A stretch of DNA of 64,000 bases from an uncultured Alphaproteobacteria bacterium (lineage in GTDB: Bacteria; Pseudomonadota; Alphaproteobacteria; Geminicoccales; Geminicoccaceae). Made by a program: the position numbers and the translations under genes. The notes under the pieces were generated by a model. The model was not told the origin of the DNA. It did not search any database and saw only the letters and a list, made by a program, of their open reading frames with translations. Location of the stretch: contig CALKJU010000020.1 in NCBI GenBank assembly GCA_937995535.1, forward strand, positions 124,001-188,000, written 5' to 3'. How positions within the stretch are numbered: position 1 is the stretch's first letter; the number at the start of each line of letters is the position of its first letter. Below, in pieces: positions 1-64,000 of this stretch.

Positions 1-993
1 AGCGAACGCTCGGCTGTCGCGCCCGGCGACGAGCACGCCCGTCTCGCCATCGACAACGATGTCGGCGACGCCACCCTCGCGGCAGGCGAGCACCGCGAGG
101 CCGGTCGCCTGCGCCTCGAGCAGCGCCATGCCATAGGCTTCCCCGAACGCGGGCCAGACCAGTAGGTCGGCAGCCGCGTAACAGGCGGGCAGCTCGGCCT
201 CGTCGAGAGTGCCGAGCAGCCGGCAGCGGCCCGGGCCGAGCGCGGCGAGGCGGTGCTCCAGCTCGGGACGGGCATCGCCGTCACCGACCACGAGCAGCTG
301 CCAGGGGTGGTCGCGCAGGTGCTCAAGCGCGTCGATCAGGGCGAGGTAGGATAGGCGCTTGACGTCGTTCCGCATCATGGCGACGGCGAGGAGCCAAGGC
401 TGCGCGGGATCCAGCCCGTGGCGGCCGGCGAGTTCGCCCCGATGCCGAGCACGCTCGGCGGCGGCGCGGCGGTAAGGCGAGGCATCGAGGAACGGGGGGA
501 ACAGCCGCATCCGCAATGGTCGAGGGATCGCGCGACCGAGCGTGCCCGCATCGACGGAGGTCATCGGCAGGAGCAGGTCGGCGCGCTCGAGCGCCTCCAG
601 CGCCGCGGCATAGCCGATGGCCCAGGGCCCGTGGGCGCGCCGCGGCGCGATCGACGGCTCGACGATCAGGTAGGGCAGCTCGAGAGTCTCGCTGACCTTC
701 GGTCCGATCAGGTCCGGTGCCTTGTGATAGCAGTGATAGGTCAGCCAGCAGGCGGCACCGCCGGAGCGGCGCAGCCGGCCGACGGCGCGGGCCGCGAAAC
801 GCGGACCGAGCGCGGCGAGGCGGCCCTGTCGCGCCGGATCGCCGGCCCGGTCGTAGGTCCGGTAGCGGCTCGCGACGATCACCTCATGGCCGAGATCGGC
901 AAGCAGGCCGAGGAGTGCCCGCGCGACGCGCCGATCCCCGGACGCCACCGGATGATCGGCCGGCTTCAGCGGAGCGTGGAAAGCGACCCGCAC
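1..993 (-). CDS. Glycosyltransferase family 4, 3' end outside window
   Basis: A GT-B fold glycosyltransferase that should move a sugar from a nucleotide donor onto a glycan or lipid acceptor at the cytoplasmic face of the membrane. The frame stays open from a GTG at 993 to the window edge (331 codons), so the C-terminus is missing. The N-terminal Rossmann half carries an ADHPVASGD stretch near residues 11-19, and the donor half keeps the GT4 E-x7-E pair at E285 and E293, followed by a glycine-rich donor loop. The GTG start lies 28 bases inside the upstream glycosyltransferase gene, so the three genes 3457-to-1 read as one operon. The start was chosen because the translation becomes protein-like from there (VRVAFHAPLKP). 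Acceptor and sugar cannot be told. Confidence 0.85.
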   Translation of the reverse strand, partial: MRVAFHAPLKPADHPVASGDRRVARALLGLLADLGHEVIVASRYRTYDRAGDPARQGRLAALGPRFAARAVGRLRRSGGAACWLTYHCYHKAPDLIGPKVSETLELPYLIVEPSIAPRRAHGPWAIGYAAALEALERADLLLPMTSVDAGTLGRAIPRPLRMRLFPPFLDASPYRRAAAERARHRGELAGRHGLDPAQPWLLAVAMMRNDVKRLSYLALIDALEHLRDHPWQLLVVGDGDARPELEHRLAALGPGRCRLLGTLDEAELPACYAAADLLVWPAFGEAYGMALLEAQATGLAVLACREGGVADIVVDGETGVLVAGRDSRAFA

Positions 994-2213
994 GGGACGG
1001 CGGCTGGCTCGACCAGTGCGTCGCGCAGGAGTCCGGCGATGCGATCGAGCCCACGGTCCATCGGCAGCTCGCGCGCGACAAAGGCGCGTCCGGCCGCCCC
1101 CAGAGCAGCGGCGAGGGCGGGGTCGCGCAGCAGGCGCTCGATGGCGGCGGCGAGCGCCGGCGGGTCGTCTGCCGGGACGAGCAGGCCGGTCGTGCCGTCG
1201 CGGACCACCTCGGGGATCGCGCCGATCCGCGTCGACACGACCGGCAGCGCCTGCGACATCGCTTCGACGACGACGTTGGGGATGCCGTCCCGGTCGCCGT
1301 CCGGGGCGACCCGGGCGGGCAGACAGAACAGCCCGGCGCGGCGGTAGGCGGCGAGCACGTCGGCGCGGTCGCGCGCGCCGAGCCAGCGGACCCGCGTCGC
1401 GATCCCCAGCCGCTCCGCCGCGTGCATCAGCGAGTCGCTGAACTGGCCGCCACCGATGTGCTCGAAGCGCCAGTCGAGGTCCGGCGGCAGCAGCGCCAGC
1501 GCCTCGAGCAGGGTATCGAGGCCCTTCTTGGCGACCGCTCGGGCGATGCAGAGGATGGTACCGGGTTCGCGTCGCGGCCGTTGGGGGGCGGCGAACCAGT
1601 CGAGGTCGAGGCCGTGATGGACGAGCTCGACGTGCGCGTCAGGAGCGAGCCCGCGCAGATGCTCGAGGCCGCTGCGCGTGCAGGTCACGCACCAGCTCGC
1701 AGCGAGCAGCTTGTCGCGTTTCTCCCAGTCGGGAATGGTCCAGATGTCCTTGGCGTGCGCGGAGAGGCTGTAGGCGCGCCCGAGCATGGCGGCGGCGTAC
1801 CGCCCGACCGAACCCGGCGTGTGCAGGTAGTGGACGTGCAGATGCCGCACGTCCACCGGCAGCTCCACCGCGAGGACGGTCGCCTGGCCGAAGCGGCGGA
1901 TGCGGTTGCGGGTCGGGTCGCGGACGAGGTCGCGCAACCACAGCCCGAGCGCCGACCACCAGCCCGGGCTAAGCGAGGCCGCAGCGATGCTGCGCAGCAC
2001 GCGCCACGGCGCCTCGTGCAGATATTCAGGAAGGTAGAGGACGTCGGCACGGATCGCCCGGTGCAGGTCGTGCACGGTGGGATCGGTGGGCCGGCGCAGG
2101 GAGACGATCAGCAGGTCCAGCCCGCGCCGCTCCAGGCCCAACAGCTCCTGGGCGATGAAGGTCTCGGACAGTCGGGGGTAGCCCTTGACCAAGACCGCGA
2201 CGCGGCGCCTCAC
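966..2213 (-). CDS. Glycosyltransferase family 4 (exopolysaccharide-type)
   Basis: Predicted GT-B glycosyltransferase of 415 residues, of the kind found in colanic-acid and other surface polysaccharide loci. The start is the GTG at 2213, whose GTGA overlaps the TGA of the upstream gene, giving an N-terminus MRRRVAVLVKGYPRLSETF typical of this family. The donor site near residues 305-325 reads DGIPNVVVEAMS, with an aspartate (D309) in place of the first glutamate of E-x7-E and E317 as the second; this replacement is common in the subgroup. A histidine-rich HLHVHYLHTPG stretch sits at 124-134. It is the middle gene of a three-glycosyltransferase operon. Family assignment is firm; the sugar and acceptor are unknown. 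Confidence 0.85.
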   Translation of the reverse strand: MRRRVAVLVKGYPRLSETFIAQELLGLERRGLDLLIVSLRRPTDPTVHDLHRAIRADVLYLPEYLHEAPWRVLRSIAAASLSPGWWSALGLWLRDLVRDPTRNRIRRFGQATVLAVELPVDVRHLHVHYLHTPGSVGRYAAAMLGRAYSLSAHAKDIWTIPDWEKRDKLLAASWCVTCTRSGLEHLRGLAPDAHVELVHHGLDLDWFAAPQRPRREPGTILCIARAVAKKGLDTLLEALALLPPDLDWRFEHIGGGQFSDSLMHAAERLGIATRVRWLGARDRADVLAAYRRAGLFCLPARVAPDGDRDGIPNVVVEAMSQALPVVSTRIGAIPEVVRDGTTGLLVPADDPPALAAAIERLLRDPALAAALGAAGRAFVARELPMDRGLDRIAGLLRDALVEPAAVPCGSLSTLR

Positions 2214-3457
2214 CAGAGCCCCAGCCACGACCTGGCGGCGCGGCCGACCGATGCGCCCGGCCGGTGCAGCGGCAGCGGGACACCGTCGCTCAGCCACGGC
2301 CCGACCATATCGCCGATGCGCTCCAACCCTTCGAGGAGTCCCGGATGGCAGTCGAGCCGTGGCGGTGACCAGCTCGGCAGCTCCCGGAGCATCGTCGCCA
2401 TCCGCGCCGGCTCGCGGACGCGGTCCGCGGAGAGAACGCGGACGAGGCCCAGCTGTTCTGCCCGCTCCGCGCGGAGCTGCTGCTCCAGCCGCGGGACCGT
2501 GCGCGGCACGATCAGCGCCGGCTTGCCGAACGAGAGGATCTCGCAGAACGTGTTGTAGCCACCCATCGCGACCACGCCGAGGGCCCGGGCGTAGAGGTGC
2601 TCGACGCGCGCCTCGAAGGTCAGCGCGCGCAGCTTGGGCAGGCGCTCGGCGCGAGCGAGGAAGCCCGCACGCAGCTCCGGCCGCATGAACGGGCCGAGCA
2701 CGAGCACGGCGGGCCAAGGCAGGTCCGGATCCGCCTCGTAGGCCGACAGCACCCAGTCGATCAGCTCCTCACCATCGCCGCCGCCGCCGGTGGTGACGAG
2801 GATGTAGTCATCCATCGGGAGCTGGTGCTCGGAGAGGCTCGGCCCCTCGTCCGGCATCGTCCGGCGCAAATAGCCGGTGAAGCGGGTCTTGGCCGCGAAA
2901 CCGGCCATCCCGGGGATTTCGCGCAGCGGGTCGAACAGGTCCGGCCGCCCGTAGACCCAGATCTCCTGGTAGAGCGAGCGCAGCGCCGGAAAGGCGCCCT
3001 TGCGCTGCCACTCGTCGACCAGGGTCGCCGGGTCGTCCATGACATCGCGCAGGCCCAACACGCAATGGGTGCCGCGGGCGTTGAGCAGCTCCAGCGTATC
3101 GCGGACCTCGCCGCGCAGACCCAGCGGCTCCTTGTCGACGAGGAACAGGTGCGGATCGAAGATGTCGGCGGTGTGACGGATGATCGAGCGGCGGATCGCC
3201 AGCGTCGTCTCGATGTCGATGTGGAGCTGCAGCGAGGTGTACTCGCCGTTGCGCAGCTTGATCACCCCGGGGACGCGAACGAAGTCGACACGGGACTTGA
3301 AGTCGTAGGAGCCGATGATCGGCGAGCCGGACAGGATCAGCACCGAGAGCTGGCGGTAGCGCTCGACGAGTGCATGCGCGATCGCCCGGCACCGGCGCAG
3401 ATGACCGAGACCGAAGCTGTCGTGGCTGTAGATGAGGAGGCGCCCGGTTCCCTGCAT
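2210..3457 (-). CDS. Predicted glycosyltransferase, MurG-like (COG4671-type)
   Basis: A 415-residue GT-B protein with the MurG/UDP-glycosyltransferase type of C-terminal donor site. The N-terminus has SHDSFGLGHLRR (residues 11-22), matching the acceptor-side glycine loop of such enzymes; a GGGGDGEE loop lies at 224-231, and MGGYNTFCE near 316-324 corresponds to the nucleotide-sugar binding region. I chose the ATG at 3457, because the residues upstream of it in the same frame look non-coding. It is the first gene of the three-gene glycosyltransferase operon and overlaps the next gene by GTGA. The family is known only as predicted glycosyltransferases; the product made by this operon is not evident. 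Confidence 0.8.
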   Translation of the reverse strand: MQGTGRLLIYSHDSFGLGHLRRCRAIAHALVERYRQLSVLILSGSPIIGSYDFKSRVDFVRVPGVIKLRNGEYTSLQLHIDIETTLAIRRSIIRHTADIFDPHLFLVDKEPLGLRGEVRDTLELLNARGTHCVLGLRDVMDDPATLVDEWQRKGAFPALRSLYQEIWVYGRPDLFDPLREIPGMAGFAAKTRFTGYLRRTMPDEGPSLSEHQLPMDDYILVTTGGGGDGEELIDWVLSAYEADPDLPWPAVLVLGPFMRPELRAGFLARAERLPKLRALTFEARVEHLYARALGVVAMGGYNTFCEILSFGKPALIVPRTVPRLEQQLRAERAEQLGLVRVLSADRVREPARMATMLRELPSWSPPRLDCHPGLLEGLERIGDMVGPWLSDGVPLPLHRPGASVGRAARSWLGLW

Positions 3458-3488
3458 CGGCGGTCGGCGGCTATCCGCGTCGCGGCGC

Positions 3489-3516
3489 ACTATGCCAGAA
3501 TCGGCCAAGTGCGGAA
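3489..3516 (-). promoter_or_regulatory. Possible promoter of the glycosyltransferase operon
   Basis: On the minus strand TTCCGC and CATAGT are separated by 16 bases, with a TG one base before the -10 (extended -10 form). The -10 lies about 32 bases ahead of the ATG at 3457. The -35 match is weak, so this is a candidate only. Confidence 0.3.
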
Positions 3517-3606
3517 GCGGCATCCTGGCACGGTGGTGTGCCCCGTCGCGCCTGCCGGGCGGCGGCGCGCGTTGACCGGGTCCCCCGGCGCCGCCAAGCT
3601 GCGCGC

Positions 3607-4620
3607 ATGGACCTGATCGACTTGGCTGCGAACGAGACCGGCGTGGCGGCGGAGCCGTTGCCAGCGCCGGTCGCTGCCGCGCTGCGCCGGCTGCCGGCTG
3701 CGGTCGTCGTCGACGTCACCAACAGCTGCAATCTCCGCTGCCCGGTGTGCCCGGTCACCATCGCGATGACCCGTAAACGCGGCATGATGCGGATGGAGGT
3801 GTTCGCCGCGATCGTCGACGGCTTCCGCGACCGCGCGGAGAAGCCAGAAATCTTCTTCAACTTTTCCGGCGAGCCGACGCTCAACCCGCTGCTCCCGGCA
3901 TTCATCCGGCTGGCCGTCGACAACGGCCACAAGACCTTCCTCAGCACCAACGCCACCAAGCTGACCGAGAAGCTGTCGCGGGCACTGATCGAGGCCGGAC
4001 TGCATCGCGTCTATCTCTGCCTCGACGGCTTCGACGCGACCGCACAGGAGGCCTACCGCGTCCGCTCCAAGTTCGTAATGGTCAAGGCGAACATCGAGCG
4101 GTTCGTGACGCTGCGCAACGCGCTCCGGCCGGGCCGGCCGCTCTGCATCCTGCAGACGCTGCTGACACGCTATTCCGAAGGGCAGCGCGACGCCATCGTC
4201 GCCTGGGCACGCGCGATCGGCATGGATCGTGTGCGCTTCAAGAGCTTCAGCACCGGCACCTACACCACGCCGGAGGAGCGCGCGCTCGCCGAGCGCTTTC
4301 TGCCGACCGACCCGAGCCTGCGCCGAACCGGCGACGCCCCGCCGCCGCGCAGCTGCGGCGAGCCCCTGCACTCGCCGGTGGTGTTCTACGACGGGTCGCT
4401 CGGCCTGTGCTGCATCGACTACGACCGCCGGGTGCGGATGCCGAATATCCGCGAGCATGGTTTCGCCGCGGCGTTCCTGTCCGACGCGGCCGTTGCCGCG
4501 CGCGCGGCCGGCTATCGCAAGCAGCACGCGATCTGCCGCGACTGTGCCTACAATGCGGCGGAGTTCCGTGGCTTTGTCGTCGATCTGCGGGAGCTGCCGG
4601 CGGGCGACGGCATGGCCTGA
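3607..4620 (+). CDS. Radical SAM protein with SPASM-like cluster
   Basis: A 337-residue radical S-adenosylmethionine enzyme. The SAM-binding [4Fe-4S] cysteines are C41, C45 and C48 in the order CNLRCPVC, and FSGEPTLNP (87-95) is the SAM-binding GEP-like loop. C-terminal cysteines C250, C268, C269, C310 and C313 fit a SPASM-type auxiliary cluster domain. Proteins of this architecture modify peptides, glycans or small molecules; the substrate is not visible here. It is divergent from the glycosyltransferase operon with about 150 bases between, so it may act in the same surface-glycan pathway, but this is inference. The ATG at 3607 is used because the family N-terminus starts nearby; no strong ribosome site precedes it. 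Confidence 0.85.
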   Translation: MDLIDLAANETGVAAEPLPAPVAAALRRLPAAVVVDVTNSCNLRCPVCPVTIAMTRKRGMMRMEVFAAIVDGFRDRAEKPEIFFNFSGEPTLNPLLPAFIRLAVDNGHKTFLSTNATKLTEKLSRALIEAGLHRVYLCLDGFDATAQEAYRVRSKFVMVKANIERFVTLRNALRPGRPLCILQTLLTRYSEGQRDAIVAWARAIGMDRVRFKSFSTGTYTTPEERALAERFLPTDPSLRRTGDAPPPRSCGEPLHSPVVFYDGSLGLCCIDYDRRVRMPNIREHGFAAAFLSDAAVAARAAGYRKQHAICRDCAYNAAEFRGFVVDLRELPAGDGMA

Positions 4621-4654
4621 TCTCGGCAGGTGGCCACCAGCGGCCAGGGATAGG

Positions 4655-4683
4655 TTGACTTTCCTATCAAGAGAGATTATTCG
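4655..4683 (+). promoter_or_regulatory. Sigma-70-type promoter of the tail-spike cassette
   Basis: TTGACT at 4655-4660 and TATTCG at 4678-4683 are separated by 17 bases, within a short AT-richer patch that stands out from the surrounding GC-rich DNA. It lies about 40 bases upstream of the first cassette gene, which also has a good GGAAGGA ribosome site at 4706-4712. Confidence 0.55.
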
Positions 4684-4721
4684 TTCCGCGCGGCCTATCC
4701 GCGACGGAAGGACATCGACGC

Positions 4722-5048
4722 ATGAGCACGCTGCTTCCCGTGGACGACAACGGGCATCCGATCGGCATTGTCGGCTACGTGCCGCAGGGCACGCTGCGCC
4801 TGGCCGTCGGTGCAAGCTCGGTCCGCAACAGCGTGCCGATCGCCGACGACGTGACGATTGTGAGCCTGATCGCCACCGGGCCGTGCCGCTTCGAGGTCGG
4901 CGGTCCCGGCGTCGTTGCCGACGCCACGACCAGCCCGTTCCTCTATCCGGGCCAGTACGTCGACCTGCCGTTGCGGCGCAATGAACGGCATGTCGCCTTC
5001 GTCGCCGAGGACGCGCCCTGCTTCGCCTACATCATCGGGCGTGCCTGA
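4722..5048 (+). CDS. Small phage-like protein, function unknown
   Basis: A 108-residue protein with no signal peptide or membrane segment. It opens MSTLLPVDDNGHPIG and is rich in short beta-like stretches, which resembles the small beta-sandwich proteins coded just before tail-fibre genes in phage genomes; I do not recognise a named family. The ATG at 4722 has a GGAAGGA ribosome site nine bases ahead. It is the first gene of a three-gene unit, ends one base before the next start, and is followed by a tail-spike-like gene. A decoration or adaptor role beside the spike is an inference from position. Confidence 0.7.
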   Translation: MSTLLPVDDNGHPIGIVGYVPQGTLRLAVGASSVRNSVPIADDVTIVSLIATGPCRFEVGGPGVVADATTSPFLYPGQYVDLPLRRNERHVAFVAEDAPCFAYIIGRA

Positions 5049-5049
5049 G

Positions 5050-5223
5050 ATGACGCGACCGCTCGGGCTGGGGCTCCGCCGCCTTCGGATCGGGCCGCCG
5101 AGCGCCGCGGCGCCGGTGTCCCTCCCGCCGCCTCCCCCGCCGGGCCAAGCCCTGCTGGTGACCGAGCTCGGTCACCTCCTGATCACCGAGACCGGCGCCG
5201 CGATCGCCGTGGAGCAGCCCTGA
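5050..5223 (+). CDS. Very small phage-like protein
   Basis: A 57-residue frame between two well-supported genes: its ATG at 5050 follows the previous stop by one base and its TGA overlaps the next ATG (TGATG at 5221-5225). It has a proline run near residues 25-31 and then a short repeat-like tail, LLVTELGHLLITETG. Similar L-x-TE-x-G repeats occur in tiny phage tail-region proteins. The tight coupling on both sides supports real translation; the function is unknown. Confidence 0.6.
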   Translation: MTRPLGLGLRRLRIGPPSAAAPVSLPPPPPPGQALLVTELGHLLITETGAAIAVEQP

Positions 5224-7049
5224 TGCCCAACCAGCAGATCCATGAGCTGGGCGCCGCGCCGGCGCTCGTGCCGGCCGACCAGATCGTCGTCTCGACGGCC
5301 GCCGGCCAGTTCACCCGCCGCGCCGGGCTCGCGGCGCTGCCCTACAAGGCACCGCCCGCTTCCAGCGTCGTCCGGACCGTCGCCGCCCGGCTCGCCGAGT
5401 CCGTGTCGGTGCGCGACTTCGGTGCGGTGGGCGACGGCGCCGCCGACGACACGGCGGCCTTCGTCGCCGCGTTCGCGGCCGGTGCTCGCGAGGTCCGTGT
5501 GCCGGCCGGCAGCTACCGCCTGACCGCCCCGCTCTCCGTGCCGGCGCGCCTGTCCTTGCGCGGGGCGGGCCGCGACGCGACCTTTCTCGCCATCGACCAC
5601 ACCGGTCACGGCTTGGTCTGGGGTGGCAGCGAGTACATCGACGGCTTTGTCGAAGGACTCTGTCTGACCCTGCCGGCGAGCGGTGCCGGCTCGGGACTGC
5701 GCGTCCAGGGGAACCATTTCGTCACGCGGAACCTCCGGGTGCGTGGCGGCAGCGCCACCGCCTGGGGCATCGAGCTCGACCGCTGCAACGACTTCCACCT
5801 CGCCGACGTGCTGATGTGGGGCGACGGCGCGGACGCGTTCCTCGCCAACGGCGTCTGGATCCGCAACGGCAGCGGCGCCGCGGTCAATTACGGCGACGGC
5901 AGCCTGACGCAGCTCTCAGTCCGGCTCGGTCGCAACGACACCAAGGGCCTCTACCTCGAGGGCGCCAACAGCGCCCCGGGTATCATCAACAATATTCTTG
6001 TCGCGAAAAGCAACATCATCGCCCCCGGACGGACCGGCTGCATCGGCGTGCACCTGAAGAACGCCCGCCGCATCGCGCTGGTCTCGGTGGATCTCGAGAG
6101 TCTGACGACCGGTCTGCGCGAAGAAGGCAGCGCGGCCGGCATGTCCGAGGTCAACAGCTATATCGGTGTCTACTTCTTCGCCAACGACACGCCCGCCGCG
6201 GTCGCCTATTCGGACAACAACGGGACGATCGCCGGCGCCGTGCGCGGCCGGACCTTCGTCGGCTGCGACAACTTTCCGGGGCTCGCCGGCTTCGGCGACG
6301 GCGACGCGATGGTCCAGCGCGCCCTGTGGTTCCCCTCGGTGGGGACCGGACTGCCGGCGGTGCGCGCCGTCGAGCAGAGCAACAACTGGCGCATCGATAG
6401 GGGCGGTGCGGCGTACATCCAGTTCGGCCCGCCGGCGACCGGCAACAACTCGCGCATCACCTGCGGTGTCGACGGGCTGACACCGCCCTATGATGCGACC
6501 CTGTACATGGGCGACCCGAACATCCGTCGGGTCACGGTCGACGCGCCGCTGCACATGTTCGAGCGGACCTCGGTGCCGCCGATGGCGGCCGATCAGATGA
6601 CCGTGTTCGCCGACGGGGCGACGTGGAACCCCGGCTTCGAGCGGGGCCTCTACACCCGCCAGGGCGGTGTGTGGCACCGCCTCGTCGACACCCGCAGCAA
6701 GGGCTGGGTGGCGGTCAACGAGCAGACCGGGACGAGCTACACGCTGACCGCGGACGACCTCGGCGACATCGTCGAGATGGCCGGAGCCGCGGCCAAGACG
6801 GTGACGGTGCCGCAGTTCGCCACCGTGCCGGGTGCGTCCGGCAGCAAGGCACCCGGGGCGACCAACGTCGTGACCAACCGCAAGGTGCACCTGCAGGCGA
6901 CGGTGACCCAGATCGGCGCAGGTGCGGTGACGCTGTCGCCTGCGGCGGGGGTGACGCTCAGCGGTCCGACCAGCACGGCCGGCGATGGCCAGAGCCTCGT
7001 GCTGCGCTGGACCGCACCCGGTACGGTGCGCGTTCGTCTGGTCGCTTGA
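5223..7049 (+). CDS. Pectate-lyase-type tail-spike/tail-fibre-like protein
   Basis: A 608-residue protein built like a phage tail spike. Residues 1-45 (QIHELGAAPALVPADQIVV, then FTRRAGLAAL) resemble the N-terminal attachment region of tail fibres. Residues about 60-300 begin with VSVRDFGAVGDGAADDTAAF, the signature of the pectate-lyase-3 right-handed beta helix used by polysaccharide-depolymerising spikes, with repeated Asn and Gly turns after it. The C-terminal 120 residues form another beta-rich region, as in trimerising ends. No signal peptide is seen. It is the last gene of the 4655-7225 unit, followed by a terminator. It probably binds or cuts a surface polysaccharide, but no other phage structural gene is present, so whether it serves a particle, a tailocin or the host is open. 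Confidence 0.8.
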   Translation: MPNQQIHELGAAPALVPADQIVVSTAAGQFTRRAGLAALPYKAPPASSVVRTVAARLAESVSVRDFGAVGDGAADDTAAFVAAFAAGAREVRVPAGSYRLTAPLSVPARLSLRGAGRDATFLAIDHTGHGLVWGGSEYIDGFVEGLCLTLPASGAGSGLRVQGNHFVTRNLRVRGGSATAWGIELDRCNDFHLADVLMWGDGADAFLANGVWIRNGSGAAVNYGDGSLTQLSVRLGRNDTKGLYLEGANSAPGIINNILVAKSNIIAPGRTGCIGVHLKNARRIALVSVDLESLTTGLREEGSAAGMSEVNSYIGVYFFANDTPAAVAYSDNNGTIAGAVRGRTFVGCDNFPGLAGFGDGDAMVQRALWFPSVGTGLPAVRAVEQSNNWRIDRGGAAYIQFGPPATGNNSRITCGVDGLTPPYDATLYMGDPNIRRVTVDAPLHMFERTSVPPMAADQMTVFADGATWNPGFERGLYTRQGGVWHRLVDTRSKGWVAVNEQTGTSYTLTADDLGDIVEMAGAAAKTVTVPQFATVPGASGSKAPGATNVVTNRKVHLQATVTQIGAGAVTLSPAAGVTLSGPTSTAGDGQSLVLRWTAPGTVRVRLVA

Positions 7050-7100
7050 TCCAGATCAACGCGGACCTGCGCGAGCTCGGTTAACTGACCTCCGCGGGGC

Positions 7101-7134
7101 GCGGTGGCCGAGGCTCCTTGAGCAGAGCCACCGC
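7101..7134 (+). repeat. Inverted repeat downstream of the tail-spike gene
   Basis: GCGGTGGC (7101-7108) and GCCACCGC (7127-7134) can form an 8-bp hairpin with an 18-base loop in the 3' untranslated region. There is no T run, so it is not a terminator by itself; it may stabilise the 3' end of the mRNA. Confidence 0.4.
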
Positions 7135-7187
7135 TCAGCTCGCGAGGTCGCGCGCAGTCGGGGAAGAACGGCGCGACCCGTCGATCA

Positions 7188-7225
7188 CGCGGAGAGGGAG
7201 CCTGCCATCCCTCTCCGCGCTTTTT
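7188..7225 (+). terminator. Rho-independent terminator of the tail-spike cassette
   Basis: A perfect 12-bp stem, CGCGGAGAGGGA (7188-7199) with TCCCTCTCCGCG (7208-7219), an 8-base loop and then a T run at 7221-7225. The T run is on the plus strand only, so it stops the upstream cassette and not the converging exonuclease gene. Confidence 0.85.
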
Positions 7226-7281
7226 CGCGACCACGGCCGGGAGCGAGCGGGAGTGGCTCGCAGCGCCAGGGCCGACCATCG

Positions 7282-8106
7282 TCACTCGCGGCGGAGTTCG
7301 GCGAGCACCGGCGTGTGGTCGCTGGCCTTGGGCTCGCCACGCGGACGGCGGTCGATGCTGGCCGAGAGAAGGCGATCGGCGGCGGCCGGCGAGAGCAGCA
7401 GATGGTCGATGCGGATGCCGTGGTCCAGCGGCCAGGCGCCACCTTGATAGTCCCAGAAGGTGTAAGCCCCGGCCGTGCGCGGATGGAGCGCGCGGAAGGC
7501 GTCGGTCAGACCGAGATGGAGCAGGGCGCGGAACGCACGGCGCGATTCCGGCTGGAAGAGCGCGTCGCCCTCCCAGGCGCGCGGATCGTGGCAGTCGAGC
7601 GGCTCGGGAATGACGTTGTAGTCGCCGCCGAGGACGATCGGCCCATCATCCTCGACCAGCTCCGCGGCATGCCGCCGAAGCCGCTCCATCCACGACAGCT
7701 TGTAGCTGAATTTGTCCGTGCCGAGCGGATTGCCGTTGGGCAGGTAGAGTGCCGCGACGCGCAGACCGGCCGTGTCGACTTCCAGGTAACGTGCCTGGGC
7801 GTCGGCATCGTCGCCCGGCAGCCCGCGCCGGACCACCGTGATCGGCGCGCGCGAGAGGATCGCGACGCCGTTGTAGGCCTTCTGCCCGTGGATCTCGATG
7901 CGATAGCCGAGCGCCTCGATCTCGGCTCGCGGGAAGGCCTCGGCGAGGCACTTGATCTCCTGGAGGAGGACGATGTCGGGCTCGGCGGCACGGAGCCAGG
8001 CCAGCACGTTGTCGAGCCGCGCGTTGATCGAGTTGACGTTCCAGGTGGCGATGCGGAGCGCCTTGCTGCGATCCTCGCCGCCGGACCCTTCCTGGCTTTG
8101 CGACAT
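7282..8106 (-). CDS. xth: Exodeoxyribonuclease III (AP endonuclease)
   Basis: A 274-residue member of the ExoIII/AP endonuclease family, which cuts DNA 5' of abasic sites and removes 3' blocked ends in base excision repair. The catalytic set is present: NVNSINAR (23-30), E50 in LLQEI, YLPNGNP, GGDYNVIPEPLD with the Asp/Asn pair, and the C-terminal SDHTPV with D263 and H264. The family core starts near residue 16, so the first 15 residues are a short unconserved extension; the ATG at 8106 was kept as the first ATG. It is convergent with the tail-spike unit and divergent from the EI24 gene. Confidence 0.93.
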   Translation of the reverse strand: MSQSQEGSGGEDRSKALRIATWNVNSINARLDNVLAWLRAAEPDIVLLQEIKCLAEAFPRAEIEALGYRIEIHGQKAYNGVAILSRAPITVVRRGLPGDDADAQARYLEVDTAGLRVAALYLPNGNPLGTDKFSYKLSWMERLRRHAAELVEDDGPIVLGGDYNVIPEPLDCHDPRAWEGDALFQPESRRAFRALLHLGLTDAFRALHPRTAGAYTFWDYQGGAWPLDHGIRIDHLLLSPAAADRLLSASIDRRPRGEPKASDHTPVLAELRRE

Positions 8107-8274
8107 GCTCTCCCGCGGCGCTGGGCTGGCGTCAGCCAGCGTGCCGACGCTTCTAGGCAGGACCGCGGCGATCGACAACGCGTTGTCGGCGGCCGGACCG
8201 GCGGGTAGCAACGCTGCGGGTCGGCGCCGCTCGGCGCGTTCGGCGACCAGTCAGGCGGGCGGGCAGCGGCGGCG

Positions 8275-8931
8275 ATGCTGGGCGATCTCCTCAAGGCGTT
8301 GGCGCAGCTCGGCGATCCCGCCACGCGACGCTGGGTGTGGCTCGGGATCGGGATAGCAGTGCTGGTCATCCTGCTGCTCGCGTCAGGTGTCCAGCTGGCC
8401 CTCGCGCTGTTCGCCGATACCGGGTGGCCGTGGGTCAACTGGATCGTCCACGCCGTCGGTGGCCTCGGCGCGCTGCTCGTCGCATGGTTTCTCTTCCCCG
8501 CGATGGTCACGGCGGTGCTGGGCCTCGTCGGCGATCGGATCATCGACGCCGTGGAGGCGCGGCATTACCCGGCGCTGGGACCGGGGCGTGACATCGGTCT
8601 GATGGAGGCGATTGGCGCCGCCCTGCGCCTCGCCGCACTGGCGCTGGTTGCCAACCTCGTGGCGCTGCCGCTCTATCTCGTTCCCGGGCTCAATCTGGTC
8701 GTCGTGCTGCTGCTCAACGGCTATCTTCTGGGGCGTGAGTATTTCGAGATGGTCGCCGTCCGGCGCATGCCACCGGCCGACGCGCGCAGGCTGCGGCGGC
8801 GGCATGCCGGCGAGGTGCTCGCGGCGGGCGTGCTGATCGCCGCTATCCTCCTAATACCGTTCGTGAATCTTGTCGCGCCGATCGTCGGCATGGCGCTCGT
8901 CACGCACCGCTTCCATCGGCTCGTCCTCTGA
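8275..8931 (+). CDS. EI24/CysZ-like membrane protein
   Basis: A 218-residue inner-membrane protein of the EI24 family, to which the sulfate permease CysZ belongs. Long hydrophobic stretches lie at about 22-46, 52-82, 112-150 and 172-200. The IDAVEARHYP and ALRLAALALVANLVALPLY stretches fit the alphaproteobacterial EI24 proteins. It stands alone, divergent from the exonuclease gene and followed by bactofilin. A transport role is possible; substrate unknown. Calling it CysZ would go beyond the evidence, because no sulfate-assimilation gene is next to it. Confidence 0.75.
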   Translation: MLGDLLKALAQLGDPATRRWVWLGIGIAVLVILLLASGVQLALALFADTGWPWVNWIVHAVGGLGALLVAWFLFPAMVTAVLGLVGDRIIDAVEARHYPALGPGRDIGLMEAIGAALRLAALALVANLVALPLYLVPGLNLVVVLLLNGYLLGREYFEMVAVRRMPPADARRLRRRHAGEVLAAGVLIAAILLIPFVNLVAPIVGMALVTHRFHRLVL

Positions 8932-8954
8932 CGGTGCGCGCCCATGCCGATGGT

Positions 8955-8983
8955 TTGACGGCGGTCAGGGCGACCAGTAATGC
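8955..8983 (+). promoter_or_regulatory. Possible promoter of the bactofilin gene
   Basis: TTGACG (8955-8960) and TAATGC (8978-8983) with 17 bases between, about 85 bases ahead of the bactofilin start in a non-coding gap. The -35 is good, the -10 only fair. Confidence 0.4.
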
Positions 8984-9069
8984 TGCGTCCGGCGCGACGC
9001 CACCGCCACCTCGCACCGATCGGCCGACCTTACCCGTCGGCCCCAGCTCATGATGGACGGGGAGCCTCG

Positions 9070-9570
9070 ATGTTCCGCAAGAAAGATTCGGACCCGCCAC
9101 GTCCGGCAGGCCCGGCGCCCAAGGCGCCCGAGCCGACCTTCAGCCGGGCCGCCGCCGACACCGCCGCCGAGTCCAAGACGCCGAGCTGGGCGCCGGCTGC
9201 GCCCGAGACGAAACCCACCGCGCCGGCACCGGCGCCGGCTATGGAGAAGCGGCTGATCGTCGGCCACGGCATCAGCCTGTCCGGCGAGATCACCGCCTGC
9301 GACCGTCTGATCGTCGAGGGTGACGTCCAGGTGACGCTCAACCAGACGAAAGCCATCGAGATCTCGGAGACGGGCAAGTTCACCAACGGCAAGGCCGAGG
9401 TTGACGAAGCCGAGATCAGCGGCGTCTACGAGGGCGAGCTGACCGTGCGTGGCCGGCTGCTGATCCGCAGTACCGGTCGCGTCAACGGCACGGTCCGCTT
9501 CGGCGAGATCGAGGTCGAACGTGGTGGGCAGATCACCGGCTCGGTGGCGATGCTGCCGGCGACGAGCTGA
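9070..9570 (+). CDS. Bactofilin (polymer-forming cytoskeletal protein)
   Basis: A 166-residue bactofilin, which self-assembles into filaments and positions envelope machinery. Residues 1-60 form a proline/alanine-rich disordered head, and about 62-160 form the right-handed beta-helix DUF583 core with the repeating G-x-I/L-x-G pattern (SGEITACDRLIVEGDV, TGKFTNGKAEVDEAEISG, RSTGRVNGTVRFGEIEV). The ATG at 9070 follows a GGGGAG ribosome site. A small lipoprotein frame follows closely and may be co-transcribed; bactofilins often associate with cell-wall enzymes, but none is adjacent here. Confidence 0.9.
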   Translation: MFRKKDSDPPRPAGPAPKAPEPTFSRAAADTAAESKTPSWAPAAPETKPTAPAPAPAMEKRLIVGHGISLSGEITACDRLIVEGDVQVTLNQTKAIEISETGKFTNGKAEVDEAEISGVYEGELTVRGRLLIRSTGRVNGTVRFGEIEVERGGQITGSVAMLPATS

Positions 9571-9628
9571 GACGCCGGTCACGCGCGGCACGCTCTCCGG
9601 CGTCCGATCGAGGCGGCCATCGCTCGCG

Positions 9629-9997
9629 ATGGCCGCGGTTATCGCCGTGACCGTCGGGGCTTGCGCCGGCGCGCCGGTCGAGCGGCCGGCGCGCGACCAG
9701 CCCGACGCGCACACCGCCCTGGTCGGTCTCGACGGTGCAGCCTTGCTGGCGCGCCTCGGGGCGCCCGAGTTGCTCCGGCGGGAGCGCGGTGCGGAGTATT
9801 GGCGCTATCGTCACAATGGCTGTCTGATCGACATCTATCTGTTCGCCGACCCGCCGGCGGTCGAGCCGCGGATCATCCATGTCGGGGTCCGGCGCCTGTC
9901 CGGCGTGGCCGCCACCGATGCCGCGTCCTGCGAGACGGTTGGTGCCGAATTCGCGATCGGTGACGAGCGGCGTCCGGGAATGGCAGAGAGCTACTGA
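9629..9997 (+). CDS. Small putative lipoprotein
   Basis: A 122-residue protein whose N-terminus MAAVIAVTVGAC ends in a VGAC lipobox, suggesting acylation at C12 and envelope location. The rest reads like a small uncharacterised family common in Rhodospirillales (LLARLGAPELLRRERGAEYWRYR, then a lone Cys in NGCLIDIYLF). The start is uncertain: with ATG 9629 the signal peptide lacks basic residues, while the in-frame GTG at 9521 would start inside the bactofilin gene and add an Arg-rich head. Its 3' end overlaps the converging methyltransferase by 7 bases. Confidence 0.6.
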   Translation: MAAVIAVTVGACAGAPVERPARDQPDAHTALVGLDGAALLARLGAPELLRRERGAEYWRYRHNGCLIDIYLFADPPAVEPRIIHVGVRRLSGVAATDAASCETVGAEFAIGDERRPGMAESY

Positions 9998-10878
9998 CCA
10001 GAGGCCGTCGGAGGCCTGCCCAGCGCCTCACCCAGCCCGACCTGCGCCGAGCCGCGCGGGCGCGGCCGCGGTTGGCTCTCATGCGGCCGCCACCCGGTGG
10101 CGAAGATGATGTCGAAGGTCGCGCGCACGCGCCCGTCGGTGTCGCTGTGGTCGCGTCTGTAGAGCTCGAGCGCGCGCGCCAGCACGTCGCGGCGCAGCGG
10201 GCCGCCATGCGCGACGAGGCCCCCCGATTCGCCCATCCCCTGCAGGTCGCTCAGCAGCCGCAGCGGATCGGCGTAGCTCACGGTGATCCGGTCGAGGTCG
10301 GCGACCGGCAGCGCGAGACCGACGCGCTGCAGCAGCGCCGCCGCGTCGCGCAGGTCGACGACCGGGGAGATGCGAGGGCTCCCGCCGCCGCGTATGTCGA
10401 GCTCCGCCTGGAGCAGCGCTGCGCGCAGCTCGTGCAGCGTCTCGCCACCGGGGAAGGCCGCGAGGAGCAGGCCGTCCGGGCGGAGCAGGCCGACGAGCTG
10501 CGCCAGCGCACCGGGCAGATCGTTGACCCAGTGCAAGCTCATGCGGGCGACGACCGCATCGAAACTGGCCGGCGCGAAGGGCAGCAGCTCCTCGTCGGCG
10601 ACGACGCGCGCTGTGCCGCCCGACCTCGCGAGCCAGGCGTGGGACAGATCGCAGGCCACCACCATGTCGGCGCTTTCCGCCGGCAGGACCGCGCGCAGCG
10701 CGCACTCCCGCGCGCCGAGATCGAGAACCCGCTCGTGCCGCCGCCGCACCTCCAGCAGCCGCTCGGCCACCCGCGCGGCGACCTCCTGGTGAAGGAAGTT
10801 GGCCGGCTCGGCCAGCGCAGCCGATCGGTCGCGGCGCTGGCGGACCCGCCGCCGGTCGAAGATCCGCGGGACGCTCAT
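9991..10878 (-). CDS. SAM-dependent methyltransferase (BioC/NDUFAF5-like)
   Basis: A 295-residue class I methyltransferase. Motif I is VLDLGAREC (51-59), with a degenerate glycine motif; acidic motif II follows, then FAPASFDAVVARMSLHWVNDLP and LLRPDGLLLAAFPGG, which match the BioC/NDUFAF5 group. The relative NDUFAF5 acts in respiratory complex I assembly, while BioC methylates malonyl-ACP in biotin synthesis; this one lacks biotin neighbours, so I favour the NDUFAF5-like group. It is the last gene of a six-gene minus-strand run and its ATG overlaps the antiporter stop by ATGA. The C-terminus is rich in Pro and Arg. Confidence 0.75.
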   Translation of the reverse strand: MSVPRIFDRRRVRQRRDRSAALAEPANFLHQEVAARVAERLLEVRRRHERVLDLGARECALRAVLPAESADMVVACDLSHAWLARSGGTARVVADEELLPFAPASFDAVVARMSLHWVNDLPGALAQLVGLLRPDGLLLAAFPGGETLHELRAALLQAELDIRGGGSPRISPVVDLRDAAALLQRVGLALPVADLDRITVSYADPLRLLSDLQGMGESGGLVAHGGPLRRDVLARALELYRRDHSDTDGRVRATFDIIFATGWRPHESQPRPRPRGSAQVGLGEALGRPPTASGQ

Positions 10879-12695
10879 GCCAGCGCTCGCGGCGCCGCTC
10901 CGGACAGGCGCCCGCGCAACCGCCGGACTACCCGCAGGAGCGCGCGGCCGAGGCGGGAGCGGAACAGCGACGCGGCCACGATCGAGCCCGTGAGGTCCTC
11001 GAGCTGCAGACCGGCACGGGCGACCCCGTCGTCGTCGACGACGCGTGCCACCAAGCTGGCCTCACCAAACGGCAGTCGATCGCCGATCTGTGGCTCACCG
11101 TCGAAGCGGTCGGCGAACAGCTCGGCCACCGTCCGCTCGCGGTCCCCCGGGTCGATGACGACGTCGTAGAGGTCGGCGAGCGCGCCCAACGGCGTCGAGC
11201 CGGCGATGGCGAACTCGCCCGGCGGGCTTTCGCCGCCCGGCTCGTCCGCCGCGAACAGACGGTCGAGCCGGTAGGCGCGCTCCGGTGGTGCCAGGAGATA
11301 GACGTAATCGTCGACGCGCAACGGACCGGCCTGCTCCGGCGTCATGATCGTCTCGTCGCGGATCACCATCACCGCGCGTGTCCAGGAGGGCAGGCGCCCG
11401 TTGCGCAGGAGCGGGCTGTCGGAGAGCACGTGGTAGCCGACCAGCTCCTGGGCGAGCTGGCCCGGCAGGTCGAGCTCGACGCGATGGACCGGTCGGGTCG
11501 TGCGCGGCAGCGACTGCTTCAGGCGATGCGCCGCGGCGCCCACCGTCCAGCCCTGCACCAGCAGCGAGACGAGCACGACGAAGAACGCGATGTCGAAATA
11601 GGTGCGCGCGCCGGGCAGGCCGGCGAGGAGCGGGACCGTGGCGAGGAAGATGCTGACCGCGCCGCGCAGGCCCACCCAGCCGATGAAGGCCAGCTCGCGG
11701 CGGTCGTAGCCGAAGGGCGCCAGACACAGCCACACGGCGGCCGGGCGGGCGACCAGGATCACGAACAGTGCCAGTGCCACGGCCGGCAGGGCGACGGTGA
11801 CGAGCCGCGACGGTGTGGCGAGCAGCCCGAGGATCAGGAACATCACGATCTGGCAGAGCCAGGTGGCGGCACCGTGAAACGAGACGATGCTGGCATAGGC
11901 ACGGATCGGTCGGTTGCCGACGATCAGACCGGCGATGAAGGCCGCCACGTAGCCGCTGCCGCCGGCGAGGGTCGCAAGCGCGTAGAGCACGACGGCTGCG
12001 GCCACGACCAGCAGCGGATGCAGTCCTTCGGCGAGATCGAGGCGATTGACGGTCACGCAGATGAGCAGCCCACCCACAACCCCGAGAAAACCACCGATGC
12101 CGGCCTGCTGCAGCAGGGTGAGGAGCAATGTCTCCCAGGCGCCGGCCTGACCGGCCTCCAGCACGACGACGATCGCCACGGTGAGGAACACCGCCGCGGG
12201 GTCGTTGGTCGAGGACTCGATCTCGAGCGTGGCGCCGGCGCGGCGGCGGAGCTGGAGTCCGCCGGACCGGAGCAGGACGAACACGGCCGCGGCGTCGGTC
12301 GGTGCGATGATCGCGCCGAGCAGGAGCGCGTTCCACGGGCCGAGGTTCAGCAGCCAGATCGCTGCCAGCGCGGTGAAGCCGGCGGTGAGCGCGACGCCGA
12401 CCGTGGCCAGCAGCAGCGAGGGGGCGAGCACGCCGCGAAAGGCGGTGAGCCGCGTGCGCAGGCCGCCGTCGAAGAGGATCACCGCCAGCGCGACGGAGCC
12501 GATCAGGTAGGCGGCGCGGAAATCATTGAAGACGATCCCGCCCGGGCCGTCCTCGCCGGCGAGCATGCCGATGACCAGGAACACCAGCAGCAGCGGGGCG
12601 CCGAAGCGCGTCGCGATCAGGCTCGACAGCACGCCCAGGACGAGCAACGCGGCGCCGATCAGGACCAGAGCGGTGAGGACGTTGATCGCGGCCAT
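10875..12695 (-). CDS. K+/H+ antiporter, NhaP2/CvrA type
   Basis: A 606-residue inner-membrane CPA1-family antiporter that exchanges K+ (or another cation) for protons. About the first 390 residues hold 12 or so membrane segments, including GAIIAPTDAAAVF and the conserved LEIESSTNDPAAVF transport motif. A TrkA-C domain follows (about 405-490: VGYHVLSDSPLL) and then a CorC/HlyC-like C-terminal domain (about 500-580). This is the NhaP2 layout; E. coli NhaP2 is 578 residues. A GAGG ribosome site precedes the ATG. The gene is 10 bases after the cyclase gene, so cyclic nucleotide signalling and ion homeostasis may be co-expressed. Confidence 0.9.
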   Translation of the reverse strand: MAAINVLTALVLIGAALLVLGVLSSLIATRFGAPLLLVFLVIGMLAGEDGPGGIVFNDFRAAYLIGSVALAVILFDGGLRTRLTAFRGVLAPSLLLATVGVALTAGFTALAAIWLLNLGPWNALLLGAIIAPTDAAAVFVLLRSGGLQLRRRAGATLEIESSTNDPAAVFLTVAIVVVLEAGQAGAWETLLLTLLQQAGIGGFLGVVGGLLICVTVNRLDLAEGLHPLLVVAAAVVLYALATLAGGSGYVAAFIAGLIVGNRPIRAYASIVSFHGAATWLCQIVMFLILGLLATPSRLVTVALPAVALALFVILVARPAAVWLCLAPFGYDRRELAFIGWVGLRGAVSIFLATVPLLAGLPGARTYFDIAFFVVLVSLLVQGWTVGAAAHRLKQSLPRTTRPVHRVELDLPGQLAQELVGYHVLSDSPLLRNGRLPSWTRAVMVIRDETIMTPEQAGPLRVDDYVYLLAPPERAYRLDRLFAADEPGGESPPGEFAIAGSTPLGALADLYDVVIDPGDRERTVAELFADRFDGEPQIGDRLPFGEASLVARVVDDDGVARAGLQLEDLTGSIVAASLFRSRLGRALLRVVRRLRGRLSGAAPRALA

Positions 12696-12705
12696 GCGAC
12701 CCGCC

Positions 12706-14019
12706 TCAGCCGCGCAGCGCCCAGACGACGGTCGCCTCGTTCCGCCCGCGAAGCTCCACCGGCCCGAGGCAGGCGAACCCGATCCGTCCTTTGTTTCCGG
12801 CGGCTGCGATGGCCGCGTCGCTGACCAGCATCGTCGCGCCGTGCCGTGTGGTCAGCTCTTCCAGCCGACTCGCGACGTTGACCGTGTCGCCGATCACGGA
12901 AAACTCGAAGCGCTGTGCACCGCCTACATCCCCCATCGTGACCGGCCCGTAATGGACGCCGACGCCGATCGCCAGCGGCACCTCGCCGGCTGCGGCACGC
13001 TCGACGTTCCAGCGCTCCACGGCGGCCAGCATGGCGCGCCCGCAGGTGATCGCCCGGAGCGCGTCGTCGGCCGCGGTCTCCGGCGTGCCGAATGTTGCCA
13101 TCAGGCCGTCGCCGATGAACTTGTCCAGAGTTCCCCCATGGGCGAACACCACATCGGCCATGCGGGCGTGATAATCGCGGAGCAGACCCATGGTCGCCTG
13201 CGGCGTCATCGTCTCGGCCATTGCCGTGAAGCCGCGGATATCGGCGAACAGCACCGCTGCGTGCTGGCTTCGCACCGCAGCCATCGGCCGGTCCAGCCGG
13301 GCGAGACGCTCGACCATGCTCGGCGCCACGTAGCGGGCGAGATTGGCGCGCTGCCGTGCCGCCTCGGCTTCCTGCCGGATGAGCTGGCGGGCGCGATGCG
13401 CGCCCATCGCCAGGATCGCCGTCACAACCAGAGTGATGAACGCCCGCACCAGGGCGTCGTCGACGTGCACGTAGGTCGGTGCGAGATAGCGCTGGAGCAG
13501 CAAAGCTTCGGTCGGACTCGTTCCGAGATCGGCGAAGTCGGTGAGCGTCTCCGGCATGCGCACGATCAGCCAGGTGCCGACCAGCCAGGCCCCGCTGATC
13601 ACCGCGCCCGTCCAGGCCACGAGCCACGCGCGGAAGCTCAGCGTCGCCAGGGCCAAAATGATCAAGAGGTAAAGAAAGCTCGGCTGGCGCAGCACGGTCT
13701 GCCACGGCCAGCTCTCGGGATAGGTGCGACCCGGCGCGAGGAGCGTGTAGGCGAGCAGGAGGACGTCGAGGGTGACGAACAGGTAGGGCAGCCAGTCGGC
13801 GTCGGGCCAGCGCCGACGAACCGCCAGCGCGAGCAGGCCGAGTGCGATGAAGCCCAACAGAACGCCGAAGTTCTCGGCAGCGATGGCGGTCCCGTAATTG
13901 AGCCACAGCCAAGCGAGGACGATCGTGAAAGTGACGGTGCGGGCGACGGTGATGCCGACGAGGCTGCGTTGCTCGTAGGCGCGGAGCGCCTCGTCCGTCG
14001 CCGAGGAGGCGGTCGCCAT
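12706..14019 (-). CDS. Membrane class III adenylate/guanylate cyclase
   Basis: A 437-residue protein making a cyclic nucleotide from ATP or GTP. Residues about 20-210 contain six membrane segments that act as a sensor, then a short linker and the cyclase domain at 245-435. Metal-binding aspartates are D260 (FADIRGFT) and D304 (FIGDGLMATFG), with substrate lysine K300 before them; VIGDTVNVASRLE (375-387) holds the adenine-site aspartate D378 and the transition-state Asn/Arg pair. Lys/Asp at these sites favours adenylate cyclase. It lies between the YkvA and antiporter genes with gaps of 11 and 10 bases, so it is part of the six-gene run. What the membrane sensor detects is unknown. Confidence 0.9.
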   Translation of the reverse strand: MATASSATDEALRAYEQRSLVGITVARTVTFTIVLAWLWLNYGTAIAAENFGVLLGFIALGLLALAVRRRWPDADWLPYLFVTLDVLLLAYTLLAPGRTYPESWPWQTVLRQPSFLYLLIILALATLSFRAWLVAWTGAVISGAWLVGTWLIVRMPETLTDFADLGTSPTEALLLQRYLAPTYVHVDDALVRAFITLVVTAILAMGAHRARQLIRQEAEAARQRANLARYVAPSMVERLARLDRPMAAVRSQHAAVLFADIRGFTAMAETMTPQATMGLLRDYHARMADVVFAHGGTLDKFIGDGLMATFGTPETAADDALRAITCGRAMLAAVERWNVERAAAGEVPLAIGVGVHYGPVTMGDVGGAQRFEFSVIGDTVNVASRLEELTTRHGATMLVSDAAIAAAGNKGRIGFACLGPVELRGRNEATVVWALRG

Positions 14020-14030
14020 CCGCGCCGGGC

Positions 14031-14384
14031 TCAGGCGCCCCGGCGCAGTTCGTCCAGGCGGCGGCGTGCCTCGGCGCGATGCTCGGGGCGGAGATGCCGG
14101 CCGACGGCGGTGAGCGCGGCGGTGAGCACCGCGGCATCGTCGGTGAAGCCGATCCCGGCCAGAACGTCAGGAACCATGTCGGTGGGCAGCACGAAGTAGG
14201 CCGCCGCGCCGAGCAGCACCGCGCGGACCCGGCTCGGCGTCTGGCGATCGAGCGCGCAGAGATACCCGGCGACGAGATCCTCGGCGAAGGGGATCGCGGC
14301 CAGGACACGTCCGAGCTTGCGCCAGAAGCGGCGTGGCTCGACGGTCGTCAGGGTCGCAGGCAGGCAGGAGGCGGGCGAGCTCAT
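14031..14384 (-). CDS. YkvA family (DUF1232) protein
   Basis: A 117-residue protein with the DUF1232 core: YLCALDRQTP, then a hydrophobic stretch AYFVLPTDMVPDVLAGIGFTDDAAVL containing the diagnostic P-x-D-x-x-P-D motif. Family members are small, membrane-associated and uncharacterised. It sits 13 bases after the enolase-like gene and 11 bases before the cyclase gene in the six-gene run. No function can be assigned. Confidence 0.8.
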   Translation of the reverse strand: MSSPASCLPATLTTVEPRRFWRKLGRVLAAIPFAEDLVAGYLCALDRQTPSRVRAVLLGAAAYFVLPTDMVPDVLAGIGFTDDAAVLTAALTAVGRHLRPEHRAEARRRLDELRRGA

Positions 14385-14397
14385 GCGGCAAAGATGC

Positions 14398-15699
14398 TCA
14401 TTGGCGCGGGCCAGACAAGCATCGGCGTAGCGCTTCCCGGCCGGCGAAGCGCGCGCGCGGGCCGAGTGTGCCCTCGATACGCAGCCCTTCGTTCCACTTG
14501 GCCATGCGCTCGGAGCGGGCGAACGAGCCGACCTTGAGACCGGGCACGCCCCAGCCCACGGCGAGATGCACGATCGTCACGTCCTCGCTCTCGCCGGAGC
14601 GCGCGGAGACGATCCCGCCGAAGCCGACCGCGCGCGCCGCATCCCAGCAGCTGCGCGCCTCGCTCAGCGTGCCGCGCTGGTTCGGCTTGATCAGGACCGT
14701 GTTGGCCGTGGCGCCGGCCGCCGCGGCGCGTACCCGTGCGGCGTCGGTGACCAGGAAGTCGTCACCCACGATCTGCAGACGGTCGCCGAACCTGTTGGTG
14801 AAGCGACCAAAGCCCTCGGTGTCGTCCTCGGCCAGCGGGTCCTCGATCGACAGGATCGGATATCGCTGCAGCCAACCTCCGAGCAGCTCGATCATGCCGT
14901 CGCTGTCGAGTTCGCGGCCCTCGAGCCCGAGCCGGTAGCGGCCGCCGCGGCCGAGCTCGGAGGCCGCGACATCGAGCGCGACGGCCACCTGGTCGGGTGC
15001 CGCGAAGCCGGCCCGGTCGATGGCGCGGACGAGATAATCGAGCACCTCCTCGTTGCTCGCGAAGTCGGGCCAGAAGCCGCCCTCGTCGGCGACCCCGCGG
15101 AGCTTGCCGGCCTCGGCCAGCAGCGCACCGGCCGCGCGGTAGATCTCCGCCGTCCAGTCGAGCGCCTGGGCGAAGCTGTCGGCGCCCGGGCAGACGACGA
15201 GGAAGTCCTGGATGTCGACGCGCCGGCCGGCATGCGCCCCGCCGCCGAAGATCTGGATCTCGGGCAGCGGCAACGTCACCGCCCCGTCCCCCCCGAGCCA
15301 GCGCCACAGGGGCAGCCGATGGGCGGCCGCCGCGGCATGCGCCACGGCCATCGACACGGCCAGCGTCGCGTTCGCGCCGAGCCGGGATTTGTCGGGCGTG
15401 CCGTCGAGCTCGACCAGCCGGGCGTCGACCGCTGTCTGGTGCGCCGCGTCGAGTCCGACGAGGGCCGCGGCGATCTCGCCGTCGACGTTGGCGAGCGCGC
15501 GACGCACGTCGAGCCCGCCGAAGGCGCTGCCGCCGTCGCGCAGGTCGAGCGCCTCGCCGGAGCCGGTCGAAGCACCCGCGGGCGCGATCGCGCGGCCGAC
15601 GCTGCCATCGGCGAGGGTCACCTCGGCCTCGACGGTCGGCCGGCCGCGGCTGTCCCAGACCCGGCGGCCGCGCACGGTCATGATGCCTGTCGCCGTCAT
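14398..15699 (-). CDS. Enolase paralogue with altered active site
   Basis: A 433-residue enolase-superfamily protein, full length for enolase but unlikely to be the housekeeping enzyme. Mg ligands D243, E286 and D313 are present, as are the general base K338 (LIKPNQ), E206 (DEGGF), K389 (GLKVG) and H156 (GGAHA). But the usual SHRSGE triad is SARSGE, with alanine at 366 where yeast enolase has H373, and the QEF of the loop is QDF (D165 instead of yeast E168). GNPTVE has become GRPTVE. A different substrate or altered chemistry is inferred. The ATG overlaps the kinase stop (ATGA), so the two proteins are translationally coupled. A 13-base gap leads to the YkvA gene. Confidence 0.85.
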   Translation of the reverse strand: MTATGIMTVRGRRVWDSRGRPTVEAEVTLADGSVGRAIAPAGASTGSGEALDLRDGGSAFGGLDVRRALANVDGEIAAALVGLDAAHQTAVDARLVELDGTPDKSRLGANATLAVSMAVAHAAAAAHRLPLWRWLGGDGAVTLPLPEIQIFGGGAHAGRRVDIQDFLVVCPGADSFAQALDWTAEIYRAAGALLAEAGKLRGVADEGGFWPDFASNEEVLDYLVRAIDRAGFAAPDQVAVALDVAASELGRGGRYRLGLEGRELDSDGMIELLGGWLQRYPILSIEDPLAEDDTEGFGRFTNRFGDRLQIVGDDFLVTDAARVRAAAAGATANTVLIKPNQRGTLSEARSCWDAARAVGFGGIVSARSGESEDVTIVHLAVGWGVPGLKVGSFARSERMAKWNEGLRIEGTLGPRARFAGREALRRCLSGPRQ

Positions 15700-16700
15700 C
15701 CGATGACCTCCTCGGCCCAGACAGCGCGGACCGCACCGAGCGTCGCCGGCGGCGCGAGCAACAGCGGCCGCGCAACGTGCCGCACCAGTTCGCGCGCAGC
15801 CTCATTGGTGAGATATTCGACGGGCGACTTGCCGTCGACACGGGCGAGCAGGAGCCCCGGCAGAAGGCTCGCTGCGCGTCGCTCCAGCCTCGCCCGCGGC
15901 TCCCAGACCACGCCGGCGAGGTAGGTTCCAGCCAACATGTCGAAGCAGTCGAGGAAGGCCGGTGCGGCCTCAGGTGTCCACAGGCACTTCAGCAGCAGAT
16001 GGTTGAGACAGAAGGCGAGGTCGAAGGCCGGGTCGCCGTACCAGGCGCACTCGGCGTCGAGGAGCACCGGGCCGTCCGGGCCGATCAGGATGTTCTTCGG
16101 GCTGACGTCGCCATGCACCAGCGCCAGCCTGGTCCGCGCCGTCCGCCGTGCCAAGCGCCGCAGCGCCGGCTCGAGGTCGGGGTGACGGCGACCGGTCGCC
16201 AGCAGGTAGGGCTCGAGGCGGATGTCGTGGAAGATGGCGTCCGTCGCGAACCGTGCGGCGACCGCCGGATCGAGGGCCGTGGCGGCGTGGATCCGCACCA
16301 GGGCCTCCCCCACCGCCGCCGCGTCATCCGGCTCGGCGCGGCCGTCGCGCAGTTCGCTCTTCCACAGGTGGTAGCGCCGCGGGTCGAGAAAGCCCATGAC
16401 CAGTGCGTCGGCCGCCTCGTCGCGGGCGAGCAGCGGCGCGACGGCGGCCGGAGCGGCCGCGCGGGCTGTGTTCATCCACGCCGCCTCGTAGGCGTTGCGC
16501 TCGACGGGCGCGCGCCAGTCGGCCTGGACCTTCAGCTTGGCCAGGGCGCGCTTGACGCAGACCGGGCCGGTCGCGAGGTCGACGCGCCAGATGTCCGACG
16601 ACACACCGCCCGTGAGCGGCGCGGCCGGCGGCAGGTCATCGAGGCCGATCAGACCGGCACGGCGGAGGATCGCCGCGATCTCGCTCGGCTGCGTCGCCAT
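15696..16700 (-). CDS. APH/choline-kinase-type small-molecule kinase
   Basis: A 334-residue phosphotransferase of the aminoglycoside phosphotransferase superfamily, which phosphorylates hydroxyl groups of small molecules with ATP. It has a glycine-rich loop LTGGVSSDIW (29-38), candidate ATP lysine K50, the catalytic HGDVSPKN (H196, D198, N203) and the metal-binding DAECAW...GDP (D215, D223). The pattern is nearer to methylthioribose or homoserine kinases than to resistance enzymes. It heads the minus-strand run and overlaps the enolase paralogue by ATGA, which suggests a phosphorylated intermediate is passed to the lyase; this is inference. It is divergent from the HD gene across about 150 bases. 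Confidence 0.85.
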   Translation of the reverse strand: MATQPSEIAAILRRAGLIGLDDLPPAAPLTGGVSSDIWRVDLATGPVCVKRALAKLKVQADWRAPVERNAYEAAWMNTARAAAPAAVAPLLARDEAADALVMGFLDPRRYHLWKSELRDGRAEPDDAAAVGEALVRIHAATALDPAVAARFATDAIFHDIRLEPYLLATGRRHPDLEPALRRLARRTARTRLALVHGDVSPKNILIGPDGPVLLDAECAWYGDPAFDLAFCLNHLLLKCLWTPEAAPAFLDCFDMLAGTYLAGVVWEPRARLERRAASLLPGLLLARVDGKSPVEYLTNEAARELVRHVARPLLLAPPATLGAVRAVWAEEVIG

Positions 16701-16789
16701 CCTGGGCGGTCGTCTCCCGGCCGTGACGGCCTCGGCTGCAAGGGCTCGCGGCTTATGCCCCGGCGCCTTGGTGGCGGCAACGAGATCGC

Positions 16790-16801
16790 GGGCAATTGCC
16801 C
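16790..16801. promoter_or_regulatory. 12-bp palindrome in the divergent kinase/HD intergenic region
   Basis: GGGCAATTGCCC is a perfect palindrome placed 90 bases ahead of the kinase start and 50 bases ahead of the HD start. It is a plausible operator for a dimeric regulator, but no regulator gene is adjacent. Confidence 0.3.
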
Positions 16802-16851
16802 CCGCCGCCGGCGCCGCCTACCGTCTGGCCCGGGGTACGGGAAGGGTTTCG

Positions 16852-17550
16852 GTGGGCGCGATCGATGGTTCCGACGAGCTGGCCTGGGCGGCCTTGGAGG
16901 ACGCACTTGCGGCGGGCGATCCGCGCGGCGCGACCGAGCGGCTCCGCGCCGACCCCCGCTTCGCCACGACCTTCCCCGAGATCGAGCGCCTGTTCGGAGT
17001 TCCCCAGCCGCCCGACAATCACCCCGAGATCGATACCGGTCTGCACAGCCTCATGTCGCTCGAGCAGGCGGCACGGTTGAGCCACAGTCCCGAGGTCCGC
17101 TTCGGCGCGCTCGTCCACGACGTCGGCAAGGGCCTGACGCCGCGCGAGCAATGGCCGAAGCACAAGGGCCATGAGGAGCGTGGGGTGCCGGTGGTCGAGG
17201 CGATGTGCCGGCGGCTCGGTGCGCCGGAGAGCTTCCGCGAGCTCGGCATGCTCGCCGCGCGCTGGCACGGGCTCGCGCACAAGGCGGCCGAGCTGCGTGC
17301 GGGCACGCTGCTCGAGATGCTCGAGGCGTGGGACGCGCTCGTCCGGCCCGAGCGGCTCGACGCACTGATCGCCGTGGCCTGGGCGGACAAGCGTGGCCGG
17401 ACCGGCATGGAAGACGTGGGCTACCCGCCGGCCGCGGTGCTCCGCCGCGTGCGCGACGCTGCCGCCGCGGTGCGCGCCCAGCCCTGCCAACTGCGCGTCC
17501 GCCGGCTCGAGGCGATCGCCGAGTGCCAGCGCGGCGGCCGGCGAGCATGA
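16852..17550 (+). CDS. Stand-alone HD phosphohydrolase, C-terminal half of CCA-adding enzyme
   Basis: A 232-residue protein that matches the C-terminal part of the bacterial HD-containing CCA tRNA nucleotidyltransferase: FPEIERLFGVPQ, then HPEIDTGLHSLM and LVHDVGKGLTPREQWPKHKGHEERG. The HD metal site is visible as H65, H89-D90 and H107. No nucleotidyltransferase head is encoded upstream: between the divergent kinase start at 16700 and this start there are only 151 bases. The GTG at 16852 was chosen for its GGGAAGGG ribosome site. It probably acts as a metal-dependent phosphatase or phosphodiesterase on tRNA ends or nucleotides. Its TGA overlaps the next gene by ATGA. Confidence 0.8.
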   Translation: MGAIDGSDELAWAALEDALAAGDPRGATERLRADPRFATTFPEIERLFGVPQPPDNHPEIDTGLHSLMSLEQAARLSHSPEVRFGALVHDVGKGLTPREQWPKHKGHEERGVPVVEAMCRRLGAPESFRELGMLAARWHGLAHKAAELRAGTLLEMLEAWDALVRPERLDALIAVAWADKRGRTGMEDVGYPPAAVLRRVRDAAAAVRAQPCQLRVRRLEAIAECQRGGRRA

Positions 17551-19637
17551 TGGCCGCGTCCGTTCACCCCAGCGTCTGTCCGCACGACTGCCCGAGCGTC
17601 TGCGCGCTCGAAGTCGAGCGGACCGCCGACGGGCGGCTGGGCAAGGTGCGCGGCAGCGAGCGGAATCCCTACACGGCCGGTGTGATCTGCGCCAAGGTCG
17701 CTCGCTATCACGAGCGCTATCATCACCCGGATCGGCTCACCCACCCGCTGCGGCGGACGGGTGACAAAGGCTCCGGCGCCTTCGCGCGCATCTCCTGGGA
17801 CGACGCGCTCGACGAGATCGCCGAGCGGCTCACGCGCGCGGCGCAGACGTACGGCCCGGAGACGGTCTGGCCCTACTACTACGCCGGCACGATGGGCTAC
17901 GTGCAGCGCGACGGAATCAACCGGCTGACCCACTGCCTCGGCTACTCGCGCTTCAAGAGCACGATCTGCGTCGAGCTGTCGAACATCGGCTGGCGGGCGG
18001 GCTACGGCACGCGCCGCGGCGTGCCGATGACCGAGATGGCCCACTCCGACCTGATCGTCGTCTGGGGTACCAACCCGGTCGCAACGCACGTCAACGCGAT
18101 GACCCACATCACGCGCGCCCGCAAAGAGCGCGGCGCGAGGTTGGTCGTCGTCGATCCCTACTGCTCGCCGACGGCCGAGCAGGCCGACGTGCATCTCGCC
18201 CCGCGTCCAGGCACGGACGGGGCCTTGGCCTGCGCCGTCATGCAGGTGCTGTTCGCCGAGGGCTATGCCGACTGGGACTATCTCCGCGCGCACAGCGATG
18301 CGCCCGACGAGCTGGCGGCGCACCTGCGCACCCGCACGCCCGATTGGGCGGCCGCGATCACCGGCCTCGACGCCGCGGCGATCGCCGACTTCGCCCGCCT
18401 CTACGGGCGGACCAAGCGCTCCTACCTGCGTGTCGGCTACGGCTTCACGCGTTCGCGCAACGGGGCGGCCAACATGCACGCGGTGAGCTGCCTGCCGGTG
18501 GTGACCGGGGCATGGCAGCACGAGGGCGGCGGTGCCCTCTACAACATGGGCGACCTGTACAAGCTCGACACGACGCTGATCGAGGGGCTGGACCGTGTCG
18601 ACCGGCGGGTTCGGGCGCTCGACCAGTCCCGCATCGGCCCGATCCTGATGGGCGAGTCCGACGCGCTGCGCGGCGGGCCGCCGGTGACGGCGATGCTGAT
18701 TCAGAACACCAACCCGATGTGCGTGGCGCCGGAGCTCGGCAAGGTCCATCGCGGCTTCGCGCGGCCTGACCTGTTCCTCGCGGTCCATGAGCAGTTCCTG
18801 ACCGACACCGCGCGGATGGCCGACATCGTGCTCCCGGCGACGATGTTCCTGGAGCACGACGACGTCTACACCGCGGCCGCGCACGACCGGCTGCAGACCC
18901 ATCGCGCGATCTTCCCCGCCCATGCCGAGGCGCGCGAGAACCACTGGGTCATCTGCGCGCTCGCCCGGCGCCTCGGCGCCGAACATCCAGGCTTCGCGAT
19001 GAGTGCCTGGGAGCTGGTCGATGCGACGCTGCGCGCCTCGGGCTGGCCGGGGGCCGACGCCGTCGAGGCCGCGGGCGGCTGGCCGGTCCTGCCGGACTGG
19101 CGCAGCGCGCACTATCTCGACGGCTTCGGCCACCCGGACGGTCGGTTCCGCTTCAAGCCGGACTGGGCGGCGTTCGGGCCGGACCACGCGGTGATGCCGC
19201 GTCTGCCCGACCACCTCGCCAACATCGAGGCGCCGGACGAAGCGCACCCGTTCCGCCTCGTCGCCGCTCCGGCGCGCCAGTTTCTCAACACCTCGTTCAC
19301 CGAGATGCCGACCTCGCGCAAGCGCGAGCGCCGGCCGACCGCGCTCCTGCATCCGGCGGATATGGAGGATCTGGGCGTCCAGCCCGGCGATCCGGTTCGC
19401 CTCGGCAACACGCGCGGCACGGTGCTCGTCCATGCCGAGCCGCGCGGGGGCCAGCCGCGCGCTGTGGTGGTCGTCGAGAGCATCTGGCCGAACGACGCCT
19501 TCGCCGACGGCATCGGTATCAATGCGCTGCTTTCCGCCGACCCCGCTCCGCCCAATGGCGGTGCCGTCATCCACGACACCAAGGTCTGGGTGCGCCCGGA
19601 GCCCACCGCGTTGACAGGACGCCGGCCGGGGCTATAG
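17547..19637 (+). CDS. Molybdopterin oxidoreductase with N-terminal 4Fe-4S site
   Basis: A 696-residue member of the DMSO-reductase superfamily binding bis-MGD molybdenum. Four cysteines C11, C15, C19 and C48 bind a [4Fe-4S] cluster (CPHDCPSVC...GVICAK). Further conserved parts are FARISWDDALDEIA, LIVVWGTNPVATH, the LIQNTNPMCVAPE segment, and the C-terminal dinucleotide-binding domain starting near residue 575. No Tat signal is present, so it should be cytoplasmic. No electron-transfer subunit is adjacent. The ATG at 17547 overlaps the HD gene stop; a second ATG follows immediately. The substrate is unknown; many related enzymes are annotated only as dehydrogenase-like. The rplU promoter lies in its last codons. 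Confidence 0.9.
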   Translation: MMAASVHPSVCPHDCPSVCALEVERTADGRLGKVRGSERNPYTAGVICAKVARYHERYHHPDRLTHPLRRTGDKGSGAFARISWDDALDEIAERLTRAAQTYGPETVWPYYYAGTMGYVQRDGINRLTHCLGYSRFKSTICVELSNIGWRAGYGTRRGVPMTEMAHSDLIVVWGTNPVATHVNAMTHITRARKERGARLVVVDPYCSPTAEQADVHLAPRPGTDGALACAVMQVLFAEGYADWDYLRAHSDAPDELAAHLRTRTPDWAAAITGLDAAAIADFARLYGRTKRSYLRVGYGFTRSRNGAANMHAVSCLPVVTGAWQHEGGGALYNMGDLYKLDTTLIEGLDRVDRRVRALDQSRIGPILMGESDALRGGPPVTAMLIQNTNPMCVAPELGKVHRGFARPDLFLAVHEQFLTDTARMADIVLPATMFLEHDDVYTAAAHDRLQTHRAIFPAHAEARENHWVICALARRLGAEHPGFAMSAWELVDATLRASGWPGADAVEAAGGWPVLPDWRSAHYLDGFGHPDGRFRFKPDWAAFGPDHAVMPRLPDHLANIEAPDEAHPFRLVAAPARQFLNTSFTEMPTSRKRERRPTALLHPADMEDLGVQPGDPVRLGNTRGTVLVHAEPRGGQPRAVVVVESIWPNDAFADGIGINALLSADPAPPNGGAVIHDTKVWVRPEPTALTGRRPGL

Positions 19638-19638
19638 T
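19611..19638 (+). promoter_or_regulatory. Strong sigma-70 promoter of rplU-rpmA
   Basis: A consensus TTGACA (19611-19616), 16 bases, then TATAGT (19633-19638). The -10 overlaps the stop codon of the molybdopterin oxidoreductase gene. The rplU start lies about 80 bases downstream, leaving a leader in which an L21-type regulatory fold could sit; I could not identify one. Confidence 0.8.
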
Positions 19639-19718
19639 CCCGTCCCTCAACCGGGCGGGTCGAAGCCACGGCGCTCCTGTGCGTCCCGGATTTACCGCCC
19701 TTGCCGTTCGAGACCGTG

Positions 19719-20033
19719 ATGTATGCAGTGATCCGCACTGGCGGCAAGCAGTATCGCGTCGCCCGCAACGAGGTGATCGAGGTCGAGAAGCTCGACGCCG
19801 AGCCCGGAGCCACGATCGCCTTCGACGAGGTGCTGCTGGTCGGTGAGGGCGAAAGCGCCACCGTCGGCACGCCGCTGGTCGCCGGAGCCTCGGTGAGCGC
19901 CACCGTGCTCGACCAGACGCGCGGCGAGAAGGTCATCGTGTTCAAGAAGCGGCGCCGGAAGAACTACCGGCGGCGCAACGGCCACCGGCAGTATCTGACG
20001 GTGGTCCGCGTCACCGATATCACCCTCGCCTGA
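19719..20033 (+). CDS. rplU: 50S ribosomal protein L21
   Basis: A 104-residue L21, a 23S rRNA-binding component of the large subunit. It opens with the conserved [14 protein letters not shown] and holds [21 protein letters not shown] in the middle-to-C-terminal part, the typical rRNA-binding basic stretch. The ATG at 19719 was preferred to an upstream TTG at 19701 because it gives the canonical start. It has its own strong promoter and is followed by rpmA with 25 bases between. Confidence 0.97.
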
Positions 20034-20058
20034 GCCGGCCGAGGGCGAGGAGAGCCAG

Positions 20059-20325
20059 ATGGCACACAAGAAAGCGGGTGGTAGTTCGCGCAACGGGCGC
20101 GACTCGGCGGGCAAGCGGCTCGGCGTCAAGAAGTTCGGTGGCGAGGCCGTGGTTCCGGGCAACATCATCGTGCGCCAGCGCGGGACGAAGTGGCGGCCGG
20201 GCAAGAATGTGGGCGTCGGCCGCGACTATACGATCTACGCGCTGGTCGAGGGCGAGGTCGTGTTCAAGAAGGCGCTCGGCCGGACCTATGTCGGCGTCGA
20301 GCCGAAGGTCGAGGCCGCCGAGTAG
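20059..20325 (+). CDS. rpmA: 50S ribosomal protein L27
   Basis: An 88-residue L27, which lies near the peptidyl transferase centre. The N-terminus [16 protein letters not shown] and the [15 protein letters not shown] stretch are canonical, and the length is normal. GAGGAGAG precedes the ATG. It is directly followed by a terminator and obgE. Confidence 0.98.
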
Positions 20326-22513
<2,188 letters not shown>

Positions 22514-22517
<4 letters not shown>

Positions 22518-24685
22518 GTGACCCCGGCTGCCTCGCGCCGTTCCGCGACGAGCTTCTGCACCGCGGGATAGTCGGTCTTGCCCGTGCCGAGCAGCGGCAG
22601 GGCGTCGACCTCGAGGATCTCGGCCGGGACGTGGATCTCACTGATACCGAGCTCGCGCGCGGCGCGGGCGATCCGCGGGCGGTCGAGACCATGTGCGGTC
22701 GTCACGAGGAGGATGTGCTCCCCTTTGCGGCGATCGGCCACGGCGACGACCGCGTGATGCGCGTCGGCGAAGGCCTGGACGAGGAACTCCTCGACCGCGG
22801 CGAGGCTGACCATCTCGCCGCCGACCTTGGCGAAGCGCTTGGCACGGCCGAGGATCGTCACGTAACCCTCGCCGTCGACCGCCACGATGTCGCCGGTATC
22901 GTACCAGCCATCCGGCGGCGGCTCGATCTCGCCCGGTCGCTCGTAGCGCAGATAGCCGAGCATCACGTTCGGCCCGCGCACCCACAGCCGCCCGCCCACA
23001 GGGATGCCCGGCACGGGCTCGAGCCGCCATTCGATCCCGGGCAGGAACCGCCCGACCGTTCCCCGCCGGTAGTGCATCGGCGTGTTCAGGGCCAGCACGG
23101 GGGCGGTCTCGGTGGCACCGTAACCCGTCAGCAGGCGGATCCCGAACTTCTCGAACCACAGCTCGCGGGTCTCGTCCTGGATCGGTTCGGCGCCGGCGAA
23201 GACGTAGCGCAGCGAGCGGAAGTCGTAAGGATCGGCCGCGCGCGCGTAGCCTTTGAGGAAGCTGTTGGTCCCGAACATGATGGTGGCGTTGCTGTCGTAG
23301 ACCATCTCCGGGACGATCCGGAAATGCAGCGGTGACGGGTAAAGCAGGACAGGGACCCCGCCGACCAGGGGCAGCAAGGTCGCGCCGGTCAGCCCGAAGC
23401 TGTGGAACAGTGGAAGCGCATTGAAGCACAGGTCCAGCTCGTTGAAGTCGACGCGCGCGGCGGCCTGGGCGCAATTGGCCAGCAGATTGGCGTGGCTCAG
23501 CACGACCCCCTTGGGCCGGCCCTCCGAGCCGGAGGTGAAGAGGATCACGGCCGGATCCTCGGAACGTACGCCGAGCGCGCGGTAGCGGCGGCGTAGCCCG
23601 AGAACGCCGGCCAGCGCGCGGAGCCGGTCGAGCTTGCTGACGCTGGCGGCGACATCCTCGAGCCAGATCAGCCGCGCGCGCTCGCCCAGCTCCTCGATCG
23701 CCGCACCCAGCTTCGCCCGCTCGACGAACTCGCGCGACGTCACGATCGTGCCGATGCGGGCCGTGACCAGCGCCGCCAGCATGTTCGCGGTGCCGGTCGA
23801 GAAGTTCAGCATCGCCGGCACCCGCCCGGCCACCTGCACCGCGAGGAAGGCCACCACCGCGGCGCTCGCGTTGGGCAGGAGCAGGCCCACGCTCTCACCG
23901 CGCGCCGAGCCTTGCGCGAGCGGGCCGCTCAGTGCCAGCGCACCGGCGAGGAGGCGGTTGTAGGTGAGCCGGCGCTGGTTGACGTCGTCGAGCGCCAGGA
24001 AGCCGCCGCCATGGATCGCGCGCGCCCGCAGGACCGCTTCGATCAGGGTCGGTCCCAGATCCTGCGTGCGGAACACGAGGTCCGACATGACGTCGTAGAG
24101 GCGCAGGCTGGCGTGGCGGCGCCGCTCACGGCCGCGCAGCGTCGGGTCGACCGACAGGCGGACCGGCGCGAGCGCGGTCAGGCGGATCTTCGGGAACCAG
24201 CGCCGTCGGATCTCGCCGCGTTTCAGGTAGGAGAAGGGCGAGCGCTCCGCACCCTCGATCCGCACTGGCAGCACCAGCGCATCGGCGCGGTCCGCGATCC
24301 ATGCCGGGCCGGCGTAGATCTTCATCAGCGCGCCCGTGACGCTGATCCGCCCTTCCGGGAAGATGACGCAGGGCCGGCCTTCCTTGACCTTGGCGAGGAG
24401 CGTCTTGACGGCGAGCGGATTGGTCGGATCGAGGGTCAGGAGCTCGGCCAGCCGGTGTGCCGGACGCAGCCACCACCACTCCGCCACGCGCGTGTTGATC
24501 GCGTACACCGCCGGCCGGTCGAGGAAGGCCAGCAGCAGCGGCGCGTCGAGCAGCGAGACATGGTTGACGACGATCAACATGCGCTCGGCCGGCGTCCGTA
24601 GGTGCTCCACGCCATGCACCTCGACGCGATAGAGCAGGCGGAACAGGCCGCGCAGCAGGAAGCGGAGGACAGGCTGCGGGATCAC
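22514..24685 (-). CDS. aas: Bifunctional acyltransferase/acyl-ACP synthetase
   Basis: A 723-residue protein with the two-domain layout of E. coli Aas (719 residues), which re-acylates lysophospholipids with fatty acids activated on ACP. The PlsC acyltransferase domain has H42-x4-D47 (NHVSLLDAP) and FPEGRIS (110-116). The AMP-binding domain starts near residue 225 and contains [33 protein letters not shown] and a C-terminal GTGKTDYP with the catalytic lysine. No MFS (LplT) domain or neighbour is present. The GTG start overlaps the ipdC stop (GTGA), so the two genes are coupled. Confidence 0.9.
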
Positions 24686-26313
24686 GCGGGCCGCGCCGGT
24701 CGTTGCAGGCGCTTCACCCCTCGAACGAAACGCTCCAGCGTCTGCGACAGGCTGCCGCGCGGGATCATCGCCTCGATCAGCCAGAATCGGCCACGGGTGA
24801 TAGCCGCCTCGGCGAGCGCTGCGGCGAGCTCGGCACGGGTCGTCACCCGCCGGCCGACGCCGCCCAGTGGCCCGGCCAGCTCGGCGAAGCGCCAGTCGTC
24901 GAGATCGTTGAAGCGCGACTCCGGCTGGAAGCAGCGCAGCATCTCCCAACTCAGATTATTGAACAGGACAACGATCGGGTCGATCCCGAGGCGGCGGCAG
25001 TTGCCAAGCTCCCACCCGGTCATCTGGAAGGCGCCGTCACCGACGAGGATCATCGTCCGTCGGCCGGTGGCGAGTTGGCCGCCCATGCCGGCCGGCACAC
25101 CGAACCCCATGCCGGCATAATAGCCGGGGGCGACCAGCTCGCTCTCGTCGAGGTCCATGGCCGTGAACAGGCAGTCGCCCATGTCCGCGGCCAGCGGCAT
25201 GGGCCCATGCTCGGCGAACAGGTCGTTGATCGCGCAAGCGATGTCGCCGGGCGCGATCGGCGCGCCGTCGGCCGTGAGCCCACGCGGATAGGCGGGTGCC
25301 GGCGCGCGCACGGCGTGGCCGATCACGTCGGCGCGCTGGAGCAGGGCATCGACCAGGTCGGCCAAGGGGATGTCACGGTAGGTGTGGAAGCCGAGGGTCA
25401 CTTGGCCGTCGAGGGCCTGGATCGTGCGGCGCAGATCGAGCATGCCCGCGCTCACCCCGAAGTTGGTGTCCGACAGGATCACGCCCAGGAGCAGGAGTCC
25501 GTCCGAGGTCTCGACCAGCGATGTCAGCGCCGGATCCCCGGCGACGCCGAGATAGGTTCCGGCAAGCGGCGCGTCGGCGCCGGCCAGAAGCCCGCGGCCC
25601 ATGAAGCTGGTGACCACCGGGATGCCAAGGCGCCGGGCCAGCTCGGCCACGCGCGTCTCCAGGCCGAAGCGGCGTACCTCGACATCGATCATCAGCACGG
25701 GCTGCCGGGCGGCGCGCAGCACCGCCATCACCTCGCTGGCGCAGGCCGCGACGGCCTCGGGATCACCGCGGCGTGGGCGATAGGCGGCGACGGGGGCACA
25801 GGCAGCGCCGACCATGTCGCGGGGCAGTTCGAGATAGACCGGCCGTGATTGCTCGAGCGCGGCGTCGAGCACGCGCGCGATCTCGGTCGGCGCGCGGGCG
25901 GCGTCATCGAGCCGCGCCTGGGCGCAGGTGATCTCCTCGTAGACGCGATACTGGCTGTCGAGCGTGCGCGCCTGATGATGGAGGAGGAGGCCCGAGCGGC
26001 CCTCGTGCGCCCCGGGAGCGCCGGAGATCACCACCACCGGCGACTTCTCGGCGAACGCACCGGCGATGCTGTTGACGATGTTGAAAGCACCGGCGCCGTA
26101 GGTCACCGCGGCGACGCCGAGCGTCCCGCGAAAGCGCGCCGCGGCGTCGGCAGCGAAACCCACGGCCGGCTCGTGGCTCAGCGTGTGCAGCGGCAGGAGC
26201 CGGCTCTCCTCGACGATCTTGAAGAACGGCAGAGCGAAATCGCCGGGGATGCCGAAAATCTCGCCGGCACCGCGCGCCTTGAGCGCATGGAGGAGTGCCT
26301 CGACGAGATTCAT
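24682..26313 (-). CDS. ipdC: Indolepyruvate/phenylpyruvate decarboxylase
   Basis: A 543-residue thiamine diphosphate enzyme that decarboxylates aryl pyruvates to aldehydes, the key step of auxin (indole-3-acetate) or phenylacetate formation. It follows the Azospirillum phenylpyruvate decarboxylase very closely over the whole length: FGIPGDFALPFFK (20-32), LSHEPAVGFAADAAAR with the TPP-activating E48, VTYGAGAFNIVN, and near 420-450 the TPP/Mg motif GDGAFQMTGWELGNCRRLG...FNN. The ATG at 26313 gives the family N-terminus MNLVEALLHALKARGA. It is followed by aas with a GTGA overlap. The substrate preference (indolepyruvate or phenylpyruvate) is not settled by the sequence. Confidence 0.93.
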   Translation of the reverse strand: MNLVEALLHALKARGAGEIFGIPGDFALPFFKIVEESRLLPLHTLSHEPAVGFAADAAARFRGTLGVAAVTYGAGAFNIVNSIAGAFAEKSPVVVISGAPGAHEGRSGLLLHHQARTLDSQYRVYEEITCAQARLDDAARAPTEIARVLDAALEQSRPVYLELPRDMVGAACAPVAAYRPRRGDPEAVAACASEVMAVLRAARQPVLMIDVEVRRFGLETRVAELARRLGIPVVTSFMGRGLLAGADAPLAGTYLGVAGDPALTSLVETSDGLLLLGVILSDTNFGVSAGMLDLRRTIQALDGQVTLGFHTYRDIPLADLVDALLQRADVIGHAVRAPAPAYPRGLTADGAPIAPGDIACAINDLFAEHGPMPLAADMGDCLFTAMDLDESELVAPGYYAGMGFGVPAGMGGQLATGRRTMILVGDGAFQMTGWELGNCRRLGIDPIVVLFNNLSWEMLRCFQPESRFNDLDDWRFAELAGPLGGVGRRVTTRAELAAALAEAAITRGRFWLIEAMIPRGSLSQTLERFVRGVKRLQRPARPA

Positions 26314-26446
26314 GCGCGTTCTCCCTGCCGGTCGAGACGCACCAAGAAGCCTACAGGCCGCGAGGCCGCCGGTCATCCGCCTCGTTGCCCCCGCCCCGGC
26401 CTCGTGCGAGAGAGGATGCCGCTTGGGCTGTGCGTGGAGAACGGCG

Positions 26447-26764
26447 ATGCTGCGGTGGCTGGCGTCCGGTGTCGTGCTTCTGGCTTCGGCCGCGCTGGCG
26501 CAGGAGCCGGCGCGCGGCGACGCCGCCCAGGGTGCGGAACTCGCCCAACAGCTCTGCCGCAGCTGCCACCTGATCTCGCCGACCGATCGCGGGCCGGTCC
26601 CCGACGGCGTGCCGAGCTTCGTCGCCATTGCCGGCCGTCCCGAGGCGAGCGAGGCATGGATCCGCGCCCGGATCATGGGCGATCACCCGATCATGCCGCA
26701 GCCCCCGCTGACCGCGCAGCAGAACGCCGACGTGGCGGCGTATATCTTCTCGCTGCGGAATTAG
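26447..26764 (+). CDS. Periplasmic c-type cytochrome
   Basis: A 105-residue cytochrome c. A signal peptide (1-18, cleaved after AALA) leads to the haem motif CRSCH at about 37-41, with a downstream Met in DHPIMPQP as likely sixth ligand and a final helix VAAYIFSL. Class I small cytochrome. It is divergent from ipdC and converges with the metallo-hydrolase gene, so its electron partner is not shown by context. Confidence 0.9.
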   Translation: MLRWLASGVVLLASAALAQEPARGDAAQGAELAQQLCRSCHLISPTDRGPVPDGVPSFVAIAGRPEASEAWIRARIMGDHPIMPQPPLTAQQNADVAAYIFSLRN

Positions 26765-26795
26765 CGTCGGCGACGGGGCAATCAGCACCAAGCCT

Positions 26796-27566
26796 TTAGC
26801 GGCCGGGAAGCACGATCACCGTACGCCAAGGCAGGGTGGCGCGCGAGAGCGGCAGGACGGCGCTGGTCGCCATCTCGACCCGCCAGCGCTCGCCCATCAG
26901 GCCGAGGAAGCGGCCGAGCCGCTCGGCACCGAAATAGTGCATCGGGATGACCACGGCCGGGGCGATCTGGTCGATCACCTGGACCATCTCCTCCTGGGAC
27001 ATGGTGTACACGCCGTCTACCGGTACCAGTAGGACGTCGATCTGCCCGATCTCGCCCAGCTGGGTGTCGAGCAGCGTGTGGTGCAGATGCCCGAGATGGG
27101 CGACGCACAGATCGGCGGTCTCGAAGACGAAGATCGAATTACCCAGCGCCTGGTCGCCGACCCGACCGCGCACCGCGGTCGGGACGTTGCGCACGCGGAG
27201 GTCGCGGACGGTCACGTCGTGCTCGGCGGCGCCCCCGTCCGGGCTCCAGCCGCGCAGGATGTGCTCGACGCCGGGCTCGACATTGTTGCTGTAGTGCGTG
27301 TCGTGGGCGTTGTTCATCGTGACGATGGTCGGCGTGAGCGGTGCCCGGACGTAGTCGTTGTAGTCGGTCACCGCCGTGACGCCGTCGGCGGTTTCGATCA
27401 GGAAGCTCGAATGGCCGAGGAAGGTGAGCTGGATCGTCGCGCCGGTCGGCAGCGCCGCCGGGATCGGTCGCAGCATGAGCCCGGCCACAGGAAAGCAACC
27501 GGCCGCCTGCGCCATTCCGGAAGCCAGGAGCGTCAGTGCAAAAGCGATCCGGGCCAGCAGCACCAT
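26796..27566 (-). CDS. Secreted UlaG-like metallo-hydrolase
   Basis: A 256-residue metallo-beta-lactamase fold protein with a signal peptide (residues 1-21, ALTLLASGMAQA). It resembles UlaG-type lactonases: LTFLGHSSFLIET with H52, TDYNDY with D68, then AHDTHYSNN (H88, H91), LGHLHHTL, PVDGVYTM and PMHYFG. The usual HxHxDH is replaced by a shorter H-x-x-H form, so metal binding is less typical. It may hydrolyse a sugar lactone or phosphate ester in the periplasm; this is inference. It is convergent with the cytochrome gene. Confidence 0.8.
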   Translation of the reverse strand: MVLLARIAFALTLLASGMAQAAGCFPVAGLMLRPIPAALPTGATIQLTFLGHSSFLIETADGVTAVTDYNDYVRAPLTPTIVTMNNAHDTHYSNNVEPGVEHILRGWSPDGGAAEHDVTVRDLRVRNVPTAVRGRVGDQALGNSIFVFETADLCVAHLGHLHHTLLDTQLGEIGQIDVLLVPVDGVYTMSQEEMVQVIDQIAPAVVIPMHYFGAERLGRFLGLMGERWRVEMATSAVLPLSRATLPWRTVIVLPGR

Positions 27567-27961
27567 CCGCTCCCCTTGCTGTCGCCGCATGCGGCCTGGG
27601 CGGCCATGAGCGCCTCGAACCGCTCGCGGGCCATATCCCTGCGTCCTCGATATAGAGCTTGCCCGGGTTCTCGTTAGCCCCGAGGTGCAGCCGCGGTCGT
27701 GTGACCGCCCGCCTGTAGACCGCAAGCGCGCGCCCGGTGGCTCAGCTTCCGTCGGTTGAAGCCGAGCCGGCTCCAAGCGTCGGCATCGCCCACATCGCGT
27801 CGGGCGGTCGCAGCAGGGTGCCGCTTGTTGCAGATCGGGGAACGCGCCTACATTTGCTGCGTTGCAGGGTAGCCGCACCGGCCGGAGCGGTGAGCCGCTG
27901 CAGGCGGCGGCAGCGCCGCGCACCCGCTCGTGTCGACAGGTCTTGCGTAGGAAACGCCTCC
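27567..27961. other. Non-coding gap of 395 bases between divergent genes
   Basis: The gap separates the minus-strand metallo-hydrolase from the plus-strand glucan gene. The in-frame extension upstream of the opgG start looks non-coding and no tRNA or repeat is visible. The only promoter-like pair I see is TTGTTG, 18 bases, TACATT, near 27827-27856 on the plus strand, which is weak. It may carry regulation of opgGH. Confidence 0.4.
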
Positions 27962-29527
27962 GTGAGCGATCCACGGGCATCAGCCACGACCCGGCGCGTT
28001 TTCGGCTCGCTCGCGGCGTCCGCCCTGTGGGCTTGGGGCATTCCGACCACATACGCCCGGACGGCCGCTCCCGACGAGCCACAGCCGTTCAGCTTCGAGC
28101 GGCTCGTCGAGCGAGCACGAATGGAGGCGGCAGAGCCGTACGTGCCGCCCCCGGATCTGCCGCGGGCGGTCGCCCGGCTGAGCTTTGAGGACCTGGTCCG
28201 GATCCGGTTTCGCCCCGAGCGCGCGATCTGGGCCGGCACGGACGGCTACCGGCTCCAGCTCGTCCATTTGGGGGGATACCTCCAGGCGCCCGTGCGCCTG
28301 TTCACGGTGCAGGACGGCATCGCGCGCGAGGTGCTCTACGATCCTGAGATGTTCGACTTCGGCGGGGTCGAACTGGAACCGCAACCGCCACAGCTCGGCT
28401 TCGCCGGTCTGCGCGTACATTACCCGCTCGACGGGCCCGAGGATCCGGAGCCGCTCCTGATCTTCCTCGGCGCCAGCTACTTCCGCGCGCGGGCGCGCGG
28501 GGCCCGCTACGGGCTCGCTGCGCGCGGGCTCGCCCTCGAGACGGGCCTCGGCCGACCAGAGGAGTTCCCGCGCTTCTCGAGCTTCTGGATCGAGCGTCCG
28601 GACGGCCCGACGGATCCGCTGACAATCCACGCGCTGCTCGAGAGCCCGAGCGTCGTCGGCGCGTACCGGTTCGTCGTCTCGGTTCGCGACGCCACCTTGA
28701 TGGACACGGATGCCAGTCTGTTCTTCCGGAGCGACGTGCAGCAGGTAGGCATCGCCCCGTTGACGAGCATGTACTATTTCGGCGCGAACGACCGGGTCGG
28801 GGTCGACGACTGGCGGCCAGCCGCCCACGACTCCGCGCTGCTGTCGGCCTGGCGCGGCTCGGGCGAGCTGATCGCACGCCCGCTGGTGAACCCGAGCGAG
28901 CTGCGCCTGAGCGTTTTCGTCGACGAGAACCCGCGCGGCTTTGGTCTGCTGCAGCGCGATCGGGATTTCCAGGCCTATCGCGACCTCGCGGCGCGCTACG
29001 AGCTGCGCCCCAACCTTTGGGTCCAGCCGAAGGGCCAGTGGGGTGCCGGGTCGGTGCGTCTGATCGAGATCCCGACTCCCGACGAGACCAACGACAACAT
29101 CGTGGCGTTCTGGACGCCCGAGGCGCCGGTCGCGGCGGGTCGCGAACTGCGCACCGCCTACACACTGCGCTGGTCGCTGGACGAGCCCATCTCGACCGGT
29201 CTGGCGCCGGTCCGTGGCACCTTCATCGGTGCCGGTGGCCCCCTCGGGGCGGACGGCCGCGACCGCGCGGTGCGCCGGATCGTGATCGACTTCGGCGCGT
29301 TCGATGTCGAGGGGGTGCCGGCGGACCTCTGGCCGGACCTGGTGTTGGAATGCAACAACGGCACCTGTGCGAACGCGACGCTCGAGCGGAACGGGCTGAC
29401 CGGCGGCTGGCGGGTCGTCCTCGATGTGCGCCCCGAAGGGCGTGACGCGGTCGAGCTGCGTGGCCTGCTCGCTCACGCGGGGCGCCCGGTCTCCGAGACC
29501 TGGCTCTACCGGCTCGACCGGTCGTGA
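27962..29527 (+). CDS. opgG: Periplasmic glucan biosynthesis protein OpgG/OpgD
   Basis: A 521-residue OpgG/OpgD protein that shapes the backbone of osmoregulated periplasmic glucans. The N-terminus TTRRVFGSLAA (R11, R12) is a twin-arginine signal as in OpgD, ending near residue 35. The mature part begins FSFERLVERARMEAAEPY and contains LEDL-type FEDLVRIRFRPERAIW, YFRARARGARYGLAARGLA and PTSM-like LTSMYYFGAND, typical of the MdoG family. The GTG at 27962 has an AGGA ribosome site. opgH follows with 29 bases between, as in E. coli. Confidence 0.92.
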   Translation: MSDPRASATTRRVFGSLAASALWAWGIPTTYARTAAPDEPQPFSFERLVERARMEAAEPYVPPPDLPRAVARLSFEDLVRIRFRPERAIWAGTDGYRLQLVHLGGYLQAPVRLFTVQDGIAREVLYDPEMFDFGGVELEPQPPQLGFAGLRVHYPLDGPEDPEPLLIFLGASYFRARARGARYGLAARGLALETGLGRPEEFPRFSSFWIERPDGPTDPLTIHALLESPSVVGAYRFVVSVRDATLMDTDASLFFRSDVQQVGIAPLTSMYYFGANDRVGVDDWRPAAHDSALLSAWRGSGELIARPLVNPSELRLSVFVDENPRGFGLLQRDRDFQAYRDLAARYELRPNLWVQPKGQWGAGSVRLIEIPTPDETNDNIVAFWTPEAPVAAGRELRTAYTLRWSLDEPISTGLAPVRGTFIGAGGPLGADGRDRAVRRIVIDFGAFDVEGVPADLWPDLVLECNNGTCANATLERNGLTGGWRVVLDVRPEGRDAVELRGLLAHAGRPVSETWLYRLDRS

Positions 29528-29556
29528 CCACATAAGAGCGGGTGGGAAGGCGCACC

Positions 29557-31983
29557 ATGTCGATGCCGCTTGCCGAGCCGCAGACGGTCCAGGCAGTCGC
29601 CTCGCCGCGCTGGACCATCGCGCGGGAGCGCGCGGAGGACTATTTGCGCGCCGCGGGTCTGGATCACGGCGCAGCCCGCTTGGTAAGCGAGGCTGCGGCC
29701 GCGCGCTGTGCGCTGCGCTCCGGTATCGACTCCACCGAGGACGCCATCCGCGCCACGCTCGAGAGCGTCCGTGACGACCTTTGGGGACCCGACGGGCCGG
29801 ACGGCTTCGCCGGCCGGCACGAGCCGGTTGCCCCGCGTCTGCACATCCGCTCGCAGACCCTGGGCTCGGTGATCGACTGGCGCCGCGCCGCGTGGCGCTT
29901 GCGCCGGCTGATCGTCCCCAACACCACACGACGGCGTGACGAGGTCGCGATCCGCGCCGCGGAGCTGTCGCGGCGGGCGCGACTCCGCCGCCTCGTGTTC
30001 GCGACACTGATCCTTGGCACCACGATCTGGGGCACCAACACCTTCCTCGGCATCCTGTCGGTCAACGGGCTCAGCGTCCTCGATCTGGCGCACACCGCCG
30101 TGTTCGCGGTGCTGCTGCTTTGGTTGGCGCAGTCGTTCTGGTCGTTGACCGCAGGCGCCGCGGTCAATCTCGCCCGCCTATGGCGAGGTCCGGGCGCGAA
30201 CGCCTCGCCGCGCGCCGCAGACGTGGCGCCGCGGGTGGCCCTGGTGATGCCCGTCTACAACGAGCCGCCGCAGCGGATCTTCGCCGGCCTGCAGGCGATG
30301 TGGGAGGATCTGGCGGCACAGGGCGGCCCGGCCGAACGCTTCGATCTGTTCATCCTCAGCGACACGACCGATCCGGACGTCTGGCTGGCGGAGCTGGAGA
30401 GCTGGCACCGGCTGCGCGACGCCGTCCCGGGCGGTGAGCGGATCTTCTACCGCCGTCGCTTCCGCAATCGTCGTCGCAAGAGCGGCAACATCGAGGACTT
30501 CCTCGTCCGCTGGGGCGGCGGCTACGGCTACATGCTGGTGCTCGACGCCGACAGCATCATGTCGGCGAGGACCATGGTCGCTCTCGCCGAGCGGATGGAC
30601 GCCAACCCCCACGTCGGCTTGATCCAGGCACCGCCGAAGCTCGTCCGCGGGCGATCCTTGTTCGCGCGGATGCTGCAGCTTGCCGGCGAGCTCTACGGGC
30701 CGCTCTCGGCCAGCGGGATCAGCTACTGGGCGATGGGCGAGGGCAACTATTGGGGCCACAACGCCATCATCCGCATCGCCCCGTGGGTGCGGCTGTGCGG
30801 GCTCCCGCTTCTGCCCGGCCGCGCCCCGCTCGGCGGTGAGATTCTCAGCCACGACTTCGTCGAGGCGGCGCTGATGCGCCGCGGCGGTTGGCAGGTCTGG
30901 ATCGCCGACGACCTGACCGAGTCTTACGAGGAGCCGCCGCCCGGGATCGAGGAGTTCGCGACACGCGACCGGCGCTGGTGCCAGGGCAATCTGCAACACA
31001 TCCGCGTCCTCTTCGGGCGCAACCTGCATTGGGTGAGCCGGCTGCATCTGACGATCGGCGTCATGGCCTACCTGACCTCGCCCCTGTGGCTCCTGTTTCT
31101 CGTCCTCGCCGCCGCGCAGGCTTGGGAGCTGACATACACGCAGCCGGTCTATTTTGTGGACAACTGGCCGTTCCCCCTGCTGCCGGTCTCGGTCGGCCAC
31201 GAGGCGGGCTTCCTGCTCGCCGCAACGCTCGGGCTGCTGTTCGCCCCGCGGCTGATGGGCCTCGCGCTCGCGCTGCTCGACCGCGAGCGGCGGCGCCGGC
31301 TCGGTGGCGCTATCCGCATCGTGGTCAGCGCGTTGCTCGAGACCCTGTTCTCGGCGCTGCTGGCGCCGGTGATGATGCTGATGCATACACGGTTCGTGCT
31401 GGCGATCCTGTTCGGTGCCGCGATCGAGTGGACGGCACAGAAGCGTGAGGCGGCGCGCACCGCTCTCGGCGAGGCGATCCGCCGGTTCGGCTGGATCAGT
31501 GTTCTCGGCGTGGTGGCGACGATCGCAGCTGCTGTCGCAACCCCGATCTTGCTGCTGTGGCTGGTTCCGGTCGTCGCCGGCTGGTGCCTCGCCGTGCCCC
31601 TCGTGCTGCTGGGCGCACGCACGGATCTCGGCGAACGGCTGCGCCGTCGCGGTCTGCTGCTGATCGCCGAGGAGACCGATCCACCAGCGGTGTTGCGGCG
31701 TCTGGACGAGATCGAGGAGGAGGCTGCGCCGCCGGCGGGCGATCCCTTCGTCCGCGCCGTGCTGGAGCCGCGTCGGAACGCCCTGCATCTGGAGCTGCTC
31801 GAGCGACACGGTGACGACGCGCCGGCCCAGGTGACGCCGATGCTCGAGCGGAAAGCCGTGTATCTCGGGCCGGCGGCACTGGACAAGGCCGAGCGCCGGG
31901 CGATCCTCGAGGATCCGCAGGCGATGCGCCGGTTGCACCTGCTGGCTTGGGTCCATTGGCCGGCGATTGGTGTCCGGCTCTAG
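29557..31983 (+). CDS. opgH: Glucan glucosyltransferase OpgH
   Basis: An 808-residue inner-membrane glucosyltransferase that polymerises UDP-glucose into periplasmic glucan and exports it. Two membrane segments precede a GT2 domain starting near residue 225 ([15 protein letters not shown]), with [26 protein letters not shown] and the [10 protein letters not shown] acceptor motif, then several membrane segments at about 495-690. E. coli OpgH is 847 residues. The ATG at 29557 has a good GGGAAGG site, preferred over the GTG at 29542. It forms a two-gene operon with opgG. Confidence 0.94.
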
Positions 31984-32062
31984 CCGCGCGGCACGACCCG
32001 GCAGGCGTCAGCGAACTCCGATCACAAGGCCATCGGCCGAGAATCCTGGGCAGCCAGCATCC

Positions 32063-33865
32063 GTGAGCCAGAACGACGCGCCGCCGCAGGGCCTGCGGAG
32101 CATTCTGCCGCTGCTGGCGCCGCATCTGTGGCCGCCCGGGGAACCCGCGCTCCGGCTGTGCGTGGCCGTCGCCCTGGCCGCGCTCATGGCTGCCAAGCTG
32201 ACCAACATCGCTGTTCCGTTCTTCTTGAAGTTCGTCATCGACGGGCTCAGCGCGCCGGGCATGGCCGTCGTCCCGGTCGCCGCGCTCGCCGCCTATGGCG
32301 GAGCCCGGCTCGGCGCCGCCGCCTTCACCGAGCTGCGCGATGCGGTCTTCGCGCGGGTCGGGCAGCGCGCGGCCCGGGTCACCGCGCGCGGCATTTACGC
32401 GCACCTGTTCGAGCTCTCGCTCGCCTATCATCTCGAGCGACGCACCGGCGAGCTGAGCCGCGCCATCGAGCGCGGGGTCAAGGCGGTCAGCTTCCTGCTG
32501 CAGACGGCGCTGTTCAGCCTCGTGCCGACGCTGCTCGAATTCCTCCTCGTCATCGCCATCCTGCTGTGGCGCTATCCGCCGGTCTTCGCCCTGTGCGTGT
32601 TCGCGACGATCGCGGCCTACGCGGCCTTCACCATCGTCACGACCAACTGGCGGACGCGCTTCCGGCGCGAGATGAACCGCCGTGACAACGAGTTCAGCGG
32701 CCAAGCCGTCGACGGACTGATCAACTACGAGACGGTCAAGGCGTTCGGCAACGAGGCCTACGAGACGGCACGCCTCGATCGCTCGCTGAAGGCCTACGAG
32801 GACGCGGCGGTGCGCTCGGAGACGAGCCTCGCCTTCCTCAACGCCGGCCAGGCCGGGATCATCGCCAGTGGGGTGAGCTTGGCCATGTGGCTCGCCGCGC
32901 GCGGCGTCGTCGCCGGACAGCTCACCGTCGGCGACGTGGTGCTCGTCAACGCCTTCATCCTGCAGCTCTATCAGCCGCTCAACTTCCTCGGCATCATGTA
33001 CCGCGAGCTCAAGCAGTCGCTCATCGACATGGAGAACCTCGGTGCGCTGCAGCAGCTGCGCCCGCAGATCGCCGACCGCCCCGGAGCGACCGCCCTTGTC
33101 GTCGACGGCGCGGATGTGCGGTTCGCCAACGTCCGCTTCGCCTATGACGAGCGCCGACCGATCCTCGACGGGGTCGACTTCACGATCCCGAGCGGGCGCA
33201 AGCTCGCGATCGTCGGGCCGTCCGGTGCCGGCAAGTCGACCATCGTCCGCCTGCTGTTCCGCTTCTACGACGTGACCGGCGGCGCGATCCGGATCGCCGG
33301 CCAGGACATCCGCGACGTCACGCAAGCCTCGCTGCGCGCGGCGATCGGCGTCGTGCCGCAGGACACCGTTCTGTTCAACGACACGATCGGCGCGAACATC
33401 GCCTATGGCCGCCCCGGCGCCAGCCAGCGCGAGATCGAGGCCGCGGCACGCGTCGCGCAGATCCACGACTTCATCGCCGGGCTGCCCGACGGCTACGCGA
33501 CCGTCGTCGGTGAGCGCGGGCTCAAGCTCTCCGGGGGCGAGAAGCAGCGCGTCGCGATGGCCCGAGTCCTGCTGAAGGACCCGGCGATCCTGGTGCTCGA
33601 CGAAGCGACCTCGGCGCTCGACAGCCGGACCGAGCAGGCTCTCCAGGAGGCGCTGGCACGTGTGGCGCAGGGGCGCACCACCCTGGTCATCGCGCATCGC
33701 CTGTCCACGATCGTGGACGCCGACGAGATCGTTGTGCTCGAGAACGGTCGGATCGTCGAACGCGGGACGCATGCGGCGCTCCTGGCCGGGCGCGGGCTCT
33801 ACCACCGCATGTGGACTCGCCAACAGCAGGAACCGGAGAACGCGGAACTCGTTGCGACCTGCTGA
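32063..33865 (+). CDS. Atm1-family ABC exporter (half transporter)
   Basis: A 600-residue half ABC transporter that should act as a homodimer in the inner membrane. Six membrane segments span about 30-300, with the Atm1-like [13 protein letters not shown] type region [19 protein letters not shown]. The ATPase has Walker [10 protein letters not shown] (385-393), signature LSGGEKQR (489-496) and Walker [13 protein letters not shown] (509-520). The closest characterised members are bacterial Atm1 proteins that export glutathione-linked metals or sulfur compounds. The GTG at 32063 gives the normal length. It is 79 bases downstream of opgH and may be co-transcribed. Confidence 0.9.
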
Positions 33866-33966
33866 CCGGCTTCACGGCGTCCCCGCATCGGGGCCGGCCG
33901 AGCTTTGGCCGCCGATGTCGCGCCCGCTGAGCGCAGCTACAGCCAGGGCCCACCGCCGCCCGAGCC

Positions 33967-35463
33967 TCACGGACGCAGCTCGCCGGCCAGCACTCGCTCG
34001 GCCAGCGCCTCGATCTCCGCGCCCAGGGGGCGGTCGTCGTCGAGATGGGGGCTCGCCTCGCGGACCAGTGCGTGGGCGCGCTCGAGCGGCTCGCTCGACC
34101 GCAGCGGGCGGCGGAAGTCGATGCCCTGGGCAGCGCAGATCAGCTCGATCGCGAGCAGTCGGGCGAGGTTGTCGGCCATCGGATGGAGCCGGCGTGCCGC
34201 ATAGGCCGCCATGCTGACATGGTCTTCCTGGTTCGCCGAGGTCGGCAAGCTCTCGCTGCACACCGGCGTCGCCTGGTGCTTGAGCTCGGCCTGCAGCGCG
34301 GCGGCGGTGACCTGGGCGATCATCAGGCCCGAGTTGAGGCCCGGGCGCGGGGTGAGGAATGGGGGCAGGTTGGACAGCGTCGGGTCGGTCAGCAGCGCGA
34401 TCCGCCGCTCGGCGATGGCCCCGATCTCGGTCATCGCCAGTGCGATGCGATCGGCCGCGGTCGCGACCGGCTCGGCGTGAAAATTGCCGCCGGAGAGGAT
34501 CTCGTTCGTGTCCGGGAAGACGAGCGGGTTGTCCGAGACCCCGTTGCATTCGCGCTCGAGCGCGGCGCCGGCCTCGAGCAGCAGGTCGAGGCAGGCGCCC
34601 ATCACCTGCGGCTGACAGCGCAGCGAATAGGGATCCTGCACGCGGTCGCAGTCGGCGTGCGAGGCGCGGATCTGGCTGCCAGCGAGCAGCCGGCGGAGCG
34701 TGTCGGCGACCTCGGCCTGCCCGGGCTGGCGGCGAAGCGCCTGGATGCGCGGGTCGAACGGCACGTCGGAGCCCAGCGCCGCATCGACGCTCATTGCTCC
34801 GGCGACCAGCGCCGTGTCGAGCAGCCGTCGGGCCTTCCAGAAGCCACCCACGGCGAGCGCGGTCGAGACCTGCGTGCCGTTGAGCAGCGCCAGACCCTCT
34901 TTCGGACCCAGCGGCAGGGGCGTAAGGCCGAGCTCAGGCAACAGGTCCGCCGCCGGCCGCCGTCGCCCGGCATGGACGACCTCGCCGACCCCGATCAGCG
35001 CCCCGGCGAGATGGGCCAGCGGTGCCAGATCGCCGGACGCGCCCACCGAGCCCTGCGACGGGATGACGGGTAGCCCATCAGCCGCCAGCAGGCGTAGGAG
35101 CGCCGCGATCGTGCCGGGGCGGACGCCGGAGTGGCCGAGTGCCAAGCTCGCCGCCTTGAGGACCAGCACGAGCCGGGTCGTGGTCGGGTCGAGCGGCGGG
35201 CCGACGCCGCACATGTGCGACAGCACGATGCGCCGCTGCAGCTCGGTCACGTCGGCCGGCGCGATCCGCACGCGGGCGAGCTTTCCGAAGCCGGTGTTGA
35301 CGCCGTAGACCGGCGCTGTCCCGGCGGCGGCGCGCGCGACCACCGCGGCCGCGGCCTCGATGCCGGGGCCGAACGCGGCGTCGAGCTCGAGGCGCACGGG
35401 CGGGTCGGCGAGCCACGCCTCCAGTGTGTCGAGACGCAGCTTGCCCGGGACCAGGGTCGGCAT
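33967..35463 (-). CDS. hutH: Histidine ammonia-lyase
   Basis: A 498-residue enzyme deaminating histidine to urocanate, the first step of histidine catabolism. The MIO-forming tripeptide is ASG in [15 protein letters not shown] (ASGD at 142-145), and the catalytic Tyr is in [13 protein letters not shown] (Tyr53). Length is normal (about 500-510). I used the ATG at 35463 because GGAG lies 7 bases ahead; the GTG at 35469 is too close to it. No other hut gene is adjacent, so this may be an isolated copy. Confidence 0.95.
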
Positions 35464-35542
35464 CGGCACACTCCAGCGGCCACACGTCCGGCGGATGACG
35501 GCGAGGGCGCGATCATGCTAACGGCCACTCCGGAGGTGGACC

Positions 35543-35974
35543 ATGGTGGACGCGGTGGCGCTGGCCTGCGATCACGCCGGTGTCGCGCTCAAGCAGGAGC
35601 TGCGGGCCGTTCTGGAGCGCGCCGGACGGATCGTGCTCGACCTCGGCACGGACGGCCCCGAGTCGGTCGATTACCCGGACTTCGCCGACCGCATGGCGGA
35701 GGCGCTGGCCGACGGTCGCGCCAGTCGTGGCGTGCTGCTCTGCGGCTCCGGGATCGGCATCAGCATCGCCGCCAACCGCCATCGCCATGTCCGCGCGGCG
35801 CTCTGTCACGACGCCACCACCGCGCGGCTCGCGCGCGAGCACAACGACGCCAACGTCCTGGTCCTCGGCTCGCGGGTCGTCGGCGTGCAGACCGCGCTCG
35901 ACTGTCTCGAGGTGTTCCTCGCTACGCCGTTCGCCGGCGGGCGGCACGCGCGGCGCCTCAGCAAGCTCGGCTGA
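35543..35974 (+). CDS. rpiB: Ribose-5-phosphate isomerase B
   Basis: A 143-residue RpiB/LacAB isomerase interconverting ribose-5-phosphate and ribulose-5-phosphate. It contains [10 protein letters not shown] near the N-terminus and the active-site [18 protein letters not shown], with the catalytic cysteine; GAREH..ANVL follows. A GGAGGT site precedes the ATG by six bases. The stop overlaps nrdR (TGATG). In many alphaproteobacteria glyA sits between them; here it is absent. Confidence 0.95.
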
Positions 35975-36441
35975 TGCGCTGTCCGTTCTGCGGAGCGGAG
36001 GACACGCAGGTCAAGGATTCGCGCCCGGTCGAGGACGCGGCGGTGATCCGCCGGCGTCGGCAATGCGCAGTGTGCGGCGCTCGCTTCACGACCTTCGAGC
36101 GCGTCCAGCTCCGCGAGCTGGCGGTGGTCAAGAAGGACGGGCGCCGCGTTCCGTTCGAGCGCGACAAGCTCGCCCGCTCGATCCGCATCGCGACGCGCAA
36201 GCGCGGCATCAGCGAGGAGCAGATCGAGCGGATCGTCAACGGCATCGTCCGGCAGATCGAGACCAGCGGGGAAAGCGACATTCCCTCGACGCGGCTGGGC
36301 GAGCTGGCAATGGCCAGCCTCGCCGAGCTCGACGAGGTGGCCTATGTCCGCTTCGCCTCGGTCTACCGGGACTTCGCCGACGCGCGCGACTTCGAGGAGT
36401 TCATCCGCCGCCTGCCGAACGGTGAGGACGGCTCAGGCTAG
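35974..36441 (+). CDS. nrdR: Transcriptional repressor NrdR
   Basis: A 155-residue repressor of ribonucleotide reductase genes that senses ATP and dATP. The zinc ribbon cysteines are C3, C6, C31 and C34 (MRCPFC, QCAVCG), and the ATP-cone domain covers about 49-139 ([19 protein letters not shown]). Length is standard. The ATG is coupled to the rpiB stop (TGATG), and the 3' end overlaps the converging flavin-binding gene by four bases. Confidence 0.96.
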
Positions 36442-37094
36442 AGGCCGTTGCCCACGCACGGGACCGGCGGCGGTGGATCGCCGACGATGCGCTCGTCCGG
36501 CACGGGTAGGCCCAGCCGCTGCTCGACCGGTATCACCCCGGCCCAGATCGGCAGCGCATAGTCCAGCGCATCGTCGACCGGCGGTCCGGTGCGGATCTTG
36601 GCCGATGCCTCGTTCAGCTCCATCCACAGGACCGTGGTCGCTCGCAACTCCTGAGCCGTGACCGGGCGCAGGGCGGTCCAGCGGCCCGGCGCGATCCGCT
36701 CGACGAACCCGCGGAGCGCCAGCTCCTTCTCGTCGCGATCGAACACCGTCCGGGCCGTGCCGAGCGCCATCACCGCGCGGTAGTTCATCGAATGGTGGAA
36801 AGCGGAGCGGGCGAGCACGAGTCCGTCGAGGTGGGTGACGGTGAGGCAGCAGCGCACCCCCTCACCCTGGAGTGCCCGAAGCATCCGGCTGGCGCTCGAG
36901 CCGTGCCAATAGACGCGGCTTCCGTGTCGCCAATGCGCCGTCGGCGTGACGTAGGGCTGGCCCTCGATCACGTAGCCGACATGACAGACATATCCTGCGT
37001 CGAGGATCGCGTGCACGGTCCCGGCGTCGTAGCGGCCGCGCTTCGGCATCCGGCGAACCCGGGTCCGCGACGAGGGGGCTGAGCTGGTGCGCAT
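36438..37094 (-). CDS. Pyridoxamine 5'-phosphate oxidase-like flavoprotein
   Basis: A 218-residue protein of the Pyridox_ox_2 (flavin-nucleotide binding split-barrel) family. Key features are [50 protein letters not shown] and [16 protein letters not shown], which are the family hallmarks for FMN binding. The upstream ATG at 37094 is used because RTRVRR lies in the conserved part. The substrate is unknown. It is divergent from the DHp gene across 222 bases. Confidence 0.85.
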
Positions 37095-37219
37095 GGCCGG
37101 CGGCTCCGATGGTCAGCCGCCAGCCTCACGCTCCCGTGGTCGCCGCACCAGGGCCAATCGGGCAAATGGAAGGAGCCACGGACGATCCGTGGCTGATCGC
37201 CGCAGCGTGATCGGTGTCA

Positions 37220-37248
37220 TTGGTCCGTCAACCGCTCCTGCCTACCCT
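37220..37248 (+). promoter_or_regulatory. Weak promoter candidate ahead of the DHp gene
   Basis: TTGGTC (37220-37225), 17 bases, TACCCT (37243-37248), the latter running into a CCCT-GT-AGGG inverted repeat at 37245-37254. Match quality is low; the repeat would suit a repressor site. Confidence 0.25.
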
Positions 37249-37316
37249 GTAGGGCAAGGCGTGTGACCACGGCGCAGGTTCGGGCCGCCTGCCGCAATGG
37301 AAGCTGGAGGACCTGG

Positions 37317-37553
37317 ATGTCGCTTGCGCCCCTGGCGCGGCCGCCCGGCCGTTTGCCGATGGCCTACGAGGCGCTCGAACACGAGCTGCGGACGCCTTTG
37401 GCGTCGCTGCGCTCGCTGGCCGAGATCCTCCGTGACCACCCGGAGCTGTCCGAGGCCGAGCGGCGGCGCTTCCTCGACGCGATGATCGGCGAGACGCAGC
37501 GGCTGCAAGGGACGCTGGACGCGATCCTCGAGTGGGCCGAGGAGCGGGCCTGA
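37317..37553 (+). CDS. Orphan histidine-kinase DHp (HisKA) domain
   Basis: A 78-residue protein that is little more than a dimerisation/phosphoacceptor domain. The H box is EHELRTPLASLRSLAEIL with phosphoacceptor-like H22 at residues 21-38, followed by a second helix (about 47-74) that could complete the helical hairpin. There is no ATPase (HATPase) domain, sensor, or response regulator nearby. The ATG at 37317 has GGAGG six bases ahead (37306-37310), so translation from there is likely. It could accept phosphate from another kinase, as in phosphorelay proteins such as ChpT, or titrate a kinase by forming mixed dimers. A degraded kinase remnant is the alternative, but the good ribosome site speaks against it. 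Confidence 0.7.
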   Translation: MSLAPLARPPGRLPMAYEALEHELRTPLASLRSLAEILRDHPELSEAERRRFLDAMIGETQRLQGTLDAILEWAEERA

Positions 37554-37566
37554 GCCGGACGCCGCC

Positions 37567-38043
37567 CTACCAGCCAGCGGTGCCCGGGGCGCCCTTGAAC
37601 GGGCCGATGATCCGGGACGTGATCCAGCCGCCGTAGAAGTCGCCGTCCTGTGGTGTGACGCGCTCCTCGCCGACGAAGCAGGCATCGACCCGCGACGCAT
37701 AGAAGGCGAGATGATCCGCGATCGCCGCGTAGGGTGGCGTCGGGTCTGGGTAGCTCCACGCCGCCGCCAGCGCCCGATGCTCGCCGACCACCAAGGTCCA
37801 GTAGCGGGCCCACCCCTTGAACTCGCAGAATGACCGACCTGTCGCCGGTCGCAGAAGATCCATGCGCACGTCGTCCGGCGGCAGGTAGTAGACGGGCGGG
37901 TGGCTGGTCTCCAGCACCCGCCAGCCGCGCGCACTGTCGCCGACCGTCACGCCGCCGAAGACGACCCGCAGCCGTTGCACCACGCGCTCCAGCCGCGGCG
38001 GGCGCGGGTAGTCCCAAACGGACTCTTTCGACATATCGCTCAT
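37567..38043 (-). CDS. DUF427 family protein
   Basis: A 158-residue protein of the DUF427 family: WDYPRPPRLERV, then ETSHPPVYYLPPDDVRMDLL, FCEFKGWARYW and the C-terminal GDFYGGWITSRIIGPFKG, which is diagnostic. No enzymatic function is established. It follows the GH31 gene by 32 bases on the same strand, and the DHp gene converges upon it. Confidence 0.85.
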   Translation of the reverse strand: MSDMSKESVWDYPRPPRLERVVQRLRVVFGGVTVGDSARGWRVLETSHPPVYYLPPDDVRMDLLRPATGRSFCEFKGWARYWTLVVGEHRALAAAWSYPDPTPPYAAIADHLAFYASRVDACFVGEERVTPQDGDFYGGWITSRIIGPFKGAPGTAGW

Positions 38044-38075
38044 GGGTGTCGCTACGATGACCGGTCCGCGAGCGA

Positions 38076-40142
38076 TCACCCGAACGTCCGCCGCTCGGCG
38101 AGCGGGATCGCGCCGGAGCCCCAGGCGGCGGTGCAATCCACCGGCACCGCCAGCGGGATCTCCGCACCGGCGCGGACGAACAGCGGGAACCGGTCGAGGG
38201 ACAGGGTGAGGTCGAGCCGGCGCGGGCCGACCACCGGCTCGCCGGTGTCCCAGACGTGCCAGATTCCTTCGGGCAGCCAGACCGACACGTGCCCGCCGGG
38301 CAGCAGGATCGGCGCCACCAGCAGGTCGGGGCCGAACAGGTACTGCGTGTCGAACCCGTGCGCCTCGCGGGCTTGGGGAAAGGCCAGCGCCATCGGCCGG
38401 CAGAGCGGCAGCCCGGTGTCCGCGGCCGCGGCCAGATGCCGCTCGATGTAGGGAATCAGCGCGTAGCGCAGCTCCAGCGCGCGGCGGACGAGGCCGAGCG
38501 CGTCCTCGCCGAACGACCAGGGCTCCCGCGCGCCGATCCCGTGAAAGCGCATGTGCGAGGCGAACACCGCGGCCTGCGTCCAGCGGACGAACAGCTCGGG
38601 ATCGGGCTGGCCGCCATAGAATCCGCCGATGTCGGTGGCGTAGAAGGGTACGCCGCTGCAGCTCCAGGAGAGCATGCCGCGGATCGAGCCGGCGAGCCCG
38701 CCCCAGTCCGACTGCGGATCGCCGCCCCACTGCACGGGATAGCGCTGCGACCCGGTCCAGCCGCTGCGCGAGAAAACGAGCGCATCGTGGGGGCCATGGT
38801 AGGCCACCGCCGCCTCGTGACAGCAGCGGTTGTAGAGCAGCGCGTAGACGTTGTGCAGGCGCGCGCCGCGGTCACCATTGTGCGCGACCACCCCCTCGGC
38901 CGGCACCTGCTCGCCGAAATCCGGCTTCATCACATCGACCCCGAGCGCGAACACGTCGGCATGGCGGTCACGCCACCACGCATAGGCCGCGGGGTTGGTG
39001 AAATCGACGATCCCGCTGGTCGGCAGGGGTGTCAGCACCCGACCGAACGGGGCCGGGTCCCATTCGTGCGGCCACGGCTCGCCGGTACGCTCGTCCTTGA
39101 GGAAGAAGCCACGCGCGGCGAGCTCGGGAAACAGCCGATTGTGGATCGAGACCAAAGGGTATTCCCAGGCGCAGACGCGCAGCCCCTGCCCCTTGACCCG
39201 GTCGAGCACTGCCTTGGGATCGGGGTAGCGCGCGGGGTCGAAGGCGAAGGTGAAGCGCGTCGCCGTGTCCTGCCACGCGCGCCCGTCGAGCGTGATCACG
39301 TCCATCGGCAGCCGGTGCGCGCGGGTCAGCTCGGCTGCGGCCAAGAACTCGCCGGCGTCGCTGTAGTAGGCCTTCGAGAGCCAGGCGCCGAGGCTCCAGC
39401 GCGGCACCCGGCCGGGCCGGCCGGTGAGCCAAGTGTAGCGCTCCAGCACCCCCGCCGGTCCGTCCGCGGCGATCAGGAAGAGGTCCAGGGCTTCGTCCTC
39501 GACCAGCAGCGAGTAGGAGCGGTGCGAGAACGGCGCGAAGCCGACGCCGTGGCCGACCTTGGCCGGAGTGTGGACGAACAGGCCCCAGCCGCGCGGGCTC
39601 CAGGCGAACGGGCAGTTCTTGTAGGAGATCTCGGCGTTGACCCCGAGCGCGTCCTCGTTCCACGAGACGACGAGCTGGCCGCGGTGATCGAGGCGGCTCC
39701 ACTTCTCCCCATGGCCGTAGACCGGCTCGCCCTCGGCGAGGTCGATCGCGACGAACCAGCCCTTGGGCGTGGTGCCGAAGCGCGGCAGGCGGAAGCGGCG
39801 GCGGAAATGCGCGTCGCGCGGCGGGCCGAGCAACGTCGTGCCGTCACGGGCCAGGGTGACGGCGAACTGGTCGGGATCGACGGCGACGCTGTACGGCCCG
39901 GCCCGCAAGGCGAGCCCACCGGACCGCTCGATGGCGATCTCAGGCGGGCACGGCGGCGCGGCGAGCAGGCCGTAGTCCGGCAAGGTGCTCGCGCCGAGCT
40001 GCAGGCGCGCGATCCCGGGCGCGTACCAGCCGAGGCGGAACGGACCCCGCTCGGTCATGCCCGCGGCGATGCCGTTGGGCGCCGCCACCAGATCACTCAA
40101 ATGGAGCTCGGTGATCGCGCCGAGTTCGAGGCCGATCGGCAT
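38076..40142 (-). CDS. Glycoside hydrolase family 31 (alpha-xylosidase/glucosidase type)
   Basis: A 688-residue GH31 enzyme hydrolysing alpha-linked terminal glycosides. The nucleophile is D408 in VDVMKPDFGEQVP, and the acid/base is D475 in QWGGDPQSDW; RFGTTPKG, YGHGEKWSR and DIGGFYG are further family motifs. The KPDFGE form follows YicI-type alpha-xylosidases more than maltases. No signal peptide is visible, so it should be cytoplasmic. It is downstream of the TRAP transporter genes dctQMP by 140 bases, so it may split an alpha-glycoside imported by that system. I looked for sulfoquinovosidase features and did not find them (see rejected items). Confidence 0.88.
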   Translation of the reverse strand: MPIGLELGAITELHLSDLVAAPNGIAAGMTERGPFRLGWYAPGIARLQLGASTLPDYGLLAAPPCPPEIAIERSGGLALRAGPYSVAVDPDQFAVTLARDGTTLLGPPRDAHFRRRFRLPRFGTTPKGWFVAIDLAEGEPVYGHGEKWSRLDHRGQLVVSWNEDALGVNAEISYKNCPFAWSPRGWGLFVHTPAKVGHGVGFAPFSHRSYSLLVEDEALDLFLIAADGPAGVLERYTWLTGRPGRVPRWSLGAWLSKAYYSDAGEFLAAAELTRAHRLPMDVITLDGRAWQDTATRFTFAFDPARYPDPKAVLDRVKGQGLRVCAWEYPLVSIHNRLFPELAARGFFLKDERTGEPWPHEWDPAPFGRVLTPLPTSGIVDFTNPAAYAWWRDRHADVFALGVDVMKPDFGEQVPAEGVVAHNGDRGARLHNVYALLYNRCCHEAAVAYHGPHDALVFSRSGWTGSQRYPVQWGGDPQSDWGGLAGSIRGMLSWSCSGVPFYATDIGGFYGGQPDPELFVRWTQAAVFASHMRFHGIGAREPWSFGEDALGLVRRALELRYALIPYIERHLAAAADTGLPLCRPMALAFPQAREAHGFDTQYLFGPDLLVAPILLPGGHVSVWLPEGIWHVWDTGEPVVGPRRLDLTLSLDRFPLFVRAGAEIPLAVPVDCTAAWGSGAIPLAERRTFG

Positions 40143-40282
40143 GGGCCTGTTCTTCGTCGTTCGCGGTCGGAGCGCTGCGAGTAGCGGCGCCGCGGCGCCC
40201 CGGGGCTCGCGTTGCGGTCGCCGCGTCGTTCGGCTGACGCGGACCGCCCGCGGATGGCGTGCGGGTGGTCCGCGTCGACCAC

Positions 40283-41344
40283 TCAGGAGGCGCGCTGGGC
40301 GTCGATCGAGGCCTCGCAGCGATCGATGGAGGCCTGCAGCGCGTTGAGCCAGTCGTCGCCGAACTTGCCGACATACCAGTCCCACACCGGCTTGGCGGCG
40401 GACACGAATTCGGCCTTCTCTTCGTCGGTCGGCACGTAGACCGTGCCGCCGGCCTGCTTGAACGCCTCGTAGGCTTCGATCTGCCGTCGCTTCGGCAGGA
40501 CGATCGTCGTCCAGCGTAACGCGTCGAAGCCATCCTCAACAATCTTCTTCTCCTCGGCGGACAGGCTCTCGAAGAAATCGTTGTTCATCATCCACAGGGC
40601 ACCCATGTAGGCATGTCCGTCGAGGGTGATGTATTTCAGATGTTCGTGGAACTTCATGCCGACGATGTCGGTGATGCCGTTCTTGGTTCCATCGACCACG
40701 CCGGTGGCCAGCGAGGTGTAGAGTTCCGGCCAGGCGACCGGCGTCGGCGCCCCGCCCATGCCGCTGACCAGCGTCTGGTCGAGCTCGGTGGCGATCGTGC
40801 GCAGCTTGAGGCCGGCCACGTCGGCGGGCGACTTGATCTGCCGCTTGACCGTCGCGAAGTTCCGCCAGCCGCCGGTGTTGCCGATCGTCATCAGGCGGAT
40901 GTTGCCCGTCTTGGCGAGCGTCGCATCACGCAGCTTGGCGAAGAACTCGGTGTCATTGCCGAGCGCGCACTCGGCGACGCGATCACTCGGAAAGATGTAG
41001 GGCAGGTCCATCACCTGCGCCTCCGGCACCATGTTGCCGAAGCCGCCGAAAGTGGTGAGGAACACCTCGATGATGCCGCCCTGGAGGCTCTCAAGGCACT
41101 CGGTGGCGTTGCCGCAGAGCTGGCCGCCCGGAAAGATCTCGACGGTGATCGTTCCGTTCGACTGGGCCTCGACGAAGTCCTTGAAGACCAGCAGGCCATC
41201 ATAGTCCTCGTCGTCCTGGTTGGCGAGGAATACGGCCTTGATGTTCTTCTGCTGGGCCAGGGCGGGCGCGCTCGCCCCCGCGGCCAGCACGCCGAGCGCG
41301 CAGCTGGCGGCGACCAGCCAGCGCGACATCGTTCGAGTTGTCAT
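40283..41344 (-). CDS. dctP: TRAP transporter substrate-binding protein (DctP type)
   Basis: A 353-residue periplasmic receptor. The signal peptide spans about residues 1-32 (cleavage after ALA-QQ). Family signatures include VEIFPGGQL, MDLPYIFP, and the arginine in GLKLRTIATE that normally holds the ligand carboxylate. The Arg predicts an anionic ligand, probably a sugar acid or other carboxylate or sulfonate. It follows dctM by 4 bases. The receptor gene comes last in the operon (Q-M-P), not first as in standard DctPQM operons. Confidence 0.9.
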   Translation of the reverse strand: MTTRTMSRWLVAASCALGVLAAGASAPALAQQKNIKAVFLANQDDEDYDGLLVFKDFVEAQSNGTITVEIFPGGQLCGNATECLESLQGGIIEVFLTTFGGFGNMVPEAQVMDLPYIFPSDRVAECALGNDTEFFAKLRDATLAKTGNIRLMTIGNTGGWRNFATVKRQIKSPADVAGLKLRTIATELDQTLVSGMGGAPTPVAWPELYTSLATGVVDGTKNGITDIVGMKFHEHLKYITLDGHAYMGALWMMNNDFFESLSAEEKKIVEDGFDALRWTTIVLPKRRQIEAYEAFKQAGGTVYVPTDEEKAEFVSAAKPVWDWYVGKFGDDWLNALQASIDRCEASIDAQRAS

Positions 41345-41348
41345 CGAA

Positions 41349-42701
41349 TCAGCCTCCACCTGACAGTGCACAGGTTATGAAGTCCATACGCGAGGTCGCG
41401 CAGTCCGGCCAGGGGGCGAAGCCTAGCAGCCGCGGCAGCGTCAGCGGCAGCTCCGGGATGTAGGTGATCAGCAGGATGACCGCGATCTCGACGGCGAGGA
41501 ATGGCAGCATGGCGAGCGCAATGCGCTCGACCCGCTCGCGCGCGATCCCGGCCGCGACGAACAGCACCAGCCCCATCGGTGGCGTGGCCAAGCCCACCGT
41601 GACGTTGACGCACATCACGATCGCGAAATGGAGTGGGTCGACGCCGGCGGAGACCATCGCCGGGCCGAGGATCGGGCCGAGGATCAGGATCGCCGGCCCG
41701 GCATCGAGGAACATCCCGACGATGAACAGCAGGATGTTGACCGCGAATAGGATGATGTAGGGGTTGTTGCTGATGGCGAGCACCAGGTCGGTGAGCGTCT
41801 GTGGCGTGCGGAAGAGCGCGATCACCGAGGAGAAGCTCACCGCGGCAGCGACGAGCAGCAGGATCGTGCCGGCCGACAGCGCGGTCTGCCAGAACACTTC
41901 GGGGAGCTGGCGCGGGGTCAGCGTGCGGGTGACGAACAGGCAGACGACCATCGCGTAGCCGGCGGCCACGGCCGCGGCTTCGGTCGGTGTGAACGCGCCC
42001 GTGAGAATGCCGCCGAGCAGGATGATCGGGGTCAGCATCGGCCAGAACGCCACGCGCACCGCGGTGCCCCGCTCCCGCCAGGTGGCCTTGCGCGCGGCGA
42101 CCGGGAAGCCGTGCCGCTTGGCGAGCCAGGAGGTCAGGAGCATGAGGCCGAAGCCGACCATCAGCCCGGGCACGATGCCGGCCGCGAACAGCCCGGCGAC
42201 CGAGACGTTCATGATGAACGCGTAGAGGATCATGATGCCGGAGGGTGGGATGATCGGCCCGATGATCGAGGAGGCGGCCGTCACGGCGGCCGCGAAACGG
42301 CGCGTGTAGCCATTCTTCTCCATCGCCGGGATCAGCATCGAGCCGAGCGCCGAGGTGTCGGCCACCGCCGAGCCGGACAGGCCGGCGAACAGGATGCTGG
42401 AGAGGATGTTGACCTGGGCGAGCCCGCCGCGGACGTGGCCGATCAGCGCCTTCGACAGATCGACCAGGGCCACGGTGATGTTGCCGCGGTTCATCAGCTC
42501 CCCGGCGAGGATGAAGAACGGCACCGCCATCAGCGGAAAGCTGTTCATGCCGTTGAACAGCCGCTGCTGCATCATGCCGTAGAACGCGACCGGCCGACCG
42601 TCGATCAGCAGCGACAGGCCCGGTCCGAGCAGCAGGGCGAAGACGACCGGCATGCCGATCATCAGCAGCGCCATGAAGATCCAGAAGGGGACGAGGGTCA
42701 T
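41349..42701 (-). CDS. dctM: TRAP transporter large permease (DctM)
   Basis: A 450-residue integral membrane protein with about 12 segments, the Na+- or H+-coupled large permease subunit. It contains MNSFPLMAVPFFILAGELMNRG, GSAVADTSALGSMLIPAM and PPSGIMILYAF, the hallmark loops. The C-terminus has an unusual Cys-containing tail ending in an extra 25 residues beyond the last membrane segment. It lies between dctQ and dctP. Confidence 0.94.
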   Translation of the reverse strand: MTLVPFWIFMALLMIGMPVVFALLLGPGLSLLIDGRPVAFYGMMQQRLFNGMNSFPLMAVPFFILAGELMNRGNITVALVDLSKALIGHVRGGLAQVNILSSILFAGLSGSAVADTSALGSMLIPAMEKNGYTRRFAAAVTAASSIIGPIIPPSGIMILYAFIMNVSVAGLFAAGIVPGLMVGFGLMLLTSWLAKRHGFPVAARKATWRERGTAVRVAFWPMLTPIILLGGILTGAFTPTEAAAVAAGYAMVVCLFVTRTLTPRQLPEVFWQTALSAGTILLLVAAAVSFSSVIALFRTPQTLTDLVLAISNNPYIILFAVNILLFIVGMFLDAGPAILILGPILGPAMVSAGVDPLHFAIVMCVNVTVGLATPPMGLVLFVAAGIARERVERIALAMLPFLAVEIAVILLITYIPELPLTLPRLLGFAPWPDCATSRMDFITCALSGGG

Positions 42702-42712
42702 GGCGGAGGCGA

Positions 42713-43294
42713 TCAGTCGGCCGGAGCGGCCACGGAGGGGCTCCCCATCGCCGGCAGCGGGCGGCTCGGGTCAGCCAGGCGCGCGATGTTGCGCAGCAGC
42801 AGCTCGATGCCGACGAGCAGCATCGCCGCCATCCCGAGCGGCATCGAGACGTAGATCCAGAACATCCGCACCGGCAGGCTCGAGGCCAGCGAGCCGAGCC
42901 CGCGTTGGCTGTAGATGATCGCGAAGTAGAGCAACGCGGCGAGCAACACCAAAACGAGGAGCGTCAGAAGCAGTTCGACCAAGGCGCGCCCGCGGAGGCC
43001 GAACTGGTCGAGCACCACCTCGATCGCGACGTTCATCCCCTGGCGGTAGGCGATCGGCGCCACGAGGAAGGTCATCCAGATCATGCTGTAGATGGAGAAC
43101 TCCTCGGTCCAGCCGATCGGCCGGTTGAGGACGTAACGGAACAATACCTGGAGCAGGATCGAGCCGGTCATCGCGGCGACGAGGACCAGGGCGACCATCC
43201 TGAACACCGTGGCGATCCGGTCATTGAGTGCTGACAGGAACGCGATCCCGGTGACGACCGCCCCCAACGCGCTAGCCTCCCATCTGCTTGTCAT
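42713..43294 (-). CDS. dctQ: TRAP transporter small permease (DctQ)
   Basis: A 193-residue protein with four membrane segments, the small TRAP permease subunit. The stretch ILLQVLFRYVLNRPIGWTEE followed by the FLVAPIAYRQGMNVAIEV motif is the DctQ signature. The ATG at 43294 is used; it starts inside the direct-repeat region shared with the divergent dehydrogenase gene. It heads the operon dctQ-dctM-dctP-GH31. Confidence 0.9.
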   Translation of the reverse strand: MTSRWEASALGAVVTGIAFLSALNDRIATVFRMVALVLVAAMTGSILLQVLFRYVLNRPIGWTEEFSIYSMIWMTFLVAPIAYRQGMNVAIEVVLDQFGLRGRALVELLLTLLVLVLLAALLYFAIIYSQRGLGSLASSLPVRMFWIYVSMPLGMAAMLLVGIELLLRNIARLADPSRPLPAMGSPSVAAPAD

Positions 43295-43323
43295 GATTGA
43301 TGGAGGGTGCAAGCCTGCTTGTC
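43284..43323. repeat. Direct repeat between divergent dctQ and dehydrogenase genes
   Basis: CTGCTTGTC occurs at 43284-43292 and again at 43315-43323, 31 bases apart (about three helical turns). The repeats flank the dctQ start and precede the dehydrogenase start; this is compatible with a shared regulator site but not proven. Confidence 0.3.
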
Positions 43324-43359
43324 GAGGGCTTCTGTCGTGCCCATCGGCCGGAGGGGGTG

Positions 43360-44295
43360 GTGCCGGAGATCGTCGTCAGCGAATTCATGGACGAGGCGGC
43401 CGTGGAACGGCTCCGCGCGGCGCGGTCCGTGCTCTACGACCCGGGCTTGGTCGATCGTGCGGACGATCTCGCGGCCGCCATGCGCGACGCACGGGTGCTG
43501 ATCGTCCGCAACCGGACGCAGGTGCGCGGCCGGCTGCTCGACTCGGCGCCGCGACTCGCCGTGGTCGGCCGGCTGGGCGTCGGGCTCGACAATATCGATC
43601 TCGCGGCGTGCCGCGCGCGGGGGATCGAGGTCCATCCCGCGACCGGCGCCAACGAGGATGCGGTCGCCGAGTGGGTGGTCGGGGCGATGCTGCACCTCGT
43701 CCGCGGCGCGTTCACCGCGACCGACCGGATGCTGGCCGGGGCATGGCCGCGCACCGCTCTCGTCGGTGGCGAGCTGGCCGGCCGCCGCCTCGGCCTCGTC
43801 GGCTTCGGGGCGATCGCCCGGAAGGTGGCGCGGATCGCCGGCGCTCTGGGCATGCGAGTTGGTGCCTACGATCCGTTTGTCCCGGCCGAAGCCGCAGCCT
43901 GGGCCGAGGCCGACCGTTACGGCGAATTGGAGCTGCTGCTCGCCGACGCCGACGTGCTCAGCCTGCACATTCCGCTGAGCGAAACGACCCGCCACCTCAT
44001 CGACGCGGCGGCCCTGACAAGGCTGCCGGCAGGCGCCTTCGTGATCAACTCGGCGCGTGGCGGGCTGATCGACGAGGCGGCGCTGGCCGACGCCCTGCGC
44101 GCGGGACGGCTCGGCGGGGCGGCGCTCGACGTGTTCGAGACCGAGCCGCTCGATGCCGACGCCGCGCGTTTGTTCCGCGACGTCCCGAACGTCCTTCTGA
44201 CGCCGCACATCGCCGGTGTCACGCGCGAGAGCAATGTGCGCGTCTCGGACTTGGTCGCCGGCCGCGTGCTGGAGAGCCTCGCTCGGCTCGGGTGA
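43360..44295 (+). CDS. D-2-hydroxyacid dehydrogenase (SerA/sulfolactate-type)
   Basis: A 311-residue NAD(P)-dependent 2-hydroxyacid dehydrogenase. It shows the family catalytic motifs GRLGVGLDNID, the Rossmann GLVGFGAIA, VINSARGGLIDE with the catalytic Arg, then FETEPLD with the Glu and LTPHIAG with the His. The N-terminus (M)PEIVVSEFMDEAAVERL resembles the subgroup containing (S)-sulfolactate dehydrogenase SlcC, but substrate is unknown. I chose the GTG at 43360, 5 bases behind a GGAGG, since it gives the family N-terminus; the ATG at 43300 is an alternative. It is divergent from the TRAP operon, which suggests it oxidises the imported compound. Confidence 0.85.
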   Translation: MPEIVVSEFMDEAAVERLRAARSVLYDPGLVDRADDLAAAMRDARVLIVRNRTQVRGRLLDSAPRLAVVGRLGVGLDNIDLAACRARGIEVHPATGANEDAVAEWVVGAMLHLVRGAFTATDRMLAGAWPRTALVGGELAGRRLGLVGFGAIARKVARIAGALGMRVGAYDPFVPAEAAAWAEADRYGELELLLADADVLSLHIPLSETTRHLIDAAALTRLPAGAFVINSARGGLIDEAALADALRAGRLGGAALDVFETEPLDADAARLFRDVPNVLLTPHIAGVTRESNVRVSDLVAGRVLESLARLG

Positions 44296-44301
44296 GCGCC
44301 G

Positions 44302-45177
44302 TCACCAAACCAGGCGCGGGATGACCCAGTCGGCGCGGGCCTCGTGCTCTTGCTCGAGACGTTCGAGGGCGGCCGCCCGCGTCGCCTCGTCGAGGTCGGG
44401 CGGAAACGCCTCGCGGTGGATCCCATCGGTGACGAACGCGGCGGCGAAGCCGGCCAGATTGGCGCCGCGGACGTCGTGGGCCAGGGAGTCCCCGACCGCC
44501 AGGATCCGCTCCGCCTCGATGCCGACGAGAAGCGCGCGGCAGGCGGCGTAGACCGGCGGGTGCGGTTTGCCGACATAGTGCACGACGCCGCCGGCGCTCT
44601 CGTAGCGCCGGCCGAGCGTGCCGGGCGCGAGGGTCAGCGCGTCGCCGGTCACGGCCACCAGATCGGGGTTGGTGCACAGCATGGGCAACCGGCAGCCGAG
44701 GCAGCGCTCGAGGATCGGCTCGTAGTCCTCGGCCGTTACCGGTGGCGGCTCGACGCCGGCAAGAAACAGGAAATCCGCCTCCTCGGGCGCCTCCACCAGT
44801 TCGAGACCGACGCCCTGAGCGACGGTAAGGTCGCCCTCGCGTGTGAGCAGCACGCAACGCCGTCCGAGCCGGTCGAACGGCGCTGCATTCCGCTCGCGAA
44901 AGCCCTGCCATGCCGTCTCGCCCGAGGTCACGACGCCGGTGAACAGGTGCGGATCGAAGCCGATCTGCCGCAGACGCTCGCGGCTCAGCGCGGCGCGCCG
45001 CCCGGAGTTCGAGAGCAGCACCACGGGCTTGCGCCGGCTGTGGAGCGCTTCGAGCACCTCGACGACGCCCGGGTAGGGACGCAGGCCGTCGTGCAACACG
45101 CCCCACTGGTCGAGGACGAACCCATCGTAGCGCTCGGCCAGGGCGGCGAGACCGTTGACAAAGCGGGCATGGGTCAT
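44302..45177 (-). CDS. HAD-family hydrolase (TIGR01459-like)
   Basis: A 291-residue HAD-superfamily phosphatase of the IIA type. The nucleophile aspartate is in FVLDQWGVLHDG near residues 18-29; VLLSNSGRR holds the motif II serine, and ILAVGDSLAHDVRGANLAG the motif III/IV acidic residues. The family is uncharacterised and often lies near metabolic genes. The ATG at 45177 gives MTHARFVNGLAALAERYDG. It converges with the dehydrogenase gene, with 6 bases between. Confidence 0.88.
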   Translation of the reverse strand: MTHARFVNGLAALAERYDGFVLDQWGVLHDGLRPYPGVVEVLEALHSRRKPVVLLSNSGRRAALSRERLRQIGFDPHLFTGVVTSGETAWQGFRERNAAPFDRLGRRCVLLTREGDLTVAQGVGLELVEAPEEADFLFLAGVEPPPVTAEDYEPILERCLGCRLPMLCTNPDLVAVTGDALTLAPGTLGRRYESAGGVVHYVGKPHPPVYAACRALLVGIEAERILAVGDSLAHDVRGANLAGFAAAFVTDGIHREAFPPDLDEATRAAALERLEQEHEARADWVIPRLVW

Positions 45178-45255
45178 GCTGCCGTGGTCCTGATCCCTGG
45201 CGGCGCCCCGGGCGGCGCCGGATAGCCTGACCACCGCGCCACGGAGCCTGCACCC

Positions 45256-46011
45256 TTGCCTATCGACCTCGGCCTCAATGGCAAGCTTGTCCTCGTCACC
45301 GGTGCCAGCTCGGGTATCGGGGCCGCCGTCGCGCGTGGTTTCCACGAGGCCGGGGCGCGGCTGGCGATCCATTTCCATGCGAACGAGGCGGGTGCCCGCG
45401 CCACCGCCACCACCGTCGGCGCTGCGGCCTGCCTGCGCGGCGACTTCACACGCCGCGACGAGGTGGCACAAGTCGTAGGGGACGCCATCGCCGCCTTGGG
45501 CGGGCTCGACGTGCTCGTCAACAATGCCGGGCACATGCTCGGGCGGATCCCGCTCCAGGAGGTCGACGACGGCAGGCTCGACGATGTCGTCGAGCTGAAC
45601 GCCGCCTCGGTCGTCGTCGCCTGCCGCGAGGCTTTGCCGGCGCTCGCCGAGCGCCGCGGCTGCATCGTCAACACCGGGTCGATCTCGGCGCGGACCGGCG
45701 GCAGCGCCGGCTCCGGCCTCTACAGCGCGGCCAAGGCGTTCGTCACGACGCTGACGCGCTCGCTCGCCACCGAGCTCGCCCCGCGCGGCATCCGGGTCAA
45801 TGCGGTGGCGCCTGGCACGATCGCCACGCCGTTCCACGAGCGCTACTCGACGGCCGACAAGCTGGAGTCGACCCGGCAGCGAATCCCACTGCAACGGCTG
45901 GGGACGCCCGAGGACTGCGTCGGTGCCTTCCTCTTTCTCGCCTCGCCGACGCTGGCAGCCTACGTCACCGGGCAGGTCGTCGAGGTCAATGGCGGCCAGC
46001 TCATGCCCTGA
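45256..46011 (+). CDS. Short-chain dehydrogenase/reductase
   Basis: A 251-residue classical SDR using NAD(P). The cofactor motif TGASSGIG lies near residues 15-22, the VNNAG structural motif near 90, and the catalytic Tyr and Lys in YSAAK near residue 157. The start codon is a TTG at 45256 with GGAG nine bases ahead. It resembles 3-oxoacyl-ACP or sugar-alcohol reductases; the substrate is not known. It is divergent from the HAD gene and followed by the broken GNAT gene. Confidence 0.88.
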   Translation: MPIDLGLNGKLVLVTGASSGIGAAVARGFHEAGARLAIHFHANEAGARATATTVGAAACLRGDFTRRDEVAQVVGDAIAALGGLDVLVNNAGHMLGRIPLQEVDDGRLDDVVELNAASVVVACREALPALAERRGCIVNTGSISARTGGSAGSGLYSAAKAFVTTLTRSLATELAPRGIRVNAVAPGTIATPFHERYSTADKLESTRQRIPLQRLGTPEDCVGAFLFLASPTLAAYVTGQVVEVNGGQLMP

Positions 46012-46029
46012 AGGGTGTGGCGGGGGGTG

Positions 46030-46430
46030 GTGACGGAGCTGGACTGGGTCCTGAGCGATGCTGTCGCTGGTCCCGACGTGGACGCGATCGGCGCCGGGCT
46101 GCGGGGGGTCGACATCGCCGTGGCCGGGATCGACAGCGTACCCGGCCTGTGCTGCATCGCCCGGCCTCGGGCTCGTTGCCGGTGCTGTCGGGCGAAGCCG
46201 GGGTGAGTGCGCGGAGCTGCGGCTGCTCCGGGTGGCGGAGGCCACCAACCGCCGCTGCCGCCAGCTTCACCTCCGAAGCCTTCTCGTTCCAGGCTCCCGC
46301 CTTCTACGCGAGGCGCGGCTTCGGGATGGTGCCGGTCATCACCGGCTTTCCCTGTGGTGCCACCAAGCACCTGATGCGCAGGGCGCTCGTACCCGCAACC
46401 CGCATTGGACAAGCACGCAGGGCCGGGTAA
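46030..46430 (+). pseudogene. GNAT N-acetyltransferase pseudogene (frameshifted)
   Basis: Three reading frames must be joined to read a GNAT acetyltransferase. From GTG 46030 the first frame gives TELDWVLSDAVAGPDVDAIG to about 46160; a second frame (about 46163-46275) gives VAGAVG, then ECAELRLLRVAEATNRR; the third (46275-46430) gives AFSFQAPAFYARRGFG, the C-terminal GNAT signature. Two or more frameshifts have broken it. Coding likeness persists in each segment, so decay looks recent, or the shifts are assembly errors. It follows the SDR by 18 bases. Confidence 0.65.
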
Positions 46431-46464
46431 GCTCGATCGAGCCTCATGACCGGCAGGGGGGACC

Positions 46465-46782
46465 ATGGGACGGATGCGCGCGGCCTTCTTGGCCGCGATC
46501 ATCGGCATGCCGATCGCGACCGCGAGCGGTGCGCTCGCCGAGACGGACGCGACGATTACGCTCCTCGCCGCCGGCTGCGCCAACTGCCACGGCCCCGACG
46601 GCCACTCACCCGGGGCCATGCCGACGATCGCCGGTGCCTCGGTCGACGTGCTCAAGGCGAAGCTCCTGGCGTTCCGCAAGGACGAGGCGCCCGGAACCAC
46701 GGTGATGGTCCGACTCGCCAAGGGGTTCAGCGAGGAGGAGCTGATCGCCCTGGCCGAGCACTTCGCGTCGCTGAAACCGTGA
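46465..46782 (+). CDS. fccA: Flavocytochrome c sulfide dehydrogenase, cytochrome subunit
   Basis: A 105-residue single-haem cytochrome c. The signal peptide spans about 1-25 (ATASGALA-ET), and the haem site is C38-A-N-C41-H42 in GCANCHG. It is the electron-accepting partner of the flavoprotein gene that follows after 10 bases, so together they oxidise sulfide in the periplasm. The small single-haem form, rather than the di-haem one of Allochromatium, is used here. Confidence 0.85.
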   Translation: MGRMRAAFLAAIIGMPIATASGALAETDATITLLAAGCANCHGPDGHSPGAMPTIAGASVDVLKAKLLAFRKDEAPGTTVMVRLAKGFSEEELIALAEHFASLKP

Positions 46783-46792
46783 GGAGGCGCGC

Positions 46793-48082
46793 ATGAGCAC
46801 GATCGTGCATGCCATCGACCGTCGCGGTGCGCTGAGCCTGCTCGCCGGAGGCGCGGCACTGGGCGTCGGCCGTCCGAGCCTGGGCCAGGGAGCGGCCGGC
46901 CGCGTCATCGTGGTCGGCGGCGGCTTCGGTGGGGCCACGGCGGCGCGTTACATCCGCCGGCTCGATCCGGCTGTCGAGGTCACGCTGATCGAGCCGGCCG
47001 AACGGTTCTACACCTGTCCCTTCAGCAACCTTTATCTCGGTGGCCTGCGCGACTTCGAGTCGCTCGGGCACGGCTTCGACGCCCTGCGCCGCGCCGGCGT
47101 GAGCGTGGTCCACGCCACGGCGGAGGACGTCGACACGGCCGGCCGCACCGTGCGGCTCTCGACCGGCGACACCCTTCCCTACGACCGACTTGTCCTCTCC
47201 CCGGGCATCGACATCCGGTGGGGCGCGCTCGAGGGCTATGACGAGGCGGCGGCCGAGAAGGCGCCGCACGCCTGGAAGGCCGGCTCCCAGACCAAGCTGC
47301 TGCGCGCCCAGCTCGAGGCCATGGAAGATGGCGGGCTGTTCGTGCTCGTGGCACCGGCCAACCCGTTCCGCTGCCCGCCGGGGCCTTACGAGCGGATCAG
47401 CATGGTCGCCCACTATCTCAAGACGAACAAGCCGCACTCGAAGATCCTGGTGCTCGACGCCAAAGACCAGTTCTCGAAGCAGGGGCTGTTCACCGATGCG
47501 TGGGCGGCGCTTTACGGCGACATGATCGAGTGGGTCGGGCTCTCGCAGGACGGCAAGGTGGTCCGCGTCGATGCCGACGCGCGCGAGGTCGAGACCGAGT
47601 TCGGCAACAAGCACAAGGCCGCCGTGCTCAATGTCGTGCCGCCGCAGCAGGCCGGCCTGATCGCTGAGCGCGCCGGGGTGACCGACGACAGCGGTTGGGT
47701 CCCGGTCGTGCCTGCGACCTTCGCCTCGGCCAAGGTCGAACATGTCTACGTCGTCGGCGACGCGACGATCGCCGCGCCGATGCCGAAGTCGGGCTTCTGC
47801 GCCAACACCCAGGCGAAGGTGGTCGCGGCGGCCGTGGTGGCCGACCTCGCCGGGCGCGCGCCTCCGGCGCCCGTCTGGGTCAACACCTGCTACAGCCTGA
47901 TCGCGCCGGACTACGGCATCTCGGTGGCCGGCGTGTACCGGGTGATGGACGGCAAGATCGCCGAGGTCGAGGGCTCGGGTGGGGTCAGCCCGCGCGAGGC
48001 CGACGCCGCCTTCCGCAAGCGGGAGGCGGACTACGGCGCCGGCTGGTACGCGGCGATCTCGGCCGACACCTGGGGGGCTTAG
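46793..48082 (+). CDS. fccB: Flavocytochrome c sulfide dehydrogenase, flavoprotein subunit
   Basis: A 429-residue periplasmic FAD protein oxidising sulfide to sulfur. A Tat-type signal is seen (DRRGALSLLAGGAALG, R10-R11). FAD motif VVGGGFGGATAARY (40-53) is followed by C194 (NPFRCPPGPYE) and C366 (WVNTCYSLI), corresponding to the redox disulfide C161/C337 of the Allochromatium enzyme. The C-terminal segment YGISVAGVYRV is also typical. A strong AGGAGG site precedes the ATG, and the gene lies 10 bases behind fccA. It is followed by tsuA and the soxYZ fusion. Confidence 0.93.
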   Translation: MSTIVHAIDRRGALSLLAGGAALGVGRPSLGQGAAGRVIVVGGGFGGATAARYIRRLDPAVEVTLIEPAERFYTCPFSNLYLGGLRDFESLGHGFDALRRAGVSVVHATAEDVDTAGRTVRLSTGDTLPYDRLVLSPGIDIRWGALEGYDEAAAEKAPHAWKAGSQTKLLRAQLEAMEDGGLFVLVAPANPFRCPPGPYERISMVAHYLKTNKPHSKILVLDAKDQFSKQGLFTDAWAALYGDMIEWVGLSQDGKVVRVDADAREVETEFGNKHKAAVLNVVPPQQAGLIAERAGVTDDSGWVPVVPATFASAKVEHVYVVGDATIAAPMPKSGFCANTQAKVVAAAVVADLAGRAPPAPVWVNTCYSLIAPDYGISVAGVYRVMDGKIAEVEGSGGVSPREADAAFRKREADYGAGWYAAISADTWGA

Positions 48083-48101
48083 GCGGGGGCGCTTCGAGGG
48101 G

Positions 48102-49151
48102 ATGGAGAGCGCGTCCGTTGTCGCCTGGGGTGGAGCCGCGATCGGCCTCGTCTTCGGCTTCGTCGGCCAGCGGATCGGTTTCTGCCTGACCAGCGCGCTG
48201 CGATCGTTCTCGACCAAAGGCGAGCGGCGCGGCCTGGCGCTGTTCGCAATCGCCCTGGCGGTCGCGATCCTCGGCAGCCAGTCCTTCGACGCGCTCGGTG
48301 TCGTGAGCCTCGACCGATCGCTCTATCGCCAGCCGACGCTGGCTTGGCCGGTGACGGCGGCTGGAGGGCTTCTGTTCGGCTACGGCATGGTGCTTGCCAA
48401 CGGCTGCGGCTCGCGGGCACTGATGCTGCTGGCCGGCGGCAACCTGCGCTCCTTCGTGGTGCTCGTCGCGCTCGGCATCGCCGCCTACGCGACGCTGACC
48501 GGCGTGCTGGCCCCGGTACGTGTCTGGCTGCTGGCGGCGACAGCGGCGCCGGCTCCCCCGGCGCCCGACGGAACCGTCCGCTGGATCGCCACCGGCGCGG
48601 CCATCGCCGCACTGCTCGCCTTCGCCGCCACGGCCGGCTGGCAGCGTAACGACGTCGCGCCGGCGCTCGGCGCCGCGGCGATCGGCCTACTCGTCCCCGC
48701 AGGGTGGCTGGTGACCGGCGTGCTGGGCGCCGACGAGTTCGATCCCGTCCCTCTGGCCGCGCTGACCTTCGTCGCGCCGATCGGCGAAGCACTGCAATAT
48801 CTCATGCTGGCGACCGGGCTGCGCCTTGGCTTCGGGACAGCGACCGTCGCTGGCGTGCTCATCGGCGCCGCGGCCAGCGTCCTGCTCGCCGGCACGGCCG
48901 AGCTGCGTGGCTTCGACTCGCCGCAGCAGATGGTCCGCGCAATGGCGGGCGGGGGACTGATGGGTGTCGGCGGTGCCCTCGCTCTCGGCTGCTCGATCGG
49001 GCAGGGGCTCACCGGCCTTTCCACCTTGGCACCGGGCTCGGCGCTGGCCGCTGGAGGCATCCTGCTCGGCGCCTATATCGCGCTCAGAGGGCCGTTGCGC
49101 GTCACGGCGGCCCGGGTTGCGTCGACCGCAGGGGGGCGAGGGCGGCGGTGA
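48102..49151 (+). CDS. tsuA: YeeE/YedE (TsuA) thiosulfate transporter
   Basis: A 349-residue inner-membrane protein with about nine hydrophobic segments, of the YeeE/YedE family. Conserved cysteines used for thiosulfate passage in TsuA are seen at C28 (RIGFCLTSA), C102 (NGCGSRAL) and C297 (LGCSIGQGLTG). The ATG at 48102 follows a GAGGGG ribosome site. It imports thiosulfate or related sulfur compounds into the cytoplasm. It is placed between fccB and the SoxYZ fusion and overlaps the latter by GTGA, supporting a common role in sulfur oxidation. Confidence 0.85.
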   Translation: MESASVVAWGGAAIGLVFGFVGQRIGFCLTSALRSFSTKGERRGLALFAIALAVAILGSQSFDALGVVSLDRSLYRQPTLAWPVTAAGGLLFGYGMVLANGCGSRALMLLAGGNLRSFVVLVALGIAAYATLTGVLAPVRVWLLAATAAPAPPAPDGTVRWIATGAAIAALLAFAATAGWQRNDVAPALGAAAIGLLVPAGWLVTGVLGADEFDPVPLAALTFVAPIGEALQYLMLATGLRLGFGTATVAGVLIGAAASVLLAGTAELRGFDSPQQMVRAMAGGGLMGVGGALALGCSIGQGLTGLSTLAPGSALAAGGILLGAYIALRGPLRVTAARVASTAGGRGRR

Positions 49152-49951
49152 GCACAGCGAACGTTGCGATGCAGGTTGGTCGGACGACACGTCGCGCCGT
49201 GCTCGGTGGGCTGTCCGCCTGCGTCGTCGCCCCGGGGGCCATGGCGGGCCCGGCGGCGTGGGAAGGAGTGCCGGCCGTGGCGGCGCTGCTCGCCGGCGTC
49301 GAACCCCGCCGCGACGGCCTGGCCTTGCAGCTTCCGGCGCTCACCGAGGACGGATCCTCGGTGAATGTCACGGTGGTCGCCGAGAGCCCGATGACCGCGG
49401 ACGATCACATCGCCACCCTGCATCTGTTCGCGCCGCGCAACCCGAGCCCGGAGGTGGCCGCCTTCCACCTCGCGCCCGGCCTCGGCCGCGCCGAGATCTC
49501 GACCCGCATCCGGCTCAACGAGTCGCAGACGGTGATTGCCGTGGCCCGGACGAACAAGGGCGAGGTCCGCCTTGCAGCGCGCGAGGTGACGGTGACGACG
49601 ACCGGTTGTCTCGTCCCGTCCGACCAGACCACGGCGGGCGTGATGCAGGAACCGCGGGTGCGCGTCGGCCCGAGCCTGCCGGCCGAGGTGCGCACCATCA
49701 TCGATCATCCCATGGAGACCGGACTGCGGCAGGACTCCGCGGGCCGACCTGTGCCGGAGCGGATCGTGCGTGAAGTGATCGCGACCGCCGGCGAGACGAT
49801 TCTGCTGCGTGCGGAGCTGTTCCGCTCGGTTGCGGCCAACCCATATCTGCGCTTCTTCGTCGACGGCCAAGCGCCGGTCGAGCTGCAGGTGACCTGGGTC
49901 GAGGATACCGGCGCGCGCGTCAGCGCGACGGTACAGGTCCCGGCGGCCTGA
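49148..49951 (+). CDS. SoxYZ-fusion sulfur carrier protein
   Basis: A 267-residue fusion of SoxY-like and SoxZ-like domains. A Tat-like signal sits at TTRRAVLGGLSA (13-24). The SoxY half ends at C154 in TTTGCLVP, where true SoxY proteins have the sulfur-carrying GGCGG at the very C-terminus; here the Cys is internal and the glycine tail is gone. The SoxZ half follows (about 165-267) with RTIIDHPMETGLRQD, NPYLRFFVDG and the WVEDTG end. Sulfur carriage by C154 is an inference. GTG 49148 overlaps tsuA by GTGA. The related family is the quinoprotein-dehydrogenase-associated SoxYZ-like carrier, though no such dehydrogenase is adjacent. Confidence 0.82.
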   Translation: MSTANVAMQVGRTTRRAVLGGLSACVVAPGAMAGPAAWEGVPAVAALLAGVEPRRDGLALQLPALTEDGSSVNVTVVAESPMTADDHIATLHLFAPRNPSPEVAAFHLAPGLGRAEISTRIRLNESQTVIAVARTNKGEVRLAAREVTVTTTGCLVPSDQTTAGVMQEPRVRVGPSLPAEVRTIIDHPMETGLRQDSAGRPVPERIVREVIATAGETILLRAELFRSVAANPYLRFFVDGQAPVELQVTWVEDTGARVSATVQVPAA

Positions 49952-50010
49952 GCGGCGCCGCCCGTGCGGTGAAGGGTGCGCCCCGCGGAGCAGCCGATGG
50001 GATCGAGCCG

Positions 50011-53000
50011 GTGAGCCAGCTTCGCGACGTTTCCCTGGACGACAAGTATCTGCTGGAGCGCGGGCAGGTCTTCGTGACGGGGGTGCAGGCGCTGGTCCGG
50101 CTGCCGCTCGAGCAGCGCCGCCGCGACCTTGCCCGGGGTCTCAACACCGCGGGCTACATCACGGGCTATCGCGGCTCGCCCCTGGGTGGCTACGACCAGC
50201 AGCTCCAGCGTGCCAAACGCCTGCTCGACGCGCATCACGTCGTCCACCAGCCGGGGGTCAACGAGGATCTGGCGGCGACGGCCTGCCAGGGCACACAGGC
50301 AGTGGGCCAGGACGGTCGCGCCAAGTACGACGGTGTGTTCGCGATCTGGTACGCCAAGGGGCCCGGCGTCGACCGCTCCGGCGACGCGATCAAGCACGGC
50401 AACCTGTTCGGGACGGCCAAGCACGGCGGCGTGCTGCTGTTGCTCGGCGACGATCACATCTGCGAGTCCAGCACGACGGCGCATCAGTCCGAGTACGCGA
50501 TGGTCGACGCCTGCGTGCCGGTGCTCAATCCCTCAGGGGTCCAGGAGATCCTCGAGTACGGGCTGCACGGCATCGCCCTGTCGCGGTACAGCGGCGCCTG
50601 GGTGGCGCTGAAATGCGTCCACGACACGGTCGAGAGCACCGCCTCGATCACCGTCGCTCCGGATCGGCCGGAGGTCGTACTACCCGAAGATCTCGCCATC
50701 GCGCCGGGCAGCCTCGGCTACCATGTGCCGCCGGAGCGGCCCTGGCCGCCGCTCGCGCTCGAGGCAGAGCGCCGCGTCCACAGCCAGAAGCTGGAGGCGG
50801 CGCGCGCCTATGCCCGCGCCAACCGGCTCGACCGCGTGGTCCTGGGCGCCGAGGGCGCCGCCGTCACGGTGGTCACCACCGGCAAGTCGGCGATGGATGT
50901 GTGGGCCGCGCTCGACGAGCTGGGCATCGACGAGGAACGGGCCCGCGCTCTGGGTCTGCGCGTCTACAAGGTTGGCATGACGTTCCCCCTCGAGCCGGTG
51001 GCGCTCGAGGCTGCTGTTGCGGGCAGCGAGCTCGTCATCGTCGTCGAGGAGAAGCGCGGTCTGATCGAGAGCCAGCTCAAGGAGCTGCTGTACGGCAGCG
51101 AGCATCGGCCGCGGGTGATCGGCAAGACCGACGAGTTCGGCGCCACATTGTTCCCGAGCTGGGGGGCGCTCGACGCCAACCAGGTCGGCCTCGCCATTGG
51201 CCAGCGCCTGCTCGCCCGGCGTGACGATGCCGCGCTGCGCCAGCGCGTCACGGCACTCGCGGCGCGTCAATCGGGCGCTGCGGGGACGAGCGCCGCGATG
51301 GTCCGCCTCCCCTGGTTCTGCCCGGGCTGCCCGCACAACACGAGCACGCGGTCGCCGCAAGGCAGCCGGACGGTGGCCGGGATCGGCTGCCACTTCATGG
51401 TCACCTGGATGGACCGCGACACGGTGGGGTTCACCCAGATGGGCGGCGAGGGGGCGTCCTGGCTCGGTGAGGCACCGTTCACCGAGACGCCACACGTCTT
51501 CCAGAACATCGGTGACGGGACCTTCTACCACTCGGGTTCGCTGGCGCTGCGCGCGGCGCAGGCCGCCGGGGCCAACATCACCTTCAAGGTCCTGTTCAAC
51601 GACGCGGTCGCCATGACCGGCGGCCAGAAGATGGAGATCGGCAACCTCTCGGTGCCGCAGATCGCCCATCTTGCCGCCGCCGAGGGCATCACCGAGATCG
51701 CGGTGGTCAGTGACGAGCCGGAGAAGCACGGTCCGGCCGCCTTCCCGCACGGGACACGGATCGCGCATCGCGATGACCTGGATGCCGTGCAGCGGGAGCT
51801 GGCCGCTGCGGGCGGCGTGAGCGTGCTGATCTACGATCAGACCTGCGCCGCGGAGAAGCGGCGGCGGCGCAAGCGCGGCGAGATGGTCGACCCGGACCGG
51901 CGGGTGTTCATCAACGAGCTGGTCTGCGAAGGCTGCGGCGACTGCGGCGTCCAGTCGAACTGCGTCGCGATCCAGCCGCTCGAGACCGAGTTCGGGCGCA
52001 AGCGGCGTATCGACCAGTCGGCGTGCAACAAGGATTTCTCCTGCCTCAAAGGGTTCTGCCCGAGCTTCGTGACGGTCGAGGGCGCTCGCCTACGGCGCGG
52101 GACCGCGCGACCCGAGGGCGAAGCGCAGTGGCCCGTCTTGCCGGAGCCGCGCCCGCCCGCGTTGACCGGGCCCTACGGTATCGTCGTCACCGGCATCGGC
52201 GGCACCGGCGTCATTACGATCGCGGCCCTGCTCGGCATGGCCGCGCATCTCGAGGGCAAGGGCTGCGTTGCCCTCGACATGGTGGGGCTCGCCCAGAAGG
52301 GCGGGGCCGTGGTCTCGCACCTCAAGCTCGCACCGACACCGGAGGCGATCGGCAGCCCGCGTGTCGCGGCCGGTGCCGCCGCCCTGCTGCTCGGCTGCGA
52401 TCTCGTCGTGGCCGCCGGCCGCACGGCGCTGCCGGCCGTCCGCCACGGCGTGACCCGTATCGTCGCCAACACCGAGGAGGTGATGACCGGGGCGTTCACC
52501 CGCGACCCCGATCTTCCCTTCCCGGCCGAGCGGCTGACGCGCGCGCTGACCGATGCGGCCGGCGCCGCGCTGGTCGATCTCATCCCGGCCACGCGGGTCG
52601 CGGCGGCGCTGCTGGGCGATGCCATCGCGACCAACCTGCTGATGGTGGGCTTCGCTTGGCAGAAGGGTCTGATTCCGCTCTCGGCGGCGGCCATCGAGCG
52701 GGCGATCGAGCTGAACGGTGTGGCGACCGATCTCAATCGCGCGGCCTTTCTGTGGGGACGCCGCCTCGCCGTGGCGCGCGCCGAGGTCGAGCGGCGCGCC
52801 GGCCTGCATCTCGATCCGGTCGTGGCGGATCTCGACACGCTGGTCGCGCGGCGCGCCGCCTTCCTCACCGACTACCAGGACGCGGCCTACGCCGACCGGT
52901 ACCGGCGGGCGGTCGAGCGGGTGCGGGCGGCCGAGGCGGCCGTCACCGGCGGTCCGCTGCGGCTGACCGAGGCGGCCGCGCGCTCGCTGTTCAAGCTGAT

Positions 53001-53487
53001 GGCCTACAAGGACGAATACGAGGTCGCACGGCTGTTCACCGACGGCAGCTTCGAGCGGCAATTGGCTCGCGACCTCGAGGGCTGGCGGCGCCTCGAGTTC
53101 CATCTCGCGCCGCCGATGCTCGGGGAGATCGACGCCCGCACCGGGCGACCGCGCAAGCGCCGCTTCGGCCCGTGGATCCTGCCGGTGCTGCGGCTCGTCG
53201 CGGGTCTGCGCCGGTTACGTGGCACCGCGCTCGATCCGTTCGGCCGCAGCAGCGAGCGGCGCATGGAGCGGCGGCTCATCGGGGAGTACGAGGATCTCCT
53301 CGCGCGGCTGTGTTCGGGCCTGACGGCCGAGCGGCTTCCAGTCGCGGTCGAGATCGCGGCCCTGCCGCTGCAGATACGCGGCTTCGGGCCGGTGAAGGCG
53401 GCGAACGTAGCGCGGGTGAAGACCCGCGAGGCGGAGCTTCTTGCCCGCCTGGACGTCACGCCGGAACTGCTCGCGGCCGCCGAGTGA
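50011..53487 (+). CDS. Indolepyruvate ferredoxin oxidoreductase, fused subunits
   Basis: A 1158-residue fused IorA-IorB that oxidatively decarboxylates aryl pyruvates to aryl-acetyl-CoA with ferredoxin. The N-terminal TPP domain begins DVSLDDKYLLERG, with the central TPP motif GDGTFYHSG around residue 501 and CPGCPHNTS. Fe-S cysteines C639, C642 and C645 (VCEGCGDCG) are followed by more (CNKDFSCLKGFCPSF). The IorB half starts near 720 (IVVTGIGGTGV), and the final 300 residues are the DUF6537 end. The GTG at 50011 gives the family N-terminus; 49969 is an alternative. It follows the sulfur genes by 59 bases. Confidence 0.93.
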   Translation: MSQLRDVSLDDKYLLERGQVFVTGVQALVRLPLEQRRRDLARGLNTAGYITGYRGSPLGGYDQQLQRAKRLLDAHHVVHQPGVNEDLAATACQGTQAVGQDGRAKYDGVFAIWYAKGPGVDRSGDAIKHGNLFGTAKHGGVLLLLGDDHICESSTTAHQSEYAMVDACVPVLNPSGVQEILEYGLHGIALSRYSGAWVALKCVHDTVESTASITVAPDRPEVVLPEDLAIAPGSLGYHVPPERPWPPLALEAERRVHSQKLEAARAYARANRLDRVVLGAEGAAVTVVTTGKSAMDVWAALDELGIDEERARALGLRVYKVGMTFPLEPVALEAAVAGSELVIVVEEKRGLIESQLKELLYGSEHRPRVIGKTDEFGATLFPSWGALDANQVGLAIGQRLLARRDDAALRQRVTALAARQSGAAGTSAAMVRLPWFCPGCPHNTSTRSPQGSRTVAGIGCHFMVTWMDRDTVGFTQMGGEGASWLGEAPFTETPHVFQNIGDGTFYHSGSLALRAAQAAGANITFKVLFNDAVAMTGGQKMEIGNLSVPQIAHLAAAEGITEIAVVSDEPEKHGPAAFPHGTRIAHRDDLDAVQRELAAAGGVSVLIYDQTCAAEKRRRRKRGEMVDPDRRVFINELVCEGCGDCGVQSNCVAIQPLETEFGRKRRIDQSACNKDFSCLKGFCPSFVTVEGARLRRGTARPEGEAQWPVLPEPRPPALTGPYGIVVTGIGGTGVITIAALLGMAAHLEGKGCVALDMVGLAQKGGAVVSHLKLAPTPEAIGSPRVAAGAAALLLGCDLVVAAGRTALPAVRHGVTRIVANTEEVMTGAFTRDPDLPFPAERLTRALTDAAGAALVDLIPATRVAAALLGDAIATNLLMVGFAWQKGLIPLSAAAIERAIELNGVATDLNRAAFLWGRRLAVARAEVERRAGLHLDPVVADLDTLVARRAAFLTDYQDAAYADRYRRAVERVRAAEAAVTGGPLRLTEAAARSLFKLMAYKDEYEVARLFTDGSFERQLARDLEGWRRLEFHLAPPMLGEIDARTGRPRKRRFGPWILPVLRLVAGLRRLRGTALDPFGRSSERRMERRLIGEYEDLLARLCSGLTAERLPVAVEIAALPLQIRGFGPVKAANVARVKTREAELLARLDVTPELLAAAE

Positions 53488-53496
53488 GGGCTCGCG

Positions 53497-54138
53497 TCAG
53501 CCCGGTCGCGCGACGATCATCGTCACGGAATCGACGGCGAAACTGCGGCGCTCGACCACCCGGAGACCGGCCGCCTCGACATGGTGCTCGGTGCCGGCGT
53601 CGTAGCGCGCGGCGAAGGCCCAGCGCAGCCACGGCGAGAGACAGCGCATCCACAGCCGCGCCGCCGGCCGGCTGGACAGGTGGTAGTCGAGAAGCAGCAG
53701 GCGGCCCTCGGGTCGCGTCACGCGCACCAGCTCAGCCAGGGCCGCCGGGATCAATGCCTCCGGCAGGCAGAGCAGCACGAATGTCGCGGCCACCGTGTCG
53801 AACGTGTGGTCGGGGTAGTCGAGCTGCAGCAGGTTCATCTGCCGTAGGGTAACGCTGCGCCCGAGCCGCGTAGCGCGCTCGCGGGCCTCGGCCAGCATTC
53901 GCCTGCTGCTGTCGATTCCGACGACCTCGCTGTCCGCCGGATAGAAGGGCATGTTGCACCCCGTGCCGACGCCGACGTCAAGGATCCGGCCCTCGGCATG
54001 CCGAAACAGCTCGGCGCGCAGGCGGCGCTTCCAGGACCACTCGTAGATCGCGTCCAAGGCGTCGTAGACGGGCGCCATCCGGTCATAGGTACGAACGACC
54101 TCGGCGGTCGCTGCCTCGACGTCGGTCAGCCCGGTCAT
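53497..54138 (-). CDS. Class I SAM methyltransferase (UbiE/PmtA-like)
   Basis: A 213-residue methyltransferase. Motif I is ILDVGVGTGCNMPFYP near residues 51-66 and DRMAPVYDALDAIYEWSW the conserved N-terminal signature also found in phosphatidylethanolamine N-methyltransferases; RVTRPEGRLLLLDY is motif III. The ATG at 54138 overlaps the desaturase stop (ATGA), so both may modify the same lipid, with methylation after desaturation. The target is not defined. Confidence 0.83.
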   Translation of the reverse strand: MTGLTDVEAATAEVVRTYDRMAPVYDALDAIYEWSWKRRLRAELFRHAEGRILDVGVGTGCNMPFYPADSEVVGIDSSRRMLAEARERATRLGRSVTLRQMNLLQLDYPDHTFDTVAATFVLLCLPEALIPAALAELVRVTRPEGRLLLLDYHLSSRPAARLWMRCLSPWLRWAFAARYDAGTEHHVEAAGLRVVERRSFAVDSVTMIVARPG

Positions 54139-55058
54139 GCGCGTTCGCGCCGGAGCGCCGTCATCGGCACCGGACCGCGGAGCTGACGCCAAGGCACCAC
54201 GAACCAGCTGCCGACAGGGCGTGCTTGGTCGCGCGCGAAGCGGCGTGGCAGCTCGGTCCATGGCAGATCAGGATGCCGGTGATGGGTGCCGTGCAGATTC
54301 GCATGGAGCACCAGAGCCGCGAGACGAGGTGGCAGGACCATGTCGTGGCCCTGTCGCGGGTCACCCAGCTCGCCGAGATAGTGCGGCGCGTTGTCGAGGA
54401 ACGAGACAAGAAAGGCGCGGCCGAGCAGCGCGCCGAGCAGCAACGGCCAAGCCTCGCCCCAGAGCAAGAAGGCAAGCGCGAAGAGAACCACCACGGCCGC
54501 GCCATCGGAGCGGATCCGAGCGAGGCTGCGCGGGCTCAGAAGGTGGCGCTCGGCCCGGTCGGGCATGGCGCCGGCCTCGGCGTCTCCTTCGTAGAACAGG
54601 CGGCGGACGATGGGACGCAGCCAGCGGCGCGGCAGCCAAGCGAGGAGCGAGCTCGCAAGCTCGACCAGATAAAGGCCACCCAAAAGGCGTGGGAAGTAGC
54701 CCAGCGCCGCCAGCAGGCGTGAGCGTACGGTCGGATCGTAGAGTTCCGGTCGCTCGACGGCGCGCGCGTTGAGCGCGTGATGGGAGAGGTGCCCGACCCG
54801 AAGCACGTCGAACGGCGCGCCGAACAGGATCGCGAGGACCCGCCCCAAGCGGTCGTTGGCGCGCCGCTCACGCAGAAGATGGCCATGCACCGCTTCGTGG
54901 ATCAGCGCCCAGTGCGGGATGGTCACGAGGGTCAAGGGAACGAGCACCCAAGCCCAGGCGAAGTCACGCAGCACGAGCATTGGCAAAGCAGCCAGGAGCA
55001 CGACGTGCGCGAGGGTCGTGAGCGTCGCCAGCGCCAAGTTCAGCCGAGCCTGAATCAT
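54135..55058 (-). CDS. Membrane fatty acid desaturase
   Basis: A 307-residue membrane desaturase with the three histidine boxes of the di-iron site: HEAVH (about 54-58), HLSHH (about 90-94) and HGTHH (about 250-254). Hydrophobic segments flank these boxes at about 8-47 and 190-230. The substrate lipid is unknown. It overlaps the methyltransferase gene, ATGA. Confidence 0.88.
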   Translation of the reverse strand: MIQARLNLALATLTTLAHVVLLAALPMLVLRDFAWAWVLVPLTLVTIPHWALIHEAVHGHLLRERRANDRLGRVLAILFGAPFDVLRVGHLSHHALNARAVERPELYDPTVRSRLLAALGYFPRLLGGLYLVELASSLLAWLPRRWLRPIVRRLFYEGDAEAGAMPDRAERHLLSPRSLARIRSDGAAVVVLFALAFLLWGEAWPLLLGALLGRAFLVSFLDNAPHYLGELGDPRQGHDMVLPPRLAALVLHANLHGTHHRHPDLPWTELPRRFARDQARPVGSWFVVPWRQLRGPVPMTALRRERA

Positions 55059-55093
55059 CCGTCGAAGCGGAACCGTAGCCTATCACCGAACGG

Positions 55094-55702
55094 CTAGCCC
55101 GGCTCCGTGACGGGACCGCGACAGCCTGCCGCGAGTGCAGCGGCGAGGCGTGCGCGGGCCTCGGGCAGCAGCTCCGCCTCGAACCAAGGGTTGCGGCGCA
55201 GCCAGCCATTGTTGCGGCCGCTGGGGTGCGGCAGGGGCAGGTAGGGCGGCGGCGCCTCACGCCAGCGGCGGACCCGCTCGGTCAGGACCAGCCGTCTCCA
55301 GTCCGGCAGATAACGCTGGTGGGCGTACAGGCCGACCAGGAGGACGAGGCGCAGGGCCGGGAGATGCGCGAGCACGCGTGGATGCCAAAGTGGGGCGCAC
55401 TCCGGGCGGGGCGGAAGGTCCCCGGAGCGGCCGCGACCGGGATAGCAGAAGCCCATCGGCATGATGGCGATGTGCCGCTCGTCGTAGAATCGCTGGCGGT
55501 TGAGGCCGAGCCACTGGCGCAGCCGATCACCGCTCGGGTCGTTCCACGGGATCCCCGTTGCGTGCACCCGGGCGCCGGGAGCTTGACCGACGATCAGCAC
55601 ACTCGCGGTGGGGCTCGCGCGCAGCACCGGGTTCGGCCCGAGCGGTAGCGAATCGACGCACAGCCGGCAGGCGCGGATCTCGGCGAGTATCCCCTCCATC
55701 AT
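55094..55702 (-). CDS. Uracil-DNA glycosylase family protein
   Basis: A 202-residue protein with the uracil-DNA glycosylase fold: CRLC...N-terminal region, VLIVGQAPGARVHATGIPWNDPSGDRLRQWLG (motif A), PMGFCYPGRG and the motif B-like LPHPSGRN. No complete four-cysteine 4Fe-4S set is seen, so it is not a standard family 4 enzyme. It should remove uracil or another altered base. Start ATG 55702 is chosen; GTG 55732 is possible. It is divergent from the porin gene. Confidence 0.8.
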   Translation of the reverse strand: MMEGILAEIRACRLCVDSLPLGPNPVLRASPTASVLIVGQAPGARVHATGIPWNDPSGDRLRQWLGLNRQRFYDERHIAIMPMGFCYPGRGRSGDLPPRPECAPLWHPRVLAHLPALRLVLLVGLYAHQRYLPDWRRLVLTERVRRWREAPPPYLPLPHPSGRNNGWLRRNPWFEAELLPEARARLAAALAAGCRGPVTEPG

Positions 55703-55839
55703 GCTGGCCGCGTCCGTCCCGTCGATGCGCACGTTTGACCACCACCGTTGCCCGTGGCGACACCGGCAAGCTGTCACGAACCTATCGATTTAGCCGTGCA
55801 TCCCCTCGTTGTCATTAGCACACGGTAGGGCGGAAGTTG

Positions 55840-57132
55840 ATGCGTCGCGCAAACAACATCCTCTTAGTAATTCTTGCCGTCGGCATCTCTGTGGCGGTCG
55901 GCGGGTTCTCGATCCCGGCGCAAGGCGAGACCCTCCAGCGGCAGATCGAGCAGCTCCGGCGGCTGGTCGAGCAGCAGCAGGAGACCATCTCGCAGCTCCA
56001 GCAACGGCTGGAGGCGCTGCAGGACGAGGCGGTCTCGACGCGGGAGATGGCGGCGGCGGCGCGACAGCAGGCCGAGGAGCAGCGGCAGGCGCTGGCGGAG
56101 AAGCCGGCGGTGGCGTCCGGCAACCCGAAGCTGAAACTGTCCGTGTCCGGTCACGTCAACCGGATGGTCAACCTCGCCGATGACGGTAACAAGACGAAGG
56201 GCTACTTTGTCGACAACAACACGTCGGTGTCGCGCTTCCGCTTCGTCGCCGAGGGTAGCGTGACCGAAGACCTTAGCATCGGTACGAACGTGGAGATCGG
56301 CATATCACCGAACAACTCGAACGACGTGTCCCAGTTCAATGAGAGCTCCGGTGACAAGTTCGATCAGCGCAAGGTGGAAGCCCTGTTTACCAGCAAGTCT
56401 CTCGGCAAGCTTTCTTTCGGCAAGGGCGATGCGGCGGCCAAGGACGTTGGGAAAGTCGATCTATCCGGGACTGACCTGCTGGCCTACGCTGCCGTCCAGG
56501 ACGTTGCCGGAGGATTGTTCTTCATCGAGAATGACGGTAACGCGTCCTCGGGGGTGCAGGTGAAGAAGGCGTTCAACGATCTCGACAGCAGCCGCATCAG
56601 CCGGGTCCGTTACGACACACCCAAGCTCATGGGGGCGACGCTGGCAGTCTCCGCGGGCGAGGATCAGCGCTACGACGCGGCGTTGCGCTGGGCCGGCGAG
56701 TTCGGTGATACTTTCAAGGCAGCCGCCGGGATCGGGGTCTTCGATCCGAGTGCGCCCGGCGTGAACTATCGCCTGATCGGCTCGGCGTCGGCTCTGCATA
56801 CGCCGAGCGGACTCAATCTGACGGGCGCTGCGGGGCGCAGCGACGCGGACAGCGGCGGACTAGACACGGAGTTCGTCTACCTCAAGGCTGGCTGGCAGAC
56901 GGATTTGTTCAGCTTCGGCAAGACCGCGTTCAGCGTCGACTGGCAGCGGACCGAAGATGGCGCGGCCAAGGGCGACACGGGCGACTCCTTCGGCTTCGCC
57001 GTCGTGCAGAACGTCAAGGACTACGGGACCGAGTTCTATGCCGGCCTGCGCACCTACGATCTCGACCGGGACGATGGACCGAGCGTCAGCGACATCATCG
57101 TCGGCACGTTCGGCACCCGTGTGAAGTTCTAG
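55840..57132 (+). CDS. Coiled-coil porin (trimeric outer membrane channel)
   Basis: A 430-residue outer membrane porin. The signal peptide covers about 1-31 (VGGFSIPAQG-ET). Residues 32-90 are a Gln/Glu/Arg coiled coil (QIEQLRRLVEQQQETISQLQQRL), and the rest is a beta barrel with alternating aromatic strands ending in the terminal F (GTRVKF). This matches alphaproteobacterial porins. Codon and base use is somewhat less GC-biased than its neighbours, typical of highly expressed membrane proteins. A lipoprotein gene follows by 5 bases. Confidence 0.88.
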   Translation: MRRANNILLVILAVGISVAVGGFSIPAQGETLQRQIEQLRRLVEQQQETISQLQQRLEALQDEAVSTREMAAAARQQAEEQRQALAEKPAVASGNPKLKLSVSGHVNRMVNLADDGNKTKGYFVDNNTSVSRFRFVAEGSVTEDLSIGTNVEIGISPNNSNDVSQFNESSGDKFDQRKVEALFTSKSLGKLSFGKGDAAAKDVGKVDLSGTDLLAYAAVQDVAGGLFFIENDGNASSGVQVKKAFNDLDSSRISRVRYDTPKLMGATLAVSAGEDQRYDAALRWAGEFGDTFKAAAGIGVFDPSAPGVNYRLIGSASALHTPSGLNLTGAAGRSDADSGGLDTEFVYLKAGWQTDLFSFGKTAFSVDWQRTEDGAAKGDTGDSFGFAVVQNVKDYGTEFYAGLRTYDLDRDDGPSVSDIIVGTFGTRVKF

Positions 57133-57137
57133 CGGAC

Positions 57138-57347
57138 ATGCGCCCTCTCTCCACCAAGGCGTGGTCGATAGCACTGCTCCTTGCGGCCCTTGCCGCGTGT
57201 GCCGAGACCCAGCCATTCGACCATTCGTTCAGCAACGATCCGCAGGGGCCGGGTCTGTTTACGGGCGAGGCCGGAGCGTTCGTTCTGGCCGTCCCGGAAC
57301 GGCGACAGAGCTCCGGCGCGGCGCAAGCACCAGCGCCGGCGCGATGA
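57138..57347 (+). CDS. Small lipoprotein downstream of porin
   Basis: A 69-residue precursor with the lipobox LAAC (residues 18-21) after a hydrophobic stretch (IALLLAALAAC), so the mature product is a lipid-anchored peptide of about 49 residues. Its tail is Ala/Pro-rich. It begins 5 bases behind the porin stop, so it is probably co-expressed. No family recognised. Confidence 0.65.
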   Translation: MRPLSTKAWSIALLLAALAACAETQPFDHSFSNDPQGPGLFTGEAGAFVLAVPERRQSSGAAQAPAPAR

Positions 57348-57527
57348 TCGCGCCGTGGCGACCGTCGCGGCGCTGGTCTGAGACATCGACCTGGCCGACG
57401 GGAACCGATGACCGGTCGCTCAGCCCGGCAGCCGCAGCGCTCCTGCCGCCGCCACCTCGGTCTTGCGGTGGGTGATGTAGGCCAGGGGCGACGCCCAGCG
57501 TGATCGGCGTCACACGCGGCGCCACGC

Positions 57528-58694
57528 TCAGGCGCCGAGGTGGCGGCGGATGCGCCCGCAGGCCTCCTGGATCGCCTCGACCGAGGCGGCATAGGAGAAG
57601 CGGACATAGCCCTCGCCGTGGATGCCGAAGCTCGTGCCGCTGATGATGGCGACGCCGACTTCGGTGAGCAGCTCCTCCTGGAGCTGCCTCGAGGTCTTGC
57701 CGGTGCCCTCGATGTTCGGGAAGGCATAAAAGGCACCGCCCGGCCGCACGCAGCGGAAGCCCGGGATCGCGTTGAGCTCCTCGACGATGACCTGGCGTCG
57801 GCGATCGAACGCGGCGACCATCCGCTCGACCGCGTCCTGTGGGCCGGTCAGCGCCTCGATCCCGGCCCATTGCGTCGCGGCGTTGACACAGGAGTGGGTG
57901 TTGATGGCGAGGCGCGTGGCATGCTCGACGAGCGGCTCCGGCCACACTCCCCAGCCCAGACGCCAACCGGTCATGGCGTAGGTCTTGGACCAGCCGTCCA
58001 GGAGGATCAGCCGATGCTCGAGCTCGGGATAGGCGGTGAGCGACGCATGTGGGACACCGTCGTAACACATCCGGGCGTAGATCTCGTCCGACAGGACGGC
58101 CACCTCGGGGTAGTCGAGCAGGCCCTCGACGAGGCGGTCGAGTTCGGCCTTCGGTACCACCCCGCCGGTCGGGTTGGCCGGGCTGTTGACGATCAGCAGG
58201 CGCGTGCGCGGGGTGATCTTGTTGAGCACCTCCAGAGCGGAGAAGGCGAAGCCCTTGTCCTCGTGGAGCGCGATCGGGACGGGCTCGGCGCCGGTCCACT
58301 GGATCAGCGAGCGATAGATCGGGAAGCCGGGATCGGGGTACATGATCTCGACGCCCGGCTCACCGAACATGGCGATGGCCATGAACATCGTCACCTTGCC
58401 GCCGGGTACGATGACGATCCGCTCCGGGCTGACCTCGACGCCGCGGCGCAGCCGCATGTCCGCCGCCACCGCCTCGCGCAGCGGGAGGATCCCGTTTGCC
58501 GGGGTGTAGCCATGATGGCCGTCGCGAAGCGCTTTCACGGCCGCCTCGACGATGTGCGGCGGGGTCGGGAAATCGGGCTGGCCGATGCCGAGGTTGATGA
58601 TGCTGCGGCCCTCCTGGGCGAGCCGCGTCGCGCGCGCGAGTACCTCGAAAGCGCTCTCGGTGCCGAGACGCGCCATAGCCGCGGCGAGCTGCAT
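57528..58694 (-). CDS. PLP-dependent class I/II aminotransferase
   Basis: A 388-residue aspartate-aminotransferase-fold protein. It contains IINLGIGQPDFPTPPHIVEAA, VNSPANPTGGVVPKAEL, SDEIYARMCYDG and the PLP lysine in LDGWSKTYAMTGWRLGW, with the final RFSYA region holding the carboxylate Arg. Start ATG 58694 gives a normal N-terminus (MQLAAAMARLGTESAFEVLARA). It may supply 2-oxo acids, but donor and acceptor are unknown. It is divergent from uvrD across 273 bases, in which I see no other gene. Confidence 0.9.
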   Translation of the reverse strand: MQLAAAMARLGTESAFEVLARATRLAQEGRSIINLGIGQPDFPTPPHIVEAAVKALRDGHHGYTPANGILPLREAVAADMRLRRGVEVSPERIVIVPGGKVTMFMAIAMFGEPGVEIMYPDPGFPIYRSLIQWTGAEPVPIALHEDKGFAFSALEVLNKITPRTRLLIVNSPANPTGGVVPKAELDRLVEGLLDYPEVAVLSDEIYARMCYDGVPHASLTAYPELEHRLILLDGWSKTYAMTGWRLGWGVWPEPLVEHATRLAINTHSCVNAATQWAGIEALTGPQDAVERMVAAFDRRRQVIVEELNAIPGFRCVRPGGAFYAFPNIEGTGKTSRQLQEELLTEVGVAIISGTSFGIHGEGYVRFSYAASVEAIQEACGRIRRHLGA

Positions 58695-58932
58695 CGATCC
58701 TGGCCCGGATGGTGGAGCGGAGCGGACCATGCCATCGACGGCGGCGCGCGACAACGCCGTCGCTGGAGGGGAAAAGGCGACCTGCGGGTTGCCCACTCGC
58801 GCGGCTGACCCACAGGTCGTTGGAGTCCTCAGCCCTCAGCGCCACGGATCCTGCCGTCGGACGCGCCGCCATGCTGTGCGGTTTGGCACAGGCCGGGCGG
58901 ATTTCCGCCGCTACCGAGCCCCCAGAGCCCGG

Positions 58933-58961
58933 TTGTCGCCGACGCAACGGCACGGCATATC
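58933..58961 (+). promoter_or_regulatory. Weak promoter candidate for uvrD
   Basis: TTGTCG (58933-58938), 17 bases, CATATC (58956-58961), with the -10 only 6 bases before the GTG start at 58968. If used, the mRNA would be almost leaderless. Weak match. Confidence 0.25.
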
Positions 58962-58967
58962 GCGCTC

Positions 58968-61211
58968 GTGGACGCATCGCCGCCGCTCCCGACCGATCGG
59001 CACCCGACCGATGAGCCGGATCATCTCGGCCGGCTGAACCCGGACCAGCGCGCGGCGGTCACCGCCGCCGATGGACCGCTGCTGGTGCTCGCCGGCGCCG
59101 GGACGGGCAAGACCCGGGTCCTGACCACGCGGCTTGCGCACCTGATCGTCACCGGGCGGGCCCGGCCGGGCGAGATCCTGGCCGTGACCTTCACCAACAA
59201 GGCCGCGCGCGAGATGGGCGAGCGGGTCGAGCAGCTGATCCGCCGCGGCGTGCAGGGAATGTGGCTCGGCACGTTCCACGCGATCGGCGCACGGCTGCTG
59301 CGGCTGCATGCCGAGCTGGTCGGCCTCAAGCCGAGCTTCACCATCCTCGACACCGATGACCAGCTCCGGCTGGCCAAGCAGGTCATTGCCGCGGCCGATC
59401 TCGACGAGCGGCGCTGGGCGCCGCGCGTGCTCGCCGGCATCATCCAGCGCTGGAAGGACCGCGGCTGGCGGCCCGATCAGGTCCCGCAGGGCGAGGTCTC
59501 CGACTTCGCCCTCGGCCGCGGGGTCGAGCTGTACGGCGCCTATCAGGATCGGCTGACCACGCTCAACGCCTGTGACTTCGGCGACCTGCTCTTGCACAAC
59601 CTGACCCTGTTCCAGAAGGCGCCCGACGTGTTGGCGCACTACCAGCGCCGGTTCCGGGCGATCCTGGTCGACGAGTACCAGGACACCAACGTCGCGCAGT
59701 ATCTCTGGCTCAGGCTGCTGGCGCAGGGCCACCGCAACATCACCTGCGTCGGCGACGACGACCAGTCGATCTACTCCTGGCGCGGCGCCGAGGTCGGCAA
59801 CATCCTGCGCTTCGAGCAGGACTTCCCGGGCGCGCAGGTGATCCGGCTCGAGCGCAACTATCGCTCCAAGGGCCACATCCTCGGTGCCGCCTCGGGCCTG
59901 ATCGCCCGCAACCGCGCGCGCCACGGCAAGACCCTGTGGACCGAGGACGAGACCGGCCAGCCGGTCCGCGTCGCGGGCCTGTGGGACGAGCAGGAGGAGG
60001 CGCAGTTCGTCGCCGGCGAGATCGAGGCCTGGCAGCGCGAAGGCGGCGACCTTGCGCAGACGGCGGTCCTGGTGCGCGCGGGCTTCCAGACCCGCGCCTT
60101 CGAGGAGCGGTTCATCCAGACCGGGCTGCCCTATCGGGTGATCGGCGGCCTGCGCTTCTACGAGCGGGCCGAGATCCGCGACGCCGTCGCTTATCTGCGG
60201 GTCGTCGCCCAACCCGATGACGATCTGGCGCTCGAGCGGATCATCAACCAGCCGAAGCGGGGCATCGGCGACGCGGCCCTGCGCACCTTGCGCGAAGCGG
60301 CGCGGCGACAGCAGGCGAGCCTGCTGGCCACCGCCCGGAGCCTCGCCGGCACCGACGAACTGCCGGCGCGCACCCGCAACGCGCTGGGTCGGCTGGTGGA
60401 CAGCTTCGATCGCTGGCGGCAGATGCTGGCATCGCGCCCGCCGCGCGAGCTGGCCGAGACGGTGCTCGACGAGTCCGGCTACACCGAGATGTGGCAGAAC
60501 GACCGCTCGCCGGACGCGCCGGGGCGTCTCGAGAACCTCAAGGAGCTCGTCAAGGCGCTGGAGGAGTTCGAGAGCCTTACGGGCTTCCTCGAGCATGTCG
60601 GGCTGGTCATGGACAACGCTGCCGACACGAGCGCCGACATGGTCAACCTGATGACCCTGCACGCGGCCAAGGGTCTCGAGTTCGACTGCGTCTTCCTGGT
60701 CGGCTGGGAGGAGGGCGTATTTCCCAGCCAGCGGGCACTGGAGGAGGGCGGCAACAGCGCACTCGAGGAGGAGCGGCGTCTCGCCTATGTCGGGATCACC
60801 CGCGCACGGCGGCGCTGCACGGTCAGCTTCGCCGCCAACCGCCGGGTCTACGGGCAGTGGGCTTCGAGCATCCCGTCGCGGTTCGTCGATGAGCTGCCCG
60901 AGGCGCATATCGAGCATCTGTTCCGCTCGCCGGCCGCGCGACCCGACTACGAGCCGGTGATCGAGCTGGAGCCACCATCTGCGCCACAGTTCCGCGCTGG
61001 CCGACACGCCGGCAGGGTCATCGAGGGTCGGGCCGAGATCCTGACCACGCGCCCGGCCCCGGGCAGTCGCACCTTCAGCGTCGGCCAGCGCATCTTCCAC
61101 GACAAGTTCGGCTACGGGCGGATCGAGCGGGTCGACGGTGACCGGCTCGAGATCGCCTTCGATAAGGCCGGGACGAAGAAGGTCATCGACAGCTTCGTGC
61201 AGCCGACATGA
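58968..61211 (+). CDS. uvrD: UvrD/PcrA family DNA helicase
   Basis: A 747-residue superfamily I helicase unwinding DNA 3'-5' in excision and recombination repair. Walker A LAGAGTGKT is at 41-49; other motifs are TFTNKAAREM, LVDEYQDTN (motif II), DDDQSIYSWRGAE (motif III), LERNYRSKG, LMTLHAAKGLEF and VGITRARRR (motif VI). The C-terminus carries the short PcrA-type tail with GQRIFHDKFGYGRI. Length is near the family norm of about 720-750. Its TGA overlaps prmA by ATGA. Confidence 0.95.
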   Translation: MDASPPLPTDRHPTDEPDHLGRLNPDQRAAVTAADGPLLVLAGAGTGKTRVLTTRLAHLIVTGRARPGEILAVTFTNKAAREMGERVEQLIRRGVQGMWLGTFHAIGARLLRLHAELVGLKPSFTILDTDDQLRLAKQVIAAADLDERRWAPRVLAGIIQRWKDRGWRPDQVPQGEVSDFALGRGVELYGAYQDRLTTLNACDFGDLLLHNLTLFQKAPDVLAHYQRRFRAILVDEYQDTNVAQYLWLRLLAQGHRNITCVGDDDQSIYSWRGAEVGNILRFEQDFPGAQVIRLERNYRSKGHILGAASGLIARNRARHGKTLWTEDETGQPVRVAGLWDEQEEAQFVAGEIEAWQREGGDLAQTAVLVRAGFQTRAFEERFIQTGLPYRVIGGLRFYERAEIRDAVAYLRVVAQPDDDLALERIINQPKRGIGDAALRTLREAARRQQASLLATARSLAGTDELPARTRNALGRLVDSFDRWRQMLASRPPRELAETVLDESGYTEMWQNDRSPDAPGRLENLKELVKALEEFESLTGFLEHVGLVMDNAADTSADMVNLMTLHAAKGLEFDCVFLVGWEEGVFPSQRALEEGGNSALEEERRLAYVGITRARRRCTVSFAANRRVYGQWASSIPSRFVDELPEAHIEHLFRSPAARPDYEPVIELEPPSAPQFRAGRHAGRVIEGRAEILTTRPAPGSRTFSVGQRIFHDKFGYGRIERVDGDRLEIAFDKAGTKKVIDSFVQPT

Positions 61212-62122
61212 GAGCGGAGGGTGCGGCGGCACCGCCCCTCTGGCGGGTCCGCCTCAAGCTGCCGGCGGTAGCCGCTCAGCGCCTTCTCGACGCGCCCGTC
61301 GAGCTCGCCCTGAGCGTGACGGTCGAGGAGCCGCAGGATACCGAGCACGCCGCGGACCGGGTGGTCGAGCTGCTGCTCGCCGACCCGCCCGATCAGCGCT
61401 TCGCCGAAGCGCTGGCGGCTCTGGGCTTGGTCGCTGCGGTCCCGGACAGCGCCCCTGTTCCGCCGACGGACTGGCTCGCAGAGGTGGCGCGCCAGGCCCG
61501 ACCGGTGCGCGCTGGGCGGTTCGTGATCCATGGCAGCCACGCCAGGGCCGCCGCCGAGCAGGCGCCGGTGGCGATCGAGATCGACGCCGGGCTCGCCTTC
61601 GGCTCGGGCGAGCATGAGACCACACGCGGCTGCCTGCTGGCGATCGACCGGCTTCCGGCCGTGCTCGCCGCCCGTCCACGCATCCTCGATGTCGGTTGCG
61701 GCTCGGGCGTCTTGGCCATCGCCGCGGCCAAGCGCTGGCCCACGGCACGCCTGCTCGCGGTCGACAACGACCCGGTGGCCGTCGCCGTCGCCGCCGCGAA
61801 CTTCGCCTTGAATGGCGTGGCGACACGGTGCCGCGCCGCCCTGAGCGACGGGCTTCGCGCATCCGTCGTGCGCCGCGCCGCACCGTTCGACGTGATCCTG
61901 GCCAACATCCTGGCCGATCCGCTGGTCGCCATGGCGGCACCGATCGCGCGCAGCCTGAAGGTCGGTGGCCATGTGATCCTGGCCGGCCTGCTGGTCCGCC
62001 AGGCCGCGGCCGTGCTCGCCGCCTACACGGCGCACGGCCTGCGTCTGGCCGAGCGGGACGAATTCGGCGAGTGGAGTATTCTCGTCCTGACCACCGTGCG
62101 GCGCGCGCGACGCTCCAGATAG
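61208..62122 (+). CDS. prmA: Ribosomal protein L11 methyltransferase
   Basis: A 304-residue PrmA, methylating L11 on Lys residues and the N-terminus. N-terminal substrate domain (about 1-100) is followed by the SAM-binding IDAGLAFGSGEHETTRGCL and ILDVGCGSGVLAIAAAKRW, then DVILANILADPLVAMA, the NPPY-like ANI motif. Translation is coupled to uvrD by ATGA. Length normal. Confidence 0.93.
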   Translation: MRAEGAAAPPLWRVRLKLPAVAAQRLLDAPVELALSVTVEEPQDTEHAADRVVELLLADPPDQRFAEALAALGLVAAVPDSAPVPPTDWLAEVARQARPVRAGRFVIHGSHARAAAEQAPVAIEIDAGLAFGSGEHETTRGCLLAIDRLPAVLAARPRILDVGCGSGVLAIAAAKRWPTARLLAVDNDPVAVAVAAANFALNGVATRCRAALSDGLRASVVRRAAPFDVILANILADPLVAMAAPIARSLKVGGHVILAGLLVRQAAAVLAAYTAHGLRLAERDEFGEWSILVLTTVRRARRSR

Positions 62123-62143
62123 GCGTACCCGGCGCCGTGCCGG

Positions 62144-63163
62144 CTAGGGCCGCACCGGCGCCGGCAGGCCGCGCAGACGTTCGCGGACGAAGCGGCCGAA
62201 CACGGTCGGCGTGCGCCAGTCGGCGCCGAGCATCGCCGGCGTCCAGTCGGGATGCCAGCACCACGCGGTGTCGTGCAGGGCGAGCGACTGGAGGAGGTCG
62301 ACAAAGGCGCCCCCGAAGGTGGCCGCACTGCCGTCGAAGTGCAGGCCGGGGGCCGCGGCGAAGCCCCATTCGGTCACGAGCACGGGGGCGACGGTGTGCA
62401 GGCCACCAAGCCGGCGCCGCCACATGGCGGGCTGGTTGTCGTCGTGGTTGGCGTAGACGTGCCAAGCGAAGGCGAGCTGGGGATCGCCGATCCGGTTGGT
62501 CGCGATGCCGCGCAGGTCGTAGGCCCAACGGTCTCCGGTCAACAGCACGAGGTTGCGGGCGTGCGGTCGGATGGCTGCGAGCAGGCGTCGCCAGTGGGGG
62601 ACCAGGGCCGCCCAGCGCTCGCCCGGATCGCCCGGCCGGTCCGGGTGGAAGATCGGCTCGTTCCAGACCTCGAAAAGGATCCGCCCATCCTGGCCGTAGC
62701 GTCGCGCCATGGTGTCCCAGAAGTCGGCGGCGAGCGCCATCGAGCTGTCATAGAAATCGGCCGGCTGCCCCCAGCTCGGGTCCGGCCGCTGGAACCAGCC
62801 GTCGGGCCAGCCGATCGTGTGCCAGTCGACGATGACGAACAGGCCGTTCGCCAGCGCGCCACGGACATCGCGGTCGAGCGCGGCCAGCGCGTCCGCGCGC
62901 TTTCGCTTGAAGCTCGACGGGTGGACGCTGAGGCGCGCGACGTTGGCGGTCCAGGACTGGGCGATCGCAGCGAAATCGGCGACCGGGCGTTCGCTCCTGC
63001 CGAGCAGTGGGTCGCCGACGGCCACGCCGCGCAACTGGAGCGGGCGGCCGCGGTAGAGCAGGCGGCGACCGATCACCTCCACGCGTCCGGGCTTGGCAGC
63101 GTCCGCGCGACCTGCCAGCGCGGCCCCGACTGCGGCCCCAAAAATGTCGCGACGGCGAGTCAA
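62144..63163 (-). CDS. Glycoside hydrolase family 5, Tat-type signal
   Basis: A 339-residue GH5-type (cellulase fold) hydrolase. Using the TTG at 63163, the first residues LTRRRDIFGAAVGAALAG form a twin-arginine signal (RRRDIF). The acid/base E169 is in LFEVWNEPIF and the nucleophile E265 in LVTEWGF. VDWHTIGWPDGW matches bacterial endoglucanases. It is the second of two tandem GH5 genes; they share many motifs (NANHD-type YANHDD, AWCWHPDW) and so arose by duplication. The substrate could be a beta-glucan or the cell's own polysaccharide. Confidence 0.82.
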   Translation of the reverse strand: MTRRRDIFGAAVGAALAGRADAAKPGRVEVIGRRLLYRGRPLQLRGVAVGDPLLGRSERPVADFAAIAQSWTANVARLSVHPSSFKRKRADALAALDRDVRGALANGLFVIVDWHTIGWPDGWFQRPDPSWGQPADFYDSSMALAADFWDTMARRYGQDGRILFEVWNEPIFHPDRPGDPGERWAALVPHWRRLLAAIRPHARNLVLLTGDRWAYDLRGIATNRIGDPQLAFAWHVYANHDDNQPAMWRRRLGGLHTVAPVLVTEWGFAAAPGLHFDGSAATFGGAFVDLLQSLALHDTAWCWHPDWTPAMLGADWRTPTVFGRFVRERLRGLPAPVRP

Positions 63164-63282
63164 GGTGGCGTTCCCGGCGTTTTTCCGCCGACCTTGTCGC
63201 CGCGCCCAGGCCAGGCCCACAAGCCGCGACGGGCGTACCCCGGGCGCCACTCCGTTAATGTTTGCGAAGGCTCAGGGAAGGC

Positions 63283-64000
63283 TCAGGGACGGTCGACGAC
63301 GCCATAGCCGTTGAGGAGATCCTTGACGAAGGCGCCGTAGTCGGTGGTGCCGTGCCAGTCGGCCAGGAGCATTGGCGGGCCCCAGTAGGGGTGCCAGCAC
63401 CACGCCGTGTGGTGCAGCCGGCGCTCGCTCATGAAGCGGGCGAACGGCTTGCCGAAGCTCTCGGCGGTGCCGTCATAGTGCACGCCCGGCGCCGGCCCGA
63501 AGCCCCATTCGGTGACCAGGACCGGGGCCACTGTGTGCAGCGCGTCGAGCTTCTCGGCCCAGCGCCGCGGGTCGTCGCCGTCGTGGTTGGCGTAGATGTG
63601 CCATGCGTAGCCGACGTTCCCGTCGGCTAGCGGGCTCTGGCGGATGCCGCGCAGGTCGTAGCCCCACTGGTCGTTCGTCGCGAGCACGAGGTTGCCGCTG
63701 TGCCGGCGGATCGTCTCGATCAGCGCGGCGAACGTCGGTTTCAGCATCTGCCAGCGGCCGAACGGGTCGCGCTCGCCGGTCAAGGCGAAGTTGGGCTCGT
63801 TCCACAGCTCGAAGACGATCCGTCCATCCGCGCCATAACGGGCGGCGATCATGGCCCAGAAGTCGTGCGCCAGAGCCACCGAGGGATCGTAGAGATCGTC
63901 CGGCTGACCCTGCTCCGGGTTGGGGATCGAGTACCAGCCGTCGGGCCAGCCGACGACGTGCCAGTCGATGATGACGAACATCCGGAATGCCAGCGCCGCG
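63283..64000 (-). CDS. Glycoside hydrolase family 5, 5' end outside window
   Basis: About 239 codons of a second GH5 enzyme; the frame remains open to the window edge, so the N-terminus is missing. Acid/base and nucleophile motifs are present (FELWNEPNF and LVTEWGFGPA), as well as IIDWHVVGWPDGW and AWCWHPYWGPPM. It closely resembles the neighbouring GH5 gene and lies 119 bases upstream of it on the same strand; the gap may hold its own promoter. Confidence 0.85.
   Translation of the reverse strand, partial: AALAFRMFVIIDWHVVGWPDGWYSIPNPEQGQPDDLYDPSVALAHDFWAMIAARYGADGRIVFELWNEPNFALTGERDPFGRWQMLKPTFAALIETIRRHSGNLVLATNDQWGYDLRGIRQSPLADGNVGYAWHIYANHDGDDPRRWAEKLDALHTVAPVLVTEWGFGPAPGVHYDGTAESFGKPFARFMSERRLHHTAWCWHPYWGPPMLLADWHGTTDYGAFVKDLLNGYGVVDRP

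Follow-up and report, generated by a model that had tools for sequence, protein, structure and literature searches.

Gene transfer agents (GTAs) are particles formed by proteins derived from caudoviricetes, in which mostly random host DNA is encapsidated and delivered to other cells (PMC9662315). Their genes are fully endogenised, often at several loci, and their own genome cannot be fully packaged; they are mostly inherited vertically and diversify together with their hosts (PMC9662315). Few types of GTA are known, and reports of podovirus-like ones amount to a single case (Faecalibacterium, 2026).

An example of a spike encoded apart from the other particle genes can be found in RcGTA, the GTA of Rhodobacter capsulatus. 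Its beta-helix tailspike, TspA, is encoded away from the main cluster; the tspA promoter is a binding target of GafA, the regulator of the GTA, and the protein degrades biofilm (PMC13420450). In Bradyrhizobium S06B-Bj, podophage particles have been described whose sequence reads are spread evenly over the host genome, and which their authors call reminiscent of GTAs (PMC10127595).

The locus described here lies in a 64-kb stretch of DNA (the window) from an uncultured bacterium of the family Geminicoccaceae. It is a cassette of three genes, P1, P2 and P3, that spans 4651-7219 from promoter and operator to terminator (Table 1). The cassette is likely to encode the polysaccharide-directed spike of a domesticated, short-tailed particle of phage origin. 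Genes for the head, portal, tail tube and terminase of this particle would then be those of an 11-gene cluster, unlinked to the cassette, on the same chromosome, and the particle itself is most likely a GTA. Judged by its genes, it would probably belong to a short-tailed kind of GTA that has not been reported before from Alphaproteobacteria; searches of the open-access literature found no account of the element in this class.

Table 1. Features of the three-gene cassette, in positions of the window.
Feature	Position	Strand	Description
Palindromic operator (candidate)	4651-4666	.	TAGGTTGACTTTCCTA, TAGG-N8-CCTA; overlaps the -35 box; recurs 5' of orthologous cassettes and of the head operon
Sigma-70-like promoter	4655-4683	+	TTGACT (4655-4660), 17 nt, TATTCG (4678-4683); from sequence; orthologous cassettes have a TTGACA-type promoter at the equivalent position
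P1	4722-5048	+	108 aa, all-beta; proposed spike adaptor or head-decoration component
P2	5050-5223	+	57 aa; proline-rich middle; C-terminal motif LLVTE.GHLLITETG
P3 spike	5223-7049	+	608 aa; conserved N-terminus (QIHEL...), beta-helix, variable C-terminal domain
P3 right-handed beta-helix, residues ~60-330	5400-6212	+	AlphaFold2 model
Intrinsic terminator	7188-7219	+	12-bp stem; T-rich tail

A preliminary description of this DNA presented the cassette as a self-contained unit of three tightly linked genes with a sigma-70-like promoter and a perfect 12-bp terminator. The open reading frames, both junctions (TGA-G-ATG between P1 and P2, TGATG between P2 and P3) and all 12 pairs of the terminator stem are found as described. 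The promoter is present and has counterparts in orthologous cassettes, but it matches only 8 of 12 consensus positions, is weak by that measure, and was not reported by a simple promoter scan. The cassette is self-contained as a transcription unit but not in its regulation, for its operator is common to the head cluster. Gene calls in the window confirm that the cassette has no gene for capsid, portal, integrase or lysis nearby, but the source genome does encode a capsid, a portal and a terminase elsewhere. The cassette has no match in PADLOC, so a reading as a defence system was dropped.

Evidence for P3 being a spike comes from both sequence and predicted structure. Residues 61-221 match the family Pect-lyase_RHGA_epim (PF12708, E 1e-9; Pfam), and PHROGs give tail and tail-spike matches (best 9e-11), mostly over residues 35-125, which bears out the pectate-lyase-3 spike signature noticed earlier. 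Structure prediction, which had been proposed as a check on the 608-residue protein, yields the beta-helix: the model, built from 14 orthologues, is confident in this region (pLDDT mostly 70-95 over residues 61-300) and of low confidence elsewhere. Its fold matches are alginate C5-epimerases, followed by the tailspikes of CBA120, HK620 and Sf6 and by phi29 gp12. The two marks of a phage tailspike, an N-terminal anchor and a right-handed beta-helix, are thus both found in P3 (Pfam, PHROGs, orthologues, model and fold matches). The protein exists in two forms, of 608-619 aa in the source genome and Geminicoccus and of 766-787 aa in the others, with the N-terminus and beta-helix common to both. 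Among named phages, P3 finds matches to its C-terminal domain only.

Neither P1 nor P2 matches a family in Pfam or PHROGs. For P1 there is also no annotated homologue, no match among named phages, and nothing significant by sequence among solved structures; its orthologues are single copy and 50-68% identical in most Geminicoccaceae genomes. The P1 model is all-beta (pLDDT 87), and its weak jelly-roll or cupin-like fold matches (TM at most 0.51) are not interpretable as function. P2 is kept between P1 and P3 in relatives and is fused to a LamG-like protein in one locus (L151). The earlier idea of a likeness between the small proteins and phage tail-region proteins has no counterpart in Pfam or PHROGs but is supported by synteny in relatives. 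Both proteins may help to mount P3, which would bind or cleave polysaccharide on the surface or in the biofilm of recipient cells.

The cassette is conserved across Geminicoccaceae, in single copy and with the same gene order. Relatives had been suggested as a place to look for the same three genes, and at least 14 of the genomes retrieved have P1, P2 and P3 in this order; carriers in the family include Geminicoccus harenae, Geminicoccus flavidas, Arboricoccus pini, KatS3mg117, HRbin39/40 and MAGs. Glycosyltransferase genes lie beside the cassette in the window, and this neighbourhood is conserved in several genera. A surface glycan is a plausible substrate for P3, as first proposed, although the neighbourhood suggests the link rather than proves it. 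By analogy with RcGTA and capsule, the neighbouring glycosyltransferases could make the receptor polysaccharide. A radical SAM/SPASM gene that also neighbours the cassette, at 3607-4620 of the window, is not at the equivalent place in the relatives examined.

The other particle genes form a cluster that includes genes for a repressor, portal, scaffold, T7-type capsid protein, tail tubular proteins A and B (TTA, TTB) and large terminase (TerL). Pfam and PHROGs assign them to the portal family PF12236, a Bbp19-like family, the T7-type scaffold PF05396, the capsid family PF19821, tail proteins of TTA/TTB type, TerL (PF17289, phrog_38) and a divergent HTH/S24 repressor. The preliminary description had considered a contractile particle encoded elsewhere; particle genes are indeed found elsewhere in the genome, but PF12236, PF05396, PF19821 and the tail tubular proteins are of podovirus type.

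In the source genome, the cassette is on contig C20 and the cluster lies at the ends of two other contigs. The end of C39 carries the repressor, c8, the portal, the Bbp19-like gene, the T7 scaffold, the PF19821 capsid and an 89-aa gene; the end of C24 carries TTA, TTB, an internal-protein-like gene and TerL. Because an IMG/VR contig (L143, 86-88% nucleotide identity) runs over both ends, the cluster is probably contiguous. The first gene of the head operon, c8 (142 aa, L067:3880-4305), has no database match and is the fastest evolving, with dN/dS 0.45.

Since all of the structural genes are phage-derived, and such clusters are entered in IMG/VR as proviruses, one alternative is a prophage, ordinary or defective, with the cassette as its spike genes and the head cluster as a remnant. 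This is improbable. The capsid gene is single copy in 28 of 31 Geminicoccaceae genomes, with a similar spread for TerL, and at a threshold of E<=1e-60 exactly one match is found in 45 of 289 Alphaproteobacteria genomes, some of them only 0.9 Mb in size. The element is always in one copy, family-wide and class-wide, and is intact and under purifying selection. Its GC content equals that of the host. At the source locus, the integrase and replication genes that accompany structural genes in a prophage are absent from the ten genes beside the cluster (Pfam; further flanks by gene calls only). These ten are of host type: N-formylglutamate amidohydrolase, a transglycosylase, DUF1465, an aminotransferase, gatB, an amidase, NAD kinase, an MttB homologue, an enolase-superfamily protein and an alcohol dehydrogenase. 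Plasmid carriage was rejected, as the capsid gene has no match on 72,556 plasmids, and the capsid protein is only 52-60% identical to those of the nearest named phages. More distant podovirus-like structural clusters in two genomes (L083 in G007, L085 in G031; portal 29-31% identical) are probably ordinary prophages.

The cluster is carried by IMG/VR contigs of 4-36 kb (L143-L222), with 279 candidate loci in one scan. Many of these contigs look like pieces of bacterial chromosome that have been given the label of provirus. The only IMG/VR match to P1 (L061/L148) does not point to a free virus with the cassette, because the contig carries the same chromosomal-type cluster.

In most genera, including that of the source genome, the cassette is unlinked from the cluster. 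In one genus (L041, L044, L046-L049) and in the IMG/VR contig just mentioned, the two adjoin. The preliminary description would have given way to a prophage or GTA elsewhere in the genome that held the three genes in normal order; this arrangement is found in part, with the cassette directly beside the GTA-like cluster in that one genus. One further genome (G081) carries an orphan P1-like gene together with two others (L033), one of 41 aa and one of 235 aa whose product has an N-terminus of P3 type, about 0.96 Mb from its head cluster.

In most genera, a palindrome, TAGG-N8-CCTA, occurs in two promoters: that of the cassette and the divergent one of the repressor and head operon. Counted with one sequence per genus, it is present in 8 of 11 promoters of the cassette, against a mean of 0.37 and a maximum of 3 in 1000 shuffles, and in 10 of 15 promoters of the head operon, against a mean of 0.58 and a maximum of 4. 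The palindrome was recognised in the same data as were used for the enrichment test, and upstream sequences within a genus are related. The enrichment is clearly highest at a gap of 8 bp. The cassette site is the only exact one in the window and one of 8 in the 3.9-Mb genome, and no phage-like gene lies beside any of the other seven. In the head promoter of the source genome the palindrome has one mismatch, TAGGAAGAGATACCTG, and several related IMG/VR clusters carry a similar site. An exact operator-like palindrome, TAGGATATAGATCCTA, also lies 5' of a 259-aa gene (L230:1501-1516, G000:C116).

Because the shared palindrome is far above the shuffles, one repressor probably controls both the cassette and the head operon. 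The candidate is a regulator with a Cro/C1-type HTH, S24-like in the relatives, whose gene lies next to the head operon in divergent orientation; this regulator would repress both loci by way of TAGG-N8-CCTA, and particles would be made when this repression is relieved.

The capsid gene is found in 25 of 27 P1-bearing genomes against 17 of 69 others (Fisher 7e-10, phylogeny not corrected for), and outside Geminicoccaceae in both of the two P1-bearing genomes (p 0.05). In Arboricoccus pini (L076, L032), TerL is in two frames, TTA is split, P3 is missing and P1 stands alone. The element looks decayed there, and the frameshift may be a sequencing error. Since P3 is lost alongside a broken TerL and TTA, cassette and cluster seem to decay together. 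This joint loss, the co-occurrence, the common palindrome and the P1-type genes inside head operons all indicate that the cassette belongs to the particle.

The preliminary description favoured a different role, in which a domesticated spike would work on its own, cutting or modifying surface polysaccharide of the cell that makes it. Such a role would suit the glycosyltransferases beside the cassette, both in the window and in several genera, and the resemblance of the beta-helix to alginate epimerases and lyases. It is nevertheless very unlikely, because it leaves aside the operator common to cassette and head cluster, their adjacency in one genus, the P1-like genes within head operons, and the absence of P3 from Arboricoccus, where TerL is frameshifted and TTA split. 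With the cassette so tied to a phage-head cluster, an own-glycan role is not needed.

Where the spike sits on the particle is a separate question. Other families have a spike of their own inside the cluster, before TerL, and in some of them (L098-L100, L104, L105) a helical gene of 103-133 aa, which may be a small terminase, lies between spike and TerL. Geminicoccaceae clusters have neither at this place. The in-cluster P3-like proteins of other families were rejected as P3 orthologues, because their matches mainly cover the generic start of the beta-helix and at least some carry a different, T7-fibre-like N-terminus. Given this in-cluster tail spike of other families, P3 may be a second, head-borne spike.

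The cassette would then be a capsid-borne head-spike module with a role like that of the RcGTA head spikes, rather than a tail spike. P1-like genes do lie between the scaffold and capsid genes in L151, L153 and G002, followed by a spike-type gene in the first two and as a P1-P2 pair in the third, and a P1-like protein has a weak match to a Hoc-like head-decoration family (E 0.059). A head-borne position is possible but doubtful: as Geminicoccaceae lack an in-cluster tail spike, P3 is the only spike found there, its PHROG matches are mainly to tail spikes, and P1 has no match by sequence among solved structures.

Purifying selection acts on the cassette and the cluster alike. The dN/dS values are 0.06-0.21 for P1 and P3 and 0.03-0.22 for the cluster genes other than c8. 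Portal, scaffold and TerL have values of 0.10-0.16, as expected only if DNA is packaged, and this makes it unlikely that the particle is free of DNA or acts by killing, like a bacteriocin. That alternative draws on the lack, between the internal-protein gene and TerL, of the small-terminase-like gene of other families.

A gene transfer agent is the probable identity of the particle because the three features of the definition that can be tested in sequence (PMC9662315) are all present. Its proteins derive from caudoviricetes by gene content (PF12236, PF05396, PF19821, TerL, TTA/TTB). It is endogenised at several loci, as seen in C20 versus C39/C24 of the source genome and in G003, whose particle genes lie far apart. 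Inheritance appears mostly vertical: the element is single copy family-wide, and its tree partly follows that of the host marker UvrD (Mantel r 0.66, p<=0.0005), with only 6 of 12 splits in common, partly through weak nodes, and with this one marker standing for the host. The particle would most likely package host DNA and transfer it, and co-packaging of cassette and cluster is unlikely because the loci are unlinked. Against this reading stands that no lysis genes were identified and that P1 lacks an annotated homologue.

In G003, the portal, capsid and P1-like genes (L070, L095, L034) lie at 1.05, 2.99 and 3.27 Mb on one 5-Mb contig, and three genes of the 89-aa type stand in tandem 3' of the capsid gene.

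On balance, the element appears to represent a further, independently domesticated lineage of podovirus-type GTAs in Alphaproteobacteria, found in about one sixth of the sampled genomes, 0.9-Mb ones included, in which the Geminicoccaceae spike forms a separate operon with the same operator as the head cluster. If this is true, a conserved, single-copy, repressor-linked podovirus-type element of many alphaproteobacterial families, now listed in virus databases as provirus fragments, widens the known range of host-controlled gene transfer.

Several known systems resemble this element in part. The Pelagibacter phage Hodr, a podophage with a PF19821 capsid, is homologous in capsid (52%) and portal (34.5%), but it is an isolated phage with a 34-kb genome, whereas the element described here consists of about 11 genes clustered on a chromosome, with no integrase or replication gene seen next to them. 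Bradyrhizobium S06B-Bj is similar by description, being podophage-like and GTA-reminiscent, but its TerL is assigned to another family (terminase-GpA) (PMC10127595). FpGTA of Faecalibacterium is a close parallel in organisation: a podovirus-like, GTA-like element of two operons with receptor-binding genes apart from the head and terminase operon (PMC12946183). It differs in its Firmicute host, in the lysis genes of its second operon, and in that its particles and packaged DNA have been shown by experiment, while the alphaproteobacterial element is known from its genes.

RcGTA is likewise phage-derived, vertically inherited and spread over several loci (PMC13420450, PMC9662315), but it is siphovirus-like, whereas the capsid, portal and tail families here are of T7/podovirus types. 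Membership in the RcGTA-like GTAs (Rhodogtaviriformidae) was rejected: the RcGTA marker GTA_TIM (PF13547), for which Caulobacter served as positive control, is absent from the source genome and from all family members except G022, an assembly with 8% contamination. RcGTA and the new element never occur in the same uncontaminated genome, a pattern that is not significant (p 0.19). As with TspA, an unlinked right-handed beta-helix spike seems to be co-regulated with the capsid genes, here judging from the shared motif; if so, the cassette would be the second case of an unlinked, co-regulated polysaccharide spike after TspA of RcGTA.

Follow-up and report, generated by a model that had tools for sequence, protein, structure and literature searches.

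DHp domains, the phosphoacceptor domains of histidine kinases, dimerise through a helical hairpin. In the dimeric histidine phosphotransferase Spo0B, a hairpin DHp with its phosphoacceptor histidine is joined to a C-terminal domain. Domain A of EnvZ, reportedly presented as an isolated DHp construct by Zhu in 2000, is the same hairpin as a laboratory fragment. The SLC5/STAC kinases (CbrA, CrbS, RpuS) are transceptors of about 900 amino acids with CA domains. ChpT is a dimeric helical-hairpin DHp with a phosphoacceptor histidine and no autokinase activity, and keeps a C-terminal Bergerat-like domain (PMC3433190). In Sphingomonas melonis, the kinase-derived, histidine-bearing PhyT is membrane-anchored, is thought to have originated as its catalytic domain degenerated, and is fed by the single-domain receiver SdrG in a relay from Pak to SdrG to PhyT to PhyR (PMC5898713). 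The DHp piece of HK853, a laboratory fragment with the same hairpin, has been assayed alone as a phosphatase on phospho-RR468 (PMC5727384).

We analysed a DNA window of 64,000 nucleotides from an uncultured alphaproteobacterium, in which a TGA-terminated open reading frame encodes a HisKA hairpin as a natural gene product. The protein shares the hairpin and histidine with ChpT and Spo0B, and with PhyT an apparent descent from a kinase, the histidine and an alphaproteobacterial host, but it has neither the C-terminal domains of these proteins nor the membrane part of PhyT. Most likely it works like all three, yet it is no structural member of their class because a C-terminal CA-like domain is absent. 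Its DHp is closest in sequence to those of the SLC5/STAC kinases, whose transceptor and CA parts it lacks. No description of a natural DHp-only family was found in the literature searched, which was mostly without subscription papers and makes this a weak negative. The gene and the elements preceding it are as follows:

37317..37553, forward strand: gene of the DHp-only protein (P0001), 78 amino acids, phosphoacceptor H22 in EHELRTPL; HisKA at 5.3e-12, 11/31 family genomes, two-helix model
37306..37310, forward strand: GGAGG ribosome-binding site, spacer of 6 to the ATG; read directly
37220..37248, forward strand: weak promoter candidate TTGGTC-N17-TACCCT; a guess from its pattern, the consensus scan having returned no promoter-like site upstream of the gene

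An earlier note on this sequence had rightly named the H box HELRTPLASL with H22, which sits in EHELRTPLASL, and a GGAGG six bases ahead of the ATG at 37317, where we read the spacer as ACCTGG. Starting instead at an in-frame GTG (37263) would lengthen the protein to 96 residues; we prefer the ATG because of the Shine-Dalgarno sequence ahead of it. The GC contents of the three codon positions (0.77, 0.49 and 0.92) resemble those of neighbouring genes.

Pfam assigns HisKA to residues 20-74 (46.1 bits against a cut-off of 26.9), names no other phosphotransferase family and, at E values up to 1, detects neither HATPase nor a sensor or receiver domain, bearing out what the earlier note had read from the letters. 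Only four residues follow the HisKA match, leaving no room for a CA-like C-terminal domain. AlphaFold, supplied with an 11-member alignment, models two helices (residues 14-40 and 46-77; mean pLDDT 85.1, pTM 0.68), the latter being the second helix already claimed. The model matches HK853 with a Z score of 9.7 (rmsd 3.2, 72 residues aligned), but an unrelated hairpin of PhiC31 integrase reaches 8.5. Because the fold matches, headed by HK853, do not stand far above those to unrelated hairpins, the DHp assignment rests on sequence; the sequence profile of the family matches HK853 at 1.8e-8. The protein is thereby confirmed as a HisKA (PF00512) DHp hairpin alone, and it is not a histidine kinase, the CA/HATPase domain being absent from it. 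Its own genome has 15 HisKA domains above the Pfam cut-off; the frames that hold 14 of them span 385 amino acids or more, and only this one sits in a frame of 118. All 21 HATPase matches are likewise in frames of 385 amino acids or longer.

The earlier note had argued against a dead fragment and had suggested looking in relatives for stand-alone conservation, or for an intact kinase at the same locus. In an initial protein search of 60 relatives, short open frames scored above all kinases. A profile (A1) built from the window protein and ten relatives, the start codons of several of which we picked among ATG, GTG and TTG, was then run on 31 genomes of the family. It returned a DHp-only frame in 11 of them, from 5 of 16 genera (96.9-117.3 bits; the next best match, a full kinase, scored 80.7). 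Within genus g6, codon comparison finds the gene under purifying selection (pN/pS 0.18-0.37, uncorrected, over the 53-codon DHp; six genomes, 15 pairs); between genera, where pairs are nearer saturation, pN/pS rises to 1.0. In 9/10 relatives the gene and ymdB converge, their stop codons -47 to 27 bases apart, and an ATPase domain therefore cannot follow. None of the ten relatives read has a kinase at this locus. Among 26 ymdB loci, nine carry the DHp gene, 16 no remnant of it and one (G026) a match at E 0.046. The common locus is a housekeeping one (ymdB, 5-FCL-like, zapA-like and gap/pgk-like genes), and the neighbours are ymdB, GGT or an rRNA-methyltransferase-like gene; no signalling gene was seen adjoining the DHp-only gene in the carriers read or in the window. 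These names were given by eye, except YmdB and GGT, which are from Pfam, and the relatives' genes were called by a GC-based script that missed or misframed some short genes, including the DHp gene of L037 and L040. In its own genome and in G012 the gene is placed elsewhere, and ymdB has other neighbours; the window has a divergent PNPOx-type gene upstream and a convergent DUF427 gene downstream (Pfam), the latter ending 13 bases beyond the DHp-only gene. The comparisons with relatives thus side with the earlier note and indicate not a broken kinase but a real gene that selection maintains in several related genera.

Two candidate explanations were rejected along the way. A frame-shifted kinase was ruled out by the convergent next gene, the end of which is only a few bases away in nine relatives and 13 bases away in the window. 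A dead fragment was ruled out by the purifying selection, the family homologues and the ymdB-linked locus. That annotated genomes contain many HisKA fragments is familiar, and is what speaks for a decayed piece of kinase without function; against it stand eleven genomes, a single clade, selection and the same locus in nine, and we regard it as very improbable.

The A1 profile and a pattern for the H box supplied 73 DHp sequences, whose tree (FastTree, 54 sites) unites the 11 DHp-only proteins in one clade with a support of 0.991, and on this phylogeny the genes have a single origin. Glutamate precedes the histidine (H-1) in 11/11 of them and in 0/62 kinase DHps, which have Ser, Thr or Ala there in every case. 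Eleven residues are invariant (E21, H22, E23, T26, P27, L28, E36, R49, R62, L63 and L71). They contain HExxTP, that is H, E(H+1), T(H+4) and P(H+5), with the phosphoacceptor histidine and the HisKA phosphatase motif (E/D at H+1, T/N at H+4). Position H+12, in the receiver-facing helix, is I or L in all 11 proteins, whereas 45/47 STAC-like DHps have F there, a difference that could point to another partner for the DHp-only protein; near the C-terminal end of helix 2, positions H+47 and H+51 also differ from the kinases. Carriers are scattered on the tree of YmdB, kinase and receiver, and the gene has therefore been lost several times or moved. One non-carrier within a carrier genus, G011, also lacks ymdB and may simply be an incomplete genome.

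Wider searches added no member, either in the class (385 genomes, 29 of them with matches at 1e-15; 14 candidates scored in each genome) or in the phylum (398 genomes, 34 of them with matches). The EHELRTP pattern occurs in 5/385 class genomes, as three DHp-only genes and, by chance, two LysR-like regulators, and a contig scan yielded nothing but long kinase frames, at three loci. The family thus appears from these searches to be natural, conserved and of limited range. The sole other short frame (L132:5549-6037, reverse strand, in G213, from another family of the class) encodes a 163-residue protein with HisKA at 8.1e-9 and the H box GGLRAPL, without the histidine and without HATPase; besides itself, it matches only the local STAC-type kinase in two genomes. 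In the window's own genome, an 83-residue frame (L169:1407-1658, forward strand, G000:C115), which follows a gene judged by eye to be IMP-dehydrogenase-like, gives a sub-threshold HisKA match of 19.1 bits (cut-off 26.9) and also lacks the histidine.

Following the earlier suggestion to look for kinases with the most similar DHp helices, we found the closest in the same genome to be a CbrA-like SLC5/STAC kinase (52.8%; 28/54 positions, against 21/54 for the next kinase). It lies outside the window at G000:C20 and matches the CbrA structure 10ED at 1.7e-69; Pfam left the transporter part unnamed, and the SLC5/STAC label rests on this match. HK853 was rewired by changes at five DHp sites (positions taken from the title of 4jau); among these, the DHp-only protein agrees with this kinase at four and with the other 13 kinases at 0-2, an agreement that may partly come from common descent. 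CbrA acts on a DNA-binding regulator, CbrB, whereas the CbrA-like kinase here is preceded by a 123-aa single-domain REC, whose frame, 139 aa from stop to stop, is the shortest of the genome's 28 receiver frames. A receiver match adjoins the STAC kinase in 19/21 loci read and is absent in L143 and L146; one of the 19, in G014, has an open frame of 588 aa, long enough that the receiver may not be single-domain. In several relatives, for example L141, about 2.3 kb separate the single-domain receiver from the STAC kinase, and the gap in L141 holds a second HisKA-bearing frame of 871 aa. All 11 carriers have the STAC kinase, but so do about 26/31 genomes (chance roughly 0.09, by hand), and genomes that lack the DHp-only gene can have kinase and REC too; the co-occurrence is therefore weak.

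Our main reading, to which we give a probability of about one half, is that the DHp-only protein is a dedicated kinase-derived phosphotransferase/phosphatase, without sensor and CA domain and directed at a receiver, most plausibly the STAC-linked REC. The DHp hairpin of a kinase would have lost its sensor and CA (ATPase) domain and been kept as a separate soluble protein, two copies of which would form the usual DHp four-helix bundle and dock a receiver domain as a kinase DHp does. H22 could then take phosphate from the Asp~P of one receiver and pass it to another; alternatively, or in addition, T26 could help water to remove the phosphate. Judged from its conserved residues, the protein probably transfers or removes phosphate on a receiver protein. 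In HisKA kinases, an acidic H+1 residue is needed for kinase activity and T/N at H+4 for phosphatase activity (PMC3510030). Since the isolated HK853 DHp served as a phosphatase in the source cited above, a hairpin alone can act on receivers. A pure phosphatase would leave unexplained the invariant Glu at H+1, which serves, by the cited account, kinase and not phosphatase activity. Because H, E, T and P of the motif are invariant throughout the family, the most likely function is still of the class that the earlier note had described, a phosphorelay intermediate like ChpT but smaller. The likeliest receiver would be the single-domain REC beside the CbrA-like kinase, the apparent source of this type of DHp. 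An output-less receiver needs a further partner, as in the Pak-SdrG-PhyT-PhyR relay so far as it is described, and we therefore propose that phosphate may run from the kinase to the REC, on to the DHp-only protein, as from SdrG to PhyT, and then to a further regulator, or that the protein may act as a drain on that REC. Against this relay, no partner is encoded adjacent to the DHp-only gene, whose window neighbours are of PNPOx and DUF427 type. More tentatively, the DHp of an SLC5/STAC transceptor kinase may have split off once, gained the EHE sequence and come to tap the transceptor's single-domain receiver in a branched phosphorelay.

It is also conceivable, though we consider it unlikely, that the protein forms a heterodimer with the DHp of a kinase, the STAC one or another, and either blocks that kinase or is phosphorylated in trans by its CA domain as one half of a split kinase. 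DHp hairpins dimerise, and the nearest relative is a STAC kinase DHp. Separate phosphoacceptor and ATPase proteins are known in CheA3/CheA4 (PMC3591291). A split kinase is also reported for Mycobacterium (HK1/HK2/TcrA). The Glu at H+1, which only kinase activity requires (PMC3510030), is invariant and speaks for this reading too. On the other side, no gene with a CA domain alone was seen beside the DHp-only gene, the genome's HATPase matches are all in long frames, and H+47 and H+51 in helix 2 are unlike those of kinases. The dominant-negative partner raised in the earlier note is less favoured because a pure blocker would not need the conserved HExxTP residues. A similar objection meets the idea that the protein binds a receiver away from its kinase without phosphate chemistry: PhyT also sequesters PhyR (PMC5898713), and the L132 and L169 proteins illustrate that His-less DHp-like proteins exist, but both fall outside the 11-protein set, which keeps HExxTP throughout, and such a sponge appears improbable, more so than a dimer partner.

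Known kinase-derived phosphotransferases keep a second domain, and a DHp of 77-92 residues that occurs in nature and is under selection would demonstrate that a hairpin by itself can be a signalling protein. It would offer a minimal system for the choice of a DHp between phosphotransfer and phosphatase activity, and may explain the partner of the output-less receiver beside the SLC5/STAC kinase. If true, the DHp-only branch turns a nutrient-transport kinase into a branched phosphorelay.

Among the 11 stretches upstream of DHp-only genes (up to 200 bases each), an EcfG-like site was found in none and a sigma-70-like pattern in one. A possible operator lies at window positions 37174-37194, where a perfect inverted repeat of 9 bp, AGCCACGGA-TCG-TCCGTGGCT, stands between the DHp gene and the divergent PNPOx-type gene. 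Further upstream, rpiB and an nrdR-like gene overlap in TGATG (35972-35975).
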